This document shows, piece after piece, positions 1 through 64,000 of a stretch of DNA of 64,000 nucleotides. Positions within the stretch are counted from its first letter, which is position 1. Every line of letters begins with the position of its first letter. Origin of the DNA: Gemmatimonadaceae bacterium. GTDB taxonomy: Bacteria; Gemmatimonadota; Gemmatimonadetes; Gemmatimonadales; Gemmatimonadaceae. Below the pieces are notes generated by a model. It saw only the letters and a program-made list of their open reading frames with translations. It ran no database searches and was not told where the DNA came from. Both the position numbers and the translations under genes were made by a program. The stretch is taken from NCBI GenBank assembly GCA_016742275.1, contig JACVCD010000008.1, positions 1-64,000 of the forward strand. The letters are read 5' to 3'.

Positions 1-34
1 ACACATGTGTATATTTCAATAATCCCACAGCAAT

Positions 35-307
35 ATGACTCACAGCCCGTTAGGTCCGCGGCAACGTACGATGGGTAAAAGAGGCAGCTACAAGGTACCC
101 GGCACGCGAAATTTTGTGGGATTCGAAGTCAATCAATCCGTCGAACACGGACGTAGCAATTTCATCCTTCGTCCGCAGATGCGAGTGAGCATTACCGATC
201 GCTTTCTCGTTGGCATTGCCGGGGGCATACCGGTCAATCGCGAAGAGGAGCGCGTGGGCACATTCCTGCGATTCATCTACGAAACGCGAAGCGGCAACAC
301 ACGCTGA
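35..307 (+). CDS. Short beta-strand-rich fragment, possible end of an outer-membrane protein
   Basis: The 90-residue frame has no signal peptide. Its second half alternates polar and hydrophobic residues and ends in two strand-like segments, like the last strands of a small outer-membrane barrel; the phrase LRPQMRVSITDRFLVGIAGG is typical of such proteins. An in-frame stop at 20-22 means it cannot simply continue from the left in this frame. However, frame 1 is open from base 1 to 78, so a longer gene could be split here by a frameshift, or this could be a decayed remnant. It converges on the next gene 60 nt away. I do not recognise a specific family. An ATG at 71 is an alternative start. Confidence 0.4.
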   Translation: MTHSPLGPRQRTMGKRGSYKVPGTRNFVGFEVNQSVEHGRSNFILRPQMRVSITDRFLVGIAGGIPVNREEERVGTFLRFIYETRSGNTR

Positions 308-367
308 GCAGGTCTCGTGCCCAGTTCTATTACAAGCCGGGCGCGAGAGTGTACGGTTCGCTGCAAA

Positions 368-1819
368 TCAGAACGTGATGCGCACCGACGATACGGGGCC
401 CAATGCGACGTGCACCCGTCCATCGAGTGCGCGTGATGATTGCCGCAGAATACCGCGCGCCGGGCCGGCATCGGGAGCCGGACCAACCAGATTGTCAGCG
501 GCGAGCATGCCCAGTAGCCCGCCAGCTGCTCCTGCAGCGGAAGCGCCGCGCCATTCCGCGTCAGCCATCGTGGCAAAGCCGGCGCCAATGAGTGCGCCAG
601 CAATACCACCAAGTTGTACGAGCGTGCCGTCGGCACTGGTGCGATCCGCCTGTCGCACCATGATGCGATCTGTCAGTACGGCACCAAGCACCACACCTGC
701 GGCCGCGGCTCCATACTGCTGGCCCCTCTTTGAGTTGTCCGACGGAATGGCAGAAAATCCGAGACCGCCAAGCAGCGCGCCGGTAAATGCCACCGTCGCA
801 TCACCTGCGGTGACATTGTACGATGCCAGGCGCGCGTATCGGGGACCCAGTGTGTATCCGACGATGGTAGAACCAACCGCAACGCCGAGCGCGACTTTTC
901 CTTCGTCGGTGAGACTGTTGTCCTCCCGTACACCTTGATATCCGTTGGGATACTCGATGGTCTCTCGGCGTGCATCGAAGACGCCTGACGCACCGGCAAC
1001 ACCCAGTGTGGTGAGCGCGGCGAGATCGGCAAAGAGACCAGCGCTTGCAGCTTCACCGTCTGTCAGTCCCCGCGCCTGACGGAATCCGATGATCGTGCCG
1101 CCAACCGCTCCAGCGAGTACGGCCCCTCCTCGTTCCGGAGCGCTCTTGAGGCCTGCGACACCCGCAAGCGCGAGCCCCGTCAGTGCGCCGCGCGATCCTC
1201 CATGGGATGCACGAATAGACTGCGCGCGCGTGACCGTGCGATTCTTGACCGTACGAGCCGCAATGAAGAAGGAGGCGCCGGCGCCGAGCAGGTAGCCACC
1301 GCCAGCTCCCGCACCGCCGCCGTCGCTGAAGAGCGCGGCGGTGGCCGGTCCGTAGGCAACGAGTCCCAGCATTGCCTGGTTACGCACAAACGCATTGCCG
1401 GCGGGCTGTGAAACCTCGATGCCGGTGCCGTTGCCGAGGACACGATCACGCGATGACCCAACCGCCAACAGTCCTGTATCGACGGCGCGGCGCAAGTTGG
1501 CGACGGCATCGTCGGCCATGGAGAAGCGGGCCACACTGCCATCGCCGCGTAGAACAGCAAGCACGGTAGCCCCGGACTCTGCACGGAACAGGCGTGCTTC
1601 GCGGAAATCGCCGGTAACCGGCCATTCGGGTGCACGTAGTCCGATGCGCGATACCGTGGCGGGTGTGAGTACCATCATGCGACCGGCGGCGTCGAATGCA
1701 AACTGCGTTTCGATGCTGACACTCTGTCCAACGAGAGTTACAGGTGCGGCCGACAGAAGAAACGCACAGGCGAGAGCAACCAGCGGGGTCCAGCGGCGCT
1801 GACCAGGCAAGAGCATCAT
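368..1819 (-). CDS. Exported Gly/Ala-rich protein, glycine-zipper-like
   Basis: The 483-residue product has an N-terminal signal peptide: a basic stretch, a hydrophobic core, then cleavage near residue 30. The rest alternates soluble stretches with Gly/Ala-rich hydrophobic segments carrying GxxxG-type spacing (for example GGAVLAGAVGGTIIG), repeated about five times. This resembles glycine-zipper proteins that associate with outer membranes. The C-terminus ends in a beta-strand-like VSSVRITF with a terminal Phe, as in barrel proteins sent to the BAM machinery. No enzymatic motif is visible. It is transcribed away from the AraC-type regulator at 2031, sharing a 211-bp intergenic region. Function unknown; location in the cell envelope is an inference. 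Confidence 0.7.
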   Translation of the reverse strand: MMLLPGQRRWTPLVALACAFLLSAAPVTLVGQSVSIETQFAFDAAGRMMVLTPATVSRIGLRAPEWPVTGDFREARLFRAESGATVLAVLRGDGSVARFSMADDAVANLRRAVDTGLLAVGSSRDRVLGNGTGIEVSQPAGNAFVRNQAMLGLVAYGPATAALFSDGGGAGAGGGYLLGAGASFFIAARTVKNRTVTRAQSIRASHGGSRGALTGLALAGVAGLKSAPERGGAVLAGAVGGTIIGFRQARGLTDGEAASAGLFADLAALTTLGVAGASGVFDARRETIEYPNGYQGVREDNSLTDEGKVALGVAVGSTIVGYTLGPRYARLASYNVTAGDATVAFTGALLGGLGFSAIPSDNSKRGQQYGAAAAGVVLGAVLTDRIMVRQADRTSADGTLVQLGGIAGALIGAGFATMADAEWRGASAAGAAGGLLGMLAADNLVGPAPDAGPARGILRQSSRALDGRVHVALGPVSSVRITF

Positions 1820-2030
1820 GGCGAGATCATTGGGTGGGAAATGCGCGCGTGGTGGGACGACGCACGGATAGGGAGGGATACGCGAAGATATCCGGTGTGC
1901 ATCAATTTCGTGTCGGGTTCTTATGAAGTCGTGTCGTTGATACCTTGGTGTACTGTGCGTTTTGTCACGTTGTTTCCTGTGGTAGTTTCGATCGCATGTT
2001 CAACGCGCCCCCCGTCGTGATCACGTCCAG

Positions 2031-3236
2031 GTGAACACATTCATGCGAACCAGCCTGCTGCTGGTTTCGCTGCTTGGGTGCGCGCAGGCGCTGTTTCTCG
2101 CAACAGCCCTCGCCTTTCGTCCCGTCAATCGACGGGCGAGTCGCCTCCTGGCCGTCATGCTGATTGCCATGGCCGTGTATCTCGGCAATGGGGTATATCT
2201 GGCGGCGAAGCTTGTTGCACAGTGGCCGGTGTTTTTCGGATGGTCACATCCCACGCCACTATTGTTCGGCCCTCTGCTGTATCTCTATGCCATTCACGCC
2301 ACAGATGCCGATCGTAAGTGGCATTGGTACGATTGGCTGCATTTCGCGCCTGCACTGGTCGTGCTGCTGTGGTCGATACCGGTGTACACATTGCCGGCGG
2401 CAGAGAAGGTGGCGTTGTACGAAGCGATTGGGGACGGTGTCGTCCCGCCGAGTGTGGCGACGAATCTGCAAGTCGCCTATTGGCTTCGGATGATCTCCGG
2501 CGTGGTATACACGGCGTGCACGGTGCTGGTGGTTCGGGCGCATCGTGTCGCCATTCGTCGGCAATTTTCGACACTGGATCGTGTTACGCTGGATTGGTTG
2601 CTGCTCCTGGCTGGCGCCAGCGTCATTGTCTGGATGGTGGTGGTACTCGCGCGATTGGTCGAACCGGCAGGGTGGGTGCCTGCGGGAACCGGCGACTATA
2701 TAATCGCGATGGTGCTGGCCGTCTTGACGTATTTGGTGGGATATCGCGGACTCCAGCAGTCCGAGATGCACCGGCCCATGCCGGAGCCGGTGGTGGCGAC
2801 CACTGATGCCGATGAACCAGCACCGGCAGACGTGCGAACGGACCGCGCACTGATGACGCCGGGCATGGCGAACGCGCTCGAACGGCGTCTGCACGAGATG
2901 ATGGAGCAGGAGAAGCCTTGGCAGGATCCGGAACTGACGCTGGGCAGTCTGGCTGAACGACTGAACACGTCGACGCACAAGCTGAGCGATGTGCTCAATG
3001 GACGTGTGGAGCAGAACTTCCACGACTATGTGAATGCCTTCCGCGTGCGCGAAGTGCAGCGGCAGCTGATACAGCCTGGCAGTGTCAATCGCACCGTGCT
3101 GTCCATTGCTCTGGATGCGGGTTTTGCATCCAAGTCGACATTCAATGCCGTGTTTCGCAAGCAAACGGGAATGACGCCTTCGGCCTGGCGGGATGCACAG
3201 GGGCAACGCCCTTCCGATTCAGGGTCGATTTCCTGA
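2031..3236 (+). CDS. Membrane-anchored AraC-family transcriptional regulator
   Basis: The 401-residue protein has seven predicted membrane segments in about residues 5-245, followed by a cytoplasmic AraC-type DNA-binding domain at about 285-390. The second helix-turn-helix reads SIALDAGFASKSTFNAVFRK and is followed by the usual TGMTPSAWR. This architecture, a 7TM sensor plus AraC output, is common in Bacteroidota and Gemmatimonadota and is thought to sense an envelope or extracellular signal; the ligand is unknown. I take GTG 2031 as start; an in-frame ATG lies at 2043. A 10-bp perfect hairpin follows the stop. Targets could include the flanking membrane protein at 3398 or the divergent gene at 368-1819, but nothing in the sequence proves this. 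Confidence 0.85.
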   Translation: MNTFMRTSLLLVSLLGCAQALFLATALAFRPVNRRASRLLAVMLIAMAVYLGNGVYLAAKLVAQWPVFFGWSHPTPLLFGPLLYLYAIHATDADRKWHWYDWLHFAPALVVLLWSIPVYTLPAAEKVALYEAIGDGVVPPSVATNLQVAYWLRMISGVVYTACTVLVVRAHRVAIRRQFSTLDRVTLDWLLLLAGASVIVWMVVVLARLVEPAGWVPAGTGDYIIAMVLAVLTYLVGYRGLQQSEMHRPMPEPVVATTDADEPAPADVRTDRALMTPGMANALERRLHEMMEQEKPWQDPELTLGSLAERLNTSTHKLSDVLNGRVEQNFHDYVNAFRVREVQRQLIQPGSVNRTVLSIALDAGFASKSTFNAVFRKQTGMTPSAWRDAQGQRPSDSGSIS

Positions 3237-3250
3237 GCAGATAGGCGCTG

Positions 3251-3278
3251 GACGTCCGAACGGATCGATTCGGACGTC
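3251..3278 (+). terminator. Hairpin after the AraC-type gene, possible terminator
   Basis: GACGTCCGAA at 3251-3260 is perfectly complementary to TTCGGACGTC at 3269-3278, giving a 10-bp stem with an 8-nt loop just 15 nt after the stop codon of the regulator. There is no clear T-run after it, so it may terminate weakly or protect the mRNA 3' end. Confidence 0.5.
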
Positions 3279-3397
3279 TCCATTGATCGAGCGGGACGAC
3301 CATAGAGACAACTCGAGGCATCTGGCGTGCGGATCTGCTGGCGCATTGGGGCGTCAGTGCATCCGTCACTACGGATACTCAAGGAGTTGTTCCCCTG

Positions 3398-4078
3398 ATG
3401 GCATCGCAGCAGCTCAGCACGTCCGCCGTGCACGGCCGGTTCGCAAATCGCTGGCGAATGGCGTTCCGAGGTTCGGGCGTCGCAACGGCACTTCTATTGG
3501 CCCTTTTGGTTGGCGTCATGGCGGTAGTGCAGTACGCCCGCTACGACCCGCTCACGGACACACGACCGGCCGTCAACTTTTCGCAGCATCCCACGGCCAT
3601 TGTGTTTCATGCGCTGGGTGCGTCGTTTGCTCCGCTCATTGGACTTCTTCAGTGGTCGACCCGCCTGCGCAAACGCTGGCCTGCGGTGCATCGATGGCTT
3701 GGACGCTTCTACGTGATGATCTGCGTGTTGATCGGTGGCATGGCGGGGCTCTGGCTTTCGTTCTTCGCTTACGGTGGGCCGCTGGTTCGAATCGGACTCA
3801 ATATCGTGGGTGTGCTGTGGCTGTTCACGACATGGAAGGCGTACGCCGCCATTCGCGCCGGACGCGTAAGTGAACATCGTCGGTGGATGATGCGCAGTGT
3901 GGCGCTGGCCCTGGGCGGCGTGACGCTGCGTGCCTATCTGCCCATTCTGGTGATCTCGTCGGTGCCGTTTCTGACCGCCTATCGCATCGTAGCGTGGGCA
4001 TCGTGGGTGCCCAATCTGCTGATTGCCGAATACCTGCTGTATCGGGAGCGGCAGGGAAGGCTGCGTCCGTCCCGATAG
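3398..4078 (+). CDS. DUF2306-family integral membrane protein
   Basis: The 226-residue protein is mostly hydrophobic, with four to five membrane segments and no signal peptide. Sequence features match the DUF2306 family: a His in the second membrane segment region (VFHALGASFAPLIGLLQW), RLRKRWPAVHRWLGRFYV between helices, and SEHRRWMMRS before a further helix. The spacing of conserved His and Arg residues is like that of cytochrome b561-type proteins, but haem binding is not established for this family. A good ribosome-binding site, AAGGAG, lies 12 nt before ATG 3398. It follows the membrane-bound AraC-type regulator and may respond to it. Specific function unknown. Confidence 0.8.
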   Translation: MASQQLSTSAVHGRFANRWRMAFRGSGVATALLLALLVGVMAVVQYARYDPLTDTRPAVNFSQHPTAIVFHALGASFAPLIGLLQWSTRLRKRWPAVHRWLGRFYVMICVLIGGMAGLWLSFFAYGGPLVRIGLNIVGVLWLFTTWKAYAAIRAGRVSEHRRWMMRSVALALGGVTLRAYLPILVISSVPFLTAYRIVAWASWVPNLLIAEYLLYRERQGRLRPSR

Positions 4079-4198
4079 CGCGGGGTATCGTCCCGGAGCG
4101 CTGGTGAGAAAAGTGGCGAACAGCACCATTCTGTCGCACACTGTTGACCATCGATCCGGTCACCGGATGGTTCTTCTCCGCTTCTCATCTGCCCGATC

Positions 4199-5860
4199 AT
4201 GATTCGTCGCGCGCTCTTCGTCGTGGGTTCGTTCGTACCGTTCGTGTTGAACGCGCAGGCTCGGGTTCCGGCCGCACCAACAATTCCTGACACCGCGCGT
4301 CTCGCGATTCAGCGCATCCTGGCTCCGCTCAGCAGCAATGACGGACCGGGGTGCGCCGTGGGCATTTCGCGGAATGGCAACCCTGCCTATCTGAACGGAT
4401 TCGGTTCAGCAAATCTCGAAACCAATACGCCGATCACGCCGGGTAGCATTTTTCACGTGGCGTCGGTGTCCAAACAGTTCACGGCTGCATCCATCATGCT
4501 GCTGGTGAGTGACGGCAAGCTTTCGCTCGACGACGATATTCGCAAACACTTGCCGGAGATTCGGAGCTACGGCCCGCCCATCACCATCCGACATCTGTTG
4601 CAGCACACGAGTGGTATGCGGGATCAGTGGTCCTTACTGTCGTTGTCGCGCGGACGCTTCAGCGAGAATCGGATTACCGATGACGATGTGATGGAGATTG
4701 TTGCGCGTCAGCAGGAGCTCAACTTTCCGACGGGAACGCAGTACGAATACAGCAATACGGGATTCACGCTGGCGTCACAGATCGTGAAGCGGGTGAGTGG
4801 TCAGTCGATGCGCGCGTTCGCTGAAGCGCGCATTTTCTCACCGCTTGGCATGCGCAGCACACATTTTCACGACGACTACACGATGCTGGTGCCTGGTCGC
4901 ACATCGGCCTACGAGCGTCGCGCTGATGGCTGGCACGTGAGCATCCCGAATTTCGACACCTACGGGGCGACGAGTCTGTTCACCACCGCTGGTGATCTGC
5001 TTAAGTGGGCCGCCAATCTCGAGAAGCCAGTGGTTGGCACCGCGGCCATGTACGATGAGATGCGACGCAGTGGCGTGTTGACGACTGGAGAAAGCACGGG
5101 CTACGGCCTTGGTCTTTCCGTTGGTCGCTATCGTGGGGCGGCGATTTATGGTCATGGCGGCGCCGACGCAGGCTATCGGGCCAACCTCGATATCGTGCCG
5201 GAGCACGGACTGGCCGTTGCATTGTTGTGCAATGCGGCAAACGCCAATCCAGCCGCTCTGTCACGCAACATCATCGATGTGGTGTTGCGGTCGCAGTTGA
5301 CGTCTCCGCCGCTCACGTCACCGCGTGCAATGTATCGACCATCAGCAGCGGCCATGGATCGTGTGGCCGGATTGTGGATTGAAGGTTTGGTGGGTCGTGC
5401 GCTGTTGTTCAAGCGACGCGACAGCGTGTTGGTCATGGGTACGGCACCCAACGCGCCGGCGCTCATCGCGCTTGATGACAGCACGTACACCGCAGGACCG
5501 GGCGGTACCGAATATCAGTTGCGCACGAATGGCACACTCACCATTCGCAATCCCGGATCGACATTGCCGCCGATTGCTGCGGTGAAGCGTCCCGAGGTCA
5601 CACTCACCGGTACGGCGCTCGCACCCTTCGCCGGGACGTACTACAGCGAAGAATTGGGCAGCACCTATACGGTGACTGCTAGCGACAGCACACTGGTACT
5701 CAAGACGCGATGGGGCAATCCGCTTACGGTTCGCTCAGTCACCACCGATCACTTTATCGGCAACACGATCGTGGTGTTCACTCGCGATGGCCGCGGCCGA
5801 ATCGATGGTATGCGGATTAGTGATCAGCGGTCGCGTCGTGTGCGGTTTGTGCGTCGGTAG
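4199..5860 (+). CDS. Exported serine hydrolase of the class C beta-lactamase / PBP4* fold
   Basis: The 553-residue protein has a signal peptide (cleavage near residue 20, NAQA). The beta-lactamase-like domain spans about 25-370 and carries the catalytic SxxK (S89-V-S-K92), the YxN motif (Y184-S-N186) and a HGG-type third motif in YGHGGADAGY at about 316-325. The C-terminal 170 residues form an extra beta-rich domain often found in this group. Family members hydrolyse D-amino-acid peptides, esters or beta-lactams; the substrate here cannot be read from sequence. It acts in the periplasm or is secreted. Its last 44 nt overlap the 3' end of the convergent HIT gene. A second protein of this superfamily lies at 20856-22034. 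Confidence 0.88.
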   Translation: MIRRALFVVGSFVPFVLNAQARVPAAPTIPDTARLAIQRILAPLSSNDGPGCAVGISRNGNPAYLNGFGSANLETNTPITPGSIFHVASVSKQFTAASIMLLVSDGKLSLDDDIRKHLPEIRSYGPPITIRHLLQHTSGMRDQWSLLSLSRGRFSENRITDDDVMEIVARQQELNFPTGTQYEYSNTGFTLASQIVKRVSGQSMRAFAEARIFSPLGMRSTHFHDDYTMLVPGRTSAYERRADGWHVSIPNFDTYGATSLFTTAGDLLKWAANLEKPVVGTAAMYDEMRRSGVLTTGESTGYGLGLSVGRYRGAAIYGHGGADAGYRANLDIVPEHGLAVALLCNAANANPAALSRNIIDVVLRSQLTSPPLTSPRAMYRPSAAAMDRVAGLWIEGLVGRALLFKRRDSVLVMGTAPNAPALIALDDSTYTAGPGGTEYQLRTNGTLTIRNPGSTLPPIAAVKRPEVTLTGTALAPFAGTYYSEELGSTYTVTASDSTLVLKTRWGNPLTVRSVTTDHFIGNTIVVFTRDGRGRIDGMRISDQRSRRVRFVRR

Positions 5861-6296
5861 ACCTGCTGAGCGCTGCGATCAGTTTTTCGGCCCAGGCGTC
5901 GAGATCCTCACGCGCTGGAAGTGTGGGCGGCTCCGGATAGATCTCCAGCAATCGGTCGCCCATCACGCGAGGATGGATGTGTACATGCAGATGGGGCACT
6001 TCCTGGTTGCCGCCGGCCCCGATGGAGTGCCAGAGGCTCATGCCATCATTCGGGAAGGTGTCGCCCACCGCTCGTGTGAGCTGCTGCACGAGGGTGAAGA
6101 CGTCGACCAGCGTGGCCGCATTGGCTTCGCGGAGGTCATTGATGTGCGAGCGGCTGACGACCAGCACATGGCCCGGATGTGCCTGACGAACATCCATGAA
6201 TGCCACGGCGTGCGCGTTCTGCGCTACAATACTGGCATCGGCCTCGCCGGCCATGATGCGACAGAAAATGCAGGTATGTGTCGTGTCATCCGTCAT
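5817..6296 (-). CDS. HIT-family nucleotide hydrolase/transferase
   Basis: The 159-residue cytoplasmic protein has the histidine triad H102-L-H104-V-H106-I-H108, where H104 is expected to carry the nucleotidyl intermediate. It also has the N-terminal CxFC (C9, C12) seen in zinc-binding HIT proteins and the FMDVRQAHPGHVLV segment typical of the fold. Family members remove AMP or related groups from purine nucleoside phosphoramidates or dinucleoside polyphosphates. It starts at ATG 6296, only 16 nt from the divergent start at 6313, so at least one of the two promoters must lie inside a coding region. The 3' end overlaps the serine hydrolase gene by 44 nt. The C-terminus continues past the usual core with an Ala-rich tail. 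Confidence 0.9.
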   Translation of the reverse strand: MTDDTTHTCIFCRIMAGEADASIVAQNAHAVAFMDVRQAHPGHVLVVSRSHINDLREANAATLVDVFTLVQQLTRAVGDTFPNDGMSLWHSIGAGGNQEVPHLHVHIHPRVMGDRLLEIYPEPPTLPAREDLDAWAEKLIAALSRSTDAQTAHDATADH

Positions 6297-6312
6297 TCGG
6301 AGAACTTACGTC

Positions 6313-6564
6313 ATGCCCAACAGCCTCGACAATCATTCGACGGACACACTGCGGTCCATGCAGTCTCAGTTGATGAAATGGATCATCGGACTGTTGGTGG
6401 TCGATGGTCTCATCGTGGCAGCGTTTGTTCTTCTGTTGGTCATGCGCCCCCGAACCAATGTGCTGCCGCTGGTTCCAGTGTTGTTGATTCCTGGGCTGGT
6501 TCTGGCGCCGTTTCTGTTGCGATTGACGTCAATCAAGAAAGAACTCGCGCGTAGGGGCGCGTAA
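6313..6564 (+). CDS. Small two-helix membrane protein, unknown
   Basis: The 83-residue product has a charged N-terminus and then two membrane segments, about residues 22-44 (WIIGLLVVDGLIVAAFVLLL) and 50-68, joined by a short RPRTN turn. It ends in a basic KKELARRGA tail. I chose ATG 6313 because upstream codons in the frame lie inside the divergent HIT gene and look non-coding. No recognisable domain. It converges on the DUF6265 gene 10 nt away. It may be a small accessory or stress protein; no function is assigned. Confidence 0.65.
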   Translation: MPNSLDNHSTDTLRSMQSQLMKWIIGLLVVDGLIVAAFVLLLVMRPRTNVLPLVPVLLIPGLVLAPFLLRLTSIKKELARRGA

Positions 6565-6574
6565 ACGCGCTGGT

Positions 6575-7057
6575 CTACTGATCGCACACCTTGCGTCGCA
6601 TGGGGATATCCATATCACGCGTGCGGCCATTGGTGACGGCCGAAATGCGTGCGACGATGGAGTCCTTGCTGACGCGGCGATAGGCAATGACCTGCGGGAA
6701 GTCATGCGCGGGATTCTCGAATACCGCGAGTGTGTCCTGAACGGTGGTGGCGGCGAAAGCCGTTTCTGTCTGTCCGCTCGGAATGGCGATGTAGGACAGA
6801 CGTCCATTGACCGGCGCAATGCGCAGCCATTCCCAAGCGCGGGTCGATGGGCCCGTTACTGTGCGGCTCGCGCCATGCATGGTACCTCCTTCAGGTGCCA
6901 TCCACTGTTCTTGAACAGTTCGCGTGGGTGTGCGCTGCTCCCAGCAGCCGGCAAGCCACTTGAGCCGGGCTATGTCGAACGTCGAGGCGCCGGTGCTTTG
7001 CGCTTCAACCAGCGTTGGCGTGGCCAGCAGAACGATCAGGCGAAACAGCGAGCGCAT
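6575..7057 (-). CDS. Exported DUF6265-family protein
   Basis: The 160-residue product starts with a signal peptide (cleavage after VEAQ, near residue 20). The mature part has the DUF6265 hallmarks: the opening LKWLAGCWEQ, then EQWMAPEGGTMHGASRTV, and a barrel-like run of beta strands with SYIAIPSGQ and FENPAHDFPQVIAYRR. The fold is probably a small lipocalin-like barrel that may bind a ligand, but the family has no established activity. It is divergent from the AraC-type gene at 7205, with 147 bp between the starts, so the regulator may control it. Confidence 0.8.
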   Translation of the reverse strand: MRSLFRLIVLLATPTLVEAQSTGASTFDIARLKWLAGCWEQRTPTRTVQEQWMAPEGGTMHGASRTVTGPSTRAWEWLRIAPVNGRLSYIAIPSGQTETAFAATTVQDTLAVFENPAHDFPQVIAYRRVSKDSIVARISAVTNGRTRDMDIPMRRKVCDQ

Positions 7058-7204
7058 ATGAACACGTGCGAGAGAAGTATTCCAGGTCCCGCCAAGAATG
7101 GCGGAGTACGAACCGGAGAGTAGGATAGAACCATTGCACCTGTCCGCCTTGGATTTTCGCGACAGGTACTATGGGTCATACGCCACGGGGATCGTTCGGA
7201 GCAT

Positions 7205-8077
7205 ATGGAGTATCAGGAGTGGCCGGCGCCAGCGGGAACGGAGCATCTGATACGGTGCTGCTGGTCGCTGCGTGCGACGGCAGGCCAGTCCGAGGGTGCT
7301 GAGTCAGACGCAGCTGAGCCTGATGACGCCGAGCCTACGGGCGCCGAGCCGGCGCTGCCGGACGGATGCCCCGAGTTGATTCTCAATTTCGGGGATCCAT
7401 GGCGGCACGTGTCCGCGGACGGGAGCGCGCGTGAGCAACCTCGGGCGTTTCTGGTTGGCCAGATCACGGGGCCTTTTGTGGTGCATCCCACAGAGAACGT
7501 GGACCTCATGGCCGTGCGATTCGAGCCGCACGGCGCTGCCGCACTGACGCCCGATCTGTCGCTGTTGACCAATCATTGGAAAGCGCTGGACGACTTGCAG
7601 CAGGAGGCGTCGTCTCCGCTGTCAGAGGTGCTGGAGTCGTTGCAGGCAGTGTGCCGTGCCATGTCTTCGTTGACGATGGCCGAACGGTTCGAGCGTCTGT
7701 CTGTGTGGCTGTGGCAGTACACCAGCGTCGGCAAACACGCGGACTACATGGTGGCAGAGACCGTGCGGGCGATTGTCGGTTCGCGGGGAGCTGTGACCAT
7801 CGATGATGTGGCGGCTACTATCGGTGTGCATGTGCGCACTCTGCAGCGACGGTTCACGAAGCAGGTCGGGGTATCGCCCAAGCGTCTCGCGCGCACCGTG
7901 CGTTTTCATCATGTGTGTCAGGCGTGGCGACGTGATCCGGACACACTGGCCCGTGTTGCGGCGGATTGCGGGTACTGCGACGAATCGCACCTCGTTCGCG
8001 ACTTCCGGGCGTTTGTCGGTGAACCGCCGGCCACGTTTCTCAAAGCGCTCCCGGCGTTCTCGGCCCATTTCCTCTAG
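7205..8077 (+). CDS. AraC-family regulator with DUF6597 N-terminal domain
   Basis: The 290-residue soluble protein begins with the DUF6597-type domain (about 1-150: a MEYQEWPAPAGTEHLIRCCW-like opening and LPDGCPELILNFGDPW). This domain is common in AraC regulators of uncharacterised stimulus response. The C-terminal DNA-binding domain (about 185-285) contains TIDDVAATIGVHVRTLQRRF and VAADCGYCDESHLVRDFRAF, both standard AraC helix-turn-helices. Residues about 30-55 carry an Asp/Glu/Ala-rich insert. GGAG precedes ATG 7205 closely. It is divergent from the exported DUF6265 protein, a plausible target. The inducer is not evident. Confidence 0.85.
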   Translation: MEYQEWPAPAGTEHLIRCCWSLRATAGQSEGAESDAAEPDDAEPTGAEPALPDGCPELILNFGDPWRHVSADGSAREQPRAFLVGQITGPFVVHPTENVDLMAVRFEPHGAAALTPDLSLLTNHWKALDDLQQEASSPLSEVLESLQAVCRAMSSLTMAERFERLSVWLWQYTSVGKHADYMVAETVRAIVGSRGAVTIDDVAATIGVHVRTLQRRFTKQVGVSPKRLARTVRFHHVCQAWRRDPDTLARVAADCGYCDESHLVRDFRAFVGEPPATFLKALPAFSAHFL

Positions 8078-8165
8078 ATTTCACCCTGCGTACTCCGCAT
8101 GCGTGTGCCGGTATCGATTCCGATATCGCTGCACGCGTCCTCTCCCTCTGTTTCGAGACCCTTCC

Positions 8166-8648
8166 GTGCGCCCTTCTCGCCCGATCGCCGCTTCCGTGCT
8201 GGCTGCCACGCTGATCGTCAGCGCTGTCGCCTGCACTGCCTCCGAACAAACGCCCGCAGCGGACAGCGCTGCGGATAGCGCGTCTGCGGCCGCTGTTGCG
8301 GCGCCTGCTGGGCCTGCGGTGAGCATTGTGTCGCCGATGGAAGGAGACAGCGTGACGTTGCCGTTCACGGTGCGCCTCGAAGCGACGGGCGTGGAAGTCG
8401 TGAAGGCCAGTGGCACGCGTGAAGAGGGCAAGGGACATCATCATCTCATCATCAATGGTGACGTGCCATCGGATACGTTGCCGCTGCCGCCTGCGCCGAT
8501 TGTCATTCACATGGGTGATGCTTCGACGGAACGTGTGATCGATTCGCTGCCCAAGGGTCCGCATCGCATCATCGCCGTGTTCGCTGACGGCGCGCACGTG
8601 CCCTGGACGACGGTGAAGCGCGATACGCTCAACATCATCGTGAAGTAA
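8166..8648 (+). CDS. DUF4399-domain lipoprotein
   Basis: The 160-residue product begins at GTG 8166, chosen because it gives a proper lipoprotein signal (RPSRPIAASVLAATL, then AVAC near residue 26), whereas upstream in-frame codons overlap the preceding regulator in a non-coding frame. After a low-complexity Ala/Asp/Ser linker comes the DUF4399 domain: a VSIVSPMEGDSVTLPFTV opening, the His-rich GKGHHHLIING, and a closing GPHRIIAVFADGAHVPW. Members are periplasmic or outer-membrane-anchored; the clustered His residues suggest metal binding, which is inference. It is followed 30 nt later by an exported PLP enzyme and may be cotranscribed with it. Confidence 0.8.
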   Translation: MRPSRPIAASVLAATLIVSAVACTASEQTPAADSAADSASAAAVAAPAGPAVSIVSPMEGDSVTLPFTVRLEATGVEVVKASGTREEGKGHHHLIINGDVPSDTLPLPPAPIVIHMGDASTERVIDSLPKGPHRIIAVFADGAHVPWTTVKRDTLNIIVK

Positions 8649-8678
8649 GGTCGACCGAGTTCTCCTCTCGGGACTTTG

Positions 8679-9965
8679 ATGATGGATCGGCGCCGGGCGT
8701 TGGGCGCAATGAGTGGACTGGTGGCGGCGCCGATGATTTCGGCGCCGCTGTTGTCCACTACATCCGCGGCAACGATCACGGCATTGCCGCAGCCTGGCGC
8801 TTCGTTTCCGCGTACGATGGATTTTTCCATCGAGCCGGGCGCGACGTATCTCAACGCTGCGTATACGCATCCCATTCCCCGCACGTCGGTGGAGGCGGTG
8901 CGTGTCGCTTCGGATTCTCGCGGTTTGATGCGCGGTGCCATGGCCATGCCGGGCAGTACGAATCCCGCTGCTACGCCACGTGCATTGTTTGCGAAACTGA
9001 TCAACGCGAAGGCGGAAGAAATCGCGTACGTGTCGAGCACCAGCGCTGGTGAGAATCTGGTGGTGCGCGCACTGGAACTCGATACCCGCCGCGAAGGCAA
9101 TGTTGTGACCGATGGTTTGCACTTCGAAGGTGCGCTCATGCATCTCGATGTGCTCAAGCGGCGCGGGCTCGATGTGCGTATCGCGCGGCCTACGGCCGAT
9201 GGTCGCATTCTGCTGCGTGATCTCGAACGACTGGTGGACAAGAACACCCGCCTCGTCGAGATCACCGCCACCGCCATGTACAACGGCTTTCAGCATGATC
9301 TCAAAGCCGTGGCCGATCTTGCGCACGCGCATGGTGCGTTGGTGTATGTGGACATCGTGCATGCGGCCGGTGCGGAACCACTCGATGTGCGGGCGAACGG
9401 TATCGATTTCGCAGCATGCTCGAGCTTCAAATGGCTCATGGGGGATTTCGGATTCGGCTTTCTGTATGCCGCCGAACGCACGTGGGATCGTTTGGTGCGA
9501 CCGGTGGTGAGCTACAATCAGGCCGCAACGATTGATCAGGCGGTGCCGCCGTCGTGGACGTCTGCGGAACAGGCGGCTGTGACTTACGAATTCGGGCGCA
9601 GCGCAGCCGCGATATTCGAAGCGGGTTCGCCGGTGGGCAGTGCGCGGGTGGAAAGCGCGCTGGTGGCGCGGTCACTGGCGTACATCGACGCGCTCGGCGT
9701 GGCGCGCATTCAGGCGCATCGCATTCCGCTCATTCGGCGACTGCAGCAGGAAATGCCGCGTTTGGGTTTTGCTCCCATCACGCCGCCCGACGCTACAGGT
9801 GGCATCGTGACATTCGTCCGCGAAGGGCTTGGGGCGAGCAATATCCCCAAGCGGCTCGCCGACGCGCGTATCAATGTGCGCGTGGCGGCGTCATGGATGC
9901 GAATTTCACCGTCGGTCTACAACGACATGCGCGACATCGAGCGATTGCTCGATGTGTTGTCATAA
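8679..9965 (+). CDS. Exported PLP-dependent enzyme, aminotransferase class V fold
   Basis: The product is about 428 residues. A twin-arginine-like signal (MMDRRRALGAMSG followed by an apolar stretch) precedes the mature enzyme. The domain carries the family marks: the opening TYLNAAYTHPIP, STSAGENLVVRAL for cofactor phosphate, VYVDIVHAAGAEPLDV with the Asp that holds the pyridine nitrogen, and SSFKWLMGDFGFGFLY, where the Lys forms the Schiff base. Relatives include isopenicillin-N epimerase-like enzymes, cysteine desulfurases and kynureninases; the exact reaction is not clear. A PLP enzyme with a Tat signal is unusual but makes sense because Tat exports folded, cofactor-loaded proteins. The start is ATG 8679 or 8682. 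Confidence 0.8.
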   Translation: MMDRRRALGAMSGLVAAPMISAPLLSTTSAATITALPQPGASFPRTMDFSIEPGATYLNAAYTHPIPRTSVEAVRVASDSRGLMRGAMAMPGSTNPAATPRALFAKLINAKAEEIAYVSSTSAGENLVVRALELDTRREGNVVTDGLHFEGALMHLDVLKRRGLDVRIARPTADGRILLRDLERLVDKNTRLVEITATAMYNGFQHDLKAVADLAHAHGALVYVDIVHAAGAEPLDVRANGIDFAACSSFKWLMGDFGFGFLYAAERTWDRLVRPVVSYNQAATIDQAVPPSWTSAEQAAVTYEFGRSAAAIFEAGSPVGSARVESALVARSLAYIDALGVARIQAHRIPLIRRLQQEMPRLGFAPITPPDATGGIVTFVREGLGASNIPKRLADARINVRVAASWMRISPSVYNDMRDIERLLDVLS

Positions 9966-9977
9966 TCGCAGAACGCG

Positions 9978-10250
9978 TTACTTGTTGCCTGCGGCCTTCC
10001 ACTCCTCGTACTGCTCGGGCATGCACACGGCGCAGGGGCGGTATCCTGCGGCGATGGCCGTGGTCTCGTCGGCAAAGAACACTCGCTGCTGTTCGTAGCT
10101 ACGGCCGTGCTCCAGGGCGCGGCGTGCCGCCTTGCAGGTGAGCAGTCCATAAATGCGATTCTTGCGATGGCCACCCAGCGTACCCTTGGTGGGGCTGGCA
10201 ATGGTGCTGCCGTCGGCAGAAACGAGGCGGTAGATGTGCGGTGAAGTCAT
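9978..10250 (-). CDS. Small Ada-type zinc-binding domain protein
   Basis: The 90-residue protein resembles the isolated N-terminal metal-binding module of Ada methyl-phosphotriester transferase. It has IYGLLTCKAARRALEHG, a RVFFADETTAIAAGYRPC segment and the paired Cys of CAVC near the end. Only three Cys are visible (one in LTCK, two in CAVC), so the four-Cys site of Ada is incomplete and a His or Arg may complete it, or metal may be lost. Stand-alone versions of this domain are common and have no agreed role; nucleic-acid repair is possible. It converges with the PLP enzyme, the two genes lying 12 nt apart. Confidence 0.75.
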   Translation of the reverse strand: MTSPHIYRLVSADGSTIASPTKGTLGGHRKNRIYGLLTCKAARRALEHGRSYEQQRVFFADETTAIAAGYRPCAVCMPEQYEEWKAAGNK

Positions 10251-10586
10251 CAGTGAACATACTCAAACTGGCAAGCCAAGGTCGACTGTGGACGTCTTAC
10301 CCGACTGTAGCCCGCGGCCAGATGTGCCTCCTGCGGGTGTGGTCCATTCGATCGCACTATTCAAGTGTGGTCTTGTTATCGGCGCTAATGGGTAGTTCGC
10401 AAGAGTGGAACACGCGATTCCAGACTGTAAAGATAGGGAAATTGCCCTATTTACATCTGAATGCTCAGCTGGATTTTGGACATGGTTTAATACGAAATCA
10501 GAATTGGGTCGGCTGGTACAGATCAATTGTTTTCAAGATAGTGATGCTTTCGGTGAAGTGTCGAGCCTTAGATATGGAGATCAGAA
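10251..10586. other. Gene-free stretch at the left end of an AT-rich patch
   Basis: About 336 bp without a convincing gene. Base composition becomes noticeably richer in A and T from about 10400 onward, continuing through the next two genes. Several open frames cross the region but lack codon bias and overlap one another. An imperfect hairpin, ATAGGG...CCCTAT, sits near 10434-10451. A GGAGA ribosome-binding site lies at the right end before ATG 10587. No terminal repeats, attachment site or transposase are seen. Confidence 0.4.
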
Positions 10587-11327
10587 ATGCTCAATCGTTT
10601 CACTCTTATGACCAACACCCTGTTTCTGATGGTGTTGGCACCTGCTGCGTCAGCGCAACCCAAAATACAGTGGACGAAAATATCCAAGCTCGATGGTTCT
10701 GATAGACTCACCACGCAGCCCACATCGAAAGGTATAGCACCGAAGCTTGGCATGGGTGATACCGTGGCGATTCAAGGGCTTGGCGACAGTCCGATACTTG
10801 AGGTTCGCGTAAGCAACACTGTGGTTTTTGAAGGAGTTTGTGCGCACGCCTGTCCATACAATGCTGGCGATGCAATCAAGATTCCATTCAAGGCGTTCTC
10901 AGGTACAGGCGGCGAGGCGGACGTAGAGGTCAAAGTAAAAGCAGGAGCAACAGAGTCTGTTGGCTATTTCGTCTTGCATAAGCGGTGGGAACTGACCTCA
11001 ATGCAGTCGCCGATTCTGTTCTCCTTCAAGAACAGAATCGGTCAATGGCGCTTGGGAGAAGACATTGCACCGTCCTTGTCACCAGTGGGTGTTCGTGTAT
11101 ACCTGCATTCGCTAGGAATATTGAAATATGTAACGCTGGGGACGTTGCTCCAGACAGCGCGTGCTGACGCCGAGTCAGGGCTCGCCGTAAAGATCGGAGG
11201 CTATGTAGACGTCGCTGGGTTCTTACAGATCGCTCATATGCCGGCACAGCACGGTGAGAGGCCGCGCGTGCTGCTTGGATTGAGACCTGAGTTGTTGAAA
11301 AAAATGGTACCGGAGGGCCCCAAGTGA
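10587..11327 (+). CDS. Exported protein of unknown function in AT-rich patch
   Basis: The 246-residue product has a signal peptide cleaved after ASAQ (near residue 24). The mature part looks beta-rich with a Cys pair in GVCAHACPYN around residue 88-97. Two further segments, AIKIPFKAFSGTGGEADVEV and YFVLHKRWELTS, look like an immunoglobulin-like sandwich followed by a second domain. I recognise no family. GGAGA 7 nt before ATG 10587 supports the start. It overlaps the next gene by 4 nt (GTGA), so the two are translationally coupled and probably act together. Codon use (more AGA, AAA, TTT) differs from the surrounding chromosome, suggesting acquisition from elsewhere. Confidence 0.7.
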   Translation: MLNRFTLMTNTLFLMVLAPAASAQPKIQWTKISKLDGSDRLTTQPTSKGIAPKLGMGDTVAIQGLGDSPILEVRVSNTVVFEGVCAHACPYNAGDAIKIPFKAFSGTGGEADVEVKVKAGATESVGYFVLHKRWELTSMQSPILFSFKNRIGQWRLGEDIAPSLSPVGVRVYLHSLGILKYVTLGTLLQTARADAESGLAVKIGGYVDVAGFLQIAHMPAQHGERPRVLLGLRPELLKKMVPEGPK

Positions 11328-12778
11328 ACTCGCGGAGTGTTTGGTCTCTAACGGTTCTGGTTGGTGCACAGCTCAGCATGACAGGGTGTGCGGCTCCGCT
11401 TCGACACGCTTTGGCAAGTGAGTTTGATTCGCACGCGATCTTCGTTGATCGGTTAGGGCAGCCTCATCGCATCGTAAGCAGAGAGTCCAATCATAAACTT
11501 GATGCCAATCTGCACCCACTCGAGTACGAAGGTCAGCTCGGGCGTATGATGGACTCAATCGACCATCATTCTAGCGATACCGTAGTCGTCATCCTGCATG
11601 GAGGACTAAACAATCTGAGAAATCGGCCCAAGGCAACTGAAGCGATTCTTAGAGCATTTAGGGAGACACCCGGTTACTACCCCATCGTTGTTAACTGGAA
11701 CTCAGGTGCCGGTTCCACCTACATCGATCAGAGTGTTCGAGTGCGAAGTGGGCAATACGTCCAGTCAGAAAGCTGGCAAAAACCACTGTTTATAACGATG
11801 AACTCGGCAAGTGACTTGCTGGTGGGGATCGTTGATGCACCGCGGGCTGCCACGAATCGAGCTTTCGAACTCCTGCATGATCGGAGAATGCCTTCGCCGC
11901 CAGCAGACGATGTGTTTGTAGCAGACCATTTGCTCATCGAAATCGGAAAGTCTCGACGCTATGGCTGGAGATCCTTTGGAGCAGACGCGATTGCAGCTGT
12001 AGAGCTTCCGGCCAAGCTGCTAACGGGAATAGTTGTTGAGGGATTCGGCGGTAGGATGTGGCAGAATATGTCCCGCAGAACTCGTCTGGCAGTACGAACC
12101 AAGGACGACTACTGCAGTACTTTCCGGCGCGAACCAGTCGCGCACCAGAATCCCTGTGTTAGGTACATGGAGGAATCAGGTGCCGTCGCGACCTTGTTTG
12201 ATAGCTTGCAGGCGAGAGCGGGGAAGCGAAAAAAGGGGAACGAAATGCATGTGGTTCTTATTGCCCACAGTATGGGAACCATGATTGCGAACAACGTGCT
12301 CAGGATGTCTTTGACGGCGCGGGAAGATGGTAGTCGATCTCTCTTCAGAGAGATTGTGTATATGGCCGCTGCTTCCTCCGTTCGTGATATCGAATCAACG
12401 ATCGTTCCATATATGCAACGCCATGATTCAACGACATTTTCGATGTTGACTCTGCATCCCGGAAATGAATCTCGAGAAGTGAACTATCTCGGATTGATTC
12501 CCAGAGGGTCTTTACTTACCTGGATTGATGCAGGTTTCGAGCGTACGCGCTCCTTCGACGATCGTACCGCTGGACGATTTGCTAACATGACAAGCGCTTT
12601 GACGATCTTCCCAACCGAACTTCGCTCGCGCGTGTCGCTAAAGATGTTCAGTGAGCGTGGATCGAAAATTCCCCAAAAACACGGGCAGTTTATGGATCCA
12701 ACTCTCAGGTTCTGGTTGCCCGCGTTTCGAATGGTTCAGAAGAGCAAGGGAAAGGAGCCTCCGAAGAACCTACGGTAG
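11324..12778 (+). CDS. Lipoprotein with alpha/beta-hydrolase (lipase-like) domain
   Basis: The 484-residue product starts at GTG 11324 and has a lipoprotein signal ending in the lipobox LSMTGC (near residue 22). The body has features of an alpha/beta hydrolase: VVVILHGGLNNLRNRP as the oxyanion-hole strand, YYPIVVNWNSGAG, and a nucleophile elbow VVLIAHSMGTMIAN, whose Ser would be catalytic, followed by EIVYMAAASSV. This resembles DUF900/DUF676-type lipase-like proteins. The catalytic Asp and His cannot be fixed by eye. It is translationally coupled to the exported protein upstream, and both share low-GC codon use. The pair could process or modify an envelope substrate. Substrate unknown. Confidence 0.72.
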   Translation: MNSRSVWSLTVLVGAQLSMTGCAAPLRHALASEFDSHAIFVDRLGQPHRIVSRESNHKLDANLHPLEYEGQLGRMMDSIDHHSSDTVVVILHGGLNNLRNRPKATEAILRAFRETPGYYPIVVNWNSGAGSTYIDQSVRVRSGQYVQSESWQKPLFITMNSASDLLVGIVDAPRAATNRAFELLHDRRMPSPPADDVFVADHLLIEIGKSRRYGWRSFGADAIAAVELPAKLLTGIVVEGFGGRMWQNMSRRTRLAVRTKDDYCSTFRREPVAHQNPCVRYMEESGAVATLFDSLQARAGKRKKGNEMHVVLIAHSMGTMIANNVLRMSLTAREDGSRSLFREIVYMAAASSVRDIESTIVPYMQRHDSTTFSMLTLHPGNESREVNYLGLIPRGSLLTWIDAGFERTRSFDDRTAGRFANMTSALTIFPTELRSRVSLKMFSERGSKIPQKHGQFMDPTLRFWLPAFRMVQKSKGKEPPKNLR

Positions 12779-12779
12779 C

Positions 12780-14333
12780 TCAGACCGCCACCCACAACGC
12801 CGGGACGCCGGGAAGATCGTCACGTACGGCGGAAAGTAGTCCCTGTTTTACCAGGGACGTCGCCACTTCGATGTCCGGGGCGAGATAACGATCCTCGCCG
12901 ACAAACGGCACATGCGCCCGCAGTTCGGCGTGCACCCGCTCGAGCGCCACGGAGCTGGTCAGTGGACGCAGGAAGTCGATGCCCTGCGCGGCGGCCATGA
13001 GCTCGATGCCGAGTATGCAGGCGACGTTGTCGATCATGGGTCCCAAGCGCCGCGCAGCAAAGGTGGCCATGGACACATGGTCTTCCTGATTGGCGCTCGT
13101 GGGCAGACTGTCGACGCTGGCGGGATGCGCGAGGCTCTTGTTTTCGCTCGCCACGCTGGCGGCCGTGACGTGCGCGATCATGAAACCGCTATTGAGACCC
13201 GCATTCGGCGTGAGAAACGCCGGCAAGCGCGAGACCACCGGATCGATCAGCATCGCGATGCGACGTTCAGCAATCGCGCCGACCTCGGCGATGGCCGTGG
13301 CCATGGCGTCAGCGGCCAAGGCCACCGGTTCGGCGTGGAAGTTTCCGCCTGAGACGAGGGTACCGTCTTCGAATACGAGTGGGTTGTCGGTCACGGCATT
13401 GGCTTCGCGCAGCAGCACAAGCGCGGCGTGGCGCAATTGATCGAGACACGCGCCAACCACCTGCGGCTGGCACCGTAGGCAGTATGGATCCTGTACACGA
13501 TCGTCGCCATGCAAATGACTTTCGCGAATGGCGCTGCCGGCGAGCAGCCAGCGATAGTACTGCGCCACGTCGATCTGACCAGGCTGTCCACGCACCGCAT
13601 GAATGCGCGGATCGAATGGTCCATCGCTACCACGTGCGGCATCGACGGTGAGTGCGCCGACTACGAGCGCTGACTCGAGCACGGGTTCAAACGTGAACAG
13701 TGCGTGCAGGGCCAATGCGGTACTGGCCTGTGTGCCGTTGATGAGCGCCAGTCCTTCCTTGGCCTCGAGCGTGAGTGGCGTGAGGCCGTGGTGCACGAGC
13801 GCCGCTGCAGCGGGCACGCGCTCGCCTGATGGGGACAAGCATTCGCCCTCGCCCATCAATGCCAATGCCAGATGCGACAATGGTGCGAGATCGCCGCTGG
13901 CACCGACACTGCCCTGCGACGGGATGTAGGGAATGAATCCGGCGTTGTAAGCCGCCAGAATGCTCTGCACGACCACTGGCCGCACGCCGCTGAATCCGCG
14001 ACCCAGACTCGCCGCCTTGAGTGCGAGCATGAGTCGCACGACAGCGGCGTCCATTGGTGCACCGACGCCGACACTGTGGCTGCGAATGAGATTGCGCTGC
14101 AGCGCCGCAAGATCTGCGGCATCAATACGCGTAGATGCCAGCTTGCCGAAGCCCGTGTTTACGCCATACACCGCGTCTGCGCCGGCCGCGGCGCGTTGCA
14201 CGACGGCAGCGCTGCGTGCAATGGCTTCATGCGCCGCCTGGTCCAACGACAGCGCGACGTTGCCCGCGTGAATGTCCTGCAGCGCTTCGAGCGTGAGGGC
14301 GCCTGGCGAAATCGTGAGTGCAATGCGTGCCAT
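12780..14333 (-). CDS. hutH: Histidine ammonia-lyase
   Basis: The 517-residue cytoplasmic enzyme deaminates L-histidine to trans-urocanate, the first step of histidine utilisation. The Ala-Ser-Gly triad that cyclises to the MIO cofactor is at residues 145-147 within [12 protein letters not shown]. The active-site Tyr of [10 protein letters not shown] is at about 56, and further family blocks are [11 protein letters not shown]-like [15 protein letters not shown] and [14 protein letters not shown]. Length matches the family (about 510). It starts by ATG overlapping the hutU stop by 1 nt (TGATG), so the pair is translationally coupled. It should be repressed by HutC at the shared operator upstream of hutU. 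It converges with the AT-rich lipoprotein gene, 1 nt apart. Confidence 0.97.
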
Positions 14334-16042
14334 CAGTGGTTCACCATGGGCAGGTTCAAGTGATGCTCATGCGCACATTCGCGCGCGATGTCGTATCCCG
14401 CATCGGCGTGTCGCATGACGCCGGTTCCCGGATCGTTCCACAGCACACGCTCGATACGCGCATCGGCTTCGGTGGTGCCATCACACACGATCACGACACC
14501 GCTGTGCTGGCTGTATCCCATGCCAACACCGCCGCCATGGTGCAAACTCACCCATGTCGCACCGCTGGCGGTATTGAGCAGCGCATTGAGCAACGGCCAG
14601 TCGCTCACGGCATCGCTGCCGTCGATCATGCCTTCCGTTTCGCGATTGGGGCTGGCCACGCTGCCGCTGTCGAGATGGTCGCGGCCGATCACGATGGGCG
14701 CTTCGAGTTCACCCGAACGCACCATTTCGTTGAAGGCGAGGCCGGCGCGGTGCCGGTCGCCAAGACCAATCCAACAGATGCGCGCCGGCAATCCCTGAAA
14801 CGCGATGCGTGAGCCGGCCATGTCGAGCCAGCGATGCAAATGCACGTTGTCGGGGAACAACTCCTTCATCTTTGCGTCGGTCTTGCGAATGTCCTCCGGG
14901 TTGCCAGAGAGCGCGACCCAACGAAATGGTCCGACACCGCGACAGAACAGCGGACGCACATAGGCCGGAACGAATCCGGGAATGTCAAATGCGTTCTTCA
15001 CACCGGCGTCGAACGCCACCTGGCGGATGTTGTTGCCATAGTCGACCGTAGGAATGCCCATGGCCTGAAATGCGAGCATGGCCTGCACATGCGCCGCGCA
15101 GCTCTTTGCTGCTTCTGTGCGCAGCTTGGCATGCTGTGTGTCGTCGGCCTGTGCAGCCTTCCACTGTTCCACAGTCCATCCGATCGGCAGATAGCCGTTG
15201 ACCAGATCATGTGCGCTGGTCTGATCGGTCACGAGATCGGGACGTGCGCCACGAAGGACCAGCTCCGGCAACACTTCGGCGGCGTTCCCGAGCAGCGCCA
15301 CGCTGACGGCACGTCCTTCGGCAGCATACTGTGCCATGCGCGCGAGGGCGTCATCGAGATCGTGCGCCTGCTCGTCTACATATCGACTGCGCAGACGGAA
15401 GTCGATGCGACTCTGCTGGCATTCAATGGTGAGACTCGACGCACCGGCGAATGACGCGGCCAATGGCTGCGCGCCACCCATGCCACCCAGACCTGCGGAG
15501 AGAATCCACCGACCGGTGAGTGAACCGCCGAAATGCTGCCGGCCCGCCTCGACAAACGTTTCGTACGTGCCCTGCACGATGCCCTGACTGCCGATGTAGA
15601 TCCAACTGCCGGCTGTCATCTGGCCATACATCATGAGTCCCTTGCGGTCGAGCTCATGGAAATGCTCCCACGTGGCCCAGCGCGGCACGAGGTTGCTATT
15701 GGCGAGCAGCACGCGCGGAGCATCTGCGTGCGTGCGAAATACACCCACCGGCTTTCCACTCTGGACGAGCAGAGTTTCGTCCGGGCGGAGATTGCGCAGC
15801 GCGCTGAGCAGCGCATCGAAACTGGCCCAGTTACGGGCCGCCTTGCCAATGCCACCGTACACCACCAGCGCATCCGGATTCTCGGCCACTTCGGCGTCGA
15901 GATTGTTTTGGAGCATGCGGTAGGCCGCTTCGATGAGCCAATTGGCGCAGCTGAGGGCCGTGCCGCGAGGCGCGCGGACGGGGCGCGGACCGTCTATTGA
16001 ACCGACGTCGGCGTTGGCGGAGGAGGTCGCGAGCTGTGTCAT
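14333..16042 (-). CDS. hutU: Urocanate hydratase
   Basis: The 569-residue enzyme adds water to urocanate to give imidazolone-5-propionate, using tightly bound NAD+. Family blocks are visible: [30 protein letters not shown], the nucleotide-binding [15 protein letters not shown], and [15 protein letters not shown] followed by GYLPIGW. I place the start at ATG 16042. The frame is open further to a TTG at 16093, but that would put the operator palindrome inside the gene and exceed the usual 555-560 residues. It is first in the leftward hutU-hutH operon; its promoter region overlaps the 16-bp palindrome 38 nt upstream. Confidence 0.96.
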
Positions 16043-16064
16043 GTACGGGAGGGGACGAGGCGAA

Positions 16065-16110
16065 GAGCTGTCCAATCGTACTTGTCTAGACAAGTGACGG
16101 CAAGTAGGAT
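16065..16110. promoter_or_regulatory. Divergent hutU/hutC promoter region with overlapping operator
   Basis: Two sigma70-like promoters can be drawn around the palindrome. Rightward (hutC): -35 TTGTCT at 16082-16087, a 17-nt spacer, -10 TAGGAT at 16105-16110; the expected transcription start then falls at about the ATG 16117, so hutC would be leaderless. Leftward (hutU): -35 TTGCCG at 16103-16098, 17 nt, -10 TACGAT at 16080-16075, giving a leader of about 26 nt before ATG 16042. Each hexamer matches the consensus at about four of six positions. A repressor on the palindrome would block both. This is a pattern match, not a proven promoter. Confidence 0.5.
16080..16095. promoter_or_regulatory. 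16-bp perfect palindrome, predicted HutC operator
   Basis: ACTTGTCTAGACAAGT is a perfect dyad lying between the divergent hutU and hutC genes, 38 nt from the hutU start and 22 nt from the hutC start. Known HutC operators of Gammaproteobacteria share the CTTGT...ACAAG half-sites. Its position, immediately next to a GntR/UTRA gene and between two hut promoters, strongly suggests autoregulated repression relieved by urocanate. Confidence 0.85.
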
Positions 16111-16116
16111 AGGCCC

Positions 16117-16827
16117 ATGCCTCCCGCCACCGCCGCCCCGTACCAGCGCGTCAAGCAATACCTCAAGCAGGGGTTGGCGCGCGGACGCTGGGCGGCCGGT
16201 GCGTTGATGCCGTCTGAAGCCGAGCTTGTGGCACGTTTTGAAGTGAGCCGGATGACGGTGAATCGCGCGCTGCGCGAGCTGCAATCCGAGGGATTGGTTG
16301 AGCGAGTGCAGGGTGTGGGTACGTTCGCCCGCAGTCTGGATGCGGTGAGCAGCACGCTGACCATTTCCGACGTGCACGAAGAGATCCTGTCGCGTGGTCA
16401 TAGCCACGAGGCGCGGGTGCATCTGGCGCGTGAAGAAGAAGCCAGCGTGAGCGTGGCGGCTCAGCTCTCACTAACACCAGGCGAGCGCGTGTTTCACACG
16501 CGCATCGTACATCTCGAGAATGGTGTGGCGCTGCAGTGTGAGGATCGTTGGGTGAACCCTGCTGAAGCGCCGGACTATCTGCAGCACGATTTCACACAGG
16601 TCACTCCGACGCAGATCCTGTTTGCCAGCACGCAGCTCTGGCGTGCGGTGTATCACATCGAGGCTTCCCGTCCCACGCGACTGGAGGCGCGGTTGCTGGG
16701 TATTGCAGCAAACGCGCCGTGTCTCGTGGTGGTGCGGCGCACGTTCAGTCGGATTGGCCCGATCACGGCCGTGCGGCTCGTGCATCCGGGTGACCGCTAC
16801 ATGCTGCAGGGAGAGTTTGCCCCATGA
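16117..16827 (+). CDS. hutC: Histidine utilisation repressor, GntR family (HutC type)
   Basis: The 236-residue regulator has an N-terminal GntR winged helix-turn-helix (about 8-72; [20 protein letters not shown] and [20 protein letters not shown]) and a C-terminal UTRA ligand-binding domain (about 95-232), with [20 protein letters not shown] and [15 protein letters not shown]. HutC proteins bind DNA as dimers and are released by urocanate. It is the first gene of the rightward hut operon and ends in a 4-nt ATGA overlap with hutD. The palindrome just upstream is its likely operator, giving negative autoregulation as well as repression of hutUH. Confidence 0.94.
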
Positions 16828-17459
16828 CACCATCGTCTGTGTCCGCACACACGCCCGCTGTGCGAATCGTTCATTTGGACAACGTCGCTCCTCAGCTGTG
16901 GCGCAATGGCGGCGGGATGACGCGGGAGCTAATCGCATGGCCATCAGCTGATGCGTGGCTCGTGCGCGTGAGCGTGGCACGCATTGCACGTGACGGTCCC
17001 TTCAGCGCATTTCCCGGCGTGTGGCGATGGTTTACGGTGCTGAATGGAGCCGGTGTGTCACTGGAGTGGCCCGACCGAAAGCGCACGTTGACGCGTGGCG
17101 ACGAAGGCACCGCTTTTGATGGCAACGATGCACCAGCCTGTCGCCTGCTTGACGGTGAAACCGACGATCTGAATGTCATGTGGGATATGCGCGTGAGCGC
17201 ACGCGGCGTGTCGCGCGTGGTGCCCGGTAGCGCCTGGTCTTCCTCCGCGACATGGCGCGCGGTCTACACCGATGCGCCCTGCACGCTGCTGATTGGAAAT
17301 GGCGCGCAGGCACAATCGCATACGCTTGATGCGAGAACGCTGGCCTGGAGCGAAGTTCAGCCAGGTGCGCCCATTCAAGAAGAGGCGTGGCGTATTCACA
17401 CAGCTGTCCCCGTGCGCGCCTGGTGGTTGTGGGCGACACAAGCATCTGCCCAGGACTGA
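16824..17459 (+). CDS. hutD: HutD family protein
   Basis: The 211-residue protein matches the HutD family: [21 protein letters not shown] at the start, [21 protein letters not shown] and [16 protein letters not shown], forming a bicupin-like fold. HutD is not an enzyme of the pathway; in Pseudomonas it has been proposed to set an upper limit on hut expression, perhaps by binding an intermediate. It is coupled to hutC by the ATGA overlap and lies 4 nt before hutI, so regulation and catabolism are made together. Alternative roles cannot be excluded. Confidence 0.9.
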
Positions 17460-17463
17460 CATC

Positions 17464-18684
17464 ATGACCCGTACGCTCTGGCGTCGCGCCAATATCGCGA
17501 CGTTTGCTGATGGTGCAGCAACGAGAACCCCCTACGGATTTTCAGAGCACGGCGCGCTGGTCACGGAAGGCGATCGCATTGTGTGGGTAGGCGCTGACGA
17601 CGCGCTGCCTGCGGATCTGCGCATCGGTGCTGAGCACGACCTGCAGGGGGCATTGCTTACACCGGGATTGATCGACGCCCATACGCACCTGGTGTATGGC
17701 GGAGATCGGGCAGCCGAGTTCGAGCAACGTCTGCATGGCGCGACCTATGCGGAGATTGCCAAGGCGGGTGGTGGTATCGCGTCGACGGTGCGTGCCACGC
17801 GCGCGGCAGCTACCGAGCAGCTGACCGAGCGTGCTGTCGCTCGCGCTCGTGTGCTCATGGCGGAAGGAGTGACCACACTCGAAATCAAATCGGGATATGG
17901 GTTGAGCGCCGATGATGAAAGGCGTTCCCTCAAGGCGGCGCGCGAAGTTGGTTTACGGCTGCCAGTGTCTGTGTGTACGACGTCGCTTGCCCTGCATGCC
18001 CTGCCACCAGAGTACGCTGGCCAGGCGGACGCCTATGTCGACGCGGCATGCGATTGGCTCCGTGATCAGCATGCTGCCGGTCTCGTGGATGCTGCCGATG
18101 CCTTCTGCGAATCGATTGCGTTCACGACCGATCAGGTCGCGCGCTGGTTCACTGTTGCACGGTCGCTGGGACTACGCGTCAAGCTTCATGCGGAGCAGCT
18201 GAGTGACAGCAAAGGCGCCGTACTCGCGGCGTCATTCAATGCGCTCAGCTGCGATCATCTCGAGTACCTTGGTGCAGACGGCGTGCGTGCAATACGCGAG
18301 TCGGGAACCGTGGCCATGCTGTTGCCCGGTGCCTACTACTTCCTTCGTGAAACGCAGCTCCCGCCGATCGCTGCACTGCGCGAAGCGGGTGTCCCGATTG
18401 CTATTGCCACTGATCACAATCCGGGCTCCTCACCTGCACTGAGTCTACTGCTCATGTTGAATATGGCGTGTACCTTGTTCCGCCTGACGCCAGAGGAGAG
18501 CTGGCGTGGTGTGACTGTGAATGCCGCGAAGGCACTTGGGCTGGATGACCGTGGCATGCTGGTCAGCGGAATGCGAGCAGACCTGGCAGTCTGGGACGCT
18601 GAGCATCCGCGCGAGCTGGCGTATCGATTCGGTGTCAATCCATGCCGCCGTGTAGTGATTGGTGGCACGGAGTGCGTGGCATGA
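17464..18684 (+). CDS. hutI: Imidazolonepropionase
   Basis: The 406-residue amidohydrolase opens the imidazolone ring of imidazolonepropionate to give N-formimino-L-glutamate. Metal ligands are visible in [18 protein letters not shown] (H73, H75), in a KLHAEQLSD segment and in [10 protein letters not shown], where the Asp is the conserved last ligand. Length is as expected (about 405). The start at ATG 17464 is 4 nt after the hutD stop; the open frame extends farther left but only within hutD in another frame. It overlaps hutG by 4 nt (ATGA). Cytoplasmic, one mononuclear metal ion expected (Fe or Zn). Confidence 0.96.
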
Positions 18685-19472
18685 ACACGCCACACATCCT
18701 GCACGGCTCGTCGCCGGTCATCATCAGCTTTCCGCATGTGGCGACAGCCATTCCGACGGATCAGCACCATCGATACACCGAGCGAGCGCTCGCATCCGAA
18801 GACACTGACTGGTTTCTCGATCGATTGTATGCGTTCTCGCATGCACTTGGTGCGACCTGCGTCGTGCCGCGATGGAGTCGCTATCTCATCGACCTCAATC
18901 GTCCACCGGTGGACGCGCCGATGTATCCGGGGCGCAACAATACGGAGCTGTGCCCCACGCGCCACTTCAGTGGTGATGTGATCTACCGTGACGGGATGGC
19001 GCCGGATGCATTCGAGGTTGAGCGGCGCATCGATACCTACTGGCGCCCCTATCACGACACGCTACAGGAACTGATTGCCTCCCGTCGGGCAGAACATGGT
19101 TACGTCGTTCTCTTTGATGCCCATAGCATCATGAGTGAATTGCCATGGCTGTTCGAGGGCGTACTGCCAAACTTCAGTCTCGGCACGGCCGACGGCGCCA
19201 GTTGTGCGCCGGATCTGCGGGTTGCACTGACCGAGGTGTTCGAGATTCAGGATCGCTTCTCGCATGTGGTGGATGATCGCTTCAAGGGCGGCTACATCAC
19301 GAGACACTATGGCCGCCCGTCGGAAGGGGTGCACACCGTGCAGCTCGAGATGGCATGCCGTACGTACATGTCGGAACATGCACCGTTTGTGTGGAGTGAT
19401 GCGTTGTCCAGCCATGCCGCACCGGTACTGGATCGGTTTGTACGGACACTGCTCGCATGGAAGCCCGACTGA
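18681..19472 (+). CDS. hutG: N-formylglutamate deformylase
   Basis: The 263-residue enzyme belongs to the N-formylglutamate amidohydrolase family. Visible blocks are the opening [13 protein letters not shown], the [20 protein letters not shown] helix, [11 protein letters not shown] and [15 protein letters not shown] with probable metal ligands (His/Asp). It hydrolyses N-formyl-L-glutamate to glutamate and formate, the last step of the five-step hut pathway. The presence of hutF next door fits this type and not the formiminoglutamase (four-step) type. The start ATG overlaps the hutI stop by 4 nt; the stop overlaps the hutF start by 1 nt. Confidence 0.94.
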
Positions 19473-20848
19473 TGTCTGATGCGCATACCTCACCGCTGTG
19501 GGCGCCGCTTGCTTTCATAGGTGGACATTGGACGCGAGATGTTCTGCTCTCCATCGACGCGTCTGGCAACTGGGAAACCGTGGAAGCTGGTGTTGCGTGT
19601 CCGGCACAGGCGCGGCGGCTCGCAGGCCCGGTGCTCCCCGGAGTCGTGAATGCGCACAGTCATGCGTTCCAGCGTGCCTTTGCTGGTCTGACAGAACGAC
19701 GTGACTCCGCGCTAGACGATTTCTGGAGCTGGCGTGATCGGATGTATCAGGTGGCGCTTCGTGTGTCACCGGAACAGCTGCATGCCATTGCGCGGCATTT
19801 GTACGCCGAACTGTTGGCCGGTGGGTTCACGCACACCTGCGAGTTTCACTACCTGCATCATGATACCGATGGTCGGCACTATGCCGATCAAGCCACCATG
19901 ATGCAGGTACTGGCAGCGGCTGCCGCCGATGTGGGCATGACGCTGACCATGCTGCCGGTGCTCTATGAGCGCGCGGGTTTCGCGCAGACCGCGCTCCGTG
20001 AGGATCAACGGCGGTTTGCAACATCTGTAGAGCGGGTGCTTTCATTCCGTGATACGGTGCGGTCGTGGCGCTTGCCCCATGTCACGGCAGGAGTGGCCAT
20101 TCACTCACTCCGGGCCGCTCATGCAGACAGTATTCGCGAACTTGTCACTGCTGTGCGCGATGACGCTGCACCGATCCACATTCATGTGGCGGAACAGGTC
20201 GCCGAGGTGGAGCAGTGTCTCGCTGCGACCGGTATGCGGCCAGTGGAGTGGCTGGTGCGATCAGGATGGCTGGATGCACGCTGGCACTTGGTGCATGCCA
20301 CCCATACAACGCCAGATGAAGTGCGTTCAGCAGCGGCAGCGGGAGCAGGTGTTGTGCTCTGTCCCAGCACTGAGGCCAATCTCGGCGACGGAACCTGCGA
20401 TCTCGATGGCTGGCTATCGAGCGCGTCCGCGTTGAGTGTTGGCACGGACAGTCATATCACACGCGCCTGGCCAGCGGAATTGCAATTGGTGGAGTATGGC
20501 CAGCGATTGGTGCAGCGTCGGCGCAATGTGTCGGCCGATCCGGAGCGGATGTCTTCAACCGCGCATCGACTGTTCCAGCGATTCGTCGCTGGTGGTGCAG
20601 CCGCGGCAGGATGGAACAACATCGGAATTCAGGTGGGCGCGCGCGCCGACTTTGTGGTGCTCAACACAGAGACCGATGCACTCCTTGGCGTACCCGACGA
20701 CTTCCTGCTCGATGCGTTGGTCTTCAGCGGAAGCGCTGATGCCTTCCGCGAAACCTGGATGCGTGGCCAACGATGCCATGAGCCTGAAGACACACGGCGC
20801 GCCGCACGGGAAGCCATGCGACGCGCCATGAAGGAGATCTGGAGCTGA
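19472..20848 (+). CDS. hutF: Formimidoylglutamate deiminase
   Basis: The 458-residue amidohydrolase removes ammonia from N-formimidoyl-L-glutamate to give N-formylglutamate, the substrate of HutG. Metal-binding and catalytic blocks include VVNAHSHAFQRAFAGL, HTCEFHYLHHDTDGRHY, an IHIHVAEQVAEVEQC helix and LSVGTDSHITRAWP with the conserved Asp. I place the start at ATG 19472, in TGATG overlap with hutG; an in-frame ATG at 19457 is also possible. It is the last gene of the rightward operon and ends 7 nt before the convergent serine hydrolase gene, with no clear terminator between. Confidence 0.95.
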   Translation: MSDAHTSPLWAPLAFIGGHWTRDVLLSIDASGNWETVEAGVACPAQARRLAGPVLPGVVNAHSHAFQRAFAGLTERRDSALDDFWSWRDRMYQVALRVSPEQLHAIARHLYAELLAGGFTHTCEFHYLHHDTDGRHYADQATMMQVLAAAAADVGMTLTMLPVLYERAGFAQTALREDQRRFATSVERVLSFRDTVRSWRLPHVTAGVAIHSLRAAHADSIRELVTAVRDDAAPIHIHVAEQVAEVEQCLAATGMRPVEWLVRSGWLDARWHLVHATHTTPDEVRSAAAAGAGVVLCPSTEANLGDGTCDLDGWLSSASALSVGTDSHITRAWPAELQLVEYGQRLVQRRRNVSADPERMSSTAHRLFQRFVAGGAAAAGWNNIGIQVGARADFVVLNTETDALLGVPDDFLLDALVFSGSADAFRETWMRGQRCHEPEDTRRAAREAMRRAMKEIWS

Positions 20849-20855
20849 GACGCGA

Positions 20856-22034
20856 TCAGGACTTCGGTCCGTACTCCCAGCTCCAAGGAAAATTGAGCGG
20901 GCCCAATACCGCCGCGACAAGCTCCGGGTACACTCGTTCGGCGCGTACATCGTTGCCAAGGAGCACCAGGCAACGCTGCTCGGCTTCGATGCACACGACG
21001 ATGTTGCCAGTGGAGTCGTTGTGCCCGCCCTTCCAGAACACGAGGCCGCGCGGATCCTGGTACGTCACCACGCCGACACCCGCGGCCAGGTGATGCGTGG
21101 TATGAAACTGACCTTCCGGTGCAGTAAGCGTCGGAAACTGTTGCGCTGAAGTGATGGCGACTTGTGGCTTGACCAGTTCCGCGCGCGAGGCGGGACTCAA
21201 TCCGTCACCGCGAAGGATAGAAGCCCAGAGCCGTGCCTGATCGGCAATGTCGGTATCCATCGATCCCGCAGCACGTGGGGCGCTGCGTTCATCGTGAGGT
21301 TCGTGCGTTCCATCGAGGGTAAATCCATCGGCAAGATTCTCGCGGAAGTCCGGTCGCCACATCATGCTGGTGCGCGGCATGCCGATACGATCGAAGATGC
21401 GTGTTTGCATGGCGGAACCAAGCTCGATTCCAAGACCTTCCTCGATGGCGAGTTGCAGAAGATAGAAGCCCTCACCGGAATAGCCGTATCGTTTGCCGGG
21501 CTCGTGATGAAAACGCAAACGTTCATCGGGTTCGAGCCAGCGGAAGTTGGCAAAGCCGGTGGTATGTGACAGCACCATGCGTGCGGTGACGCGATTGATG
21601 CGCGCGTCACTCGAGATATCCTGGTAGTCCTCGTACGCCGAGATGGGCTTCGGCAGATAGCGCACCAGTGGGGTGTCGAGCGCCATGCGACCCTCATCGA
21701 CGAGCTGCAACACCAGCACCGCGGCAGCGGTCTTGGTGAGTGAGGCCCCGTACATGATGGTGTTGGTATCGAGCGGCCCATCAGACTTGGCGCTACGTCG
21801 ACCGTACGCCGCGACATGTGAGACCTGACCACGGTCGATTACGGCCAGCGCCATGCCCTGCACATCGTACTGTTGCATTAGCGCCTTGGCGGTCGAGTCT
21901 ATAGACGACGCTGTGGGCATTACCCATGCAGCTGATGTGGCGGACGTCCTCGCGGTATCAGTGTCGCTGGTATTACAGGCAACCATGGACGACATAACAA
22001 GACCGCAGGCACCGAGTGTCAGGTGTGCACGCAT
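20856..22034 (-). CDS. Serine hydrolase lipoprotein, class C beta-lactamase-like
   Basis: The 392-residue product has a lipoprotein signal (LGACGLVMSSMVAC, Cys near residue 20), so it is probably anchored to the outer membrane or the periplasmic face. The fold is that of AmpC and esterase EstB-type enzymes: the catalytic SLTK (ASLTKTAAAV) at about residue 100, a YSG in YGYSGEGFYLLQLA in place of YxN, and FWKGGHNDS for the KTG/HxG motif. It is about 160 residues shorter than the related exported protein at 4199 and lacks that C-terminal domain. Substrate unknown; peptidase or esterase activity is more likely than beta-lactam resistance. Confidence 0.85.
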   Translation of the reverse strand: MRAHLTLGACGLVMSSMVACNTSDTDTARTSATSAAWVMPTASSIDSTAKALMQQYDVQGMALAVIDRGQVSHVAAYGRRSAKSDGPLDTNTIMYGASLTKTAAAVLVLQLVDEGRMALDTPLVRYLPKPISAYEDYQDISSDARINRVTARMVLSHTTGFANFRWLEPDERLRFHHEPGKRYGYSGEGFYLLQLAIEEGLGIELGSAMQTRIFDRIGMPRTSMMWRPDFRENLADGFTLDGTHEPHDERSAPRAAGSMDTDIADQARLWASILRGDGLSPASRAELVKPQVAITSAQQFPTLTAPEGQFHTTHHLAAGVGVVTYQDPRGLVFWKGGHNDSTGNIVVCIEAEQRCLVLLGNDVRAERVYPELVAAVLGPLNFPWSWEYGPKS

Positions 22035-22136
22035 CGGATGGTGTGAGAAGTGTGGTGTTCCCTACGGACGTGCACGGTGGGAGTTTCCCGATGCGTGTTG
22101 CTGTCGTGACTTGTGAAGAGATGGTAGCTTGAATAC

Positions 22137-22847
22137 ATGCCGCTCTTTCGCCCGATGTTCGTTCAGCGCTCGCGAAATTTCTTGCTGTGTGCCGCTCTGG
22201 GCATACCAGTAGCGCTTGGTGTTTCGGCATGCGGAGGAAGCGACTCCCGTCCGGCGGCACAGCAAGCGGCGGCCGACACGGTGCCTGATATTCCCGGTCC
22301 TGCAGCTACACCCTTACGTGCGCCGGATCGATACCGTGTGCGCATGGAAACCGGTAAGGGCGCATTCGTGATTGAGGTGACACGCGCGCTTGCACCACAT
22401 GGTGCGGATCGGTTCTACGAGCTCGTCACCATTGGATTTTTTCGCGATGTGAGTTTCTATCGCATGGTGCCGGGCTTCATTGCGCAGTTCGGCATGCATG
22501 GCACGCCTACAGTTCACGACAAATGGCGTGATGCGACCATTCCGGACGATCCCATGCGTACCGGCAATGTGAAAGGCACTGTGACATTTGCCGCGAACGG
22601 GCCGAACTCCCGAAGCACGCAGTTGTTTATCAGCCTCGAGGACAACCGTCGCAAGCTCGATGGGCAAAAAGTGTTCGCACCCATCGGCAAGGTGGTGGAA
22701 GGCATGGATGTCGTGGAGCGGCTCAACATGGAGTATGGCGAGGAACCGAACTACGTACGCATTGCGCGTCAGGGCAATGCGTATCTTGTGCGCTGGTTCC
22801 CCGCCATCGAGTACATCAAGACAGCGACCGTCGTTCCGGACGCCTGA
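22137..22847 (+). CDS. Cyclophilin-type peptidyl-prolyl isomerase lipoprotein
   Basis: The 236-residue product has a lipoprotein signal (ALGVSACGG, Cys near residue 32) and a cyclophilin domain at about 60-215. The fold is visible in VRMETGKGAFVIEVTRALAP, DRFYELVTIGFFRDVSFYRM, where the catalytic Arg-like position is followed by VPGFIAQFG, and GTVTFAANGPNSRSTQLFIS. It should speed proline cis-trans isomerisation in the periplasm as a folding helper. A further C-terminal strand (NAYLVRWFPAIEYIKTATVV) extends past the minimal domain. It converges on the rhodanese gene with no spacing: its stop ends at 22847 and the other stop begins at 22848. Confidence 0.9.
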   Translation: MPLFRPMFVQRSRNFLLCAALGIPVALGVSACGGSDSRPAAQQAAADTVPDIPGPAATPLRAPDRYRVRMETGKGAFVIEVTRALAPHGADRFYELVTIGFFRDVSFYRMVPGFIAQFGMHGTPTVHDKWRDATIPDDPMRTGNVKGTVTFAANGPNSRSTQLFISLEDNRRKLDGQKVFAPIGKVVEGMDVVERLNMEYGEEPNYVRIARQGNAYLVRWFPAIEYIKTATVVPDA

Positions 22848-23711
22848 TCAGCGTGCGGGTCCTGTTTCGACAGGCGTGTCCGGCTGGCTGCCCCATTCGG
22901 TCCAGCTTCCGTCGTAGATCGCGGTGTTTGGCGCACCGACGACATGCAGTGCCAGGAGGACGGCGCTTGCTGTAATGCCGCTTCCGCAGCTTGCCACGAT
23001 TGGCGCAGTGAGATCCACGCCCTGATTCGCGAAGCGGGAGCGCAATGCTTCAGCATCAAGCATGGTGCCGTCGGCATTCACGAGTGAAGCGTAGTGCACA
23101 TTGCGTGCGCCGGGGATGTGGCCGCCGCGTACACCGGCGCGTGGCTCTGCTTCTTCTGCGGTGAACCGGCCGGCACTGCGGGCATCGACAACCTGCTCCG
23201 CATGCGACGACAGATTGGCACGCATGTTCTCGAGATTGCGCCACCGCGATGCATCGAGCTGCGGGACAAAGGTGGCCGGCGCAATCGGTGAAATGTCCGC
23301 CGTGACCGGTCGTCCTTCGCGTTGCCACTTGGGAAATCCACCATCAAGTACCGTGACTCGTGTATGTCCCAGCGTGTGCAGCATCCACCACACACGCGGC
23401 GCACTGAAGTGCTGGCCGGAGCCATCGTACACGACGACGGCATGGTCACTGCCAACGCCAAGCGCGCCGAGACGTGCGGCGAGTGTGTCGGGTGAGGGCC
23501 GTGTGTGGGGGAAGGGTGAGGTTTCGTCGCTCAAACCATCGATATCGGCAAACACCGCACCCGGAATATGCGCCGCTGCGTATTCCGCCTTGGCCGAACG
23601 ATTGGCTGAAGGCAGGTAGGTGCTGGCATCCAGTACACGCAGTTCTGGATTGGTGAGATTGGCCGCGAGCCATTCCGTCGAAACAAGCGGCGCGGGAAGT
23701 GCGAGTGTCAT
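22848..23711 (-). CDS. sseA: Sulfurtransferase (two-domain rhodanese)
   Basis: The 287-residue cytoplasmic protein has two rhodanese domains, an inactive N-terminal one (about 1-140) and a catalytic C-terminal one (about 160-285). The active-site loop reads SCGSGITA, the CGSG[VI]TA loop typical of 3-mercaptopyruvate sulfurtransferases (SseA) rather than the CRKGVT of thiosulfate enzymes. Other marks are VVDARSAGRF and GGHIPGARNVHYASLVNADG. It moves sulfane sulfur from mercaptopyruvate or thiosulfate to an acceptor. I chose ATG 23711; the open frame runs 48 nt farther but would overlap the upstream gene. It lies 28 nt after the aldolase fusion and may share its transcript. Confidence 0.88.
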   Translation of the reverse strand: MTLALPAPLVSTEWLAANLTNPELRVLDASTYLPSANRSAKAEYAAAHIPGAVFADIDGLSDETSPFPHTRPSPDTLAARLGALGVGSDHAVVVYDGSGQHFSAPRVWWMLHTLGHTRVTVLDGGFPKWQREGRPVTADISPIAPATFVPQLDASRWRNLENMRANLSSHAEQVVDARSAGRFTAEEAEPRAGVRGGHIPGARNVHYASLVNADGTMLDAEALRSRFANQGVDLTAPIVASCGSGITASAVLLALHVVGAPNTAIYDGSWTEWGSQPDTPVETGPAR

Positions 23712-23739
23712 GGCAGGACCGTTGGCAAATGACGTGAGC

Positions 23740-25212
23740 TTACGGCAGCGCGCGTTCAAAACCCCATGGCGCCGGCGGTGCAGCGACGGGACGCGTCAGA
23801 TCGAAATCCACACGGAATCGGCGATCTGTACCCTCGCGGCGCAACTGATAGCTGAAACGCGTGGGAGAAACTTCAACGGTCCAAACATTGGTGCGCGCTG
23901 CCGGGATGAGCGCTGCAGTCGCCGCATCAGCCGCAAACTCCATGCGAGCGGCGGTGCCCGACGCGAGCGCGTCGCCACCGTACTGCGTCACCTTGTCCTC
24001 GCTGCCGTCTTCATGCCGATGATCGTGCTTGAGACGCACACTGCTGGCGGTTTGCGTGAACACCCAGGTGCGCGACCGGTTGTCGCCCACGTGAAATGGC
24101 ACACGCACCGTGTCACCGCAGCCACGTACGTGCATCACGAGACGCTGACCGCGCATGGCGCTGTCGGCGGCCTGCGGGTTCACGATCTGTCCTTCAAAGG
24201 CTTTGCCGCAGTGTGCGCGGAGTGCGGTGAGAAACGAGGCCGATGCACTGGTTGAAGCGCTGGTTGAAGCGCTGGCGGCCTCTCCACCACTCGGCACGGT
24301 GCGACCCGTGCGCGGCAAACCATCACGAATGATGGGTTCCACCTGCGCCACCGAACCCGAAAGCAGAATGCCGCGATAGCCTCGCGTGATGCGATCGCCC
24401 AGTGTCGCAGGCGTCGCCGTCATCATGCTTGGCATTCCGGCGGCTTCGCTGAGGTCCCGCGCTTGCTGACAGGCGGCTTCGGCGCCCGGTGCGTCTCCGC
24501 CCATGTCACGCGTGAGACTGCCAATGCCGCATGAAAGCAGGCTGTAGCCGGGAACGGCAGCAATGTCGCGCATGGTGGCAACGGCGCCCTTGTCCTCGAT
24601 CATGAGCATCGCGACCACATTGCCTGATGGATTGCGGGGCGACCACACGTTGGCGCGAACAGCCGTGAAGAAACTCACGGCGAGACGGGCTTCATCGGCG
24701 CTGCGCACGTGCGGAATGACGACACCATCCGCACCCAGCGCGAGCGCCTGGGCCACGCGTGCCTTGGTGCTGTCGGCTCCGGCGGCTTCGATAGTCGGAA
24801 TGCGAACGAGCAGCGTGGGCTTTCTGGCGCCCGGTGTCGCACGAACACCTGCGACCATGGCTCGCACGGCGTCGGCGTCGTAGCGGGCTTCGAGATTGAG
24901 GAAGAGGTAGTCGAGCAGCGGGTTGGCAGCGAGCGCGCGCGCACCAGCCTCCGTATACAATGGGGGCAGCCGGTTTCCCTGAGCGTCGGTTGCACCTGGC
25001 GCGCGCTCACTGGGCACGAACATGCCAAACGCCGACTGCTTGTTCTTCCACAGCGCTACGGCAGCACTGGGTGTTGACTGCAGCGTTCCAGTCGTGCGAA
25101 GATCGGGGTGAGCCGATGGTGACCGATCCCCGTTGTGGCCGGGTAAGGCCAACGAGATGAGTGATGCCAGCCACAGTGGCGATAGCGCTTGCTGAAGCAC
25201 TAGCTGAAGCAT
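23740..25212 (-). CDS. Exported HpcH/HpaI-type aldolase fused to a C-terminal beta domain
   Basis: The 490-residue product starts with a hydrophobic signal-like stretch (LQLVLQQALSPLWLASLISL), supporting export. Residues about 60-310 look like a class II HpcH/HpaI aldolase or citrate-lyase-beta TIM barrel: FGMFVPSE, YLFLNLEARYDADAV, LALGADGVVIPHVRSADEA, the metal-ligand Glu in LMIEDKGAVATM and an SCGIGSLTRDMGG loop with an Asp. A low-complexity Ser/Ala/Thr linker (about 320-330) leads to a C-terminal 164-residue domain with two Cys (AHCG, RGCG) and strand-rich sequence that I do not recognise. Such aldolases are normally cytoplasmic. GAGAGG before ATG 25212 supports the start; an upstream TTG at 25245 is less likely. 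Confidence 0.75.
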   Translation of the reverse strand: MLQLVLQQALSPLWLASLISLALPGHNGDRSPSAHPDLRTTGTLQSTPSAAVALWKNKQSAFGMFVPSERAPGATDAQGNRLPPLYTEAGARALAANPLLDYLFLNLEARYDADAVRAMVAGVRATPGARKPTLLVRIPTIEAAGADSTKARVAQALALGADGVVIPHVRSADEARLAVSFFTAVRANVWSPRNPSGNVVAMLMIEDKGAVATMRDIAAVPGYSLLSCGIGSLTRDMGGDAPGAEAACQQARDLSEAAGMPSMMTATPATLGDRITRGYRGILLSGSVAQVEPIIRDGLPRTGRTVPSGGEAASASTSASTSASASFLTALRAHCGKAFEGQIVNPQAADSAMRGQRLVMHVRGCGDTVRVPFHVGDNRSRTWVFTQTASSVRLKHDHRHEDGSEDKVTQYGGDALASGTAARMEFAADAATAALIPAARTNVWTVEVSPTRFSYQLRREGTDRRFRVDFDLTRPVAAPPAPWGFERALP

Positions 25213-25324
25213 TCGTGCGCCTCTCGTGTCGCAACAGCGTTGCAACGTTCAGGTGAGAACTCCCCGCGGTTGAAGCGATACAAACGACCTTGGCCAAGAT
25301 GCACCTCTCCTACCCCTGTCGCCA

Positions 25325-25816
25325 ATGTTCGCCACTCTGATGTCCGTCAGACTTTCGAGCGCATGGTCAGCGACGGCGCTGCGTATCATCACATGTGCCT
25401 TGATCGGCGTTGTGGTGAGTTGCACATCGCCGACCGAAGCGTGTGGATGTTCTCCCACTCCACCGAGCACGCTGGTGGTGAAGGGCGTGGTGCTGAACGC
25501 GAGTCAGACTCCAGTCGCCGGGTTGATTGTGCGAGCGACGGTGTTTGAGCGCTCATGCACATCACTGCCTCCGTTGGACGACAATGGCGTGCGGATCGGA
25601 CAAACGGATACCAACGGACGATTTCGTCTGGAGTTGATGCCTGTGCTCAGCAGCGGCGTAGCGCTGGACAGTGCCTGCGTGCGGGTCAGTGCCTTTGCTG
25701 CACCGGAGACCAGTGCGGAGCTTGGAAGCACTACGAAGGCCAATGTGCGTGTGCCTCTGCTTGGTCAGCCGCGGGACTCCGCCGAGTTTGTGGTGCTTGT
25801 TGGCGGTGCCCGGTGA
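25325..25816 (+). CDS. Small lipoprotein with carboxypeptidase-regulatory-like domain
   Basis: The 163-residue product (or 158 from the ATG at 25340) has a lipoprotein signal with Cys near residue 33 (VVVSCTSP). The mature part starts with Cys-rich EACGCSPTP and then a beta sandwich: LVVKGVVLNASQTPVAGLIV, then GQTDTNGRFRLEL, the classic pattern of the carboxypeptidase regulatory-like (PF13620) fold. Such domains bind partners or ligands at the cell surface. It overlaps the DinB gene by 1 nt (TGATG), so they are coupled. Function unknown. Confidence 0.7.
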   Translation: MFATLMSVRLSSAWSATALRIITCALIGVVVSCTSPTEACGCSPTPPSTLVVKGVVLNASQTPVAGLIVRATVFERSCTSLPPLDDNGVRIGQTDTNGRFRLELMPVLSSGVALDSACVRVSAFAAPETSAELGSTTKANVRVPLLGQPRDSAEFVVLVGGAR

Positions 25817-26340
25817 TGACAACTGACGACTCATCCATGCCTATTTCTCGGGTCGATCGACTGGCGAGCATACTGAGAACGGAAGCAGCCACCACGCGTC
25901 GGCATCTCGAACGTGTGCCTGATGAGCAGTTTGGCTGGCGACCGCACGCGAAGTCGTCGGCACTCGGTCAGTTATCTGCGCATTTCATTGACTGCCTGAA
26001 CTTTGCACACGCCATCTTTCGTGAAGATGTGACGGCGATCGATATGGCCACCTGGCGACCAACCAAAGTGGCCAGTCTGGCAGAACTGCTTGCGATGTTC
26101 GATGGCGCACTCGAGACTGCGCTGACCGCCATGGCTACGCATCCGGATCGTGATGCGTCGGGTACATGGCAAATGTCGGTAAATGGTATGGTCCGGATTT
26201 CCCGCGACCGTGAGGCCGCGTTCAATGACATGACCCTGCATCATCTCATCCATCATCGCGGACAGCTTACGGTGTATTTGCGATTGCTGGACGTACCCGT
26301 GGCGCCGACATACGGCCCAACGGCCGACGAACGGATGTAA
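25816..26340 (+). CDS. DinB-family protein
   Basis: The 174-residue soluble protein shows the four-helix DinB fold and its three metal-binding His: LGQLSAHFIDC, then MTLHHLIHHRGQLTVYLRLL, followed by the signature VPVAPTYGPTADE. Bacterial DinB-like proteins are metal-dependent thiol transferases (bacillithiol or mycothiol S-transferases) or unknown enzymes; the thiol used here cannot be told. The start at ATG 25816 is coupled to the lipoprotein stop, since a longer open frame to the left lies inside that gene. It is 86 nt before the MpaA-like gene. Confidence 0.85.
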   Translation: MTTDDSSMPISRVDRLASILRTEAATTRRHLERVPDEQFGWRPHAKSSALGQLSAHFIDCLNFAHAIFREDVTAIDMATWRPTKVASLAELLAMFDGALETALTAMATHPDRDASGTWQMSVNGMVRISRDREAAFNDMTLHHLIHHRGQLTVYLRLLDVPVAPTYGPTADERM

Positions 26341-26426
26341 ACACCGGCGTTGCTACCGGCGCTGGAGCACATGGCGCAGTAGGTTGTAGCGGTTCCCGTC
26401 GGGTATTCCGCCCTCTGCCGCTTCTG

Positions 26427-27125
26427 ATGTCGCTCCGTCCCCGATCCGCCTGGGGCACGCATGCCGTGCCACCTACTACCTATGGTCGTTCCGTACTTGG
26501 GCTCCCGCTCGAGGTGTGGCGACCCACCGGACGCTGCGAGATGCTGATCTTCGCCGCCATTCACGGCGAAGAACCGGAAACTACGTGGGCATTGTCCCGT
26601 GCTTTGCGGCAGTTGCCGGGCGCTCCTGCGCATGCGGCCGTGGTGTTGGCGGCCAACCCTGACGGGCTTATTCGCGGAACGCGAGCCAACGCCAACGGCG
26701 TCGATCTCAATCGTAATTTTCCGACGCGTACCTGGCGTAGTGATCCGGTGACGTGCCGAGCGACGATTGATCTGCCCAGCGATGTTGTGTTGAGTCCGGG
26801 TACGGTGCCGGCGTCGGAGCCAGAAACGCAGGCGCTGCTGGCGCTGATTGCAGAACTCAAGCCGGACGTGGTGATTGCATTGCACGCGCCGCTGGCGTGT
26901 ATTGACGACGTCAATGCGAGTCCACTTGGTCAGCGGCTCGCCGCGCGGACCGGTATGCCGTTGGTGCGAGATGTTGGTTATCCCACTCCCGGATCGTTCG
27001 GCTCGTGGGGCGGTGAAAATGGTGTAGCGGTGATCACGTACGAATACCCGGTGATCGGAAACGAGGATCTCATGGCGATGCATGTGCCGGTGCTGGTCGA
27101 ACTGCTGACAGGAACACTGCCATGA
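26427..27125 (+). CDS. mpaA: M14-type murein peptide amidase (MpaA-like)
   Basis: The 232-residue cytoplasmic enzyme has the zinc-binding HGEE block (H46, E49) in IFAAIHGEEPETTW, the third ligand H153 in VIALHAPL, substrate-binding GVDLNRNFPTRTW and a probable catalytic Glu in AVITYEYP near 210. This set matches MpaA, which cleaves the gamma-D-glutamyl-diaminopimelate bond in murein tripeptides during peptidoglycan recycling. Related succinylglutamate desuccinylase-type M14 enzymes are the main alternative. It overlaps the SpmAB gene by 4 nt (ATGA). No signal peptide, as expected for recycling. Confidence 0.85.
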   Translation: MSLRPRSAWGTHAVPPTTYGRSVLGLPLEVWRPTGRCEMLIFAAIHGEEPETTWALSRALRQLPGAPAHAAVVLAANPDGLIRGTRANANGVDLNRNFPTRTWRSDPVTCRATIDLPSDVVLSPGTVPASEPETQALLALIAELKPDVVIALHAPLACIDDVNASPLGQRLAARTGMPLVRDVGYPTPGSFGSWGGENGVAVITYEYPVIGNEDLMAMHVPVLVELLTGTLP

Positions 27126-28351
27126 CACTCAACTACATCTGGCTCGGATTCTTTATCTCTGCGCTGCTTATCGGCGTGGTCAAGCTGATTGGCGGCGACG
27201 CCACCGTGTTTGGCGCCATGACGCAGGCCACATTCGACTCGGCAAAAACCGGATTCGAAATTTCCATTGGTCTGACGGGTGTGCTCACGCTGTGGCTCGG
27301 GCTCATGAAAGTTGGTGAAGCCGGTGGAGCGATCGCCGTGGTGTCACGCATTGTGAGTCCGTTCTTCCGTCGACTATTTCCCGAGGTGCCTGCGGATCAT
27401 CCGGCGCTCGGGTCCATTATCATGAATTTCTCGGCCAATATGCTGGGGCTCGACAATGCGGCCACGCCGCTCGGGCTCAAGGCCATGAATGAGTTGCAGT
27501 CGCTCAATCCGGAAAAAGATACGGCGACCAATGCGCAGATCATGTTCCTCGTGCTGAACACCTCGGGGCTGACCATCATCCCGATCAGCATCATGGTGTA
27601 TCGTGCAGAGTTGGGTGCCGCCAATCCGGCCGATGTGTTTCTGCCGATTCTAATCACCACGTATTTCGCGACACTGGCTGCACTCATTGGTGTGGCAATC
27701 GTTCAGCGTATCAATTTGTTCGACAAGGTGTTGCTGGGGTGGCTCATTGGCGTGACGGCGCTGGTGAGCGGCGTGGTGTGGATTTTCAGTGGTATGGAGC
27801 GTGAGCGTGTACAGACTATCTCGAACACGGTGGCTAACGTCACCCTGATAGGTGTGATCTGCACGTTCATGATCATGGCGCTCGTGAAGCGCGTGAATGC
27901 CTACGAGGCGTTCATTGAGGGCGCCAAGGAAGGCTTTCAGGTTGCCATTCGCATCATTCCCTACCTCGTGGCGCTGCTGGTCGCCATCGGCGTGTTCCGG
28001 GCCTCGGGTGCGCTCGATCTGCTCACGCAGGGGCTGGCAAAGTTGTTCGCTGTTTTCGGATTTGATGACCGCATCATACCGGCCTTGCCAACGGCGCTCA
28101 TGAAGCCGCTGTCCGGCAGTGGTGCGCGCAGCATGATGGTGGATGCCATGAAGACTCACGGCGCCGACTCGTTTGCCGGTCGCTTGTCGGCCACGTTCCA
28201 GGGTGCCACTGACACCACGTTCTACATTCTGGCGCTCTATTTCGGGTCGGTCGGCGTCAAGAAGACACGGCATGCCGTGTCCATGGGGCTGTTTGCCGAT
28301 ATTGTGGGCGTGATCGTGGCCATTATCATGGCGTACTTGTATTGGGGATGA
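27122..28351 (+). CDS. Fused SpmA-SpmB nucleoside-recognition membrane protein
   Basis: The 409-residue protein has about ten membrane segments in two homologous halves. The first (about 1-200) resembles SpmA (FSANMLGLDNAATPLGLKAM and the TSGLTIIPISIMVYR block). The second (about 220-409) resembles SpmB, with VALLVAIGVFRASGALDLL, the LPTALMKPLSGSGARSMMVD block and GATDTTFYILALYFGSVGVK. In Bacillus these two proteins help spore-core dehydration; fused versions are common in non-sporing bacteria and may move nucleosides or other small solutes. The ATGA overlap with the MpaA-like peptidase suggests a shared role in wall-fragment or nutrient recycling. Confidence 0.87.
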   Translation: MTLNYIWLGFFISALLIGVVKLIGGDATVFGAMTQATFDSAKTGFEISIGLTGVLTLWLGLMKVGEAGGAIAVVSRIVSPFFRRLFPEVPADHPALGSIIMNFSANMLGLDNAATPLGLKAMNELQSLNPEKDTATNAQIMFLVLNTSGLTIIPISIMVYRAELGAANPADVFLPILITTYFATLAALIGVAIVQRINLFDKVLLGWLIGVTALVSGVVWIFSGMERERVQTISNTVANVTLIGVICTFMIMALVKRVNAYEAFIEGAKEGFQVAIRIIPYLVALLVAIGVFRASGALDLLTQGLAKLFAVFGFDDRIIPALPTALMKPLSGSGARSMMVDAMKTHGADSFAGRLSATFQGATDTTFYILALYFGSVGVKKTRHAVSMGLFADIVGVIVAIIMAYLYWG

Positions 28352-28369
28352 TGCGAAAGCGTACGGCAG

Positions 28370-28402
28370 TTCAGGTGGAGGCGCTGTCCACCTCCACCTG
28401 AA
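28370..28402. terminator. Bidirectional terminator between SpmAB and esterase genes
   Basis: TTCAGGTGGAGG at 28370-28381 pairs perfectly with CCTCCACCTGAA at 28391-28402: a 12-bp stem with a 9-nt loop. It fills most of the 61-bp gap between two convergent genes and is followed on the + strand by a T-containing tract (TTCTTATT). Confidence 0.75.
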
Positions 28403-28412
28403 AGCACAGTTC

Positions 28413-30401
28413 TTATTGGAACGGCAGCAGAAAACTCGCTGACGTGGTCGAGAACCAGATAATTCCGTCGTAGTCCGCCGGTAGCAGCACGTCTTCGAAG
28501 TAGATGCTGGGTACGGCGTTGTTGTACAGTGCGCCAATGGTGCGCATGCGCAGCGCGCCATTGCGCAGTGGTGCCGTTGCAGCCCCGCCATCAAGAATCT
28601 TTCGCGTATCAAGCAGCAGGCGCGGACGATTCACCTGCTGAAAGAGATACTCGATGGCGGTTGTGTCGATGGATGTAATCGTGTGCGCCTTGAGCGACGT
28701 GACAGTCGTACCAACCTGTTCGTAGGCATTGAACTGCCCCGTGCCAAAGGTGAATCCGAACACACGGTAGTCGTTGCCGAATTGCCGTCCGAGATGATAG
28801 CCCATCGTGTTGGGACGACGACTCACGTGGTAGTTGTGCGCCCAGGCAAAGTGTTTGCTGCCCGGGGCTCGGTTGACTGCCCATGCAAGATTGTCAGCCA
28901 TGGCCTGGTCCCGGATCAGCGACGATGCGCTGGTGTTAGGAGCACCGGCCATCTGTGTCCATTGAATGAGTTGGGTGGTGTACTGCTGCAACCAATCCAC
29001 TGTTTCCGCGTCACTGCGCGCCAACAACGCGGTGCGTGATGATTGAATGGCGGTACGCAGTGCGGTCACCGAATCCTGGCACAGTGTACGGGTGGCCACC
29101 GACAGCGAGCTGAGATACAGTGTCGAGGAGATACGGCGGGTGCGCGGGTCGCGTGCGGCATCGAAGCAGCCGACGATGCGAATGGCACGTTCTGCCAATG
29201 GACCGTCGATACGCGTGGTGATCGAGCGAACACTGTCCACCGACACGTCGGCCGATTGCATGTCGAATCCGAAGAATCGCAAACGCGGACTGCCAACTCG
29301 CACATTGTAGTCGCGCATCCATCGAATCAGGTCCAGTACTTCCTGCGTGTTCCATGTCCAGAACTGTAGGCGAGATAGCAGCGCTCGAGGATCGCCAACG
29401 CCGTGCGTGATGTAGTGGTCGACATCGCGCGACTCGGACATGGTGGCTTCGATGGTGAACCAGTTCACACCATGCCGTTCGACGAGATACTCGAACGCCC
29501 GATGCTTCATGCGAAAGAACTCGCGGGTGCCGTGTGTCGCTTCGCCAAAGCCAATGATGCGGGCCGATCCAACAATGCGGCCAAGTTCCGCCAGGTCATC
29601 CAAGCCACTGCCTGCCGCATCGGTGTTGAAGGGCACGGCGTTGGCGGCAAGCCAGGCCGCTGTGGTAGCGGGCATGGACGACACACCTTCAAAGTCCGCA
29701 TTGCTAATAGTTACCGGATAGCGCAACGCAGTGGTGACGGCGGCAGAACTGTCGCGATCGTATGGGATGAGTGACGGACCCGCAGTGACCGGAGTCGTCA
29801 ACGCCACCGTATCGAGGGTCACGTCGTCGACGCGCAGTGTGCCGCGTCCGGTGATCAACGCACCCAACGTGAGGCTGATGGCCTCCTGCGGCACGTCGAG
29901 AACTACTGAGACCTGGTGCCACGTCGCCGTCCCGACAATTGGGCGGCGGCTGATCAGCATGTTGTCGAACCCAACCTGCCGGGTCGCCCCGTCGATGCGC
30001 ATCCACAAGCCGGCGCCGCTGATAATGCTGTCCGCCTGGACCCAACCGGAGAACCGCACGCGTTTGCCGCGATAGGGCGCGGCATTGAGTGCCTGATTGA
30101 CCGCAGCAAACGATTCGGTACCCTGCGTGGTAGTGCGACTTCGCAGGTAGGCAGCCCCATTGCCTTGTCTTTTCACTCCGACATCAAGCCCGATCTCGTA
30201 CTGATCCGCGCGCGCGGTTCCGCCAGTCCAACCCTGAGGAATCCCTGGACGAAAATCCGCGCGTGCTTCTGATGGCGGCTCGGGGGTGGTGCCAGTGGAC
30301 TCATCGGCAGAACAACCAGCCAACGCAGCGGCCATGAGGCCAGCTGCCAACGTGCGCGAGCTCGTGCCACGAAGTCGTAGCACAACAAAAGCACCGCTCA
30401 T
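28413..30401 (-). CDS. Erythromycin-esterase-like lipoprotein with N-terminal beta domain
   Basis: The 662-residue product has a lipoprotein signal (AAGLMAAALAGCSADE, Cys near residue 30). Residues about 50-230 look like a galactose-binding-type beta sandwich (GKRVRFSGWVQ, RGTLRVDDVTLD). Residues about 285-650 match the erythromycin esterase / succinoglycan-biosynthesis (EreA) family: GFGEATHGTREFFRMKHRAF carries the conserved Glu and His, followed by VERHGVNWFTIEAT, FGFDMQSAD and KHFAWAHNYHVSRR. EreA-type enzymes hydrolyse the macrolide lactone; most relatives have unknown substrates. A GGAG 9 nt before ATG 30401 decides the start; ATG 30416 is possible. Resistance is not implied. Confidence 0.82.
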   Translation of the reverse strand: MSGAFVVLRLRGTSSRTLAAGLMAAALAGCSADESTGTTPEPPSEARADFRPGIPQGWTGGTARADQYEIGLDVGVKRQGNGAAYLRSRTTTQGTESFAAVNQALNAAPYRGKRVRFSGWVQADSIISGAGLWMRIDGATRQVGFDNMLISRRPIVGTATWHQVSVVLDVPQEAISLTLGALITGRGTLRVDDVTLDTVALTTPVTAGPSLIPYDRDSSAAVTTALRYPVTISNADFEGVSSMPATTAAWLAANAVPFNTDAAGSGLDDLAELGRIVGSARIIGFGEATHGTREFFRMKHRAFEYLVERHGVNWFTIEATMSESRDVDHYITHGVGDPRALLSRLQFWTWNTQEVLDLIRWMRDYNVRVGSPRLRFFGFDMQSADVSVDSVRSITTRIDGPLAERAIRIVGCFDAARDPRTRRISSTLYLSSLSVATRTLCQDSVTALRTAIQSSRTALLARSDAETVDWLQQYTTQLIQWTQMAGAPNTSASSLIRDQAMADNLAWAVNRAPGSKHFAWAHNYHVSRRPNTMGYHLGRQFGNDYRVFGFTFGTGQFNAYEQVGTTVTSLKAHTITSIDTTAIEYLFQQVNRPRLLLDTRKILDGGAATAPLRNGALRMRTIGALYNNAVPSIYFEDVLLPADYDGIIWFSTTSASFLLPFQ

Positions 30402-30594
30402 TGCAACACACTCCATGATTCGTTCTGGTGCTGTCACTGCAACAGCATCGAACGTGGCACGGGAAGAGGGGCCCCGGCATGCCAGGGAACGCATTAGTGG
30501 GAGGGATGCGTCGCGCGATCGTACCTCCATTGCTCCGCTGAAGTTCCCTTGCGGCCCTTTGTCCCAGACCAACGGAAGGAATCGGCCGATCGTG

Positions 30595-31140
30595 CTACAG
30601 TCGGTCGCGCCCGTCCATCAGTTGAATGATCGCATCGGCGACATGGCTTTCATCGATATGGTGATCACCACGCGCGAGACGAATACGATGTGCGGCCATC
30701 AGCACATCGGCATCGCGGAAGCCTTCGGGGGTGACAAACTTGTAGCACGCCAACTCCACCTTGAGTCCATTGGGATCCTGGAGGTAGATGCTATCCATGA
30801 AGCCCCGGTCGCGTTGGATAAAGCGCATACCGCGCGTTTCGAGACGAGCCGGTACCTGAAGAAACACTGCGCGTGATACGGCAAGTGCGATGTGTTCCAC
30901 GCATCCCACGTCGCGAGGTGCTGGCCGACCTGCATCGTTACGTGTTTCGTCGGTGAACACGGTGAGCAGACGGCCATCACCCGGGTCGAAGTACAGGTGG
31001 TTCTCTTCGGGACGACCCAGGTTGGGCTGCTCGAAGATGAACGGCATGCCGAGTACGCCCTGCCAGAAATCGATGGCGCTCTGGCGCGTAGAGCCGACAA
31101 GGGTGATGTGGTGCAGCCCTTGAACCTGAATGCGCGACAT
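30595..31140 (-). CDS. VOC-family (glyoxalase/dioxygenase fold) protein
   Basis: The 181-residue protein has the paired beta-alpha-beta-beta-beta modules of the vicinal oxygen chelate superfamily. VQGLHHITLVGSTRQSAIDF supplies the first metal His, ENHLYFDPGD a second strand block, GCVEHIALAVSR the next His and SIYLQDPNGLKVELACY the final Glu. This matches ring-cleaving or glyoxalase-like enzymes of the PcpA/MhqO group, though a single 181-residue copy is about half their length. I chose ATG 31140 because the open frame upstream contains a short tandem repeat and non-coding sequence. The metal and substrate are unknown. It is upstream of the esterase on the same strand, separated by 193 bp. 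Confidence 0.82.
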   Translation of the reverse strand: MSRIQVQGLHHITLVGSTRQSAIDFWQGVLGMPFIFEQPNLGRPEENHLYFDPGDGRLLTVFTDETRNDAGRPAPRDVGCVEHIALAVSRAVFLQVPARLETRGMRFIQRDRGFMDSIYLQDPNGLKVELACYKFVTPEGFRDADVLMAAHRIRLARGDHHIDESHVADAIIQLMDGRDRL

Positions 31141-31188
31141 GGACGGAGTGGTCAGAGCGTGAGGGCATACCTGAGAGCGCACGTGGGT

Positions 31189-31226
31189 GCGACGCCTTCG
31201 GGCGACGCCTTCGGGCGACGCCTTCG
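31189..31226. repeat. Three tandem copies of a 13-bp unit
   Basis: GGCGACGCCTTCG occurs three times in tandem (first copy 12 bp) in the 283-bp gap between two divergent genes. It is upstream of the VOC gene start and has no other visible feature. Confidence 0.85.
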
Positions 31227-31423
31227 GCGCAACAAGCTGCTCCATTCTATCGGGCTTTGGCGTCGGGCGTGAGAGAACGGGTGGGAGCGCGTGACGTTCC
31301 AGAACCGTGATGGAGTAGGGTCGAATACCTGATCGCAATCGTCCCTTTTGCGAATCAGCCGCAAAGCAGTTGTGAATCGGCAATCGTGTTCATCGGTGTT
31401 CATCTGCCTCAGTCGAGTCAACC

Positions 31424-32977
31424 ATGCTCCGCTCTCTCCTGGCCGTCCCTCAGCATCTCCGTGTCCGGTTCGCTCGCACGACGCCCACACGGCGACGGGC
31501 CTGGGCCGCTACGCTACTGGTTGTTCCGCTGGCAACAGGAGCGTGGACACTGCAGCGCAGCAGCGAACGTCGTGGTCCGCAGCTGCTCGAACAGGTCATG
31601 ACCCTGGTCATGCTGCGATTCAGTGACACGGTGGGTGTGAACGCGTTGTATGAGAAGGCCGCGCGAGGCCTGGTGCGTGAACTCAATGATCCTTATGCGG
31701 ATCTGCTCACACCGGCAGATCTCGCGGATTTTGAACTGACAACGAATGGCAACTACAGCGGACTTGGTGTGTTGCTCACACCGCCGGTCAATGGCGCGGT
31801 GACGATCGAAAAGGTCTACGATGAAACGCCGGCCGCTGAAGCTGGTGTGCAGCCGGGTGATCGAGTGGTTCGCATCAACGACACCAGTACGGTGGGGTGG
31901 AGCACGGAGCGCGTGCATACCCGGCTTGTGGGTGTAGATGGAACGCCAGTCACGGTGGCCTTTGAACGTGCAGGCTACGCGGCACCGCTCGTCCATCGAT
32001 TCATACGCCGACGTGTGCACGTTTCATCGGTGCCGTTTCATCTCATGCTGACACCTGGTGTTGGCTATTTGCCGCTCAGCCGGTTCAGCGATGCCACATC
32101 GCGAGAGTTGACCCAGGCCGTGAGGTCATTGCGTGCTGCCGGCAGCAAGGGACTGGTGCTTGATCTGCGCGGCAACCCGGGTGGAGTCGTGGAGGAGGCT
32201 CTGGCGACCGCCAATCTGTTCCTGCCGCTTGGCGCGCCCGTGCTGAGCGTGCGTTCCCGTGAGGGCACGCAGATGTATCGCGCGGAGCTCGAGCCGGTGT
32301 TGCGCGATGTACCCATGGTGGTACTGGTGGACGGCGGTTCGGCATCGTCTGCTGAAATCGTCGCCGGTGCGTTGCAGGACAATCATCGCGCGCTGCTGAT
32401 GGGATCGCGGTCGTTCGGCAAGGGATTGGTGCAGACGGTGTACAGCCTCGATGGTGGCTATGCGCTCAAGATGACGACGGGTCGGTGGTATACACCCGCT
32501 GGTCGTTCCATTCACAAGCAGCCCGATGGAACGGGAGCCATCATGCCGGATGTCGTCGTGGCTGATGATACCGTGACATCTGGCGAGCGTGCGCTGCGCG
32601 AAGTGCTCGCGCCCCACGCCACCACCGTGTTCGCACATGTCACGAGCATCGCGCAGGCCCATGTGCAGAAGCTGCGCAGTCAGAGTGCGGGAGCTCTGCG
32701 TCCTGGATTTGCCGTCGACTCGGCGTGGGGCAACGAGCTTTTCACACGTCTCCGCGCGGATCGGGTGCCCGTGACACGTGAACAGTTCGACGCGGGTCGT
32801 ACCGACATTGATCGCACGCTGGCGCTACGAGTCGCCACGCTGGCCCATGGCGATACACTGGCCTTCCGCGTTGGCCTTGATTGGGACCTGCCGCTCAAGC
32901 GTGCCGTGACGCTGCTCGAGCAGTCCGGTTCAACACCGGCATTGCTTCGCGCGGCGTCGCGTGACACGGTGTCCTGA
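31424..32977 (+). CDS. C-terminal processing protease (S41) with PDZ domain
   Basis: The 517-residue protein has a basic N-terminus and one hydrophobic anchor or signal segment (about 27-42). A PDZ domain follows at about 110-185 (GNYSGLGVLLTP, GVQPGDRVVRIND). The S41 catalytic domain covers about 205-385 and holds the Ser-Lys dyad S308 (GGSASSAEIV) and K333 (SRSFGKGLVQ). The 25-residue spacing equals that in known CtpA/Tsp enzymes. The enzyme should degrade or trim C-termini of periplasmic proteins. The C-terminal 120 residues extend past the core. It is divergent from the VOC gene and needs its own promoter in the 283-bp gap. Confidence 0.92.
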   Translation: MLRSLLAVPQHLRVRFARTTPTRRRAWAATLLVVPLATGAWTLQRSSERRGPQLLEQVMTLVMLRFSDTVGVNALYEKAARGLVRELNDPYADLLTPADLADFELTTNGNYSGLGVLLTPPVNGAVTIEKVYDETPAAEAGVQPGDRVVRINDTSTVGWSTERVHTRLVGVDGTPVTVAFERAGYAAPLVHRFIRRRVHVSSVPFHLMLTPGVGYLPLSRFSDATSRELTQAVRSLRAAGSKGLVLDLRGNPGGVVEEALATANLFLPLGAPVLSVRSREGTQMYRAELEPVLRDVPMVVLVDGGSASSAEIVAGALQDNHRALLMGSRSFGKGLVQTVYSLDGGYALKMTTGRWYTPAGRSIHKQPDGTGAIMPDVVVADDTVTSGERALREVLAPHATTVFAHVTSIAQAHVQKLRSQSAGALRPGFAVDSAWGNELFTRLRADRVPVTREQFDAGRTDIDRTLALRVATLAHGDTLAFRVGLDWDLPLKRAVTLLEQSGSTPALLRAASRDTVS

Positions 32978-33044
32978 TGGCGCTACATGAACTTCTGTTG
33001 TTTGAATATGGTGCAACAACCGACAGTCTAGATCCTACGGCCAC

Positions 33045-33998
33045 TCAGCGCGCACAGGGGACGACGGACGCAAGCACCGGAAGATGATCCGACAGAAAGC
33101 GTCCGTCCCAGCGATCACTCAGAATACCGTGGCGTAGCACCTGGACACCGTCCGCCACGAACACGAAATCAATTCGCTGTCCGTCTTCGATTTCCTTGAA
33201 GGCGTTCCAGGTGGAAAGCGGCCCATAATGTTTGGTGGCACTCGCCATCATTGCATCACGCAATGGCGGCGCGGCGCCGGCAACCGTAGCGCTGGTCAGC
33301 GTCACATAGGCAGGGTGTGACGGGTTAGCGTTGAAGTCGCCCGTCATGGTGAGCGGACGCCCGCCGGCCAGCGCGCCAAGTCGACGACGAATGAGTCGAG
33401 CGCTTTCCACGCGCGCACTGTCTCCTACATGATCGAAGTGCGTGTTCACATGCACCCATGTGCAGCCTGTGCGTTTGTCACGCACCCGCGCCCAGGTGGC
33501 GATGCGTTCGAGCGCAGCATCCCATCCGCGGCTACCCACGACATCCGGGGTGGGGGATAGCCAGAAGGTACCACTCTCCTGAACAGTGAGTCGTGTGGTA
33601 TCGAAGAGAATGGCGCTGTACTCACCACGGGTGGCGCCATCCGTGCGTCCAACGCCTACACGACGATAGCCCGGCAGCAGACTATCGAGATCGGTGAGCA
33701 TGGGCGCCAATGCCTCCTGTACACCAATCAGCTCAGCGCCATGAAACCGGATGGCCGCTGCTACGCGTTCCTTGCGCAGTGGCCAGGCGTTTGGTCCGTC
33801 GGCCGGATTGTTGTAGCGCAGGTTGAAGGACATGATCTCAACCGGCGCTGTCTGAGCAATTGCGACGGCGTTGCCGACGCTGGTTCCCGATCGGTTGACT
33901 TGCACGCTGCAGGCAGCGCCTGCCAAACCGAGTCCGATGGTGAGCGCCTGCGTGGTCAGGCGCAAAATTGAATACCGGGGTGCAATGTGCATGGGCAT
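33045..33998 (-). CDS. Exported endonuclease/exonuclease/phosphatase-family hydrolase
   Basis: The product is 317 residues from ATG 33998 (or 315 from ATG 33992). It has a lipoprotein-like signal (LTIGLGLAGAACS, Cys near residue 30). The EEP fold is complete: MSFNLRYNN, the metal-ligand Glu in LIGVQEAL, VHVNTHFDHVGDSAR, TMTGDFNANPSHPAY, the RIDFVFV strand and the catalytic His in LSDHLPV. Surface-anchored EEP proteins may act on phosphodiesters in lipids, sugars or nucleic acids; the substrate is unknown. It is divergent from the quinoprotein gene and its start overlaps that gene's upstream region. Confidence 0.87.
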   Translation of the reverse strand: MPMHIAPRYSILRLTTQALTIGLGLAGAACSVQVNRSGTSVGNAVAIAQTAPVEIMSFNLRYNNPADGPNAWPLRKERVAAAIRFHGAELIGVQEALAPMLTDLDSLLPGYRRVGVGRTDGATRGEYSAILFDTTRLTVQESGTFWLSPTPDVVGSRGWDAALERIATWARVRDKRTGCTWVHVNTHFDHVGDSARVESARLIRRRLGALAGGRPLTMTGDFNANPSHPAYVTLTSATVAGAAPPLRDAMMASATKHYGPLSTWNAFKEIEDGQRIDFVFVADGVQVLRHGILSDRWDGRFLSDHLPVLASVVPCAR

Positions 33999-34151
33999 CA
34001 AGTTCGCGCGTGGGCGCCCATTGTGCGAATTCCTGTCGGATTTTCGAGAATCCCGCTGATCACGGGAGCAGTCCCGGCTGGCACGTCGTACTTGGCTTTG
34101 ATTGCCGATATGCCAAGAATCCACCGATCCTCAACCCCGATGGGCCATTTC

Positions 34152-36125
34152 ATGCATCGAATGTTGGTCATACCAGTGGTACTGGCCGCGGCAAGCGTTT
34201 CGGTCGCGCCGCGCTTGCAGGCACAGTCGACGCAGTCATCTGCGCGAACGGAATGGCCCGTTTATGGTGGCGATGCGGCCGGACAGCGCTACTCACCGCT
34301 CACACAGATCAATCGTACAACGGTTGCCGGTCTGACCCTGGCGTGGACGTATCGTACCGGCGAGGCGGAGACCAAGGTCGAACGCGGATCACCGCCATCG
34401 CTTGAAGTCACCCCGCTCATGGTCGATGGCAGCGTGTATGTCAGCACCCCGCTCGGTCGTGTAATGGCCCTTGATCCGGCAACCGGTCGTGAACGCTGGC
34501 GCTTCGACGCCAAGGTGCCGGTGAATGCGGGATATGGTGACTTCACCAATCGTGGTGTGGCGTACTGGCGCGACTCACGCGCGAATGCATCGACCAACTG
34601 CGCGCGTCGTGTACTGGCGGTCAGCATCGATGCTCGTCTGTTTGCGCTGGATGCAGGGACTGGCGCTCTGTGCCGCGATTTCGGGGCGAATGGCGAACTC
34701 GATTTGCGCCGCGGTCTACGGTTGCCGCCATTCGAATTTCAGGCATATCAGCAGACATCACCGCCAGCCGTCATTGGTGATGTCATGGTGATAGGCTCCT
34801 CCATTGCCGACAACTCGCGTATCAATCCGGCCAGCGGTGAAGTACGTGCGTTCGATGTGCGCACAGGAAAACAGTTGTGGCAGTTCGATCCGATTCCACA
34901 GGACCCGCGCGATCCGCAGTACGCGTCGTGGGGTGGTCGCGAGCGTACGACCGGTGGTGCCAATGCCTGGTCGGTCATCGTGGGTGATGCCGCGTTGGGA
35001 TTGGTGTACGTCCCTACCTCAAGCCCTGCACCGGACTACGTGGGCACCATGCGACCCGGCGACAATCGCTATGCCAACTCCGTAGTCGCCTTGCGCATCC
35101 GCGATGGCTCCGTCGCCTGGCACTTCCAGACGGTGCATCATGACCTGTGGGACTACGACAATGCATCGCCGCCCGCACTGACCACGGTGCGGGTGAATGG
35201 CGCCGATGTGCCAGCGGTGGTGCAGGCCACAAAAACCGGTCAGCTGTTTGTGCTTGATCGACGCACCGGTGTGCCTCTCGCGCCGGTTGAGGAGCGGCGT
35301 GTTCCCGCGTCAGATATTCCCGGCGAACACGCATCACCCACACAACCGTTCAGCAGCATCAGAGTTTCACCGCACACCTTTGTGCTCGACAGCGTGTGGG
35401 GCGCGACAGAAGCGGATCGCGTGGCGTGCCGCGAAATGATTGCACCACTGCGCAACGAAGGAATTTTCACTCCGCCAAGTCTTCAGGGAACGTTGGCCGT
35501 GCCATCCAATATTGGTGGCGCGCACTGGGGTGGAGTGGCCATAGACGTCGCATCACGCACAGCGTATGTCCCGGTGAATCGCGTGCTGGCAATGGTACAG
35601 CTCATTCCCGATTCGCTCTTTGATGCGCAAGCCGCGCGTACCATGAGCAGTCGAACAGATGATCAGTTCACGCGCATGCGTGGTACCGGCTATGTCATGC
35701 GTCGGAGAATCTTATTGGGACCGAGTGGACTACCGTGTTCGCCGCCGCCCTTTGGATCTCTGGTGGCGGTCAGTCTCGACGACGGGCACATTCGGTGGGA
35801 TGTGCCACTAGGTACCGTGCAACGTGACGATGCCAAAACACTCACATCACCCGCGTCGTTTGGCTCGCCCAATCTTGGAGGACCGCTGGCGACTGCTGGT
35901 GGATTGGTATTTATGGGCGGATCCATTGATCGTTCACTACGTGCCTTCGACAGTTCCAGCGGTGCCGTATTGTGGCGGGGCGCACTTCCCGCCGGGGGGA
36001 AGGCGACACCAATGACATATGAGCATGAGGGACGGCAGTATGTTCTCATCGCCGCCGGCGGCGGTGGCGCGTGGGGTGCGGGAGACGCCATCATGGCGTT
36101 TGCTCTTCCCACGAACGCACGCTGA
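34152..36125 (+). CDS. Exported PQQ-dependent dehydrogenase (quinoprotein propeller)
   Basis: The 657-residue protein has a signal peptide (cleaved after LQAQ, near residue 26) and a full beta-propeller of the membrane-glucose/alcohol dehydrogenase type: EWPVYGGDAAGQRYSPLTQI, tryptophan-docking blocks such as VMALDPATGRERWRFD and VRAFDVRTGKQLWQFD, HHDLWDYDNASPPAL, and QLFVLDRRTGVPL. These bind PQQ and Ca2+ and oxidise sugars or alcohols in the periplasm, passing electrons to ubiquinone or a cytochrome. No C-terminal cytochrome domain is fused, so electrons need a partner. ATGs at 34140, 34152 and 34161 are all in frame; 34152 gives the best signal. A two-component system starts 15 nt downstream. 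Confidence 0.88.
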   Translation: MHRMLVIPVVLAAASVSVAPRLQAQSTQSSARTEWPVYGGDAAGQRYSPLTQINRTTVAGLTLAWTYRTGEAETKVERGSPPSLEVTPLMVDGSVYVSTPLGRVMALDPATGRERWRFDAKVPVNAGYGDFTNRGVAYWRDSRANASTNCARRVLAVSIDARLFALDAGTGALCRDFGANGELDLRRGLRLPPFEFQAYQQTSPPAVIGDVMVIGSSIADNSRINPASGEVRAFDVRTGKQLWQFDPIPQDPRDPQYASWGGRERTTGGANAWSVIVGDAALGLVYVPTSSPAPDYVGTMRPGDNRYANSVVALRIRDGSVAWHFQTVHHDLWDYDNASPPALTTVRVNGADVPAVVQATKTGQLFVLDRRTGVPLAPVEERRVPASDIPGEHASPTQPFSSIRVSPHTFVLDSVWGATEADRVACREMIAPLRNEGIFTPPSLQGTLAVPSNIGGAHWGGVAIDVASRTAYVPVNRVLAMVQLIPDSLFDAQAARTMSSRTDDQFTRMRGTGYVMRRRILLGPSGLPCSPPPFGSLVAVSLDDGHIRWDVPLGTVQRDDAKTLTSPASFGSPNLGGPLATAGGLVFMGGSIDRSLRAFDSSSGAVLWRGALPAGGKATPMTYEHEGRQYVLIAAGGGGAWGAGDAIMAFALPTNAR

Positions 36126-36140
36126 AGACACCGGAGATTC

Positions 36141-37250
36141 GTGAGCAGCAACACCGCGGCGCAGCTACTGCATGGAGAATCCAGGTCGTCGCGCCGACAG
36201 ACGTTTGTCTACGGCGCGATGTTCTGGACGTTGCTGGGTCTTCTGTCGTTCAGCTATCGGTATCTCGATACGGTGGTGCGGCATCGTCAGGAACCGTTCC
36301 AGATCAAGTTCATCGAAGAGATGACGGGAACGTGGGGAGCTGGGCTCCTGGCAGTCGGTGTGGCGTATCTGGTGCGCCGTTGGCGCGGTCAGGGGTGGAA
36401 GCGCATCCTGCATGTACCTGCGGTGCTGACGTTCTCCGCGCTGCATACCACCTGGAACTGGGGCACACGCACCGTGGCGTTCCCCTTGGCAGGGCAGGGC
36501 GCCTACGACTACGGTGACATGCCGTGGCGCTATCTCATGGAGCTCGGCAATGACTGCGTAGGTTATAGTATGGTCGCCTTGGCCGTCACGTTCTTCGATC
36601 AGCAGCGTGAGCGACAGCGACAAGCGGTTCGTGTGGTGGCACTCGAGTCGGAGGTTGCACAGGCGAAATTGTCTGCGCTCGAGATGCGTTTGCAACCGCA
36701 TTTTTTGTACAATGCGCTGAATACCATTTCCAGCGTGATGTACGAGGACGTGCGTGTTGCCGATCGTATGCTGCAACGCCTGTCGCAGTTGCTGCGCCGA
36801 ACGCTCGAAACATCCACCGGCCTGGTCACGCTGCGTGAAGAGCTCGAGACGTCGGCACTGTGGAGCAGCATTATGACGGCGAGGTTTGGCGACACCCTGT
36901 CCTTCGCGCAGGAAATACCGGAGGACCTCAAGTCTGCCATGGTGCCGACGCTGCTGCTCCAGCCGTTGCTCGAGAACGCGGTTCGGCATGGCGCGCGATC
37001 ACCAGAACTGCTTACCGTGACCATCGCTGCGCGGTGTGAACTCAGCACGCTGATTCTCGAAGTGCGTGACAATGGTGTGGGATGGCAGGGCGGTGAAACA
37101 CAGGCACTGGCCAATGGTGTTGGCCTCAGTACCACCGCGCGTCGTTTACAGACCCTTCATGGTGACGATGCTCGGCTTTCGTTGCACACCACACCCGGCG
37201 GTGGGGCAACGGTTCGCGTGGAACTGCCGTGGGTGACCGCGAATGCCTGA
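36141..37250 (+). CDS. LytS/YehU-type sensor histidine kinase
   Basis: The 369-residue protein has four membrane segments (about 25-165) with no recognised sensor domain, then the His_kinase dimerisation motif LQPHFLYNALNTISSVMYED, in which the His is the phosphoacceptor. The ATP-binding region (about 245-365) shows LLLQPLLENAVRHGAR (N-box), VRDNGVGWQ (G1) and GVGLSTTARRL (G2). Members act with LytTR regulators in autolysis and transport control. It starts at GTG 36141 with GGAG upstream, follows the quinoprotein by 15 nt, and overlaps the response regulator by 8 nt, so the three may form one transcript. Confidence 0.9.
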   Translation: MSSNTAAQLLHGESRSSRRQTFVYGAMFWTLLGLLSFSYRYLDTVVRHRQEPFQIKFIEEMTGTWGAGLLAVGVAYLVRRWRGQGWKRILHVPAVLTFSALHTTWNWGTRTVAFPLAGQGAYDYGDMPWRYLMELGNDCVGYSMVALAVTFFDQQRERQRQAVRVVALESEVAQAKLSALEMRLQPHFLYNALNTISSVMYEDVRVADRMLQRLSQLLRRTLETSTGLVTLREELETSALWSSIMTARFGDTLSFAQEIPEDLKSAMVPTLLLQPLLENAVRHGARSPELLTVTIAARCELSTLILEVRDNGVGWQGGETQALANGVGLSTTARRLQTLHGDDARLSLHTTPGGGATVRVELPWVTANA

Positions 37251-38034
37251 CATGTCGAGTCGCGCAGCAGGGAGTGGCGGTTGGCGAGTGCTCGTCGTGG
37301 ACGACGAGGCACCGGCGCGAGCCAAGTTGCGGCGATTCCTTGAAGCCGTGCCTGAGGTGGATACCATTCTTGAAGCGCGCGACGGACACACGGCACTGAG
37401 TGTGCTGCGCGACGATGTTGTGCATGTGGTATTCCTCGACATCCAGATGCCCGGTGTCGATGGTGTGCGTGTGGCGCAGTCGATGGCGCAACTGCCACAG
37501 GCGGCACACACACACGTCGTATTTGTCACGGCCTTTGCACAGCACGCGGTCGATGCCTTTGCCTTTGCCGCGCTGGATTATCTGCTCAAGCCGTGGGACG
37601 GCGACCGATTCGCTGCGGCCATCGAGCGCATTCGTCAGGCACAGCAGACACGCGCAGATACCGCGGAGCTGGCATGGCACCGAAGAAACGCCAGCGACGA
37701 TGAGACACGATCACCGCTCCCGGACAAGTTGGTGATCATCGAACGCGGTATGCAGGTGGTGATTCCGACCAACGCCATCGTGTGGCTGGAGGCGGATCGC
37801 AACCATGTCGTGTTGCATGGCGTCGACCGAGCCTGGCGCACACGCGGACCGCTGGCGGCGCTTGCCGACGCAGCGGACCTTCGCCGGTTCCGGCAGGTCT
37901 CGCGCAGTGCTTTCGTCAATCTCGACGCGGTAATGCAGCTGGAACCCATTGGGCACGGCGATCAACTGGCGCACCTGCTTGGCGATCATCGTGTGCGTGT
38001 CAGTCGGCGCTATCCGCTGCGACTCGACACCTAA
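37243..38034 (+). CDS. LytTR-family response regulator
   Basis: The 263-residue regulator has a receiver domain (about 14-135) with the phosphoacceptor D66 (VVFLDIQMPGVDG), acidic pair D20-D21 and Lys in YLLKPWD. A C-terminal LytTR DNA-binding domain (about 160-260) shows TNAIVWLEADRNHVVLHG, FRQVSRSAFVNLDAVMQLEP and the closing HRVRVSRRYPLRL. It acts with the LytS-like kinase, which it overlaps by 8 nt. LytTR proteins bind pairs of short direct repeats; none was identified near the promoter. The target may include the PQQ dehydrogenase. Confidence 0.92.
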   Translation: MPDMSSRAAGSGGWRVLVVDDEAPARAKLRRFLEAVPEVDTILEARDGHTALSVLRDDVVHVVFLDIQMPGVDGVRVAQSMAQLPQAAHTHVVFVTAFAQHAVDAFAFAALDYLLKPWDGDRFAAAIERIRQAQQTRADTAELAWHRRNASDDETRSPLPDKLVIIERGMQVVIPTNAIVWLEADRNHVVLHGVDRAWRTRGPLAALADAADLRRFRQVSRSAFVNLDAVMQLEPIGHGDQLAHLLGDHRVRVSRRYPLRLDT

Positions 38035-38086
38035 CGACCTATCGCGCTACGTAGCGGCGATGCCGGCGTGTTGTTCATACTTCGGT

Positions 38087-38557
38087 ATGGCACTGCATGT
38101 CGTACTCGTACATCCGGAAATTCACTGGAATACTGGCAACGCCGGCCGGACCTGCGTGGCCACAGGCGCCACCTTGCATCTGATCAAACCACTGGGGTTC
38201 TCACTCGATGATCGCGCGGTCAAACGCGCAGGGCTCGACTACTGGGACCACGTGGACCTGCGCGTTTGGGAGAGCTGGGAGGACTTCGAAGCGGAATTGC
38301 CCTCACTTGGCACTCCGTGGTTTTTCAGCACCAAGGGCACGCGTACCTATTGGGATGCGCCGCTTGGTGCTGACACCAACACCGTGCTGATTTTCGGTCG
38401 GGAAACCGCCGGCTTGCCATCGACACTGCACGAACGTTACACCTCGCAGTTCGTAACCATGCCGATGGTTGCCGGTCCTATTCGCTCGCTGAATCTGTCT
38501 ACGAGTGTGGCGATCGCGGTGTACGAAACACTCCGTCAGCGGGCGACCAACGAGTAG
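38087..38557 (+). CDS. trmL: tRNA (cytidine(34)-2'-O)-methyltransferase
   Basis: The 156-residue protein matches TrmL. The opening LHVVLVHPEIHWNTGNAGRTC is followed by HLIKPLGFSLDDRAVKRAGLDYW, the knot motifs VLIFGRETAGLP and MPMVAGPIRSLNLSTSVAI. These form the SPOUT trefoil knot that binds SAM and methylates the wobble position of tRNA-Leu. The family length is about 155, so I chose ATG 38087 over the longer open frame starting at 37949 or 38060. It starts 52 nt after the response regulator and may be cotranscribed. Confidence 0.93.
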   Translation: MALHVVLVHPEIHWNTGNAGRTCVATGATLHLIKPLGFSLDDRAVKRAGLDYWDHVDLRVWESWEDFEAELPSLGTPWFFSTKGTRTYWDAPLGADTNTVLIFGRETAGLPSTLHERYTSQFVTMPMVAGPIRSLNLSTSVAIAVYETLRQRATNE

Positions 38558-38559
38558 GC

Positions 38560-40050
38560 TCACTCATTCCACGGACGTGTCTCGAGCCGCAGCGTCGCAC
38601 GCAATCCCGGACGTGAATTTTGTACGACGGGTATTTCGAATACCCAATTGCCCGGCATGGGCTGTGTTGCTTCAGCCATCTGCGATACACCGTTTGGGGT
38701 CTTGCTGTCCCAGCCGTAACGCACCACCCAATTTCCGTCCGCTGAGCGTTCGGCTTCCAGATTGATCTTGTCGCGAAACAGGTGAGCACCGTCATGGAAA
38801 TCGTCGAGACGGAGCTTCTTGTCGACCTGATACTCGGGCACATGCACGCGGATATCGAGACTGAATCCGAGTGACGGACGACTGGTGTTCTGGCGCGCGT
38901 CATTGCTCAAAAAGACACTGGCCAGGTGAAGCGGCTGATGCTCTTTGACATGACGATCATAGTCGATCACCACCGCTGATCCTTCGGCGGTCGTACGACG
39001 GTGCAGATCCCATCGCGTCCCGCGCACTCGGCCGATGATATCTACCAGATAGTCTGCGCGAATGGCCCGTCCCTGATCCTTCTCTTTCTGAATGGCATCG
39101 GGCAAAGTGATGGCCTCGATGTCGAGATAGGCATCCACCCGGACATTACCAAAGAGAAAACGGCGGAGATTCTGATAGCCGTCTTCGGAGTTCACGATAC
39201 CGTAGTGCCCAGAATGCGAGCGATGCACGAACGCGCGTGGCGTATCGAGGGCGTATGCGTTGTTGATGCGCACCAGCCCGTCGCTCATGCCACCTACGGC
39301 GAAACGCGCCATGCCGTAGTCGTCGTTGTTCGTTCCGACGAGACAAAAGAATCGTTCCTCATCGAACGCACCATCGAGCGATCGCACATCGGCGTCGGCA
39401 GGCAGTTTCAGATACTCCCGCATTCGCGATTCGCTGAACGTGTCGGCCTTGGCGATACCCACGAATCCCGGGACGTTGCCCACGCCGCGCAGATCAATGC
39501 CACCGTGGGGCGTGGCGTAGGTGAACACCTTGTCGATCCGCGGATCGTTGCGGGAGAATTGCTGCAATAGGCAACGGCAGATGAGCCCACCCATCGAGTG
39601 CGCCACCAGATACACACGAAAGGCTTCCGTATCGCGACCCCTGGCTGCCCTGTCACCCGGCACATAGTGATCATGCAGCGCATTGATCAGATCGAGCAAC
39701 CCCTTGGCGTAATGCTCGATATCACTCGCATCTCCTGTGCCGAGTTCACGTGAGGCGGATTCGTAGTAACGATAGATCCAAACCGCGCGATCGGGCGGTG
39801 GTGCATTGGTTCCCGTATCACTCGCCAGTTCACTGCCATCGAGGAACGTATCCCGATACTCCTCGTCCTTCATGAGGCGTACAAGTGGAGACTCGAAGAT
39901 GTGGCGAGCCACCCCCTTGGGATACTGATGCCGAAGTTTGGTGGAGCCGATGTTGAATCCCATATATGGGTCGGCCACTGTTTCCTCGATCGCTCCATTG
40001 GTCATTGCATAGCCGCGAACGTAAATGATCGGGTAGTGCGGTCGCTTCAT
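38560..40050 (-). CDS. Lipase-like alpha/beta hydrolase, unknown substrate
   Basis: The 496-residue protein has no signal peptide. The N-terminal half is an alpha/beta hydrolase: a YPIIYVRGYAMTNG oxyanion block, RVYLVAHSMGGLICR nucleophile elbow with the catalytic Ser, and KVFTYATPHGGIDLRG, like PGAP1/DUF676 lipases. A region resembling FVHRSHSGHYGIVNSEDGY may supply the catalytic His. The C-terminal third (about 340-496) is a beta-rich unknown domain, predicted as a sandwich. It lies 17 nt after the exported amidase and shares its orientation, so the two may be an operon. Substrate unknown. Confidence 0.8.
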   Translation of the reverse strand: MKRPHYPIIYVRGYAMTNGAIEETVADPYMGFNIGSTKLRHQYPKGVARHIFESPLVRLMKDEEYRDTFLDGSELASDTGTNAPPPDRAVWIYRYYESASRELGTGDASDIEHYAKGLLDLINALHDHYVPGDRAARGRDTEAFRVYLVAHSMGGLICRCLLQQFSRNDPRIDKVFTYATPHGGIDLRGVGNVPGFVGIAKADTFSESRMREYLKLPADADVRSLDGAFDEERFFCLVGTNNDDYGMARFAVGGMSDGLVRINNAYALDTPRAFVHRSHSGHYGIVNSEDGYQNLRRFLFGNVRVDAYLDIEAITLPDAIQKEKDQGRAIRADYLVDIIGRVRGTRWDLHRRTTAEGSAVVIDYDRHVKEHQPLHLASVFLSNDARQNTSRPSLGFSLDIRVHVPEYQVDKKLRLDDFHDGAHLFRDKINLEAERSADGNWVVRYGWDSKTPNGVSQMAEATQPMPGNWVFEIPVVQNSRPGLRATLRLETRPWNE

Positions 40051-40067
40051 GATTCACTCCACTGATG

Positions 40068-41690
40068 TCAACTCGGTTTGATCCCCGGTGGAGGGGTAAA
40101 CCGACGGGATTGCTGCTCGTAAGCGTAGGCCATGGCGAGCAGGTGGGCATCGTCGCCCGGTAGTCCAACAAACGAGAGGTTGCCGATGGGCAGACCATTG
40201 GCGTCGTAGCCCGATGGCACGGACACCTCAGGTAGACCCATCCAGTTGCCGTAGCCGAGTGGTGTGCGCACATCCGGCCACGCATCACGCGCGGCTGGTG
40301 CGGGGAATGGCATTGTGGGATACACCAGTGCATCGATGCGCTCGGCCTCCATCGCTTTACGGAGACGTGCTACAGCGCTTTCGCGCGAGCGGGCAAAGGA
40401 TACGCCTGCCGGATCGCGTTCATACGGTTGAGTGAGCAGTGCCTCCATGGCTGGCCAATCAGTCGGCAAGACATCGTAAAATGCGCGGAATGCCGCATGG
40501 CCTCGTTGCACGGCCATCGTGGGATTGATTCCCTGCCGCATGAAATAGCGATAAAGTGCGTTGGCCGTGGCAGCGGGACTGTTGGCATTGGGACGTACGT
40601 CACCACGCGCCGTCGCGTCGGCCGCGAACAACTCCCGCACATTGACACGCGTGACCGGTGCCTCGAACGCGTCCACCGTCGCACCCGCTGTGCGGCAATC
40701 GGCCAGTGCGCGATCGAGTACCCGCAGTGAGTCTTCACTCATCTGCGCGCGCGGTGCGTGAATGCTCACGAATCCCAATCGGCATCCGCGCAGCGCATCG
40801 GGAGACAACGTGGTGCGGCCATCTGGTGAAAACATCGCTCGCATGCGTGTTGCGCCAATGTCCTGTGACAAGGCGTCACTCGGGTCAGGGCCCACGAGTG
40901 TCCACATCATGCAGGCGGCGTCGGTCACCGAGCGCGCCAACGGACCATGCGTGTCGAGGTAGGGCCATGTCGGAATCACCCCTGTACGCGGCACCAATCC
41001 GAAGGTGGGCTTCATTCCCACGACGCCGCTGAACTGCGCGGGAATGCGATTGGAGCCGCCGTCATCGGTGCCGAGCGCACTGAAGGCCATGCCACCGGCA
41101 ACCGTAACCGCAGCACCGGCGCTTGAACCGCCCGGTGTCTTGAGGTCTGACGCGTCGTATGGATTGAGGACCTGGCCTGTGTGTGAGCTGGTGCCGTTGC
41201 CGCGGTAGGCAAAGTCGTCGGCAGCGGTCTTTCCCATGATGACGGCGCCCGCTGCACGCAGGCGTGCGACCTCAATGGCGTCGTGCACAACGTTGTGCGG
41301 AAACAAGCGGGCCCACTCGGCGCTCGACGCCGTGGTGGGCATGCCGCGCACATCGTAGATGGACTTCGCGAACACCGGCACACCATCGAGTGGTCCGCGC
41401 AGTGTCCTGGCCTTGAGACGGGCATCCGATGCGGCGGCGTCGGCGACCGCATTGATGTTGAGTTGATCGATGGCCCGCCACCTGGTGCCCTGCCCGCTGC
41501 AGCGGTCGAGCGCCCGTTTCACGATTTCGGCGGCGGTGAATTCACCGCGCAGCCGACCGGCCTGATACTCGAGTGCCGTGCCGAGGAGAGGGTCGGGAGC
41601 CGAGAAGGCATCCGCGAATCGAGGGGACCACACGGGGAGTGCGGCCAGGGCAGACAGACGGACAATGGCGTCGCGGCGGGAGCAGGACAT
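40068..41690 (-). CDS. Tat-exported amidase (amidase signature family)
   Basis: The 540-residue enzyme has a twin-arginine signal (SRRDAIVRLSALAAL) and the amidase signature domain. Visible are the catalytic Lys in VIMGKTAADDF, the cis-Ser loop TPGGSSAGAAV and the nucleophile-bearing DDGGSNRIPAQFSGVVGMKP, giving the Ser-cisSer-Lys triad. Family members hydrolyse a wide range of amides; export by Tat suggests a periplasmic role. It is 135 bp from the divergent argG start and upstream of the lipase-like gene on the same strand. Confidence 0.9.
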   Translation of the reverse strand: MSCSRRDAIVRLSALAALPVWSPRFADAFSAPDPLLGTALEYQAGRLRGEFTAAEIVKRALDRCSGQGTRWRAIDQLNINAVADAAASDARLKARTLRGPLDGVPVFAKSIYDVRGMPTTASSAEWARLFPHNVVHDAIEVARLRAAGAVIMGKTAADDFAYRGNGTSSHTGQVLNPYDASDLKTPGGSSAGAAVTVAGGMAFSALGTDDGGSNRIPAQFSGVVGMKPTFGLVPRTGVIPTWPYLDTHGPLARSVTDAACMMWTLVGPDPSDALSQDIGATRMRAMFSPDGRTTLSPDALRGCRLGFVSIHAPRAQMSEDSLRVLDRALADCRTAGATVDAFEAPVTRVNVRELFAADATARGDVRPNANSPAATANALYRYFMRQGINPTMAVQRGHAAFRAFYDVLPTDWPAMEALLTQPYERDPAGVSFARSRESAVARLRKAMEAERIDALVYPTMPFPAPAARDAWPDVRTPLGYGNWMGLPEVSVPSGYDANGLPIGNLSFVGLPGDDAHLLAMAYAYEQQSRRFTPPPGIKPS

Positions 41691-41795
41691 GGCGCAAAGG
41701 TGGGGGGCGGCACGGCGCTCAGCAACGCAATGGGCGGGCGGCGGCTGTATGGAACCGCCCCACCCAATCGAGTAGCTTCCACGGCTGTTCCCTGA

Positions 41796-43440
<1,645 letters not shown>

Positions 43441-43444
<4 letters not shown>

Positions 43445-44211
43445 CCTTCAGACATGTAGCACAGGTACGCTCCTTGTGGGTCCTGCACCGCCATGATGTT
43501 CCCGTACGGCGACGCAATCGGACCCGCCATGATCTTGCCGCCGTGTTTCTCCCAAATGGCGTTGGCCTGATCGAGATTGTTGACGTAGAAGTACGGCATC
43601 CAATTGGGTGGAATGCCTTCCGACTTTGTGTCCAGCTGCATCACCCCGCATACCGCGGGATTGCCGTCGTGCAGTGTGTAGTACTCCCCGTCGGGCATCT
43701 CCAGCGCGTGTGCGACGAGATTGAACACACCGGCATAGAACTTCGCGTTGGCTTCGGCGTGGCGTGAATTCACTTCGCTCCAGCACATCGCGCCGTGCTC
43801 GCTCTCCACGCCGGCGCCGGGGAAAGGCTCGGCCTGCCACAATCCAAATACGGCGCCGTCGGGATCGACGGCGATGGCCATGTGTCCGTTCTCTGGAATG
43901 TGCATGGGCGGCACCATGATCGATCCGCCTTGTGTCGTGATGCGCCGCACACTCTCCTGCATGTCAGCGGTGCCGAAGTACACCGTCCACACGGTCGGCA
44001 TCTCACCCTGGTCCGGCATCTTCGGCGCAATGGCCGCCGCAGCATGTCCTCCGGGCGTGAACGCCATGGTGTAGTGGCCCATCGCGGGACCGCCATCCAT
44101 GAAGCTCCACCCGAACAGTTCGCCATAGAGACGTTTGGCCGCCTCGAGGTCCGATGTCGAAAGGTCGAACCACACGGGGCGGTTGATGTGCGTGGTATCA
44201 ATCGTGGGCAC
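43441..44211 (-). CDS. Two-domain VOC-family protein
   Basis: The 256-residue protein has two glyoxalase-like domains, about 1-125 and 135-250, each with the strand patterns of vicinal oxygen chelate proteins (NRPVWFDLSTSDLEAAKRLY, GAMCWSEVNSRHAEANAKFY). Metal residues are not fully conserved, so a binding role is possible. GTG 44211 is chosen because GGAGGG lies 7 nt upstream; the frame is open 33 codons farther but without support. Its stop codon is within the inverted repeat that separates it from argG. It is 119 bp from the divergent exported protein. Confidence 0.82.
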
Positions 44212-44330
44212 GAGACGGCCCTCCAGATGCGGGGAAGAGTGATCGCACGTTCTGACCTGCACATCCGATCTATCGCTCGCCGGGTACTTTCGCAAAGATT
44301 CAGATCTCACCCGTTCCGAGGAATTTTGCG

Positions 44331-45026
44331 ATGAAGCGCATGATGCAGCAGGCGGCGGTGTTCGCCGCGCTCTCCCTCGTTCCGCAGTTGCTCACCGCCC
44401 AGGAAGACAAGTCCACAGCCGTGAAGGGCGGTATTCAGGTATCCGGCTGGAAGGGCGTAGTCGATGCCAAGGAACTCGCCGCTGGTCTCACCGTCGATAG
44501 TGCCAAGTTCGTGACGATGGGTCAGGGCTTGCACGCCACGACCGGTCCCGCGATCACGTACTGGAATCCGACCATGTCCGGCAAGGGCGACTACACGGTC
44601 AAGGCCACCTTCAGTGAACGCGAGTACATGGGCCTCAACAATCACCCGCATCCCTACGGCATCGTGATGGCCGGCAACGATATGGGTACCGACAACGCCA
44701 GCTATCTCTACTGCGCGGCGTACGGAGACGGCAAGTTTATCGTGCGTGGTTTCGGCCCAACACCGTTCCAGATGAACGGCCGCGGTACTCCTCACGAAGC
44801 CGTCAACAAGGCTGAAGCGAAGGGCAAGCCGGTCACGCAGGAAATCGCGATGTCGGTGAAGGGTGACAAGGTGTCGTGCAGCATCAACGGCAAGGAAGTC
44901 GCCACGTATACCAAGGCAGAGGTCACGGGCGCCGGAAAGCTCAAGAGCACCGATGGCGCCGTGGGTTTCCGCATGGGACACAACACCGACGCGCACGTCG
45001 GTGGCTTCTCCCTCACCAAGAACTGA
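44331..45026 (+). CDS. Exported protein with concanavalin-like features, unknown
   Basis: The 231-residue product has a signal peptide (cleaved after LLTAQ, near residue 24). The mature protein has the feel of a lectin-like or DUF1080-type beta sandwich: SGKGDYTVKATFSE, SYLYCAAYGDGKFIVRGFG, EIAMSVKGDKVSCSINGKEV and GAVGFRMGHNTDAHVGGFSL. These resemble LamG/concanavalin jelly-roll proteins that bind glycans, but I cannot fix a family. GAGGA precedes ATG 44331. It lies 22 nt before the ketopantoate reductase-like gene and may share its transcript. Confidence 0.68.
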   Translation: MKRMMQQAAVFAALSLVPQLLTAQEDKSTAVKGGIQVSGWKGVVDAKELAAGLTVDSAKFVTMGQGLHATTGPAITYWNPTMSGKGDYTVKATFSEREYMGLNNHPHPYGIVMAGNDMGTDNASYLYCAAYGDGKFIVRGFGPTPFQMNGRGTPHEAVNKAEAKGKPVTQEIAMSVKGDKVSCSINGKEVATYTKAEVTGAGKLKSTDGAVGFRMGHNTDAHVGGFSLTKN

Positions 45027-45048
45027 CCACGAAAGAGTTCAGATCGTG

Positions 45049-46041
45049 ATGACAGGTCCAGTCGGACCGTCCACCACATCCGATGCAACGGCCACGCGTG
45101 ATCGCTTGCGCGTGGCCGTTGTTGGTGTCGGGGGGGTGGGCGGCGTATTCGGTGCACGTCTCGCACAACATGGGCACGATGTAGGATTTGTGGCGCGCGG
45201 TGCCACGTTGGCTGCGTTGCGTGAGAATGGTCTGCGCCTCGACAGTGTTGACGGTGATGTGCATTTGCCTTCCGTGCATGCCACGGAAGACGCAGCATCA
45301 CTCGGCACAGTTGATGTCGTATTCGTTGCCGTGAAGGCCACGCAGATCGTGCGTGTTGCACCATCACTGCACGCGCTGATCGGCGAGCACACACTCGTTG
45401 TGCCACTGCAGAATGGTGTGGAGGCCGCCACGCTACTCACTGATGTACTGCCGCCCGAAGCGGTACTCGAAGGGTTGTGTCGCGTGATGGCCATGCAGGC
45501 AGGGCCGGGGCACATCAAGCACACCGCCGTGACGCCCGTGCTCGAAATCGGTCCACGCGCGGGTGCAACACTTACCGATGCGCGCAAACAAACACTTGAG
45601 CGATTTGTTGCCGCCATTCGTGATGCCGGCATGCATCCCATCGTGCCACCAGATATGGCCGTTGCCATCTGGGAAAAGTTTTTGTTTATCGAACCGCTCG
45701 GTGCGGTGTGTGCTGCGGCGCACTTCACGATTGGTCCGGTGCGCAGCACGCCAGAAACGCGTGCATTGGTGGATCAGGCGCTCGACGAAGTAGTCGCCGT
45801 CGGGCGGGCGGCCGGGGTCAATTGGCCGGCCGAAGCCAAGGCTCAGGTCTGGCAGCGGTACGACGCGCTGCCCGCCGAGGGGTCCACCTCCATGGCCCGG
45901 GACCTCATGGCGCGCCGGCCGAGCGAGTTCGACGCCCAGACCGGGGCCGTTATACGGCTGGCAAGACGATATGCCGTGCCTGTTCCGGTGCATGACGTAC
46001 TGCACGCGGTGTTGCTGCCGGCCTCAACGCCGGCCACCTGA
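45049..46041 (+). CDS. panE: 2-dehydropantoate 2-reductase family protein
   Basis: The 330-residue cytoplasmic protein has an N-terminal Rossmann domain with the NADPH loop VVGVGGVGGVFGARLA and the catalytic-region Lys in VAVKATQIVRV. The helical C-terminal domain (about 190-325) matches ApbA_C, with WEKFLFIEPLGAVCAA and STSMARDLMARRPSEFDAQ. PanE reduces ketopantoate to pantoate in coenzyme A synthesis; other 2-oxo acid reductases share the fold, so the substrate is only likely. ATG 45049 is chosen (a GTG precedes it by 3 nt). No neighbouring pantothenate genes are seen. Confidence 0.82.
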   Translation: MTGPVGPSTTSDATATRDRLRVAVVGVGGVGGVFGARLAQHGHDVGFVARGATLAALRENGLRLDSVDGDVHLPSVHATEDAASLGTVDVVFVAVKATQIVRVAPSLHALIGEHTLVVPLQNGVEAATLLTDVLPPEAVLEGLCRVMAMQAGPGHIKHTAVTPVLEIGPRAGATLTDARKQTLERFVAAIRDAGMHPIVPPDMAVAIWEKFLFIEPLGAVCAAAHFTIGPVRSTPETRALVDQALDEVVAVGRAAGVNWPAEAKAQVWQRYDALPAEGSTSMARDLMARRPSEFDAQTGAVIRLARRYAVPVPVHDVLHAVLLPASTPAT

Positions 46042-46074
46042 TCCGGCTGGGCCCTGATCTTCCACCGCTGGACC

Positions 46075-46108
46075 ACCAAAACTGGTTTGGAATCACGAAG
46101 TTTTTGGT
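46075..46108. promoter_or_regulatory. Stem-loop in the DUF1592 leader region
   Basis: ACCAAAA at 46075-46081 pairs perfectly with TTTTGGT at 46102-46108 (7-bp stem, 20-nt loop). It lies 34 nt after the reductase stop; it may help terminate that gene or belong to the structured leader of the next operon. Confidence 0.5.
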
Positions 46109-46127
46109 CTGATCCGAACCGTGACGA

Positions 46128-46178
46128 AACCCCCCAACGCCTTGTCAATTCACAAGATTGCAGCGCGATTGGGGGGTT
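46128..46178 (+). promoter_or_regulatory. Nested stem-loop upstream of the DUF1592 operon
   Basis: AACCCCCCAA at 46128-46137 pairs perfectly with TTGGGGGGTT at 46169-46178. Within the 31-nt loop, CTTGT at 46141-46145 pairs with ACAAG at 46152-46156. The outer stem is followed by GTTCGTATCTT. It could be a terminator for the preceding gene or a regulatory element; the gap to the start codon at 46369 is long. Confidence 0.55.
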
Positions 46179-46368
46179 GTTCGTATCTTAGAAGATTGAG
46201 ATTGTAGTCCGCGGTTCTGCAGCAGGGTTTCTGCAGCATGCAGTTGCACTCGCCCGGCCTCCTCCCTGCCGCTCGAGTGTCGTAGTCCCGATGGCAGCCT
46301 GACCTCGTCGTGATGCGCAGCGCGCCTTCCTGCTGACGCAAACGACAGCACACTCGTGGAGTGGCCGT
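46179..46368 (+). promoter_or_regulatory. Remaining leader of the DUF1592 operon
   Basis: This 190-nt stretch completes the 327-bp gap before the operon. It holds a 10-bp direct repeat, TTCTGCAGCA, at 46215-46224 and 46229-46238, and GGAG at 46358-46361, 7 nt before ATG 46369. No confident -35/-10 pair was identified. Confidence 0.4.
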
Positions 46369-48912
46369 ATGAAGGTTTTGCTCGCATGGTCCGGTCTCAC
46401 GGCAACAGTGACGCTTGTTACGTCGATGCTTTCGACGTCCGACGCGTCCACGTCTGCCCGTGCGTCCGTTGGTGCCACGCACGCGGTTCTCACCAACCGC
46501 ATATCCTCTGATCTCGTCGCCGCGCCGACATCGCGCGCCGGCACGGCTCTGCATGCGCCGATTCGTTTGCCGCGCGCGCCCATGAAGTACGGAGCGCGTG
46601 GTATCGAAGTCGCGGCACTCGACAGCACGGTGCAGCGCTATTGCGGCTCGTGTCACAACCCGACGAGGCCGCGAGGCAATCTCAGCTTGCGCGGCTACAC
46701 GATCGCGAACGCTGTGGATTCGTCGGCGCTAACGGAAAAGATTATCCGCAAGCTGCGTGCGGAGATGATGCCGCCCCCAGGTTCGAGACGCCCGGCGGGC
46801 GACACGCTCCTGGCTTTGGCGGAGACGCTCGAGGATCTGCGCGATGCGGAGCCGATCAATCCCGGTACACGCACGTTCCAGCGCCTCAATCGCGCGGAAT
46901 ACGAGCGCGTGATTCGCGACCTGCTCGGTCTCAAGGTTGATGCCGGCAATTGGCTGCCGCTCGACACCAAGAGCGCGAACTTCGACAACATCTCCGATGT
47001 GCAGTCGATGTCGCCGACTTTGCTTGAGGGTTACCTCAACGCCGCCTCGGCGGTGAGTCGTATCGCGATCGGTGACCGCAAGGCAGTGAACGGGCAGATC
47101 ACGTACAAGACTTCTCCGTTTGCCTCGCAGCACCCCTGGTATCGCGCCGAAGGTACGCCATACGGCACGCGCGGTGGCATGGTCATTCTGCACAACTTCC
47201 CGGCCGATGGCATCTACCAGCTCCGCGTGAATGTGGGTGGCGGTGTGGGTCGTCCGGTTGAAGACGTGGATGTCAGCATCGATGGCGAACGCGTGGCGCT
47301 GTTGCACTACGATCGTGGCGTCAACCGCAACGGTGAGTCGGCCGACTTGCCGCTCGGCGCCGACTATCTGCTGACCGAGCCCATCGCCATCAAGGGCGGA
47401 CAGCGCAACATCTCCGTGGCCTTCGTGCGCAACGCCGAAGGACCGTACGAAGATCTCATCAAGCCTCATGAGTGGTCGCGTGCGTCAAGCGGTAACGGCG
47501 CTGCCGGTACCACCGAGCCCGCGTATCTCATGGACGTGATGGTGACGGGACCGAGCAAGGTCACTGGCATCTCGGACACACCGGCGCGTCGTGCGGTGTT
47601 CACGTGCTCGCCGAAGGCCGCAGCGGCGCAGCGGACGTGCGCTGACTCGATCCTCACGCGACTGGCCACGCGCGCGTATCGCCGCCCGATCAACGCTACG
47701 GACCGCACGGCGCTGATGAGGTTCTACGATCAGGGTGTGAAGGCCAACAGCGACAACGCCTTTGAAGAAGGTGTGCGACTGGGTGTGCAGGCCGTTCTTG
47801 CCAGTCCGCACTTCATCTTCCGTTTCGAGCGGACGCCGAGCACGGTCGCCAGCGGCCGTGACTACAAGATTGATGATCTGGAGTTGGCCACGCGTCTTTC
47901 GTTCTTCCTGTGGAGCACGATCCCGGACGAACGTCTGCTGACGCTGGCGCGTCAGAAGCGCCTGTCGCAGCCGGCGGTCTTCCAGGCTGAAGTCAAGCGC
48001 ATGATGCGGGATGAGCGCGCTGAGGCGCTGGCTACGCGATTCGCCGCGCAGTGGCTGCGGTTGTCGGACCTTGAGAAGGTGCACCCCGATGCCTTCCTGT
48101 TCCCCGACTTCGATCAGCAGCTTGGCAACGCCATGGTCAAGGAAACGGAGCTCTTCTTCGAAGATCTCGTGCGCAAGGATCGCAGTGTGGTTTCGCTGTT
48201 CACCGCGGACTCGACCTTTGTGAATGAGCGTTTGGCCAAGCACTACAGCATTCCCGGAGTCACCGGTACGCACTTCCGAAAGGTGGCGTATGCTGATGAT
48301 CAGCGTCGCGGTGTGCTGGGTCATGGCAGCGTGCTCGTGCAGACCTCGCTCGGCAATCGCACCTCGCCAGTGTTGCGTGGCAAGTGGGTGATGGAAGTGC
48401 TTCTGGGCGCTCCACCGCCACCGCCGCCGCCAAACGTGCCGGATCTCGAGCAGACTGCCGGCGTCAAGGAAGGCAAGGCACTCACCACGCGTGAGCGCAT
48501 GGAGATGCACCGAGCGAATCCCGACTGCCGGTCGTGCCACAACTTCATCGACCCGATCGGTCTCGCGCTCGACAACTTCGACGTAACGGGCAAGCTGCGG
48601 TATCGCGAAAATGGTGCGCAGCTCGATACACGCGGCAACCTGTACGACGGTACCCCGCTGGTTCAGCCTACGGATCTGACGAAGGCGCTGCTCAAGCGTC
48701 CGATCCCGTTGATGCGGAACTTCACGGAAAACCTGATGGCCTACGCCCTCGGTCGCCGTGTTGAGGATTACGACATGCCCACCGTGCGCGCGATCGTGAA
48801 CACGGCGGCCAAGCAGGATTACCGCATGTCGGCGTTTGTGATGGGTGTAGTGAACAGCAAGGCGTTCCAGACCAAGCGTGCGGAAGCCGTTTCCGCTGAC
48901 GCATCCCACTGA
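46369..48912 (+). CDS. DUF1592-type cytochrome-like protein with two CxxCH motifs
   Basis: The 847-residue exported protein has a signal peptide (about 1-30). Two haem c motifs are visible: CGSCH at 92-96, in an N-terminal cytochrome-like domain, and CRSCH at 720-724. Between them are the blocks of the planctomycete-type DUF1587/DUF1592/DUF1588/DUF1595/DUF1585 family: RTFQRLNRAEYERVIRDLLG, ATRLSFFLWSTIPDERLL, TSLGNRTSPVLRGKWVMEV with its APPPPPPP run, and the C-terminal LMRNFTENLMAYALGRRVEDYD. The family is widespread but of unproven function. It is the first gene of a three-gene operon; the next gene starts 37 nt downstream. Confidence 0.93.
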   Translation: MKVLLAWSGLTATVTLVTSMLSTSDASTSARASVGATHAVLTNRISSDLVAAPTSRAGTALHAPIRLPRAPMKYGARGIEVAALDSTVQRYCGSCHNPTRPRGNLSLRGYTIANAVDSSALTEKIIRKLRAEMMPPPGSRRPAGDTLLALAETLEDLRDAEPINPGTRTFQRLNRAEYERVIRDLLGLKVDAGNWLPLDTKSANFDNISDVQSMSPTLLEGYLNAASAVSRIAIGDRKAVNGQITYKTSPFASQHPWYRAEGTPYGTRGGMVILHNFPADGIYQLRVNVGGGVGRPVEDVDVSIDGERVALLHYDRGVNRNGESADLPLGADYLLTEPIAIKGGQRNISVAFVRNAEGPYEDLIKPHEWSRASSGNGAAGTTEPAYLMDVMVTGPSKVTGISDTPARRAVFTCSPKAAAAQRTCADSILTRLATRAYRRPINATDRTALMRFYDQGVKANSDNAFEEGVRLGVQAVLASPHFIFRFERTPSTVASGRDYKIDDLELATRLSFFLWSTIPDERLLTLARQKRLSQPAVFQAEVKRMMRDERAEALATRFAAQWLRLSDLEKVHPDAFLFPDFDQQLGNAMVKETELFFEDLVRKDRSVVSLFTADSTFVNERLAKHYSIPGVTGTHFRKVAYADDQRRGVLGHGSVLVQTSLGNRTSPVLRGKWVMEVLLGAPPPPPPPNVPDLEQTAGVKEGKALTTRERMEMHRANPDCRSCHNFIDPIGLALDNFDVTGKLRYRENGAQLDTRGNLYDGTPLVQPTDLTKALLKRPIPLMRNFTENLMAYALGRRVEDYDMPTVRAIVNTAAKQDYRMSAFVMGVVNSKAFQTKRAEAVSADASH

Positions 48913-48949
48913 AGTTGCACTGACCAACCGACAAGAACCGGAGCATCCC

Positions 48950-50350
48950 ATGCAATTCCTCACGCAGAAGACGCTGGAGCGCCGCACGTTCCTCAAGGGA
49001 CTCAGTGCGACGATTGCCCTTCCCTATCTCGACGCCATGGCGCCGGCGGGTCGTTTCCTGCCGGGTAATGGCAATGCCGCAGCGGCGGGTCACACCCGTC
49101 TCGTGTGCATCGAGTCCGTACACGGCGCGGCCGGCAGCAATGCGTGGGGCGCCTCGAAGTACCTCTGGGCGCCAGAAGGTGTGGGTCGGCAGTTCGAGTT
49201 CAACGCCGACAGTGCACTCTCGCCGCTCCAGAACTGGCGCGACTATCTCACGATCGTAAGTAACACCGACACGCGCATGGCCGAGCCGTTTGACGCGCCG
49301 GAAATCGGTGGTGACCACTTCCGCTCGAGCGCGGTGTTCCTCACGCAGTCGCACCCGAAGCAGACGCAGGGCTCCGATCTGTATGTCGGCACGAGCTTCG
49401 ATCAGATCGTGGCGCGCAAGATCGGTCAGGACACGCCGATTCCGTCGATGCAGCTCTGCATCGAGAATCTCGACCAGGCCGGCGGTTGCCACTACAACTA
49501 TGCGTGCGCCTACACCGACACGATCAGCTGGGCGTCGCCCAATGATCCGCTGCCGATGATTCGTAATCCGCGCGCGGCGTTCGACCTGCTGTTTGGTGCT
49601 GGCGCGAACAACGCCGATCGTTCGGCGCGTCGCAAGGACAACGGCAGCATCCTTGACTGGGTGGTCGGTGAAATGTCGTCGCTGAAGCGTCAGCTCGGCC
49701 CGACCGATCGTCGCCGCGTTGATCAGTATCTCGAAAACGTGCGCGAACTCGAGCGTCGTATTCAGATGGTCGAAGCCAAGAACTCGAGTGGTGAAGAGCG
49801 CGCCATTCCTGAGGCGCCGACGGGTGTGCCCGATTCGTTCGAGGAGCACATGCGCCTGATGTTCGACATTCAGGTGCTGGCGTTCCAGTCCGACATGACG
49901 CGCGTGTTCTCATTCAAGACGGGCCGCGACGCCTCAAGCCGCGTGTATGCCGAGAGCGGCACGAACAAGGGCTTCCACCCCTCGTCGCACCATGGCGGAC
50001 GCGAAGCGGCCATCATGGAGTTCAACCTCATCAACAAGTATCACGTCGCGATGCTGCCGTACTTCTTCGAGAAGCTCAAGGCAACGCAGGACGGCGACAG
50101 CAACCTGCTCGACAACACGCTCATCGTGTACGGTTCGCCGATGGCCGATGGCAACATTCACAACCACCGTCGTTGCCCGCTGCTGCTCATGGGTGGCGCC
50201 AACGGCATGATCCCGCGCAACTCGCACCTCAAGGCGCCGGATGGCACGCCGATGGCCGACGTGTTCCTCTCGCTGCTGCACAAGTTCGGTGTGGAAACAC
50301 CGACGTTCGGCGACAGCGTGGCGCCGTTTGCCCTTTACACCAACGCCTGA
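48950..50350 (+). CDS. Tat-exported DUF1552 protein
   Basis: The 466-residue protein has a twin-arginine signal, ERRTFLKGLSATIALPYLDA, typical of DUF1552. Other family marks are ARLVCIESVHG-like strand (TRLVCIESVHGAAG), GGDHFRSSAVFLT, the central DQYLENVRELERRIQ helix and NTLIVYGSPMADGNIHNHRR, with clustered His that may bind metal. The fold resembles sulfatase/alkaline-phosphatase-like proteins. DUF1552 genes nearly always follow a DUF1592-type gene, as here, so the two probably act together. Function is unknown. GGAG precedes ATG 48950; the longer open frame at 48878 lacks support. It is 7 nt from the ankyrin gene. Confidence 0.93.
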   Translation: MQFLTQKTLERRTFLKGLSATIALPYLDAMAPAGRFLPGNGNAAAAGHTRLVCIESVHGAAGSNAWGASKYLWAPEGVGRQFEFNADSALSPLQNWRDYLTIVSNTDTRMAEPFDAPEIGGDHFRSSAVFLTQSHPKQTQGSDLYVGTSFDQIVARKIGQDTPIPSMQLCIENLDQAGGCHYNYACAYTDTISWASPNDPLPMIRNPRAAFDLLFGAGANNADRSARRKDNGSILDWVVGEMSSLKRQLGPTDRRRVDQYLENVRELERRIQMVEAKNSSGEERAIPEAPTGVPDSFEEHMRLMFDIQVLAFQSDMTRVFSFKTGRDASSRVYAESGTNKGFHPSSHHGGREAAIMEFNLINKYHVAMLPYFFEKLKATQDGDSNLLDNTLIVYGSPMADGNIHNHRRCPLLLMGGANGMIPRNSHLKAPDGTPMADVFLSLLHKFGVETPTFGDSVAPFALYTNA

Positions 50351-50357
50351 GGTCTCG

Positions 50358-52499
50358 GTGGATACTCGAGGCAAAACGGACTGGACGCGGCGACTGACCG
50401 GAGCCGCCGCGCTCCTGGTCGGCGTCACGTCGGTCGTGACGGCGCAGGACACCAAGCCGGTGGTGCGTGTTTCCACATCGGCCGCGACGGCGGCGCCAAG
50501 CGCCACCTCGCTGGCCAATGCGGCCATGCGCGGTGATCTCGCATCGGTGCGCGCATTGCTTGCACAGCGCGCCGATGTGAACAGCGCAACAGGCGATGGC
50601 ATGACGGCGTTGCATTGGGCCGCTGAGCGTGGTGATGTGGCCATGGTGCAGGCGCTGATCAAGGCTGGCGCAAACATCAAGGCGACTACGCGCAACGGTG
50701 GACACACGGCGCTCCATGTGGCGGCGAAGTCCGGCAACAGCGAAGTCGTGAAGGCGTTGCTCGCGGGCGGCGCGGATGCGCGTGCGGTCACAAGCAGTGG
50801 TGCAACTTCGTTGCACCTTGCGGCCCAGGCTGGTGATGCGGCATCGATCACGGCGCTCGTGGCTGGCAAGGCCGATGTAAACGCGAAGGAAACATCGTGG
50901 GGCCAGACGCCACTGATGTTTGCCGCCGCACTCGATCGTTCAGCAGCGGTCACTGCGCTGCTCAAGGCCGGTGCCAATCCCGCGGTCAAGACCAGCACGC
51001 AGGATCTCACGGAAGAACTCGCGCGTCAGCAGGCTGCAGCGCGAAAGCGCAACGAAGTGTTGTTCGATGCGCTGCCGCAGACGGTGAAGGACTCCATCAT
51101 CAAGGCGGCGGAGAAGGCGGCGTTGGCAGCCATTCCCGCTGGTCGTGGAGGTCCGCCGGGAGCGCCTGGTGCGGCTCCAGGTGCACCAGCCGGCGCCCCT
51201 GCGGGAGCACAGGCTGCACAGCAGCGTCAGATGGCCACACCCGCGACGGCGGCGCCCGCAACCGCCGCTGCTGCAGGAGCGGCGGCCAAGCCCGACAGTG
51301 CCAAGAAGCCGGCGTACAAGGTTGGTCTCGCGGCTCCGCCGGTGAACGATCTCACGCCGGCACAGATCCAGGCCGCTATTATGGCCGGACGCACGGTCTA
51401 CACGTCAGAGCTCAAGGACAAGAGCACTGAACAAGTCATTCCGCTCGACACCACCAACGGCTTTCAGGCGGGCTATGAAGGCACGGTGGGCAGTGTCGGT
51501 GGACTGACGGCACTGCTGCACGCTGCGCGTCAGGGCAATGTGGCGGCCTCGATGGCATTGATCGATGGAGGAGCCAACATCAACGAACCGTCGTTGAGTG
51601 ACAGCACCACGCCATTGCTCATGGCCACGATCAACGGCCACTTCGATCTGGCCATGCAGTTGGTGAAGCGTGGAGCCAATGTGAAGGCCGAGAGCATTCA
51701 TGGGCTCACGCCGTTGTATGCGGCGCTCAACATCGTGTGGCATCCGACGTCGCGCTATCCGCAGCCGCAGGCCGTGCAGAATCAGAAGACCACGCACATC
51801 GAACTGATGGATGCGATGATCAAGGCTGGTGCGGATGTGAACGTGCGTCTGCGCAAGAACATCTGGTTCTTCGGCTTCAGCAACTGTGGTAACGCCAACT
51901 GCGGCCTCGAACTGCTGGACGGCACGTCGCCGTTCTGGCGCGCGGCGTACGCGGTAGACCTCGATGCGATGAAGCTGCTCAAGGCTGCCGGTGCCAACGA
52001 CACCATGCCGTCGTATCGTCCGCCGCAGGCGAATCGTCGTCGCGGTGGTGGTGAAGGTTTTGGTGGCCCGCCGGCCACGGCCATCGACGCGTCGGTCGAT
52101 TCAGCTGCCAAGGCGGTTCCGCCGGGTATCGGCACGTATCCTGTGCATGCTGCCGCTGGTGTGGGTTACGGCAACGGCTTTGCCGGCAACGCGCATCGTC
52201 ATGCGCCGGACGGCTGGATGCCGGCCATGAAGTATCTCGTGGAAGAACTCCATCACGACGTGAACAAGCGTGATTTGGGTGGCTACACCCCGCTGCATCA
52301 CGCGGCCGCGCGTGGTGACAACGAGATGATTCTGTATCTCGTGAGCAAGGGTGCCGATCCCAAGGCCGTAGCTCGCGACTTCAAGACCACGGTCGACATG
52401 GCCAACGGACCGGTGCAGCGTCTGCGTCCCTTCCCAGAAACGATTCAGTTGCTCGAGAAGCTCGGCGCCAAGAACAGCCATCGCTGCGTCGGCTGCTGA
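50358..52499 (+). CDS. Exported ankyrin-repeat protein
   Basis: The 713-residue product has a signal peptide (cleaved near residue 30, VVTAQ). Ankyrin repeats form two clusters, about 53-220 (DGMTALHWAAERGDVAMVQALI and GGHTALHVAAKSGNSEVVKALL) and about 365-480, with a final group at about 605-700 (GGYTPLHHAAARGDNEMILYLV). An Ala/Pro/Gly-rich linker lies at about 258-320. The protein ends in HRCVGC, a CxxC. Ankyrin domains usually hold partner proteins, so it may bind the DUF1592 or DUF1552 proteins in the periplasm. The start is GTG 50358 with GAGG before it; the operon then ends at a strong terminator. Confidence 0.9.
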   Translation: MDTRGKTDWTRRLTGAAALLVGVTSVVTAQDTKPVVRVSTSAATAAPSATSLANAAMRGDLASVRALLAQRADVNSATGDGMTALHWAAERGDVAMVQALIKAGANIKATTRNGGHTALHVAAKSGNSEVVKALLAGGADARAVTSSGATSLHLAAQAGDAASITALVAGKADVNAKETSWGQTPLMFAAALDRSAAVTALLKAGANPAVKTSTQDLTEELARQQAAARKRNEVLFDALPQTVKDSIIKAAEKAALAAIPAGRGGPPGAPGAAPGAPAGAPAGAQAAQQRQMATPATAAPATAAAAGAAAKPDSAKKPAYKVGLAAPPVNDLTPAQIQAAIMAGRTVYTSELKDKSTEQVIPLDTTNGFQAGYEGTVGSVGGLTALLHAARQGNVAASMALIDGGANINEPSLSDSTTPLLMATINGHFDLAMQLVKRGANVKAESIHGLTPLYAALNIVWHPTSRYPQPQAVQNQKTTHIELMDAMIKAGADVNVRLRKNIWFFGFSNCGNANCGLELLDGTSPFWRAAYAVDLDAMKLLKAAGANDTMPSYRPPQANRRRGGGEGFGGPPATAIDASVDSAAKAVPPGIGTYPVHAAAGVGYGNGFAGNAHRHAPDGWMPAMKYLVEELHHDVNKRDLGGYTPLHHAAARGDNEMILYLVSKGADPKAVARDFKTTVDMANGPVQRLRPFPETIQLLEKLGAKNSHRCVGC

Positions 52500-52517
52500 T
52501 CACGAAGCCTGAAAACA

Positions 52518-52554
52518 AAAGCGGCGCGCTTCCTCATCGGGAGCGCGCCGCTTT
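52518..52554. terminator. Bidirectional terminator between ankyrin and Ala-rich genes
   Basis: AAAGCGGCGCGCT at 52518-52530 pairs perfectly with AGCGCGCCGCTTT at 52542-52554: a 13-bp GC-rich stem with an 11-nt loop. A-runs before and T-runs after give both strands a terminator look. Confidence 0.9.
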
Positions 52555-52573
52555 CGTTGTAAAGACCGCGAGT

Positions 52574-53671
52574 TTACTTCTTCTCGCCTGCGAGCAGCAG
52601 CTTGAGATGTTCGTCCGCCTGCTGCAAACCGCCTTCGTCCTTGTCCCAGCCAATCCGACCGTCGGCGTTGCTGTCCACACCAGCCGCGAGCTGTGCACAC
52701 ACTGACGCGAGTTGCGCTGTCAGCGTGGCCGCCGCTGCCGCATCCTTGGCTTCGCGAATTTGCTTGGCGAGCGCGACGGCCTGTTCTGCGCGTTTCATCG
52801 CACTGCGTGAAGCCGTAGCAACGTGTTGCGCGTGAGTCTTCACGTTGGGCGACGCGGTGGACTCTTTGGCCGCCAATTCGACGTGCTGCGCCACTCCACC
52901 GGCTGCGCGAACAAAGCCAAAGCCCTTGCCCGGTCCTGTCTTCTCGATGTTTGGATCGAGCGCGTGCAGCACGTGGCCCGCGTGTAACTGCATCGCGGCC
53001 AAGTCCGTTGGTGTGCGCGTGGCCAGCGTGGCATGCTGCGCGGCAATCTGCGCCTCGGCAAAGGCCATGGGCAGGAAGCCCGACTTGTCGGGCGTATCCA
53101 CGAAGCTCGTGGTGACGTGACCGATGTGCGTTCCGACCATGCCGGCCGGCAACGCGCTCGCTGCCACGAACCCACGCACCACGGGTGGGGCGATTCGTCC
53201 AGGCAATGGCGCACCGGTCATGCGAGCGACCACGCTGTCGAACTGCGCGCGATATTCGGCGTTGGTGCTGATCAGGAAACGCCGACGGAGGTACTCGTCT
53301 TCATCGAGGCCCTTGGTCTTGAGCACGGCGACAAATTGCTCGCGCTTTTTGACGGAAAGCTCGTGCTGCGCTTCCTTGGTCTTGTTTTTCGTCTGTGCTG
53401 ACAAGGCATCGGCCGAGTCATGCACGGCACCGATGGCCAGATGCGCTTCTGCCAATGCGCGGATGTCTGCCAGTGTGAGTGGCGTACGCGCTGCTGCGGG
53501 CGCGGATTGTGTGCCTGACTGCGTCCCACCCTGCGCCATGGCGGCGGACGGTGTGATGAGCGTGGCAAACAGGAGTGCGCCCGCAAGGCGGGAAGCCACC
53601 GCATGCAACTTCGGTGACCGGAGGGCGCGGGTTGCGTCGGGAGCGACGCACTTCGGGAGGGAGGAAGGCAT
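52574..53671 (-). CDS. Exported Ala-rich protein with EF-hand-like loop
   Basis: The 365-residue product has a signal peptide (cleaved after SAAMAQ, near residue 47). The start could be an inner Met. Residues about 65-150 are helical and resemble DUF4168 (AVLKTKGLDEDEYLRRR). Residues about 160-330 are Ala/His-rich helices. Near the C-terminus is an EF-hand-like loop, DSNADGRIGWDKDE, with Asp at 1, Asn at 3 and Asp-Gly at 5-6; position 12 is Lys, not Glu, so the calcium site is imperfect. It converges on the ankyrin gene over a strong terminator. Function unknown. Confidence 0.72.
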   Translation of the reverse strand: MPSSLPKCVAPDATRALRSPKLHAVASRLAGALLFATLITPSAAMAQGGTQSGTQSAPAAARTPLTLADIRALAEAHLAIGAVHDSADALSAQTKNKTKEAQHELSVKKREQFVAVLKTKGLDEDEYLRRRFLISTNAEYRAQFDSVVARMTGAPLPGRIAPPVVRGFVAASALPAGMVGTHIGHVTTSFVDTPDKSGFLPMAFAEAQIAAQHATLATRTPTDLAAMQLHAGHVLHALDPNIEKTGPGKGFGFVRAAGGVAQHVELAAKESTASPNVKTHAQHVATASRSAMKRAEQAVALAKQIREAKDAAAAATLTAQLASVCAQLAAGVDSNADGRIGWDKDEGGLQQADEHLKLLLAGEKK

Positions 53672-53823
53672 GCCCTATGCTCGTGCAAAGTTGTTCACTG
53701 CGCAATTCACCAGAAGCGAAACATCGACTCTGGCACTCCGGACTGGTGTTTCGATCTGGCGTTTCGGCGCGCTGTAGCCCATCGTAGCGCCGATCCCCTA
53801 AATCCCACCTCCCGGAGTCTGTC

Positions 53824-54789
53824 ATGATTACGCGACGCCCGCGTCGTTCGTTCGTACCCGCGTTCGGGTACACCAGTCTGTACGCCGCCGTGGCCATGAC
53901 CGCCATCAGCTCCATTGCGCATGCGCAGGCACGCCCAGCGCAGGATCCGCGCAGCATGGGTGGCGGCAATTGTGCAAACAACACATACAATTGCCGGGAC
54001 ACGCCGAACCCGCTTCCCGCACCCAACACGGTGTGGATGGAAGAGATGACCTGGATGGACATCCGCGATGCCATCAAGGCCGGGAAAACCACCGTCATCA
54101 TTACCACCGGTGGTATGGAGCCGAACGGACCATGGTTGGTGACCGGCAAGCACAATTACGTGCTCCATACCAACTGCGAAGCCATCGCTCGCAAGCTTGG
54201 CAACGCCCTCTGTGCACCCATTGTGAAGTTCGTTCCGGAAGGCGGAGTGGAGCCGCCGACTGGGCACATGACCTCACCGGGGACGATCAGCATGCGTGAA
54301 GGCACCTTCCGCGCGCTGCTCACCGACATCGTGACCAGTCTCAAGACGCACGGATTTGAAAAGATCATCCTGATCGGCGACAGCGGCGGCAATCAGAACG
54401 GTCAACGCGGCGTGGCAGACTCTCTGACCGCCATCTGGAAGGGCTCCCCGATCGTGGCGCATGTGCAGGAGTACTACGACTACAACAAGGCCACGGAGTA
54501 CATGAAGACCAAAGGCCTTGCCGAGGGCGCGTCGGACAATCTGCACGACGATGTGATCATCACGCTCAACATGATGATCGACGATCCCAAGAGCGTGCGC
54601 TATGACGAACGTGTGAAGGCCGGCAAGGCCACGATCAATGGCGTGTCGATCGCTGATCGCAAGAAGGCGCTCGACTGGGCAAAGTTGATTGTCGATCACC
54701 GCGCCACGATCACCGTCGAAGCCATCAACAAGGCCATCGCCAACAAGGGCACGTTGCCTGCACCGGCGCGTCGTCCGGCAGGAAACTGA
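53824..54789 (+). CDS. Exported creatininase-family protein with altered metal site
   Basis: The 321-residue product has a signal peptide (cleaved after AHAQ, near residue 35), unusual because creatininases are cytoplasmic. The family blocks are present but changed: ITTGGMEPNGPWLVTGKHNY aligns with the PxGSxEQHGPHLPLGTD motif, keeping E99 but replacing the two His by N101 and W104 and the Asp by H110. LIGDSGGNQNG aligns with NGHGGN, losing its His. The usual two-metal centre is therefore unlikely. Cys50, Cys57 and the later Cys may form disulfides. GGAG precedes ATG 53824 and a strong terminator follows. Activity unknown. Confidence 0.82.
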   Translation: MITRRPRRSFVPAFGYTSLYAAVAMTAISSIAHAQARPAQDPRSMGGGNCANNTYNCRDTPNPLPAPNTVWMEEMTWMDIRDAIKAGKTTVIITTGGMEPNGPWLVTGKHNYVLHTNCEAIARKLGNALCAPIVKFVPEGGVEPPTGHMTSPGTISMREGTFRALLTDIVTSLKTHGFEKIILIGDSGGNQNGQRGVADSLTAIWKGSPIVAHVQEYYDYNKATEYMKTKGLAEGASDNLHDDVIITLNMMIDDPKSVRYDERVKAGKATINGVSIADRKKALDWAKLIVDHRATITVEAINKAIANKGTLPAPARRPAGN

Positions 54790-54801
54790 TCACTCCCGCA
54801 T

Positions 54802-54844
54802 GCACAGAAGCCTCGGGCGCGATCATGCGTCCGAGGCTTCGTGC
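54802..54844 (+). terminator. Rho-independent terminator after the creatininase-like gene
   Basis: GAAGCCTCGG at 54807-54816 pairs perfectly with CCGAGGCTTC at 54831-54840. The outer GCAC/GTGC pair (54802-54805, 54841-54844) extends the stem past one bulged base, and CTTTT follows at once. Confidence 0.87.
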
Positions 54845-54868
54845 TTTTACATCAATAGCGAATTGCGC

Positions 54869-56002
54869 TCAGCGAGTGGCCCACCACGCTGATGTGGTGT
54901 TGGGTTGTCCAATCGTCACGGCTTCACCGGGCTTGGGTGTGGTGAGCGCCACCTGATGTGTTGCGGCAGCGGCTGTGAGTCGGGCAATGGGCGCATCCCA
55001 CGCATGGTACGCGAGATTGAACAATCCCCAGTGCACCGGCAGCAGCGCATTGCCGCGAAGCAACGCATGTGCTTCCACCGCCTGCTCCGGTGTGAGATGC
55101 CAATCCGGCCATGCCGGATCGAACGCACCGACCTGCATGAGTGTCACGTCGAACGGACCGAGTCGCTCTCCGATATCACGGAATGCTGGCATCATCCCCG
55201 TGTCGCCGGAATAGTAGATGCGCTGAGTTGATGAAGTGACAGCCCATCCGGCCCACAATGTCGCATCGCGATCAAGCAACGTGCGCCCGGAAGCATGACG
55301 AGCTGGCGTGGCTGTGAAGGTCACGCGACCGACGGACTGCGATTCCCACCAGTCGAGTTCCGTGATGCGTTCGGGTGCAATGCCCCAGTGTTCGAGGTGC
55401 GCACCGACACCGAGTGGCACGAGAAAGCGCGTGCGTGCATTGGCTGGCTGATTCGCGATGGCAACAATGCTCGGTTGATCGAGATGGTCGTAGTGATCAT
55501 GCGAGATGAGCACGACATCCACGGCGCCAAGTGATTCGATGGCAACCGGCGGAGCATACCAGCGCTCGGGTCCAAGCCAGGAAATAGGCGACGGCTTGGC
55601 GCTCCACATTGGATCGATCAGCACCTGCAGACCATCGATTTCGAGACGCATCGATGAATGCCCATACCACGTGAGACGTGCATGTGTGCTGTCGGACGTG
55701 ACGTCGGTCGCCGAAACAACGGGCAATGCGTAATTAGGCACCATGCGCGCACTACGTCGAAACAATCCTTTCACCATGCCGGCATAGTCGTCGTGCATGG
55801 GATCGGCGTTCACGAATCGTCCATCACGCGCCTGGGGCGACGCCGCGATGCGCGACGCGCGCAACATGGCACTCGGTGATGAACCAATACGGGGACCGAA
55901 ACGATGAGCGCCAAAGGCGCTCCAACCGGAGATGATGGCAGTAGACATGATCAGGAGGAGAAGCAGCGGGACAGTCAGCAGGAGCCGGCGGAGGACACGC
56001 AT
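54869..56002 (-). CDS. Exported metallo-beta-lactamase-fold hydrolase (NAPE-PLD-like)
   Basis: The 377-residue protein has an N-terminal hydrophobic segment (about 8-28), signal or anchor. The MBL core shows the ligands H168-D-H170-Y-D172-H173, a further His in TATPARHASGRTLL, the bridging Asp in YYSGDTGMMP and a His in LPVHWGLFNLA. This order and the TWYGHSSMRLEIDG opening match the UlaG/NAPE-phospholipase D-like group; a lipid or phosphoester substrate is possible. Its start overlaps the upstream TetR gene by 28 nt (55975-56002), so the pair is cotranscribed and the regulator probably controls it. Confidence 0.88.
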   Translation of the reverse strand: MRVLRRLLLTVPLLLLLIMSTAIISGWSAFGAHRFGPRIGSSPSAMLRASRIAASPQARDGRFVNADPMHDDYAGMVKGLFRRSARMVPNYALPVVSATDVTSDSTHARLTWYGHSSMRLEIDGLQVLIDPMWSAKPSPISWLGPERWYAPPVAIESLGAVDVVLISHDHYDHLDQPSIVAIANQPANARTRFLVPLGVGAHLEHWGIAPERITELDWWESQSVGRVTFTATPARHASGRTLLDRDATLWAGWAVTSSTQRIYYSGDTGMMPAFRDIGERLGPFDVTLMQVGAFDPAWPDWHLTPEQAVEAHALLRGNALLPVHWGLFNLAYHAWDAPIARLTAAAATHQVALTTPKPGEAVTIGQPNTTSAWWATR

Positions 56003-56586
56003 AGAACCCGGGTGGCAATGACCAGTTGTTCGCGGAATTGCTCGCGCGATGACACGGAGTGTTTGGTGCCGCGAGCGACCGCATGCAGTACGGCAGCGAC
56101 GTGCTGTGGTGTGACCTGTCCGCGTTCAAAGAGCTCGCGCATCTCGCTGCTTTCGAGACACGCGGCCACAGCGGCATCGAACTGCTTCTCGAACGTGGCC
56201 ACGTCGGGACCGATCAGCGCATGCCCGACTTCCGCCAGATCGGAGGCATCGGTGTTGCCGAGTCCGACGAAGCGTCCGACCCAGGCGTCGAAGGCGTTGG
56301 GGATGCGCTCGGTGAGCGGACCATCAGCGGCCAGCGCGGTACGGGCTTCATCCAATCCGCGGGACAGCGCATGCACGGCGACGGCGCGGAACAGCTGCTC
56401 CTTGCCGGGGAAGTGGAGATAGAGTCCCTGACGCGAGATGCGGGCGGCATCGGCCACGTCCTGCATGGATGTCTTTCGAAACCCGAAACGCAGGAAAAGG
56501 AGTAGCGCTGCCTCGAGAATTGGTTCGAGACGTGGGCTCTCCGACGGATCAACCGTGAGTTCTGTGGTTTGAGATACAGACGACAT
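55975..56586 (-). CDS. TetR-family transcriptional regulator
   Basis: The 203-residue regulator has a TetR helix-turn-helix at about 20-66: ILEAALLLFLRFGFRKTSMQ, then VADAARISRQGLYLHFPGKE, a full match to the family. The C-terminal ligand domain is helical and family-specific, with no known ligand. Its 3' end overlaps the metallo-hydrolase start by 28 nt. The start codon lies 8 nt after a -10-like hexamer, so the message may be leaderless. It is divergent from the small lipoprotein at 56664 across a 77-bp AT-rich region that probably holds its operator. Confidence 0.92.
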   Translation of the reverse strand: MSSVSQTTELTVDPSESPRLEPILEAALLLFLRFGFRKTSMQDVADAARISRQGLYLHFPGKEQLFRAVAVHALSRGLDEARTALAADGPLTERIPNAFDAWVGRFVGLGNTDASDLAEVGHALIGPDVATFEKQFDAAVAACLESSEMRELFERGQVTPQHVAAVLHAVARGTKHSVSSREQFREQLVIATRVLCVSSAGSC

Positions 56587-56593
56587 GGAATGA

Positions 56594-56621
56594 ACTTTAC
56601 AAAAGCGATCTATTATGTCAA
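56594..56621 (-). promoter_or_regulatory. Predicted promoter of the TetR-metallohydrolase pair
   Basis: On the minus strand, a perfect -35 TTGACA (56621-56616) is followed by a 16-nt spacer and a -10-like TAAAGT (56599-56594). The predicted start of transcription is within a few bases of ATG 56586. The surrounding 77 bp are AT-rich compared with the rest of the window. Confidence 0.6.
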
Positions 56622-56663
56622 GTCAGTAAAATTCTGTTTTTTGAATTTCGCTAGATTTCACGG

Positions 56664-57167
56664 ATGCCCATCCGCCCGTTTGCGCCGTTTGTCCGTCGCC
56701 TAACCACCGTACTGGTGGTCACTTCGGCTGTGCTGGGGAGTGCCTGCCGCAGTTCCAGCGATGAGGGGGCTGCCCAGCCGGGAGAACAGACTGAACGCGG
56801 CGCCGGTGATGGGGCTGCTAACTCGGCCATCCCCAAGCTTCCACGATTTGGTGATGCCGCGGATCGCGACAGCGGCCCACCGCTGGTGGTGGAACGTGCG
56901 GGCGGCGCTCTCCTGCTCACGGTGAATGCACGGTCCGGCGATCAGATCAACGCGCTTTTGCCGCCGTTCATCAAAACGACAAACGGCCGACGCCTCGATT
57001 TCGGAGGCTCGGCCGTCACGGCGGATAGCGCCTATTTCATTGGTGCTGTTACTGCACGCGTCGCGGACTCGCTGCTTCCGCTCACCGGCACGTTGCACAC
57101 GAGCTATTGCCGTGCCGGTGAGAATCTTTGTCGCAGCGCGCAACGCGCGGTGCAGATCAATCAGTAA
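56664..57167 (+). CDS. Small lipoprotein with CxxxxxC C-terminal motif
   Basis: The 167-residue product has a lipoprotein signal with Cys near residue 28 (VTSAVLGSACRSS). After a polar low-complexity linker, the mature part (about 70-165) is beta-rich and ends in LHTSYCRAGENLCRSAQ, two Cys six residues apart, like the DsbD N-terminal-type or NHL-associated domains that have a redox pair. Function unknown; a thiol-disulfide role is possible. It shares a 77-bp region with the TetR gene, so it may be its target, and converges with the propeller gene 36 nt away. Confidence 0.7.
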   Translation: MPIRPFAPFVRRLTTVLVVTSAVLGSACRSSSDEGAAQPGEQTERGAGDGAANSAIPKLPRFGDAADRDSGPPLVVERAGGALLLTVNARSGDQINALLPPFIKTTNGRRLDFGGSAVTADSAYFIGAVTARVADSLLPLTGTLHTSYCRAGENLCRSAQRAVQINQ

Positions 57168-57203
57168 TTCGCACCAGCGCGAACTACTCGGCACTACTCA
57201 ACA

Positions 57204-58607
57204 CTACTTGATGCGCGCCGTTTCCAGGGTCACACCATCGGTGGTGCGTGCGAGCAAGTACACGAGTCCACCAGGACCAAAGCCTACAATGGTGCGACCT
57301 TCGGGAATGTGCACGCGCTCGATGGCGTCGCCCTGAGGATTGATCACGTCGTACACGCCACCGGCGGGTTGTGGCTTCGTGGGAATGGTCAGCACCCACA
57401 GATTGCCGTCTGCGTCGGCGCGCAGTGAGTTGGCAAAAAACGCTGGCTGATAGTCTGGGAGATCGCTCGGGCTCACATACGTGAACTGCGGTGCAATGAT
57501 CTGCGGTGCGCGCACCGGACCGCCAGGTGCTCCACCGCCATCACGCATTTCGAAACGCATCACGACCTGCGGTGCTCCACCGCCGCCGCCTGCGCCACCA
57601 GCCGCACCGCCGCCCATGGCCGAACCAAAGGCGCGTGCCAGGTCCTGGCCCTGTCCCGGGTTGGCAGCTGCCTGACGTTCACGGATGGCCTTCACCGAGT
57701 CGATGAGTTTGGTCTTGTCCTCATCGGTCATGCGCTTCCAGTCGAACGCGATCTTGTTGGACGCGCGACGCGCGCCGTCGGCGCTCACCCAATCCACGTG
57801 ATAGTCGCGGCCGCGCAGAATGGCGATGTCGCCATTGGATGTCACGGCCCACTCATCGACCACGGGGAGCGGATTGATTTCGATAGACGGCTGCATCTTG
57901 CCGTCTTCCGTGCGATTCATCGTGGTGCGCGTGTTTGGCACCTTCATGTACGCCACCGTATCAACGGCTCGCGTCTGCAGATTCACACGGATGACTGGCA
58001 TGGTGTCAGGAATGGCCGGCATCTGCGGTGCAGTGCCGGATCCACCGGTCTGACGAAACTGCAGGGCCGGACGACCACGATACACGAGATGTCCATTGCT
58101 GTAGAACGCACTATTGGTACCTGCAAGCGTGGCGGCGTCCTGCGAGCGAGGCACCGACATCACGCGCGCCACTTCACCTGATGGTGCAATGACCAGCATC
58201 GACAACGACTGCGCATCCACGAACAGCGTGGAGTCGCCGCGGAACGGGATCAGACTGCCGATGCTCGATCCGTACGCGTTGGCCGTGGCGGCGGTGGTAT
58301 CGGCCACCACTTTGACGATGGAGAGCGTCGAGTCGAGTAACACGACTCGACGATTCACCATGTCGTTCACCAACACGCGTCCGCCTGGCAACGCACGAAT
58401 GTTGTTGATGACGGGGCCGAACGACTCCTTGCTCGTGGCAACAGTCGTACCGAGCGGGCGAATGGCCGGACGCGATGCTGTCGCAGATGGCGGAGACTGC
58501 GCCTCCATCTGCGTTGGTGTGATACCCAACAATCCGGCGGCGCATGCTGATGCGCATGCCGACAGCCACGTCGGCACATTGAATGGAGAAACTCGCAAAG
58601 AACGCAT
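57204..58607 (-). CDS. Exported beta-propeller-like protein with Gly-rich insert
   Basis: The 467-residue product has a signal peptide (cleaved near residue 37, MEAQ). Strand repeats such as NIRALPGGRVLVNDMVNRRV, LVIAPSGEVARVMSV, DGNLWVLTI and TIVGFGPGGLVYLLA look like a six-bladed NHL-type propeller. An insert at about 335-370 is rich in Gly and Ala (SAMGGGAAGGAGGGGG) and splits the fold. No catalytic motif is seen. It starts 48 nt after the stop of the TonB-dependent receptor and may be its cotranscribed surface or periplasmic partner. Confidence 0.72.
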   Translation of the reverse strand: MRSLRVSPFNVPTWLSACASACAAGLLGITPTQMEAQSPPSATASRPAIRPLGTTVATSKESFGPVINNIRALPGGRVLVNDMVNRRVVLLDSTLSIVKVVADTTAATANAYGSSIGSLIPFRGDSTLFVDAQSLSMLVIAPSGEVARVMSVPRSQDAATLAGTNSAFYSNGHLVYRGRPALQFRQTGGSGTAPQMPAIPDTMPVIRVNLQTRAVDTVAYMKVPNTRTTMNRTEDGKMQPSIEINPLPVVDEWAVTSNGDIAILRGRDYHVDWVSADGARRASNKIAFDWKRMTDEDKTKLIDSVKAIRERQAAANPGQGQDLARAFGSAMGGGAAGGAGGGGGAPQVVMRFEMRDGGGAPGGPVRAPQIIAPQFTYVSPSDLPDYQPAFFANSLRADADGNLWVLTIPTKPQPAGGVYDVINPQGDAIERVHIPEGRTIVGFGPGGLVYLLARTTDGVTLETARIK

Positions 58608-58655
58608 GGTGAATGACCGTATCGAGTGAAGGGAGGGTGAATATCGAGAGGAGGT

Positions 58656-61600
58656 CTATCGCATGATGATGGTCTGGCTGCTTCCCATCGCCGCACCGCC
58701 GGCTCCCATGAACATCGGGCCGCCGCCGCCCATAAATGCATTGCCACCGCCGCCTGCTGTTCCCGAGCGAATGCTCTTGAGATAGCGGTCATCGAGTGCC
58801 GTGGTGATGAACGGCGGCAGCTTGCGACGCTGTTCAACGGACAGGAGATGCTTCACCGATGGCGCATAGCCGCGCAGAATGTCGATGCTGGCTTCGCGCG
58901 CCTTGACGTACTGCCAGTACACACGATCGCGGTCGTATCCATCGGGCAGTCCGGCAAACTGCTTGGCAATCGGCGCCCAGATGGAATCGAGTCGGATGAT
59001 GAACCGGCGATTCATGCTGGCGAGGCTGTCGGCCTGATCGGCAGAAAGACGCAGCGTGTCCTGATCGCGCAGGATCGTGGCCAATGGATTCGGTACGCCA
59101 CCGTTTCCGAACTGGGCCTTGATGAGCGCCTCCGGTGCCTTGGTACCCTCAGTGCTGCGGCCACGATCCAGTGCTTGCGTCAGCATCTGCCGCTCGCGTG
59201 TGGGGCCGATGTCGTAGCGCAGCATCATGCTGACCGTGACCGGTGCACGGAACTGCTGAAATTGCGGATTCGTGGCGCCGAAGCGCTGATTCACCTCGTA
59301 CTTGTACTGCCGCGTGACCGGATCGAATCCGCGCACATAGAGCAGCGTCGGATCGGCAAAGATCTGCTGACCCCAACCCTTCAGGTTGTCTTCGCCGTTG
59401 ATGAGCAGGTCAGCCGCTCCCAACGGATTCGACACGTTGAACGAAAGGTTCGCGCGCTGCGGCAAGCGCAGCTTGAGCGGGTTGAATGAGATGCTCAGGT
59501 TGGCAGAGCTCACCCACGGTCCCTGGCAGCTGTTGCGACCGGCCAATTTACCGAGCTGCTGAGTGAGACAATTGCGCGCCACATCGCTGCCTCCAGCAAG
59601 CAATGTGCTCATCTGCGATGCGAGTGCCTGATCCGTCGTACCCTGCGGATTGAAGATGAACGCGCGATCGTTGGCGAACCCGTCGCCATTGACGTCGCCG
59701 CCAATGCCAGGCGTGAACGGCGATCCTGAGCGGAACTGTCCAAACCAGCTCAGGCGAATCAGGTCGAACGCGTTCCAGTTAAGACTGTATGTGATCTGGT
59801 GGCGCGAATCGAAGCTCGCACGTGACGACTGCACATCGAACGGATTGCCCACCGTGCTCTGGAAGCCGCGGAATTCTTCGCGCACGTTGCCATACGTGTA
59901 GCTCGCATTCCAGCTGAACTTGCTGTTGAACTGGATGGGCGACAGGCGCACGGAGAACTGCGCACTGCGTGACTGAAGATCGCTCATTTGCTCTGTGACG
60001 CGCTGATAGTCAGCCACCTTGCGACCATCGCCTGCGGCAATGCCACCGGTGAGCGGCACGATGCTGCTGGGCAGCACATACACCGGGCGACCGCCTTCAG
60101 CGTCGAGCGTGAAGCGCTGCGTGCCGGCAAAGTTGCGGTCAATCACACTCGCCTGGTTGAGATTGAGCGAGTACGTGGCGTCGAACGATCCGTTCAGGCG
60201 ATTGAACAACACCGGACCTGACCAGCTGAGGTTCGACCGCACACTCCGCGTAGGCATGAACGCATTGCTGAACAGATTCACGTTCGGCACGGCGTTGTTG
60301 AACACGGTGCCGGTGCTGCCGTCGGCGCAACGCGTGGGGATGTTGTTCGGATTGCTGAACGCAGACCAGTTGGGCATGGGCACCGCTGCGCCTACGCAGG
60401 CCAACTGCTGAATGGCGCTTGGCAGTCCGGTGTTGTCGATGGCGCCACCGACCAGTGTGGCCTGCGGCATGTTCTGAAACACACCAATGCCGCCGCGCAC
60501 CACTGCGCGCGGGCCGCGGAAAGCGCCTTCAAAGGCACCGATCTGCGGGGCCGTGCCATACTGCCAGGAGAAGCCAACGCGCGGGCTGAAGTACACACCA
60601 TTGGGCACACGATCGTTGCGTACATCCAGCTTCTCTTCGAGCGCGGAATTGAATGTGGGCAGATCGAGGAAGCGATTCGCGTCGACACGAAGACCATACT
60701 GGATCTGCAGTGTCGGCGAATAGCGGTAGGAATCGCCGAGCGACATGGCGCCAATGAGCATGCCGGCGTCACGCTCACGCGGCGAGAGGGTGCGAGTGTA
60801 GGCGACCGGCACACCAGCCTGAAGATCGGCCAGCGAATTGTACGTGTAGGTGCCCAGGCGATTCACCGTCTGGTCCTGCATGGAACCGTCGCGGCGCACT
60901 TCCGATGTGAGCTTGATTCGATGCTTGTTGTCGGCACTGAACCATGACAGTGTGTTCATTGCCATCAAGCTGTTCGATGCCTGCGATGTCGCCATCACCT
61001 GATTGCCGCCAAAGGCAAGATTCTGCAGGCCGAATGTGCCATCCGCGAACGTGCTGTTCACACGCACGCGTCCACCCGGTAGATCGAGATAGGGCGTGCC
61101 TTCGTTGTTGCTGGCATTGAAGCCCACCGATGTCTCGGTGAGCATGCTGATGTCGCCGAACGTGAGATACGCACTGTGACGACCCTGCACACCGCCGTTC
61201 CATCCCGTACGCTCGCCACCGGCATTGGGAAGCGATGTGGTGAGCGCACCAGCCGGATTTTGCTTCGTCCAGGCACCATTGAACGTGAGATTGTACGCCA
61301 CGCCCGATGTGCTGGTCGGCGGTGCAAAGTCGAACGCACCCACCACCGATCCCTGATCGGCCAAACGGCTGCCGGGAATACCACCGGCATCGAGTGGCAC
61401 AGCATTGCTGCCAAGAATGCTCATGAGCCGCTGCACGGAATCGCGGGCCACGCCGCTTGCCTGCAGACCTGTGGGGCTCATGTTGAGCAGCGTCTGCAAA
61501 TCATTGCTGCGACGTCCGACCTGAAACGCCACGTTGTAGAACGCCTTGTCGAACACCAGTGGACCTGAGACGCTACCGCCGAGCGATCCATTGGCGTACT

Positions 61601-62405
61601 GCTGACCGGTAGCGCGTGCGGCCGCGTCCATCCATTGCAACTGTGGCGCGTCGCCAAGGAAGCTGAGATTGCGGTTGCGGAAGTTGGTGCCGGAGCGTGT
61701 GCGCAGACTGAATTGTCCGCCGCTGAATCCACCGCGCGCCACGTCATATGGGCTGGTGATGAGTGAGCTCGATACACCGGCATCACGTGGCAGACCGGCG
61801 CCGCCGAAGTTCATGCCATTCAGCGTGGTGTTGTTCTGATCAGCGCCAAGACCCATTACCGAGTAGCCGTTGGTGCCATCCTGACCCGGCACGAGTTGCA
61901 CACCCGGCAGCGTGGCGGCCATGGCAGCGAGATCGCCGAGTTGATCGGGCGGCAGCGCGGCCATGTTGTTGATGATGCGTTCGGTGCCGCCAACATCCTG
62001 CTGCGTTTCATTGCGCGACACGCGCTGACGATCGGCGGTCACGCGCATGGGATCGAGCACGGTGCCAACGGGGGTGAGCTTGGCATCGGCCAGCAACACA
62101 TCTTCGTCGGCCACGCGCTTCACTTCGAAGCGCTTGAGGGCATAGCCCACCGCCGTGACGGTAACCATGTAGTCACCATCGCCATTGGGGAAAGTGACGG
62201 TGAATCGACCTTGGCGATCAGTGCGGGCCGGTCGGTTGACGTTGCCGGAGATGGACGTGACCAGAATGGATACGCCTTCCAACGGCTCGTTCGTGGCGCC
62301 AGTGATGCGGCCGCGAATGACGTCTACTGTCTGCGCGAAGGCGGGAGGGGCCGCTGCCGCAAACAGGAAGAGCGTCAAAACCTGCAGAAAGAGTCGACGA
62401 AGCAC
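58656..62405 (-). CDS. TonB-dependent receptor-like protein with C-terminal extension
   Basis: The 1249-residue outer-membrane protein starts at GTG 62405 with a signal peptide (cleaved after PPAFAQ). An N-terminal carboxypeptidase-regulatory-like domain (about 28-120: VIRGRITGATNEPLEGVSIL, RTDRQGRFTVTF) precedes a plug (about 150-260: LGDLAAMAATLPGVQLV, YSVMGLGADQNNTTLNGM) and a barrel of about 800 residues. No typical TonB box was identified, and the barrel seems to end near residue 1064. The last 185 residues are a helical extension with LSADQADSLASM and LSVEQRRKLPP, like the LTxxQ of Spy/CpxP proteins, and a Gly/Met-rich tail. Substrate unknown. Confidence 0.85.
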   Translation of the reverse strand: MLRRLFLQVLTLFLFAAAAPPAFAQTVDVIRGRITGATNEPLEGVSILVTSISGNVNRPARTDRQGRFTVTFPNGDGDYMVTVTAVGYALKRFEVKRVADEDVLLADAKLTPVGTVLDPMRVTADRQRVSRNETQQDVGGTERIINNMAALPPDQLGDLAAMAATLPGVQLVPGQDGTNGYSVMGLGADQNNTTLNGMNFGGAGLPRDAGVSSSLITSPYDVARGGFSGGQFSLRTRSGTNFRNRNLSFLGDAPQLQWMDAAARATGQQYANGSLGGSVSGPLVFDKAFYNVAFQVGRRSNDLQTLLNMSPTGLQASGVARDSVQRLMSILGSNAVPLDAGGIPGSRLADQGSVVGAFDFAPPTSTSGVAYNLTFNGAWTKQNPAGALTTSLPNAGGERTGWNGGVQGRHSAYLTFGDISMLTETSVGFNASNNEGTPYLDLPGGRVRVNSTFADGTFGLQNLAFGGNQVMATSQASNSLMAMNTLSWFSADNKHRIKLTSEVRRDGSMQDQTVNRLGTYTYNSLADLQAGVPVAYTRTLSPRERDAGMLIGAMSLGDSYRYSPTLQIQYGLRVDANRFLDLPTFNSALEEKLDVRNDRVPNGVYFSPRVGFSWQYGTAPQIGAFEGAFRGPRAVVRGGIGVFQNMPQATLVGGAIDNTGLPSAIQQLACVGAAVPMPNWSAFSNPNNIPTRCADGSTGTVFNNAVPNVNLFSNAFMPTRSVRSNLSWSGPVLFNRLNGSFDATYSLNLNQASVIDRNFAGTQRFTLDAEGGRPVYVLPSSIVPLTGGIAAGDGRKVADYQRVTEQMSDLQSRSAQFSVRLSPIQFNSKFSWNASYTYGNVREEFRGFQSTVGNPFDVQSSRASFDSRHQITYSLNWNAFDLIRLSWFGQFRSGSPFTPGIGGDVNGDGFANDRAFIFNPQGTTDQALASQMSTLLAGGSDVARNCLTQQLGKLAGRNSCQGPWVSSANLSISFNPLKLRLPQRANLSFNVSNPLGAADLLINGEDNLKGWGQQIFADPTLLYVRGFDPVTRQYKYEVNQRFGATNPQFQQFRAPVTVSMMLRYDIGPTRERQMLTQALDRGRSTEGTKAPEALIKAQFGNGGVPNPLATILRDQDTLRLSADQADSLASMNRRFIIRLDSIWAPIAKQFAGLPDGYDRDRVYWQYVKAREASIDILRGYAPSVKHLLSVEQRRKLPPFITTALDDRYLKSIRSGTAGGGGNAFMGGGGPMFMGAGGAAMGSSQTIIMR

Positions 62406-62454
62406 GACTGTGTGGGTCGAGGGAATTGGGAGTGACTTCCGACTTCGACACACG

Positions 62455-62481
62455 CCGTTGCAACTGGGTTTCCCGTTGCAA
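62455..62481. repeat. 9-bp direct repeat upstream of the TonB-type receptor
   Basis: CCGTTGCAA occurs at 62455-62463 and again at 62473-62481, 18 bp apart in register, about 50-76 nt before the receptor start. On the coding strand it reads TTGCAACGG. It may be a regulator site. Confidence 0.55.
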
Positions 62482-62556
62482 GCGACTTCGCGGAACTTTT
62501 TTCGCGGCGCACTGGAGCGCCTCAGTGGTTTGCCTGGAATCCCGAGGGGCCCCGGG

Positions 62557-63495
62557 TCAGAACTCCCCAATCATGCCAATTTCGGTTTCCAGGTGATATC
62601 CGAACTTCTCAGCTACTGCCTGTTGTGCATACGCGATGAGAGCGCGGACATCAGCCGCCGTAGCATGCCCCAGATTCACCAGAATGTTGGCATGGATGTG
62701 CGAGATCTGTGCATCGCCAACACGGTACCCCTTGAGGCCACACTGATCGATGAGTCGACCGGCACCAATGCCTTCAATCTTCTTGAACACGGACCCAGCG
62801 CTCGGATGCACCTGAAGCCACGGATGCCGTGAGCCGCGCCAGGACAGATTCTCCTGGAGCACACGATGGAGGCGCGCCGAATCATCAGCTGTGAGCTGGA
62901 ATCGGGCACTCAGTACAATGTCGCGCCGGTGATGAAAGACGGTGTCGTCGTATCCGAAGTTGATATACGACGCATCCACGGTACGCCGCGTGCCGTCTTC
63001 AGCGAGGATCTCGCAGTCCGAGAACACCTCACTGATGAACATTGTGCGCTCGCGCTCAGGGGCCGGCGAAAGAAAGTGCAGATTCTGCCAGAGGGCTCCG
63101 CCAATGGTGCTCGGGATACCAATGTAGTGCTCAAGTCCTGACCAGCCGGCACGCACGGTGTCGAGGACCACATCCTGTACGACAGCACCACTCTCGGTCC
63201 ACAGCACGCCATTGGCATCCAGCGTGTGTGCCGAAGCGGAATTGCGAATGACCAGGCCGCGTACGCCGCGGTCACTCACCAGGATGTTGGCACCCAGGCC
63301 GAGCACGAACCAGGGAACGCCGGCTGCCCGGGCTGCCGTGATGGCATTGGCCAGGTCATCAGCGCTGGTGGCCTCATAGAACCATTCGGCGGGTCCACCG
63401 ATTCGAAAGGTGGTGTACGGCGCGAGCGGCACCTGGGCACGCAGCCGGCTGGCATCGAGCGTGCCGAAGGGATGAACGGCGGGGACCATGGTCAT
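62557..63495 (-). CDS. murB: UDP-N-acetylenolpyruvoylglucosamine reductase
   Basis: The 312-residue FAD enzyme reduces UDP-GlcNAc-enolpyruvate to UDP-MurNAc with NADPH, an early peptidoglycan step. It has the FAD-binding blocks VLGLGANILVSDRGV and GIPSTIGGALWQN, substrate residues in the SYINFGYDDTVFH segment, the catalytic Ser in HPSAGSVFKK and the closing QISHIHANILVNLGHATA. An ATG at 63489 is also in frame. No other mur genes are near, so it is detached from a dcw cluster here. It is upstream of the TonB-type receptor on the same strand, with 151 bp between. Confidence 0.95.
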   Translation of the reverse strand: MTMVPAVHPFGTLDASRLRAQVPLAPYTTFRIGGPAEWFYEATSADDLANAITAARAAGVPWFVLGLGANILVSDRGVRGLVIRNSASAHTLDANGVLWTESGAVVQDVVLDTVRAGWSGLEHYIGIPSTIGGALWQNLHFLSPAPERERTMFISEVFSDCEILAEDGTRRTVDASYINFGYDDTVFHHRRDIVLSARFQLTADDSARLHRVLQENLSWRGSRHPWLQVHPSAGSVFKKIEGIGAGRLIDQCGLKGYRVGDAQISHIHANILVNLGHATAADVRALIAYAQQAVAEKFGYHLETEIGMIGEF

Positions 63496-63516
63496 GCGGG
63501 GAATCTAGCTCAGCGG

Positions 63517-63540
63517 CGGATCCCGATTCGGATCCCGATT
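63517..63540. repeat. 12-bp tandem repeat between murB and the peptidase
   Basis: CGGATCCCGATT occurs twice in tandem (63517-63528 and 63529-63540), followed by a partial third copy. It lies in the short gap between two divergent genes. Confidence 0.75.
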
Positions 63541-63603
63541 CGGGACCCGGTTATCGTATGGTGGGGTATCGGTCGCACCATTCTCTCCTTCAGCCGCTTG
63601 TCC

Positions 63604-64000
63604 ATGTCCCAGACGTCCTCCATCCAGACGTCCGCAGGCCGCCTCGCGCCATGGGGGCGCCGGACCTTCGTCTGGATCGCGCTAATACTGCTTGCTCCGA
63701 CTGTTCTGCAGCCCTCCTGGCTGTCTGCGCAGTCGCGTGCGGAATTGCAGAAGGTGATCCGTCGCAAGGTGCTGACCAACGGTCTCGAAGTAATCGTCGT
63801 GGAAAATCACGGTGTGCCGATCGCCACGCTCGAGATCAATGTGCGAAATGGCGCGTTTACGCAGACGCCCGAGTACGCCGGTCTCGCGCACATGTACGAG
63901 CACATGTTCTTCAAGGCCAACAAGGATCTGCCATCGGCCGAAGCCTTCACTGATCGCGCCGGCGAATTGGGTGCCGTGTTCAACGGCACAACGCAGGAAG
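63604..64000 (+). CDS. M16-family zinc peptidase, N-terminal part, cut by window end
   Basis: The first 132 residues run off the right edge. A signal peptide (about 1-44, ending WLSAQ) precedes the M16 fold: a KVLTNGLEVIVVENH strand pair with NVRNGAF, then GLAHMYEHMFFKANKD, whose HxxEH motif carries two zinc-ligand His and the catalytic Glu, and GAVFNGTTQE. The motif is at about residues 98-102. M16 peptidases such as pitrilysin cleave small peptides in the periplasm. The gene starts 109 nt from divergent murB. Confidence 0.9.
   Translation, partial: MSQTSSIQTSAGRLAPWGRRTFVWIALILLAPTVLQPSWLSAQSRAELQKVIRRKVLTNGLEVIVVENHGVPIATLEINVRNGAFTQTPEYAGLAHMYEHMFFKANKDLPSAEAFTDRAGELGAVFNGTTQE

Follow-up and report, generated by a model that had tools for sequence, protein, structure and literature searches.

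The described proteins closest to the hydrolase analysed here are the DUF900 alpha/beta hydrolases (PF05990), the lipases and phospholipases PLA1 (phospholipase A1), Tle3 and PlaB, and the middle domain of fusion proteins that join an amidase, an alpha/beta hydrolase and a caspase-type peptidase. One report gives the function of DUF900 as unknown and notes that a member of the family may carry a lipoprotein leader (PMC11878206). Here we compare with these systems a locus in a Gemmatimonadaceae bacterium at which a hydrolase gene (B) overlaps the end of a second gene (A). "The window" is the whole 64,000-nucleotide stretch of DNA that was analysed, and the features of the locus are collected in Table 1.

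Table 1. Features of the A-B locus, in window coordinates
Feature	Coordinates	Strand	Basis or remark
Left flank, small Ada-type metal-binding protein	9978..10250	-	Retained in relatives
Leader between Ada-like gene and A	10251..10586	+	AT-rich; probably non-coding, promoter presumed
Inserted segment	10252..12786	.	52 or 58 bp in its place in two syntenic relatives
Gene A, exported orphan protein (predicted), 246 aa	10587-11327	+	ORF; Sec-type leader
13-bp perfect hairpin, 6-nt loop, within A	11010..11041	+	Inverted-repeat scan
Gene B, lipase-like alpha/beta-hydrolase lipoprotein (predicted), 484 aa, GTG start	11324-12778	+	ORF, profiles, alignment
Right flank	12780..14333	-	Retained in relatives

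DUF900 was the best Pfam match of B, first among several sub-threshold alpha/beta-hydrolase matches, and weak matches to it were found in four of the five aligned B members. For the window copy, however, the match covers residues 304-350 only and scores 17.4 bits against a gathering cut-off of 20.5, and no other family of Pfam, nor any of NCBIfam, passes its own threshold on B. With PLA1, Tle3 and PlaB, B has in common a serine elbow, an HGG motif and a late HG, but it is only 10-14% identical to them, and in B a long insert separates HGG from the serine. When an AlphaFold model of B, itself of low confidence (pLDDT 51), was compared using VIA-align, phospholipase A1, Tle3 and PlaB came top at Z 10.4, 10.3 and 10.2, with many generic esterases close behind at Z 8.5-9.9. 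Foldseek searches using the same low-confidence model gave no match at E<=0.001, and searching the PDB with the sequence of B gave nothing significant. The middle domain of the amidase-hydrolase-caspase proteins (L085, L086) aligned with the B profile at an hhalign probability of 97.1 (E 5.8e-11, 206 columns), with HGGL and GHS common to both; those proteins are fusions of about 940 aa with Amidase_2 and Peptidase_C14 and, read by eye, no lipoprotein leader, whereas B is a stand-alone putative lipoprotein. As judged by these sequence comparisons, B is distantly related both to the DUF900 hydrolases and to this middle domain.

The two fusions (L085:2622-5501 in G012, 959 aa; L086:2316-5117 in G154, 933 aa) both combine Amidase_2, an HGG-type alpha/beta hydrolase and Peptidase_C14, and their caspase part matches the PADLOC family 'caspase'. 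At L086 the next ORF, 5114-6991, overlaps the fusion gene by 4 nt.

The sequence of B has further notable features. Its leader contains a candidate lipobox, read by eye as MTG followed by C22. In a seven-row alignment of B relatives, H92, G93, G94, S316, M317 and G318 are invariant in 7/7 rows, and the conserved Asp402 and Asp413 are invariant in all six rows that reach that far. His453, in the late C-terminal HG, is invariant in 5/5 rows aligned there and has a predicted catalytic role. The nucleophile-elbow motif around Ser316 reads AHSMG in the window copy and GHSMG or GFSMG in relatives; B has both the nucleophile-elbow serine and the late histidine of an alpha/beta hydrolase. The original prediction of a lipase-like lipoprotein is thus supported by the sub-threshold alpha/beta-hydrolase profiles, the lipase-like though low-confidence model and the conserved serine. 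Taken together, the evidence favours a lipase-like alpha/beta hydrolase for B and not a particular substrate.

A shift of base composition and codon use towards A+T had been predicted for this locus, and measurement confirmed both parts. We found that the GC content of 10251-12778 is 0.514, compared with a mean of 0.612 (sd 0.013, minimum 0.577) in 565 windows of 2.5 kb (step 100), none overlapping that interval. Against 43 other genes of the window, chosen by length and codon periodicity, A and B are the strongest outliers and lie outside the whole range for gene GC (0.524 and 0.518 vs 0.615 +/- 0.019), GC3 (0.557 and 0.535 vs 0.693 +/- 0.051) and mean log-likelihood per codon (-1.39 and -1.42 vs -1.09 +/- 0.08, minimum -1.24). 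The change is sharp, with edges near 10251 and 12786, and the fine GC profile falls to 0.40-0.42 at 10401-10600, within the leader. The leader holds one sigma-70-like match on the + strand, with a total no higher than in shuffled sequences, and no Rfam match was found in the patch, leader included. The predicted overlap of the two genes also stands: the 4 nt GTGA are common to the end of A and the start of B.

Comparison of the same locus in relatives revealed an empty site. The Ada-like gene and the right-flank gene, which we take to be histidine ammonia-lyase-like, are 2,535 bp apart in the window vs 52 and 58 bp in G006 and G008 (86% protein identity), the two syntenic genomes, in which the flanks are collinear on both sides. 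The intervening segment is therefore a lineage-specific insert. The right-flank gene itself was found in 28 of 30 genus genomes, and the gene order around it is kept in G006 and G008. A PLP-dependent aminotransferase/desulfurase-like gene of normal composition at 8676-9965, present in 2/29 other genus genomes, is likewise missing here from G006 and G008, which shows that variation of the interval extends beyond the patch.

As originally noted, no integrase and no repeats accompany the insert. Reading its ORFs gave no integrase, transposase or other mobility gene, scanning of its flanks gave neither direct or inverted repeats nor a target-site duplication, and the window contains no tRNA. Neither of the marks by which an integrative mobile element is recognised (an integrase or transposase; att sites or flanking repeats) was found, while both marks of a horizontal segment were: a site empty in 2/2 syntenic relatives and an outlying composition. 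We read the insert as an accessory operon of two genes gained by horizontal transfer, whose products would be a lipase-like hydrolase anchored in the membrane and an exported orphan partner, and give this reading a probability of about 0.62. The earlier view that transfer is likely is supported by both marks and also by the distribution of the genes: none of the 29 other genus genomes has B, and A is missing in all 178 others of the family that were searched.

Gene A begins with a predicted Sec-type leader, read by eye as ending in ASA before Q. No Pfam or NCBIfam family matched it at E<=1, no relative was found in genome contigs or phages, and in the family it occurs in 1/179 genomes, its own. 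The PDB holds no solved relative (best E 3.2). Among 395 phylum genomes there were 13 matches outside its own genome, each short (E 0.0089-0.082), which we take as chance; three of these loci were inspected (L047, L048, L049). A single plasmid match, on panF at E 0.8, was likewise put down to chance. By every search made, then, A is an orphan at the level of sequence. Its single-sequence fold model is useless (pLDDT 33), and beta-amphipathic stretches exceed those in shuffles weakly (fraction 0.028, at a threshold of our own choosing). We found no evidence for the suggestion that A is effector-like. The hairpin within A arose in 0 of 300 first-order simulations of the patch, has a fold z-score of -3.2 and is present once in the genome, allowing up to 3 mismatches; it could slow ribosomes or influence the expression of B.

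To define the B family, we searched 395 phylum genomes by sequence, and 394 class, 178 family and 356 phylum genomes by a five-row profile; these sets overlap, and counts from them are not additive. Six other convincing members were found, 27-33% identical to window B: G154, G155, G197 and G424 by sequence search, G465 and G110 by profile. The profile search of the 356 phylum genomes gave four matches, all of them already seen in the other searches. Within the genus, B occurs in 1/30 genomes, its own. The closest relative is 32.5% identical, and no donor was found; close relatives were absent from genome contigs by pattern scan, from viral contigs by scan and alignment, and from plasmids and phages, and a DNA-level search gave no match in phages or plasmids. 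By eye, a lipoprotein-like N-terminal Cys is present in six of the seven members, all but G465. The B family is, by its sequences, a rare and patchy group of alpha/beta-hydrolase proteins, nearly all of them predicted lipoproteins. The relative in G465 (L084:8008-9561) is disrupted by a frameshift, which means that the gene is dispensable there or that the draft contains an error.

Several matches were left out of the family. They comprise three of the eight matches of the sequence search (G193, G211 and G429; E 0.004-0.007) and short local matches in 17 of 23 class genomes (E 1.8e-7 and weaker). Of those 17 genomes, G012 was inspected, and its match belongs to the amidase-hydrolase-caspase kind, as does a second match in G154. 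The family profile search gave G012 once more and also G023, in which the ORF looks like a generic esterase.

The scatter of B relatives over several families of the class is also consistent with an ancestral pair, with the B family present early in the class, the segment lost from G006 and G008, and AT-richness the result of relaxed selection and not of a foreign source. A tree in which window B and the three same-family copies (G154, G155 and G110) form one clade was not rejected (p-AU 0.171), which leaves room for old vertical inheritance with many losses. Nevertheless, we consider this history rather unlikely. In our tree G154, G155 and G110 form a group that leaves out window B (support 98/98), and none of the 29 other genus genomes has the gene. 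Both genes are intact in spite of being the strongest codon outliers. In addition, the B copies in G154, G155 and G424 match their surroundings in GC, so low GC is not a trait of the B family.

We also examined the neighbourhoods of the B relatives, which differ in every genome inspected. In G155 (L013:4348-12837), a tyrosine recombinase lies 212 bp upstream of the B relative, and HipA-like and HTH genes are close by, as is an ORF that matches HNH weakly. The relative in G197 has HTH and M78 peptidase genes upstream and a divergent beta-lactamase-fold lipoprotein nearby, and that in G424 has a DDE transposase in its vicinity. In G154 a zinc-finger anti-sigma-like gene lies upstream and an LPG-synthase-like gene downstream, and in G465 the neighbours are presumably priA-like and M20-like genes. 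No A-like frame was found near B at any of the six other loci, two of which (G424 and G110) lie on short contigs of about 6 kb. The pair is therefore not a recurring module, and the original idea of a small new module finds no support in the form of a recurring unit or of co-occurrence elsewhere.

Mobile or defence-type genes near some of these relatives (G155, G197, G424) are what one would expect if the pair were a cassette for defence or inter-bacterial competition, in which B would be a lipase that damages membranes or guards the envelope, and A would partner it or confer immunity to it. The related hydrolase domain within amidase-hydrolase-caspase proteins, and the high rank of Tle3/Tli3, a T6SS lipase complex, in the fold comparison of the low-confidence B model, point the same way. 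Set against this, neither gene in the window has a PADLOC or PHROG match (for A, none at E<=0.1), the neighbours change from genome to genome, and generic lipases score at nearly equal Z. Furthermore, B carries a predicted lipoprotein leader, which secreted effectors of that kind are not known to have. We judge such a cassette distinctly unlikely. A misjoin of foreign DNA into the contig during assembly or binning would also give a sharp change of composition, yet it is highly improbable, as the segment lies within a 227,837-bp contig with collinear flanks on both sides, intact ORFs and a clean end at the right junction.

Under the preferred reading, that of an acquired accessory operon, the segment would have been inserted between the Ada-like and histidine ammonia-lyase-like genes. 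Ribosomes ending A would re-initiate at the overlapping GTG, with GGAGGG just upstream, and this would keep the proportion of A to B fixed. Both proteins would be exported by Sec. B would be lipidated at Cys22 and so tethered to the cell envelope; there its putative Ser316-Asp-His453 site may cleave an acyl ester, probably of a lipid. A may be a beta-rich partner, soluble or membrane-associated, that helps B, holds it in check or binds the substrate of B. Weighing against this reading are the lack of mobility marks and of a donor, the clade of four same-family copies that the tree test left standing, the sub-threshold Pfam scores of B and the low confidence of its model. The coupling of A and B, their export, lipidation, catalysis and partnership are all inferred from sequence. 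The role would be accessory, for instance in lipid scavenging or remodelling of envelope lipids. Most likely the insert is ordinary horizontally acquired accessory DNA, and the function of the pair is probably ordinary as well.

Mobility of the B family between bacteria, if real, together with the hydrolase domain that it has in common with the amidase-hydrolase-caspase fusions, would make a lipid-based role in defence or competition conceivable. In that case A would activate, restrain or target the lipid-anchored B, the two would form an undescribed two-part envelope system, and B would perhaps act in lipid-based defence or competition; we regard this as improbable. In the preferred reading, the locus is a clean case of lineage-specific gain, in which an orphan gene and a putative envelope hydrolase can be compared with an empty site. 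It also outlines a rare family of predicted lipoprotein hydrolases, with seven members seen, whose copy in the window falls below every Pfam and NCBIfam cut-off.

Follow-up and report, generated by a model that had tools for sequence, protein, structure and literature searches.

A recurrent DUF1592-DUF1552-ankyrin gene trio in Gemmatimonadota and Acidobacteria, a possible exported redox module

Three genes lie head to tail on the plus strand of the window, which is the whole 64,000-nucleotide stretch of Gemmatimonadaceae contig JACVCD010000008.1 that was analyzed. The first (46369–48912) encodes a DUF1592-family protein of 847 aa, the second (48950–50350) a DUF1552 (HXXSHH) protein of 466 aa, and the third (50358–52499, with a GTG start) an ankyrin-repeat protein of 713 aa, with gaps of 37 nt between the first two genes and 7 nt between the second and third. 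We read all three proteins as beginning with apparent export signals, that of the DUF1552 protein being of the Tat type and those of the DUF1592 and ankyrin proteins having been called by eye. The DUF1552 protein matched Pfam PF07586 at 287.7 bits, compared to a cut-off of 30 (E = 1.8e-85), and the ankyrin protein matched Ank_2 (2.4e-49), Ank and Ank_4 above their cut-offs. The first-pass annotation had described three exported proteins in a tight operon, the first with two CxxCH motifs, the second with a twin-arginine signal and histidine clusters, and the third with ankyrin repeats, and the coordinates, signals and Pfam matches agree with that description. The strong terminator that it placed at the end of the operon held up in part. 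A GC-rich, terminator-like hairpin lies at 52518–52554 between convergent genes and folds stably on both strands relative to shuffled sequences (-35.3 kcal/mol, z -6.2 on the plus strand; -34.7 kcal/mol, z -5.7 on the minus strand), but a T-rich tail is present only on the minus strand, and so the hairpin is probably shared by both convergent genes and better suited to the opposite gene at 52574–53671 (minus strand). This hairpin was absent from the output of a consensus terminator scan, and a simple scan returned no sigma-70-like promoter, a result that carries little weight in such an organism. The opposite gene encodes an exported protein that matches no Pfam family but has relatives similar to DUF4168 proteins, and beyond it lies a gene for an exported creatininase-family protein (53824–54789, plus strand). 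Upstream of the operon, 44331–45026 (plus strand) encodes an exported protein without Pfam or NCBIfam match that is kept in relatives with the same locus.

The DUF1592 protein is composed of a signal, a PSCyt1 cytochrome domain, PSD3 (DUF1587), a beta-sandwich, PSD5, PSD4 (DUF1592), PSCyt3 (DUF1588) and PSD2 (DUF1585), in that order, and each of the PSCyt and PSD domains exceeded its Pfam cut-off. The two CxxCH motifs are CGSCH near the N-terminus (residues 92–96; 46642–46656, plus strand) and CRSCH near the C-terminus (residues 720–724; 48526–48540, plus strand). Cys92, Cys95, His96 and Met134 were found in every covering row of the alignment (141 ankyrin-type and 23–24 other proteins), and Met134, which lies in a Met-Pro-Pro sequence and is a candidate distal heme ligand, is conserved with or without an ankyrin partner. 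At the second motif, Cys723 and His724 were present in 168/168 rows and Cys720 in all except one gap. A profile of the N-terminal domain searched against the PDB retrieved class I cytochromes c, each single domain weakly, with a summed E of 2.5e-7 to a cytochrome trimer and 0.002 for the next match. In a single-chain AlphaFold model (pLDDT 83, pTM 0.84), residues 237–399 (47077–47565, plus strand) form a beta-sandwich that has no Pfam match and resembles carbohydrate-binding modules of the CBM6/35/36 type by fold match only, with a VIA Z of 9.6 over 105 residues to the CBM36-bearing XynJ and a Foldseek value of 4e-4 to a CBM36 domain; CBM35 and CBM6 domains were also matched. Because unrelated beta-sandwiches score close behind, this likeness is a statement about fold, and sugar binding is unproven. 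The listed fold matches were all filled by this domain and are uninformative on the helical parts, and a PDB sequence search with the DUF1592 and DUF1552 proteins returned no credible whole-protein relative. Our best guess is that the DUF1592 protein is a two-heme c-type cytochrome with a carbohydrate-binding-like domain, heme occupancy being deduced from the motifs.

The Tat motif of the DUF1552 protein is RRTFLK (residues 11–16; 48980–48997, plus strand), and a Tat-like motif occurs in 166 of the 171 DUF1552 proteins aligned. The single-chain model (pLDDT 75, pTM 0.81) matched choline sulfatase 6fny (VIA Z 16.5, 256 residues, rmsd 3.8), as well as phosphonate hydrolases and nucleotide pyrophosphatases (2gsn) over approximately 250 residues with Z near 16, and the predicted fold is that of the alkaline phosphatase/sulfatase superfamily. 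Sulfatases carry their nucleophile at the start of the equivalent helix, within the signature CxPSRaallTGryP. The DUF1552 stretch HFRSSAVFLTQSHP aligns by pattern with this signature, and His123 (49316–49318, plus strand) stands at the start of a helix that spans residues 122–132 in the model. From this pattern and the secondary structure, we infer that His123 occupies the sulfatase nucleophile position; it was found in 150/150 proteins of the two closer DUF1552 classes, and was aligned in 13 of 21 distant ones. The HXXSHH motif (49976–49993, plus strand) contributes His343, His347 and His348, of which the first two occur in 170/171 rows, and a His404-x-His406 pair (50159–50167, plus strand) may form the C-terminal half of a putative metal site, with His404 in 169/171 rows and His406 variable beyond the closest class. 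Near-universal residues include, besides His343, His347 and His404, Asp151, Asp236, Asp315 and Arg318. Unlike sulfatases, DUF1552 proteins appear to have a histidine in place of the nucleophile and to lack a conserved aspartate on strand 1 (residue 55 is Glu, Tyr or Phe, and is one of the latter two in many members), and they carry the HXXSHH motif and are exported via Tat. The model, being alkaline phosphatase/sulfatase-like, does not make DUF1552 visibly a redox protein. We also considered the Cys180/Cys186 loop as a docking site for the ankyrin protein, and rejected it, as the loop occurs in close relatives that have no ankyrin neighbor.

The ankyrin protein has two repeat blocks, an Ala/Pro-rich linker between them, and a CVGC end. 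The second block contains many conserved non-repeat residues in the family alignment, more than would be needed for a plain repeat scaffold. The CxxC end pointed out in the first-pass annotation is present and is common in Gemmatimonadota (80/91 modules), but is rare in Acidobacteria; because only 6/36 acidobacterial modules have it, it is not a core feature, and we rejected it as a redox motif of the system. It is plausible that this protein holds the DUF1592 and DUF1552 proteins together as a putative scaffold. A natural DUF1552-ankyrin fusion, in which the contact might have been modeled, was sought and none was found.

Examination of gene neighborhoods revealed that the ankyrin gene is by no means rare beside the pair. 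In fetched loci, scored only where uncut by a contig end, it lay within 1.5 kb of the pair for 102 of 107 Gemmatimonadota DUF1592 genes, adjoined 39 of 49 acidobacterial DUF1592 genes, and was beside 0 of 11 in one planctomycete genome. These figures should not be read as independent draws, since closely related and a few duplicate loci are among those scored. The five Gemmatimonadota exceptions are largely accounted for, since three rows represent tandem pairs with one common ankyrin gene (two of them a single locus that was fetched twice), and the remaining two have an ankyrin gene at a greater distance. Presence of the families across genomes shows the same association. DUF1552 was found in 75 of 200 Gemmatimonadota genomes, and the ankyrin family, at E<=1e-60, in the same 75, while among 80 genomes of the Acidobacteria set DUF1552 was found in 11 and the ankyrin family (E<=1e-50) in 6, all of them within the 11. 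Two further genomes of that set, G300 (at a contig edge) and G333, have an ankyrin gene beside the pair that fell under the cut-off. The position of the acidobacterial ankyrin gene varies, and may be downstream, upstream, divergent or convergent relative to the pair. Pairs that lack an ankyrin gene occur in the planctomycete genome and in divergent acidobacterial branches, and no full-length ankyrin match was found in 79 genomes sampled from the phylum of that planctomycete. In total, the trio was found in about 140 modules examined, confirming that its recurrence exceeds chance. DUF1552 is also highly multiplied in some genomes: of the six genomes first inspected from Acidobacteria and planctomycetes (G200–G205), one has 15 copies and the others have 24–37 each.

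To place the ankyrin-linked proteins, we constructed a FastTree phylogeny of 97 DUF1592 proteins, with rows filtered at 72% identity. A single branch with a support of 99 contained 75 ankyrin-linked and 4 unlinked rows, and in 3 of the 4 the ankyrin gene is shared or more distant; proteins from planctomycetes, along with divergent ones from Acidobacteria, fell outside this branch and have no ankyrin partner. Ankyrin adjacency is thus essentially the mark of one DUF1592 clade. The linkage label requires 5 changes on the tree, as would be expected from a single gain with a handful of nominal losses, gain and loss being indistinguishable on the tree itself. Pairwise distances among the three proteins were strongly correlated across 127 modules (r 0.93–0.94). 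More weight belongs to the test within one acidobacterial genome, because the correlation across 127 modules could reflect common descent of the genomes. Among 17 modules of that genome, r was 0.75 for DUF1592-DUF1552, 0.75 for DUF1592-ankyrin and 0.61 for DUF1552-ankyrin, with 0 of 2000 permutations as high (p<=0.0005); correlations were weaker in a smaller within-genome set of 7 modules. Two loci, L162 and L167, are reciprocal nearest relatives for all three proteins despite a different gene order. These patterns show that the three genes of a module are generally duplicated together and diverge as a unit. The proposal that the locus holds an undescribed system is borne out to the extent that co-occurrence, adjacency, co-diversification and linkage maintained through changes of order strongly support DUF1592-DUF1552-ankyrin as a genuine three-gene system.

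Pairing of DUF1592 with DUF1552 was already known, and the ankyrin partner is the new element, for which no report was found in the literature searched, most subscription papers lying outside it; likewise, no published assay of any member of the ankyrin-type clade was found. In Verrucomicrobia, PSCyt3 (DUF1588) proteins are paired with a family of unknown function (PMC5615132), and the likeness to our locus consists of a DUF1592-type protein next to such a family. The planctomycete pairs that we examined are unlike the present trio, in that they have no adjacent ankyrin gene and their DUF1592 proteins are divergent. A functional parallel is provided by Cbp2D of Cellvibrio japonicus, in which a class I cytochrome domain (X183) and DUF1587 precede an X132 region bearing a second CxxCH (PMC8981238); in the absence of Cbp2D, the organism grows less well on insoluble cellulose (PMC12542752). 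The two are alike in being exported, in having sugar-binding or similarly folded modules, and in the progression from a class I cytochrome through DUF1587 to a C-terminal CxxCH (PMC8981238, Fig. 1 text); by published annotation rather than by sequence comparison, X132 would correspond to DUF1595-1592-1588-1585. In contrast, Cbp2D has CBM2, FN3 and YceI-like (X158) domains, and was studied together with Cbp2E, with neither DUF1552 nor an ankyrin protein reported as a partner, whereas the DUF1592 protein here has no Pfam match to CBM2 or YceI-like X158 and a CBM6/35/36-like fold instead. X183 of Cbp2D is able to reduce a lytic polysaccharide monooxygenase (PMC12542752). However, the electron donor role is not general, because the monooxygenase of a shipworm symbiont received no electrons from the X183 domains of that organism (PMC10916295). 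A Cellvibrio CBM2-DUF1592 protein is also present in a straw-degrading secretome (PMC6004670).

We propose, with a probability of roughly 0.36, that the trio is an exported redox module and that its substrates are glycan-like or poly-hydroxylated; DUF1552 would be the catalytic component and the ankyrin protein the scaffold, the catalysis, substrate and contacts being conjectural. The DUF1592 protein would serve as both electron carrier and substrate binder, by means of its two hemes and CBM-like domain, and DUF1552, exported in folded form via Tat, would act as its catalytic partner, with conserved histidines and acids, probably a metal site, replacing the usual nucleophile at the active-site position. 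The ankyrin protein may be a cognate scaffold linking the two. Such a module could oxidize, or oxidatively open, glycan-like or polymeric material beyond the inner membrane, with electrons leaving through the DUF1592 hemes, and paralogous copies in one genome could be directed at different substrates, a division of labor that the 24–37 DUF1552 copies per genome would suit. The first-pass annotation had suggested a periplasmic redox machine, and this idea fares well for the DUF1592 protein, where the invariant CxxCH motifs, Met134, the class I cytochrome profile and the Cbp2D parallel support a redox role, but less well for DUF1552, in view of its fold.

Genes surrounding the modules offered few clues to the substrate. 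A partnership with PQQ dehydrogenase was considered and set aside, with such genes at 8/20 acidobacterial modules compared to 4/20 random regions of the same genome (p = 0.15), and NHL, PQQ_2 and beta-lactamase genes showed no significant excess over random same-genome regions. An exported family with the motif PNLQGVWSN (c4; for example L163:2514–3536, minus strand, and relatives, without Pfam match) occurred at 8/20 acidobacterial modules and 1/20 controls (p = 0.0098), an excess that was not significant after ten tests. In Gemmatimonadota, 32 dereplicated loci were compared with 20 control regions, and creatininase-like (8/32), HpcH (7/32), SusD-like (7/32) and DUF4168-like (7/32) neighbors were each absent from the controls (0/20), but these excesses are hints only, because the families were chosen from the same loci, which makes the test circular and weak. 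Since the neighbor families fail their controls, the glycan-like substrate of the proposed module is suggested solely by the CBM-like fold and the parallel with Cbp2D.

It is conceivable, although unlikely, that DUF1552 is instead a metal-dependent hydrolase (a sulfatase, phosphatase or esterase-like enzyme), and that the DUF1592 protein mainly binds or anchors, with its hemes relieving or sensing the redox state. The sulfatase/phosphodiesterase-like fold of the model is what such an enzyme would have, and in Verrucomicrobia PSCyt genes are located near sulfatase genes (PMC5615132), but the apparent nucleophile position is a histidine, many members have Tyr or Phe in place of the strand-1 acid, and invariance of both heme motifs would be needless in a mere binding protein. 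Slightly less credible is the notion that the ankyrin protein helps the cytochrome to acquire heme or another cofactor, in the style of a catalase helper, and that the trio handles peroxide or another oxidant. There is a precedent in Campylobacter, where the ankyrin-containing Cj1386 delivers heme to the catalase KatA (PMC11442138), and in both cases an ankyrin protein is linked to a heme protein, here through the close proximity of their genes; however, KatA is a catalase with non-covalent heme, as opposed to an exported c-type cytochrome accompanied by a third protein. In addition, DUF1592-DUF1552 pairs occur without an ankyrin gene in the planctomycete and the divergent acidobacterial branches, and 24–37 divergent copies per genome would be unusual for stress defense. 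Covalent attachment of c-type heme is, moreover, already the task of the general Ccm/Ccs machinery. We are more doubtful still that the module has nothing to do with glycan use and instead handles respiratory electrons, as a conduit or as a receptor for humic material or other extracellular electron donors. Two heme motifs per protein and the lack of substrate-specific neighbors would suit a conduit, but two are few for this purpose, no porin-cytochrome partner was seen, and both the CBM-like domain and the place of Cbp2D in cellulose use argue for a substrate of another kind. Finally, it is very improbable that the ankyrin gene is a passenger of regional clustering whose product has no physical link to DUF1592 and DUF1552, because proximity is kept while order and orientation change and the partner distances agree within one genome.

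Several environmental phyla are rich in planctomycete-type cytochromes and the DUF proteins that accompany them, to which no function has been assigned. The module described here offers a defined three-protein unit together with a panel of co-diversified paralogs in a single genome, and suggests a bridge to the work on cellulose use by Cbp2D, in which seemingly equivalent parts go by the names X183 and X132. A catalytic role of the DUF1552 histidine site, if there is one, would represent new chemistry on a well-known fold. A bolder version of the exported redox module, which we consider distinctly unlikely, is that DUF1552 is a histidine-ligated metal oxidoreductase on a sulfatase fold, to which the two-heme DUF1592 protein supplies electrons or from which it withdraws them, and that both are assembled on the exported ankyrin scaffold as a new class of oxidative machine for attacking polymers; some Acidobacteria would then possess dozens of substrate-specific copies of this machine.

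At one of the other loci examined (L126:2593–3929), the DUF1552 gene is broken into two overlapping frames, which is probably due to a frameshift or an assembly error. The genome from which the window was taken contains one other DUF1592-DUF1552 pair, and here too an ankyrin gene of this family comes next (L047:4782–10930, contig C21). Surrounding this second trio are genes for a TonB receptor, a SusD-like lipoprotein (called by pattern, without a Pfam match), HpcH/HpaI-like and RidA-like proteins, a HupE-cytochrome and a PQQ dehydrogenase, and the gene order in this region is mostly preserved among close relatives.
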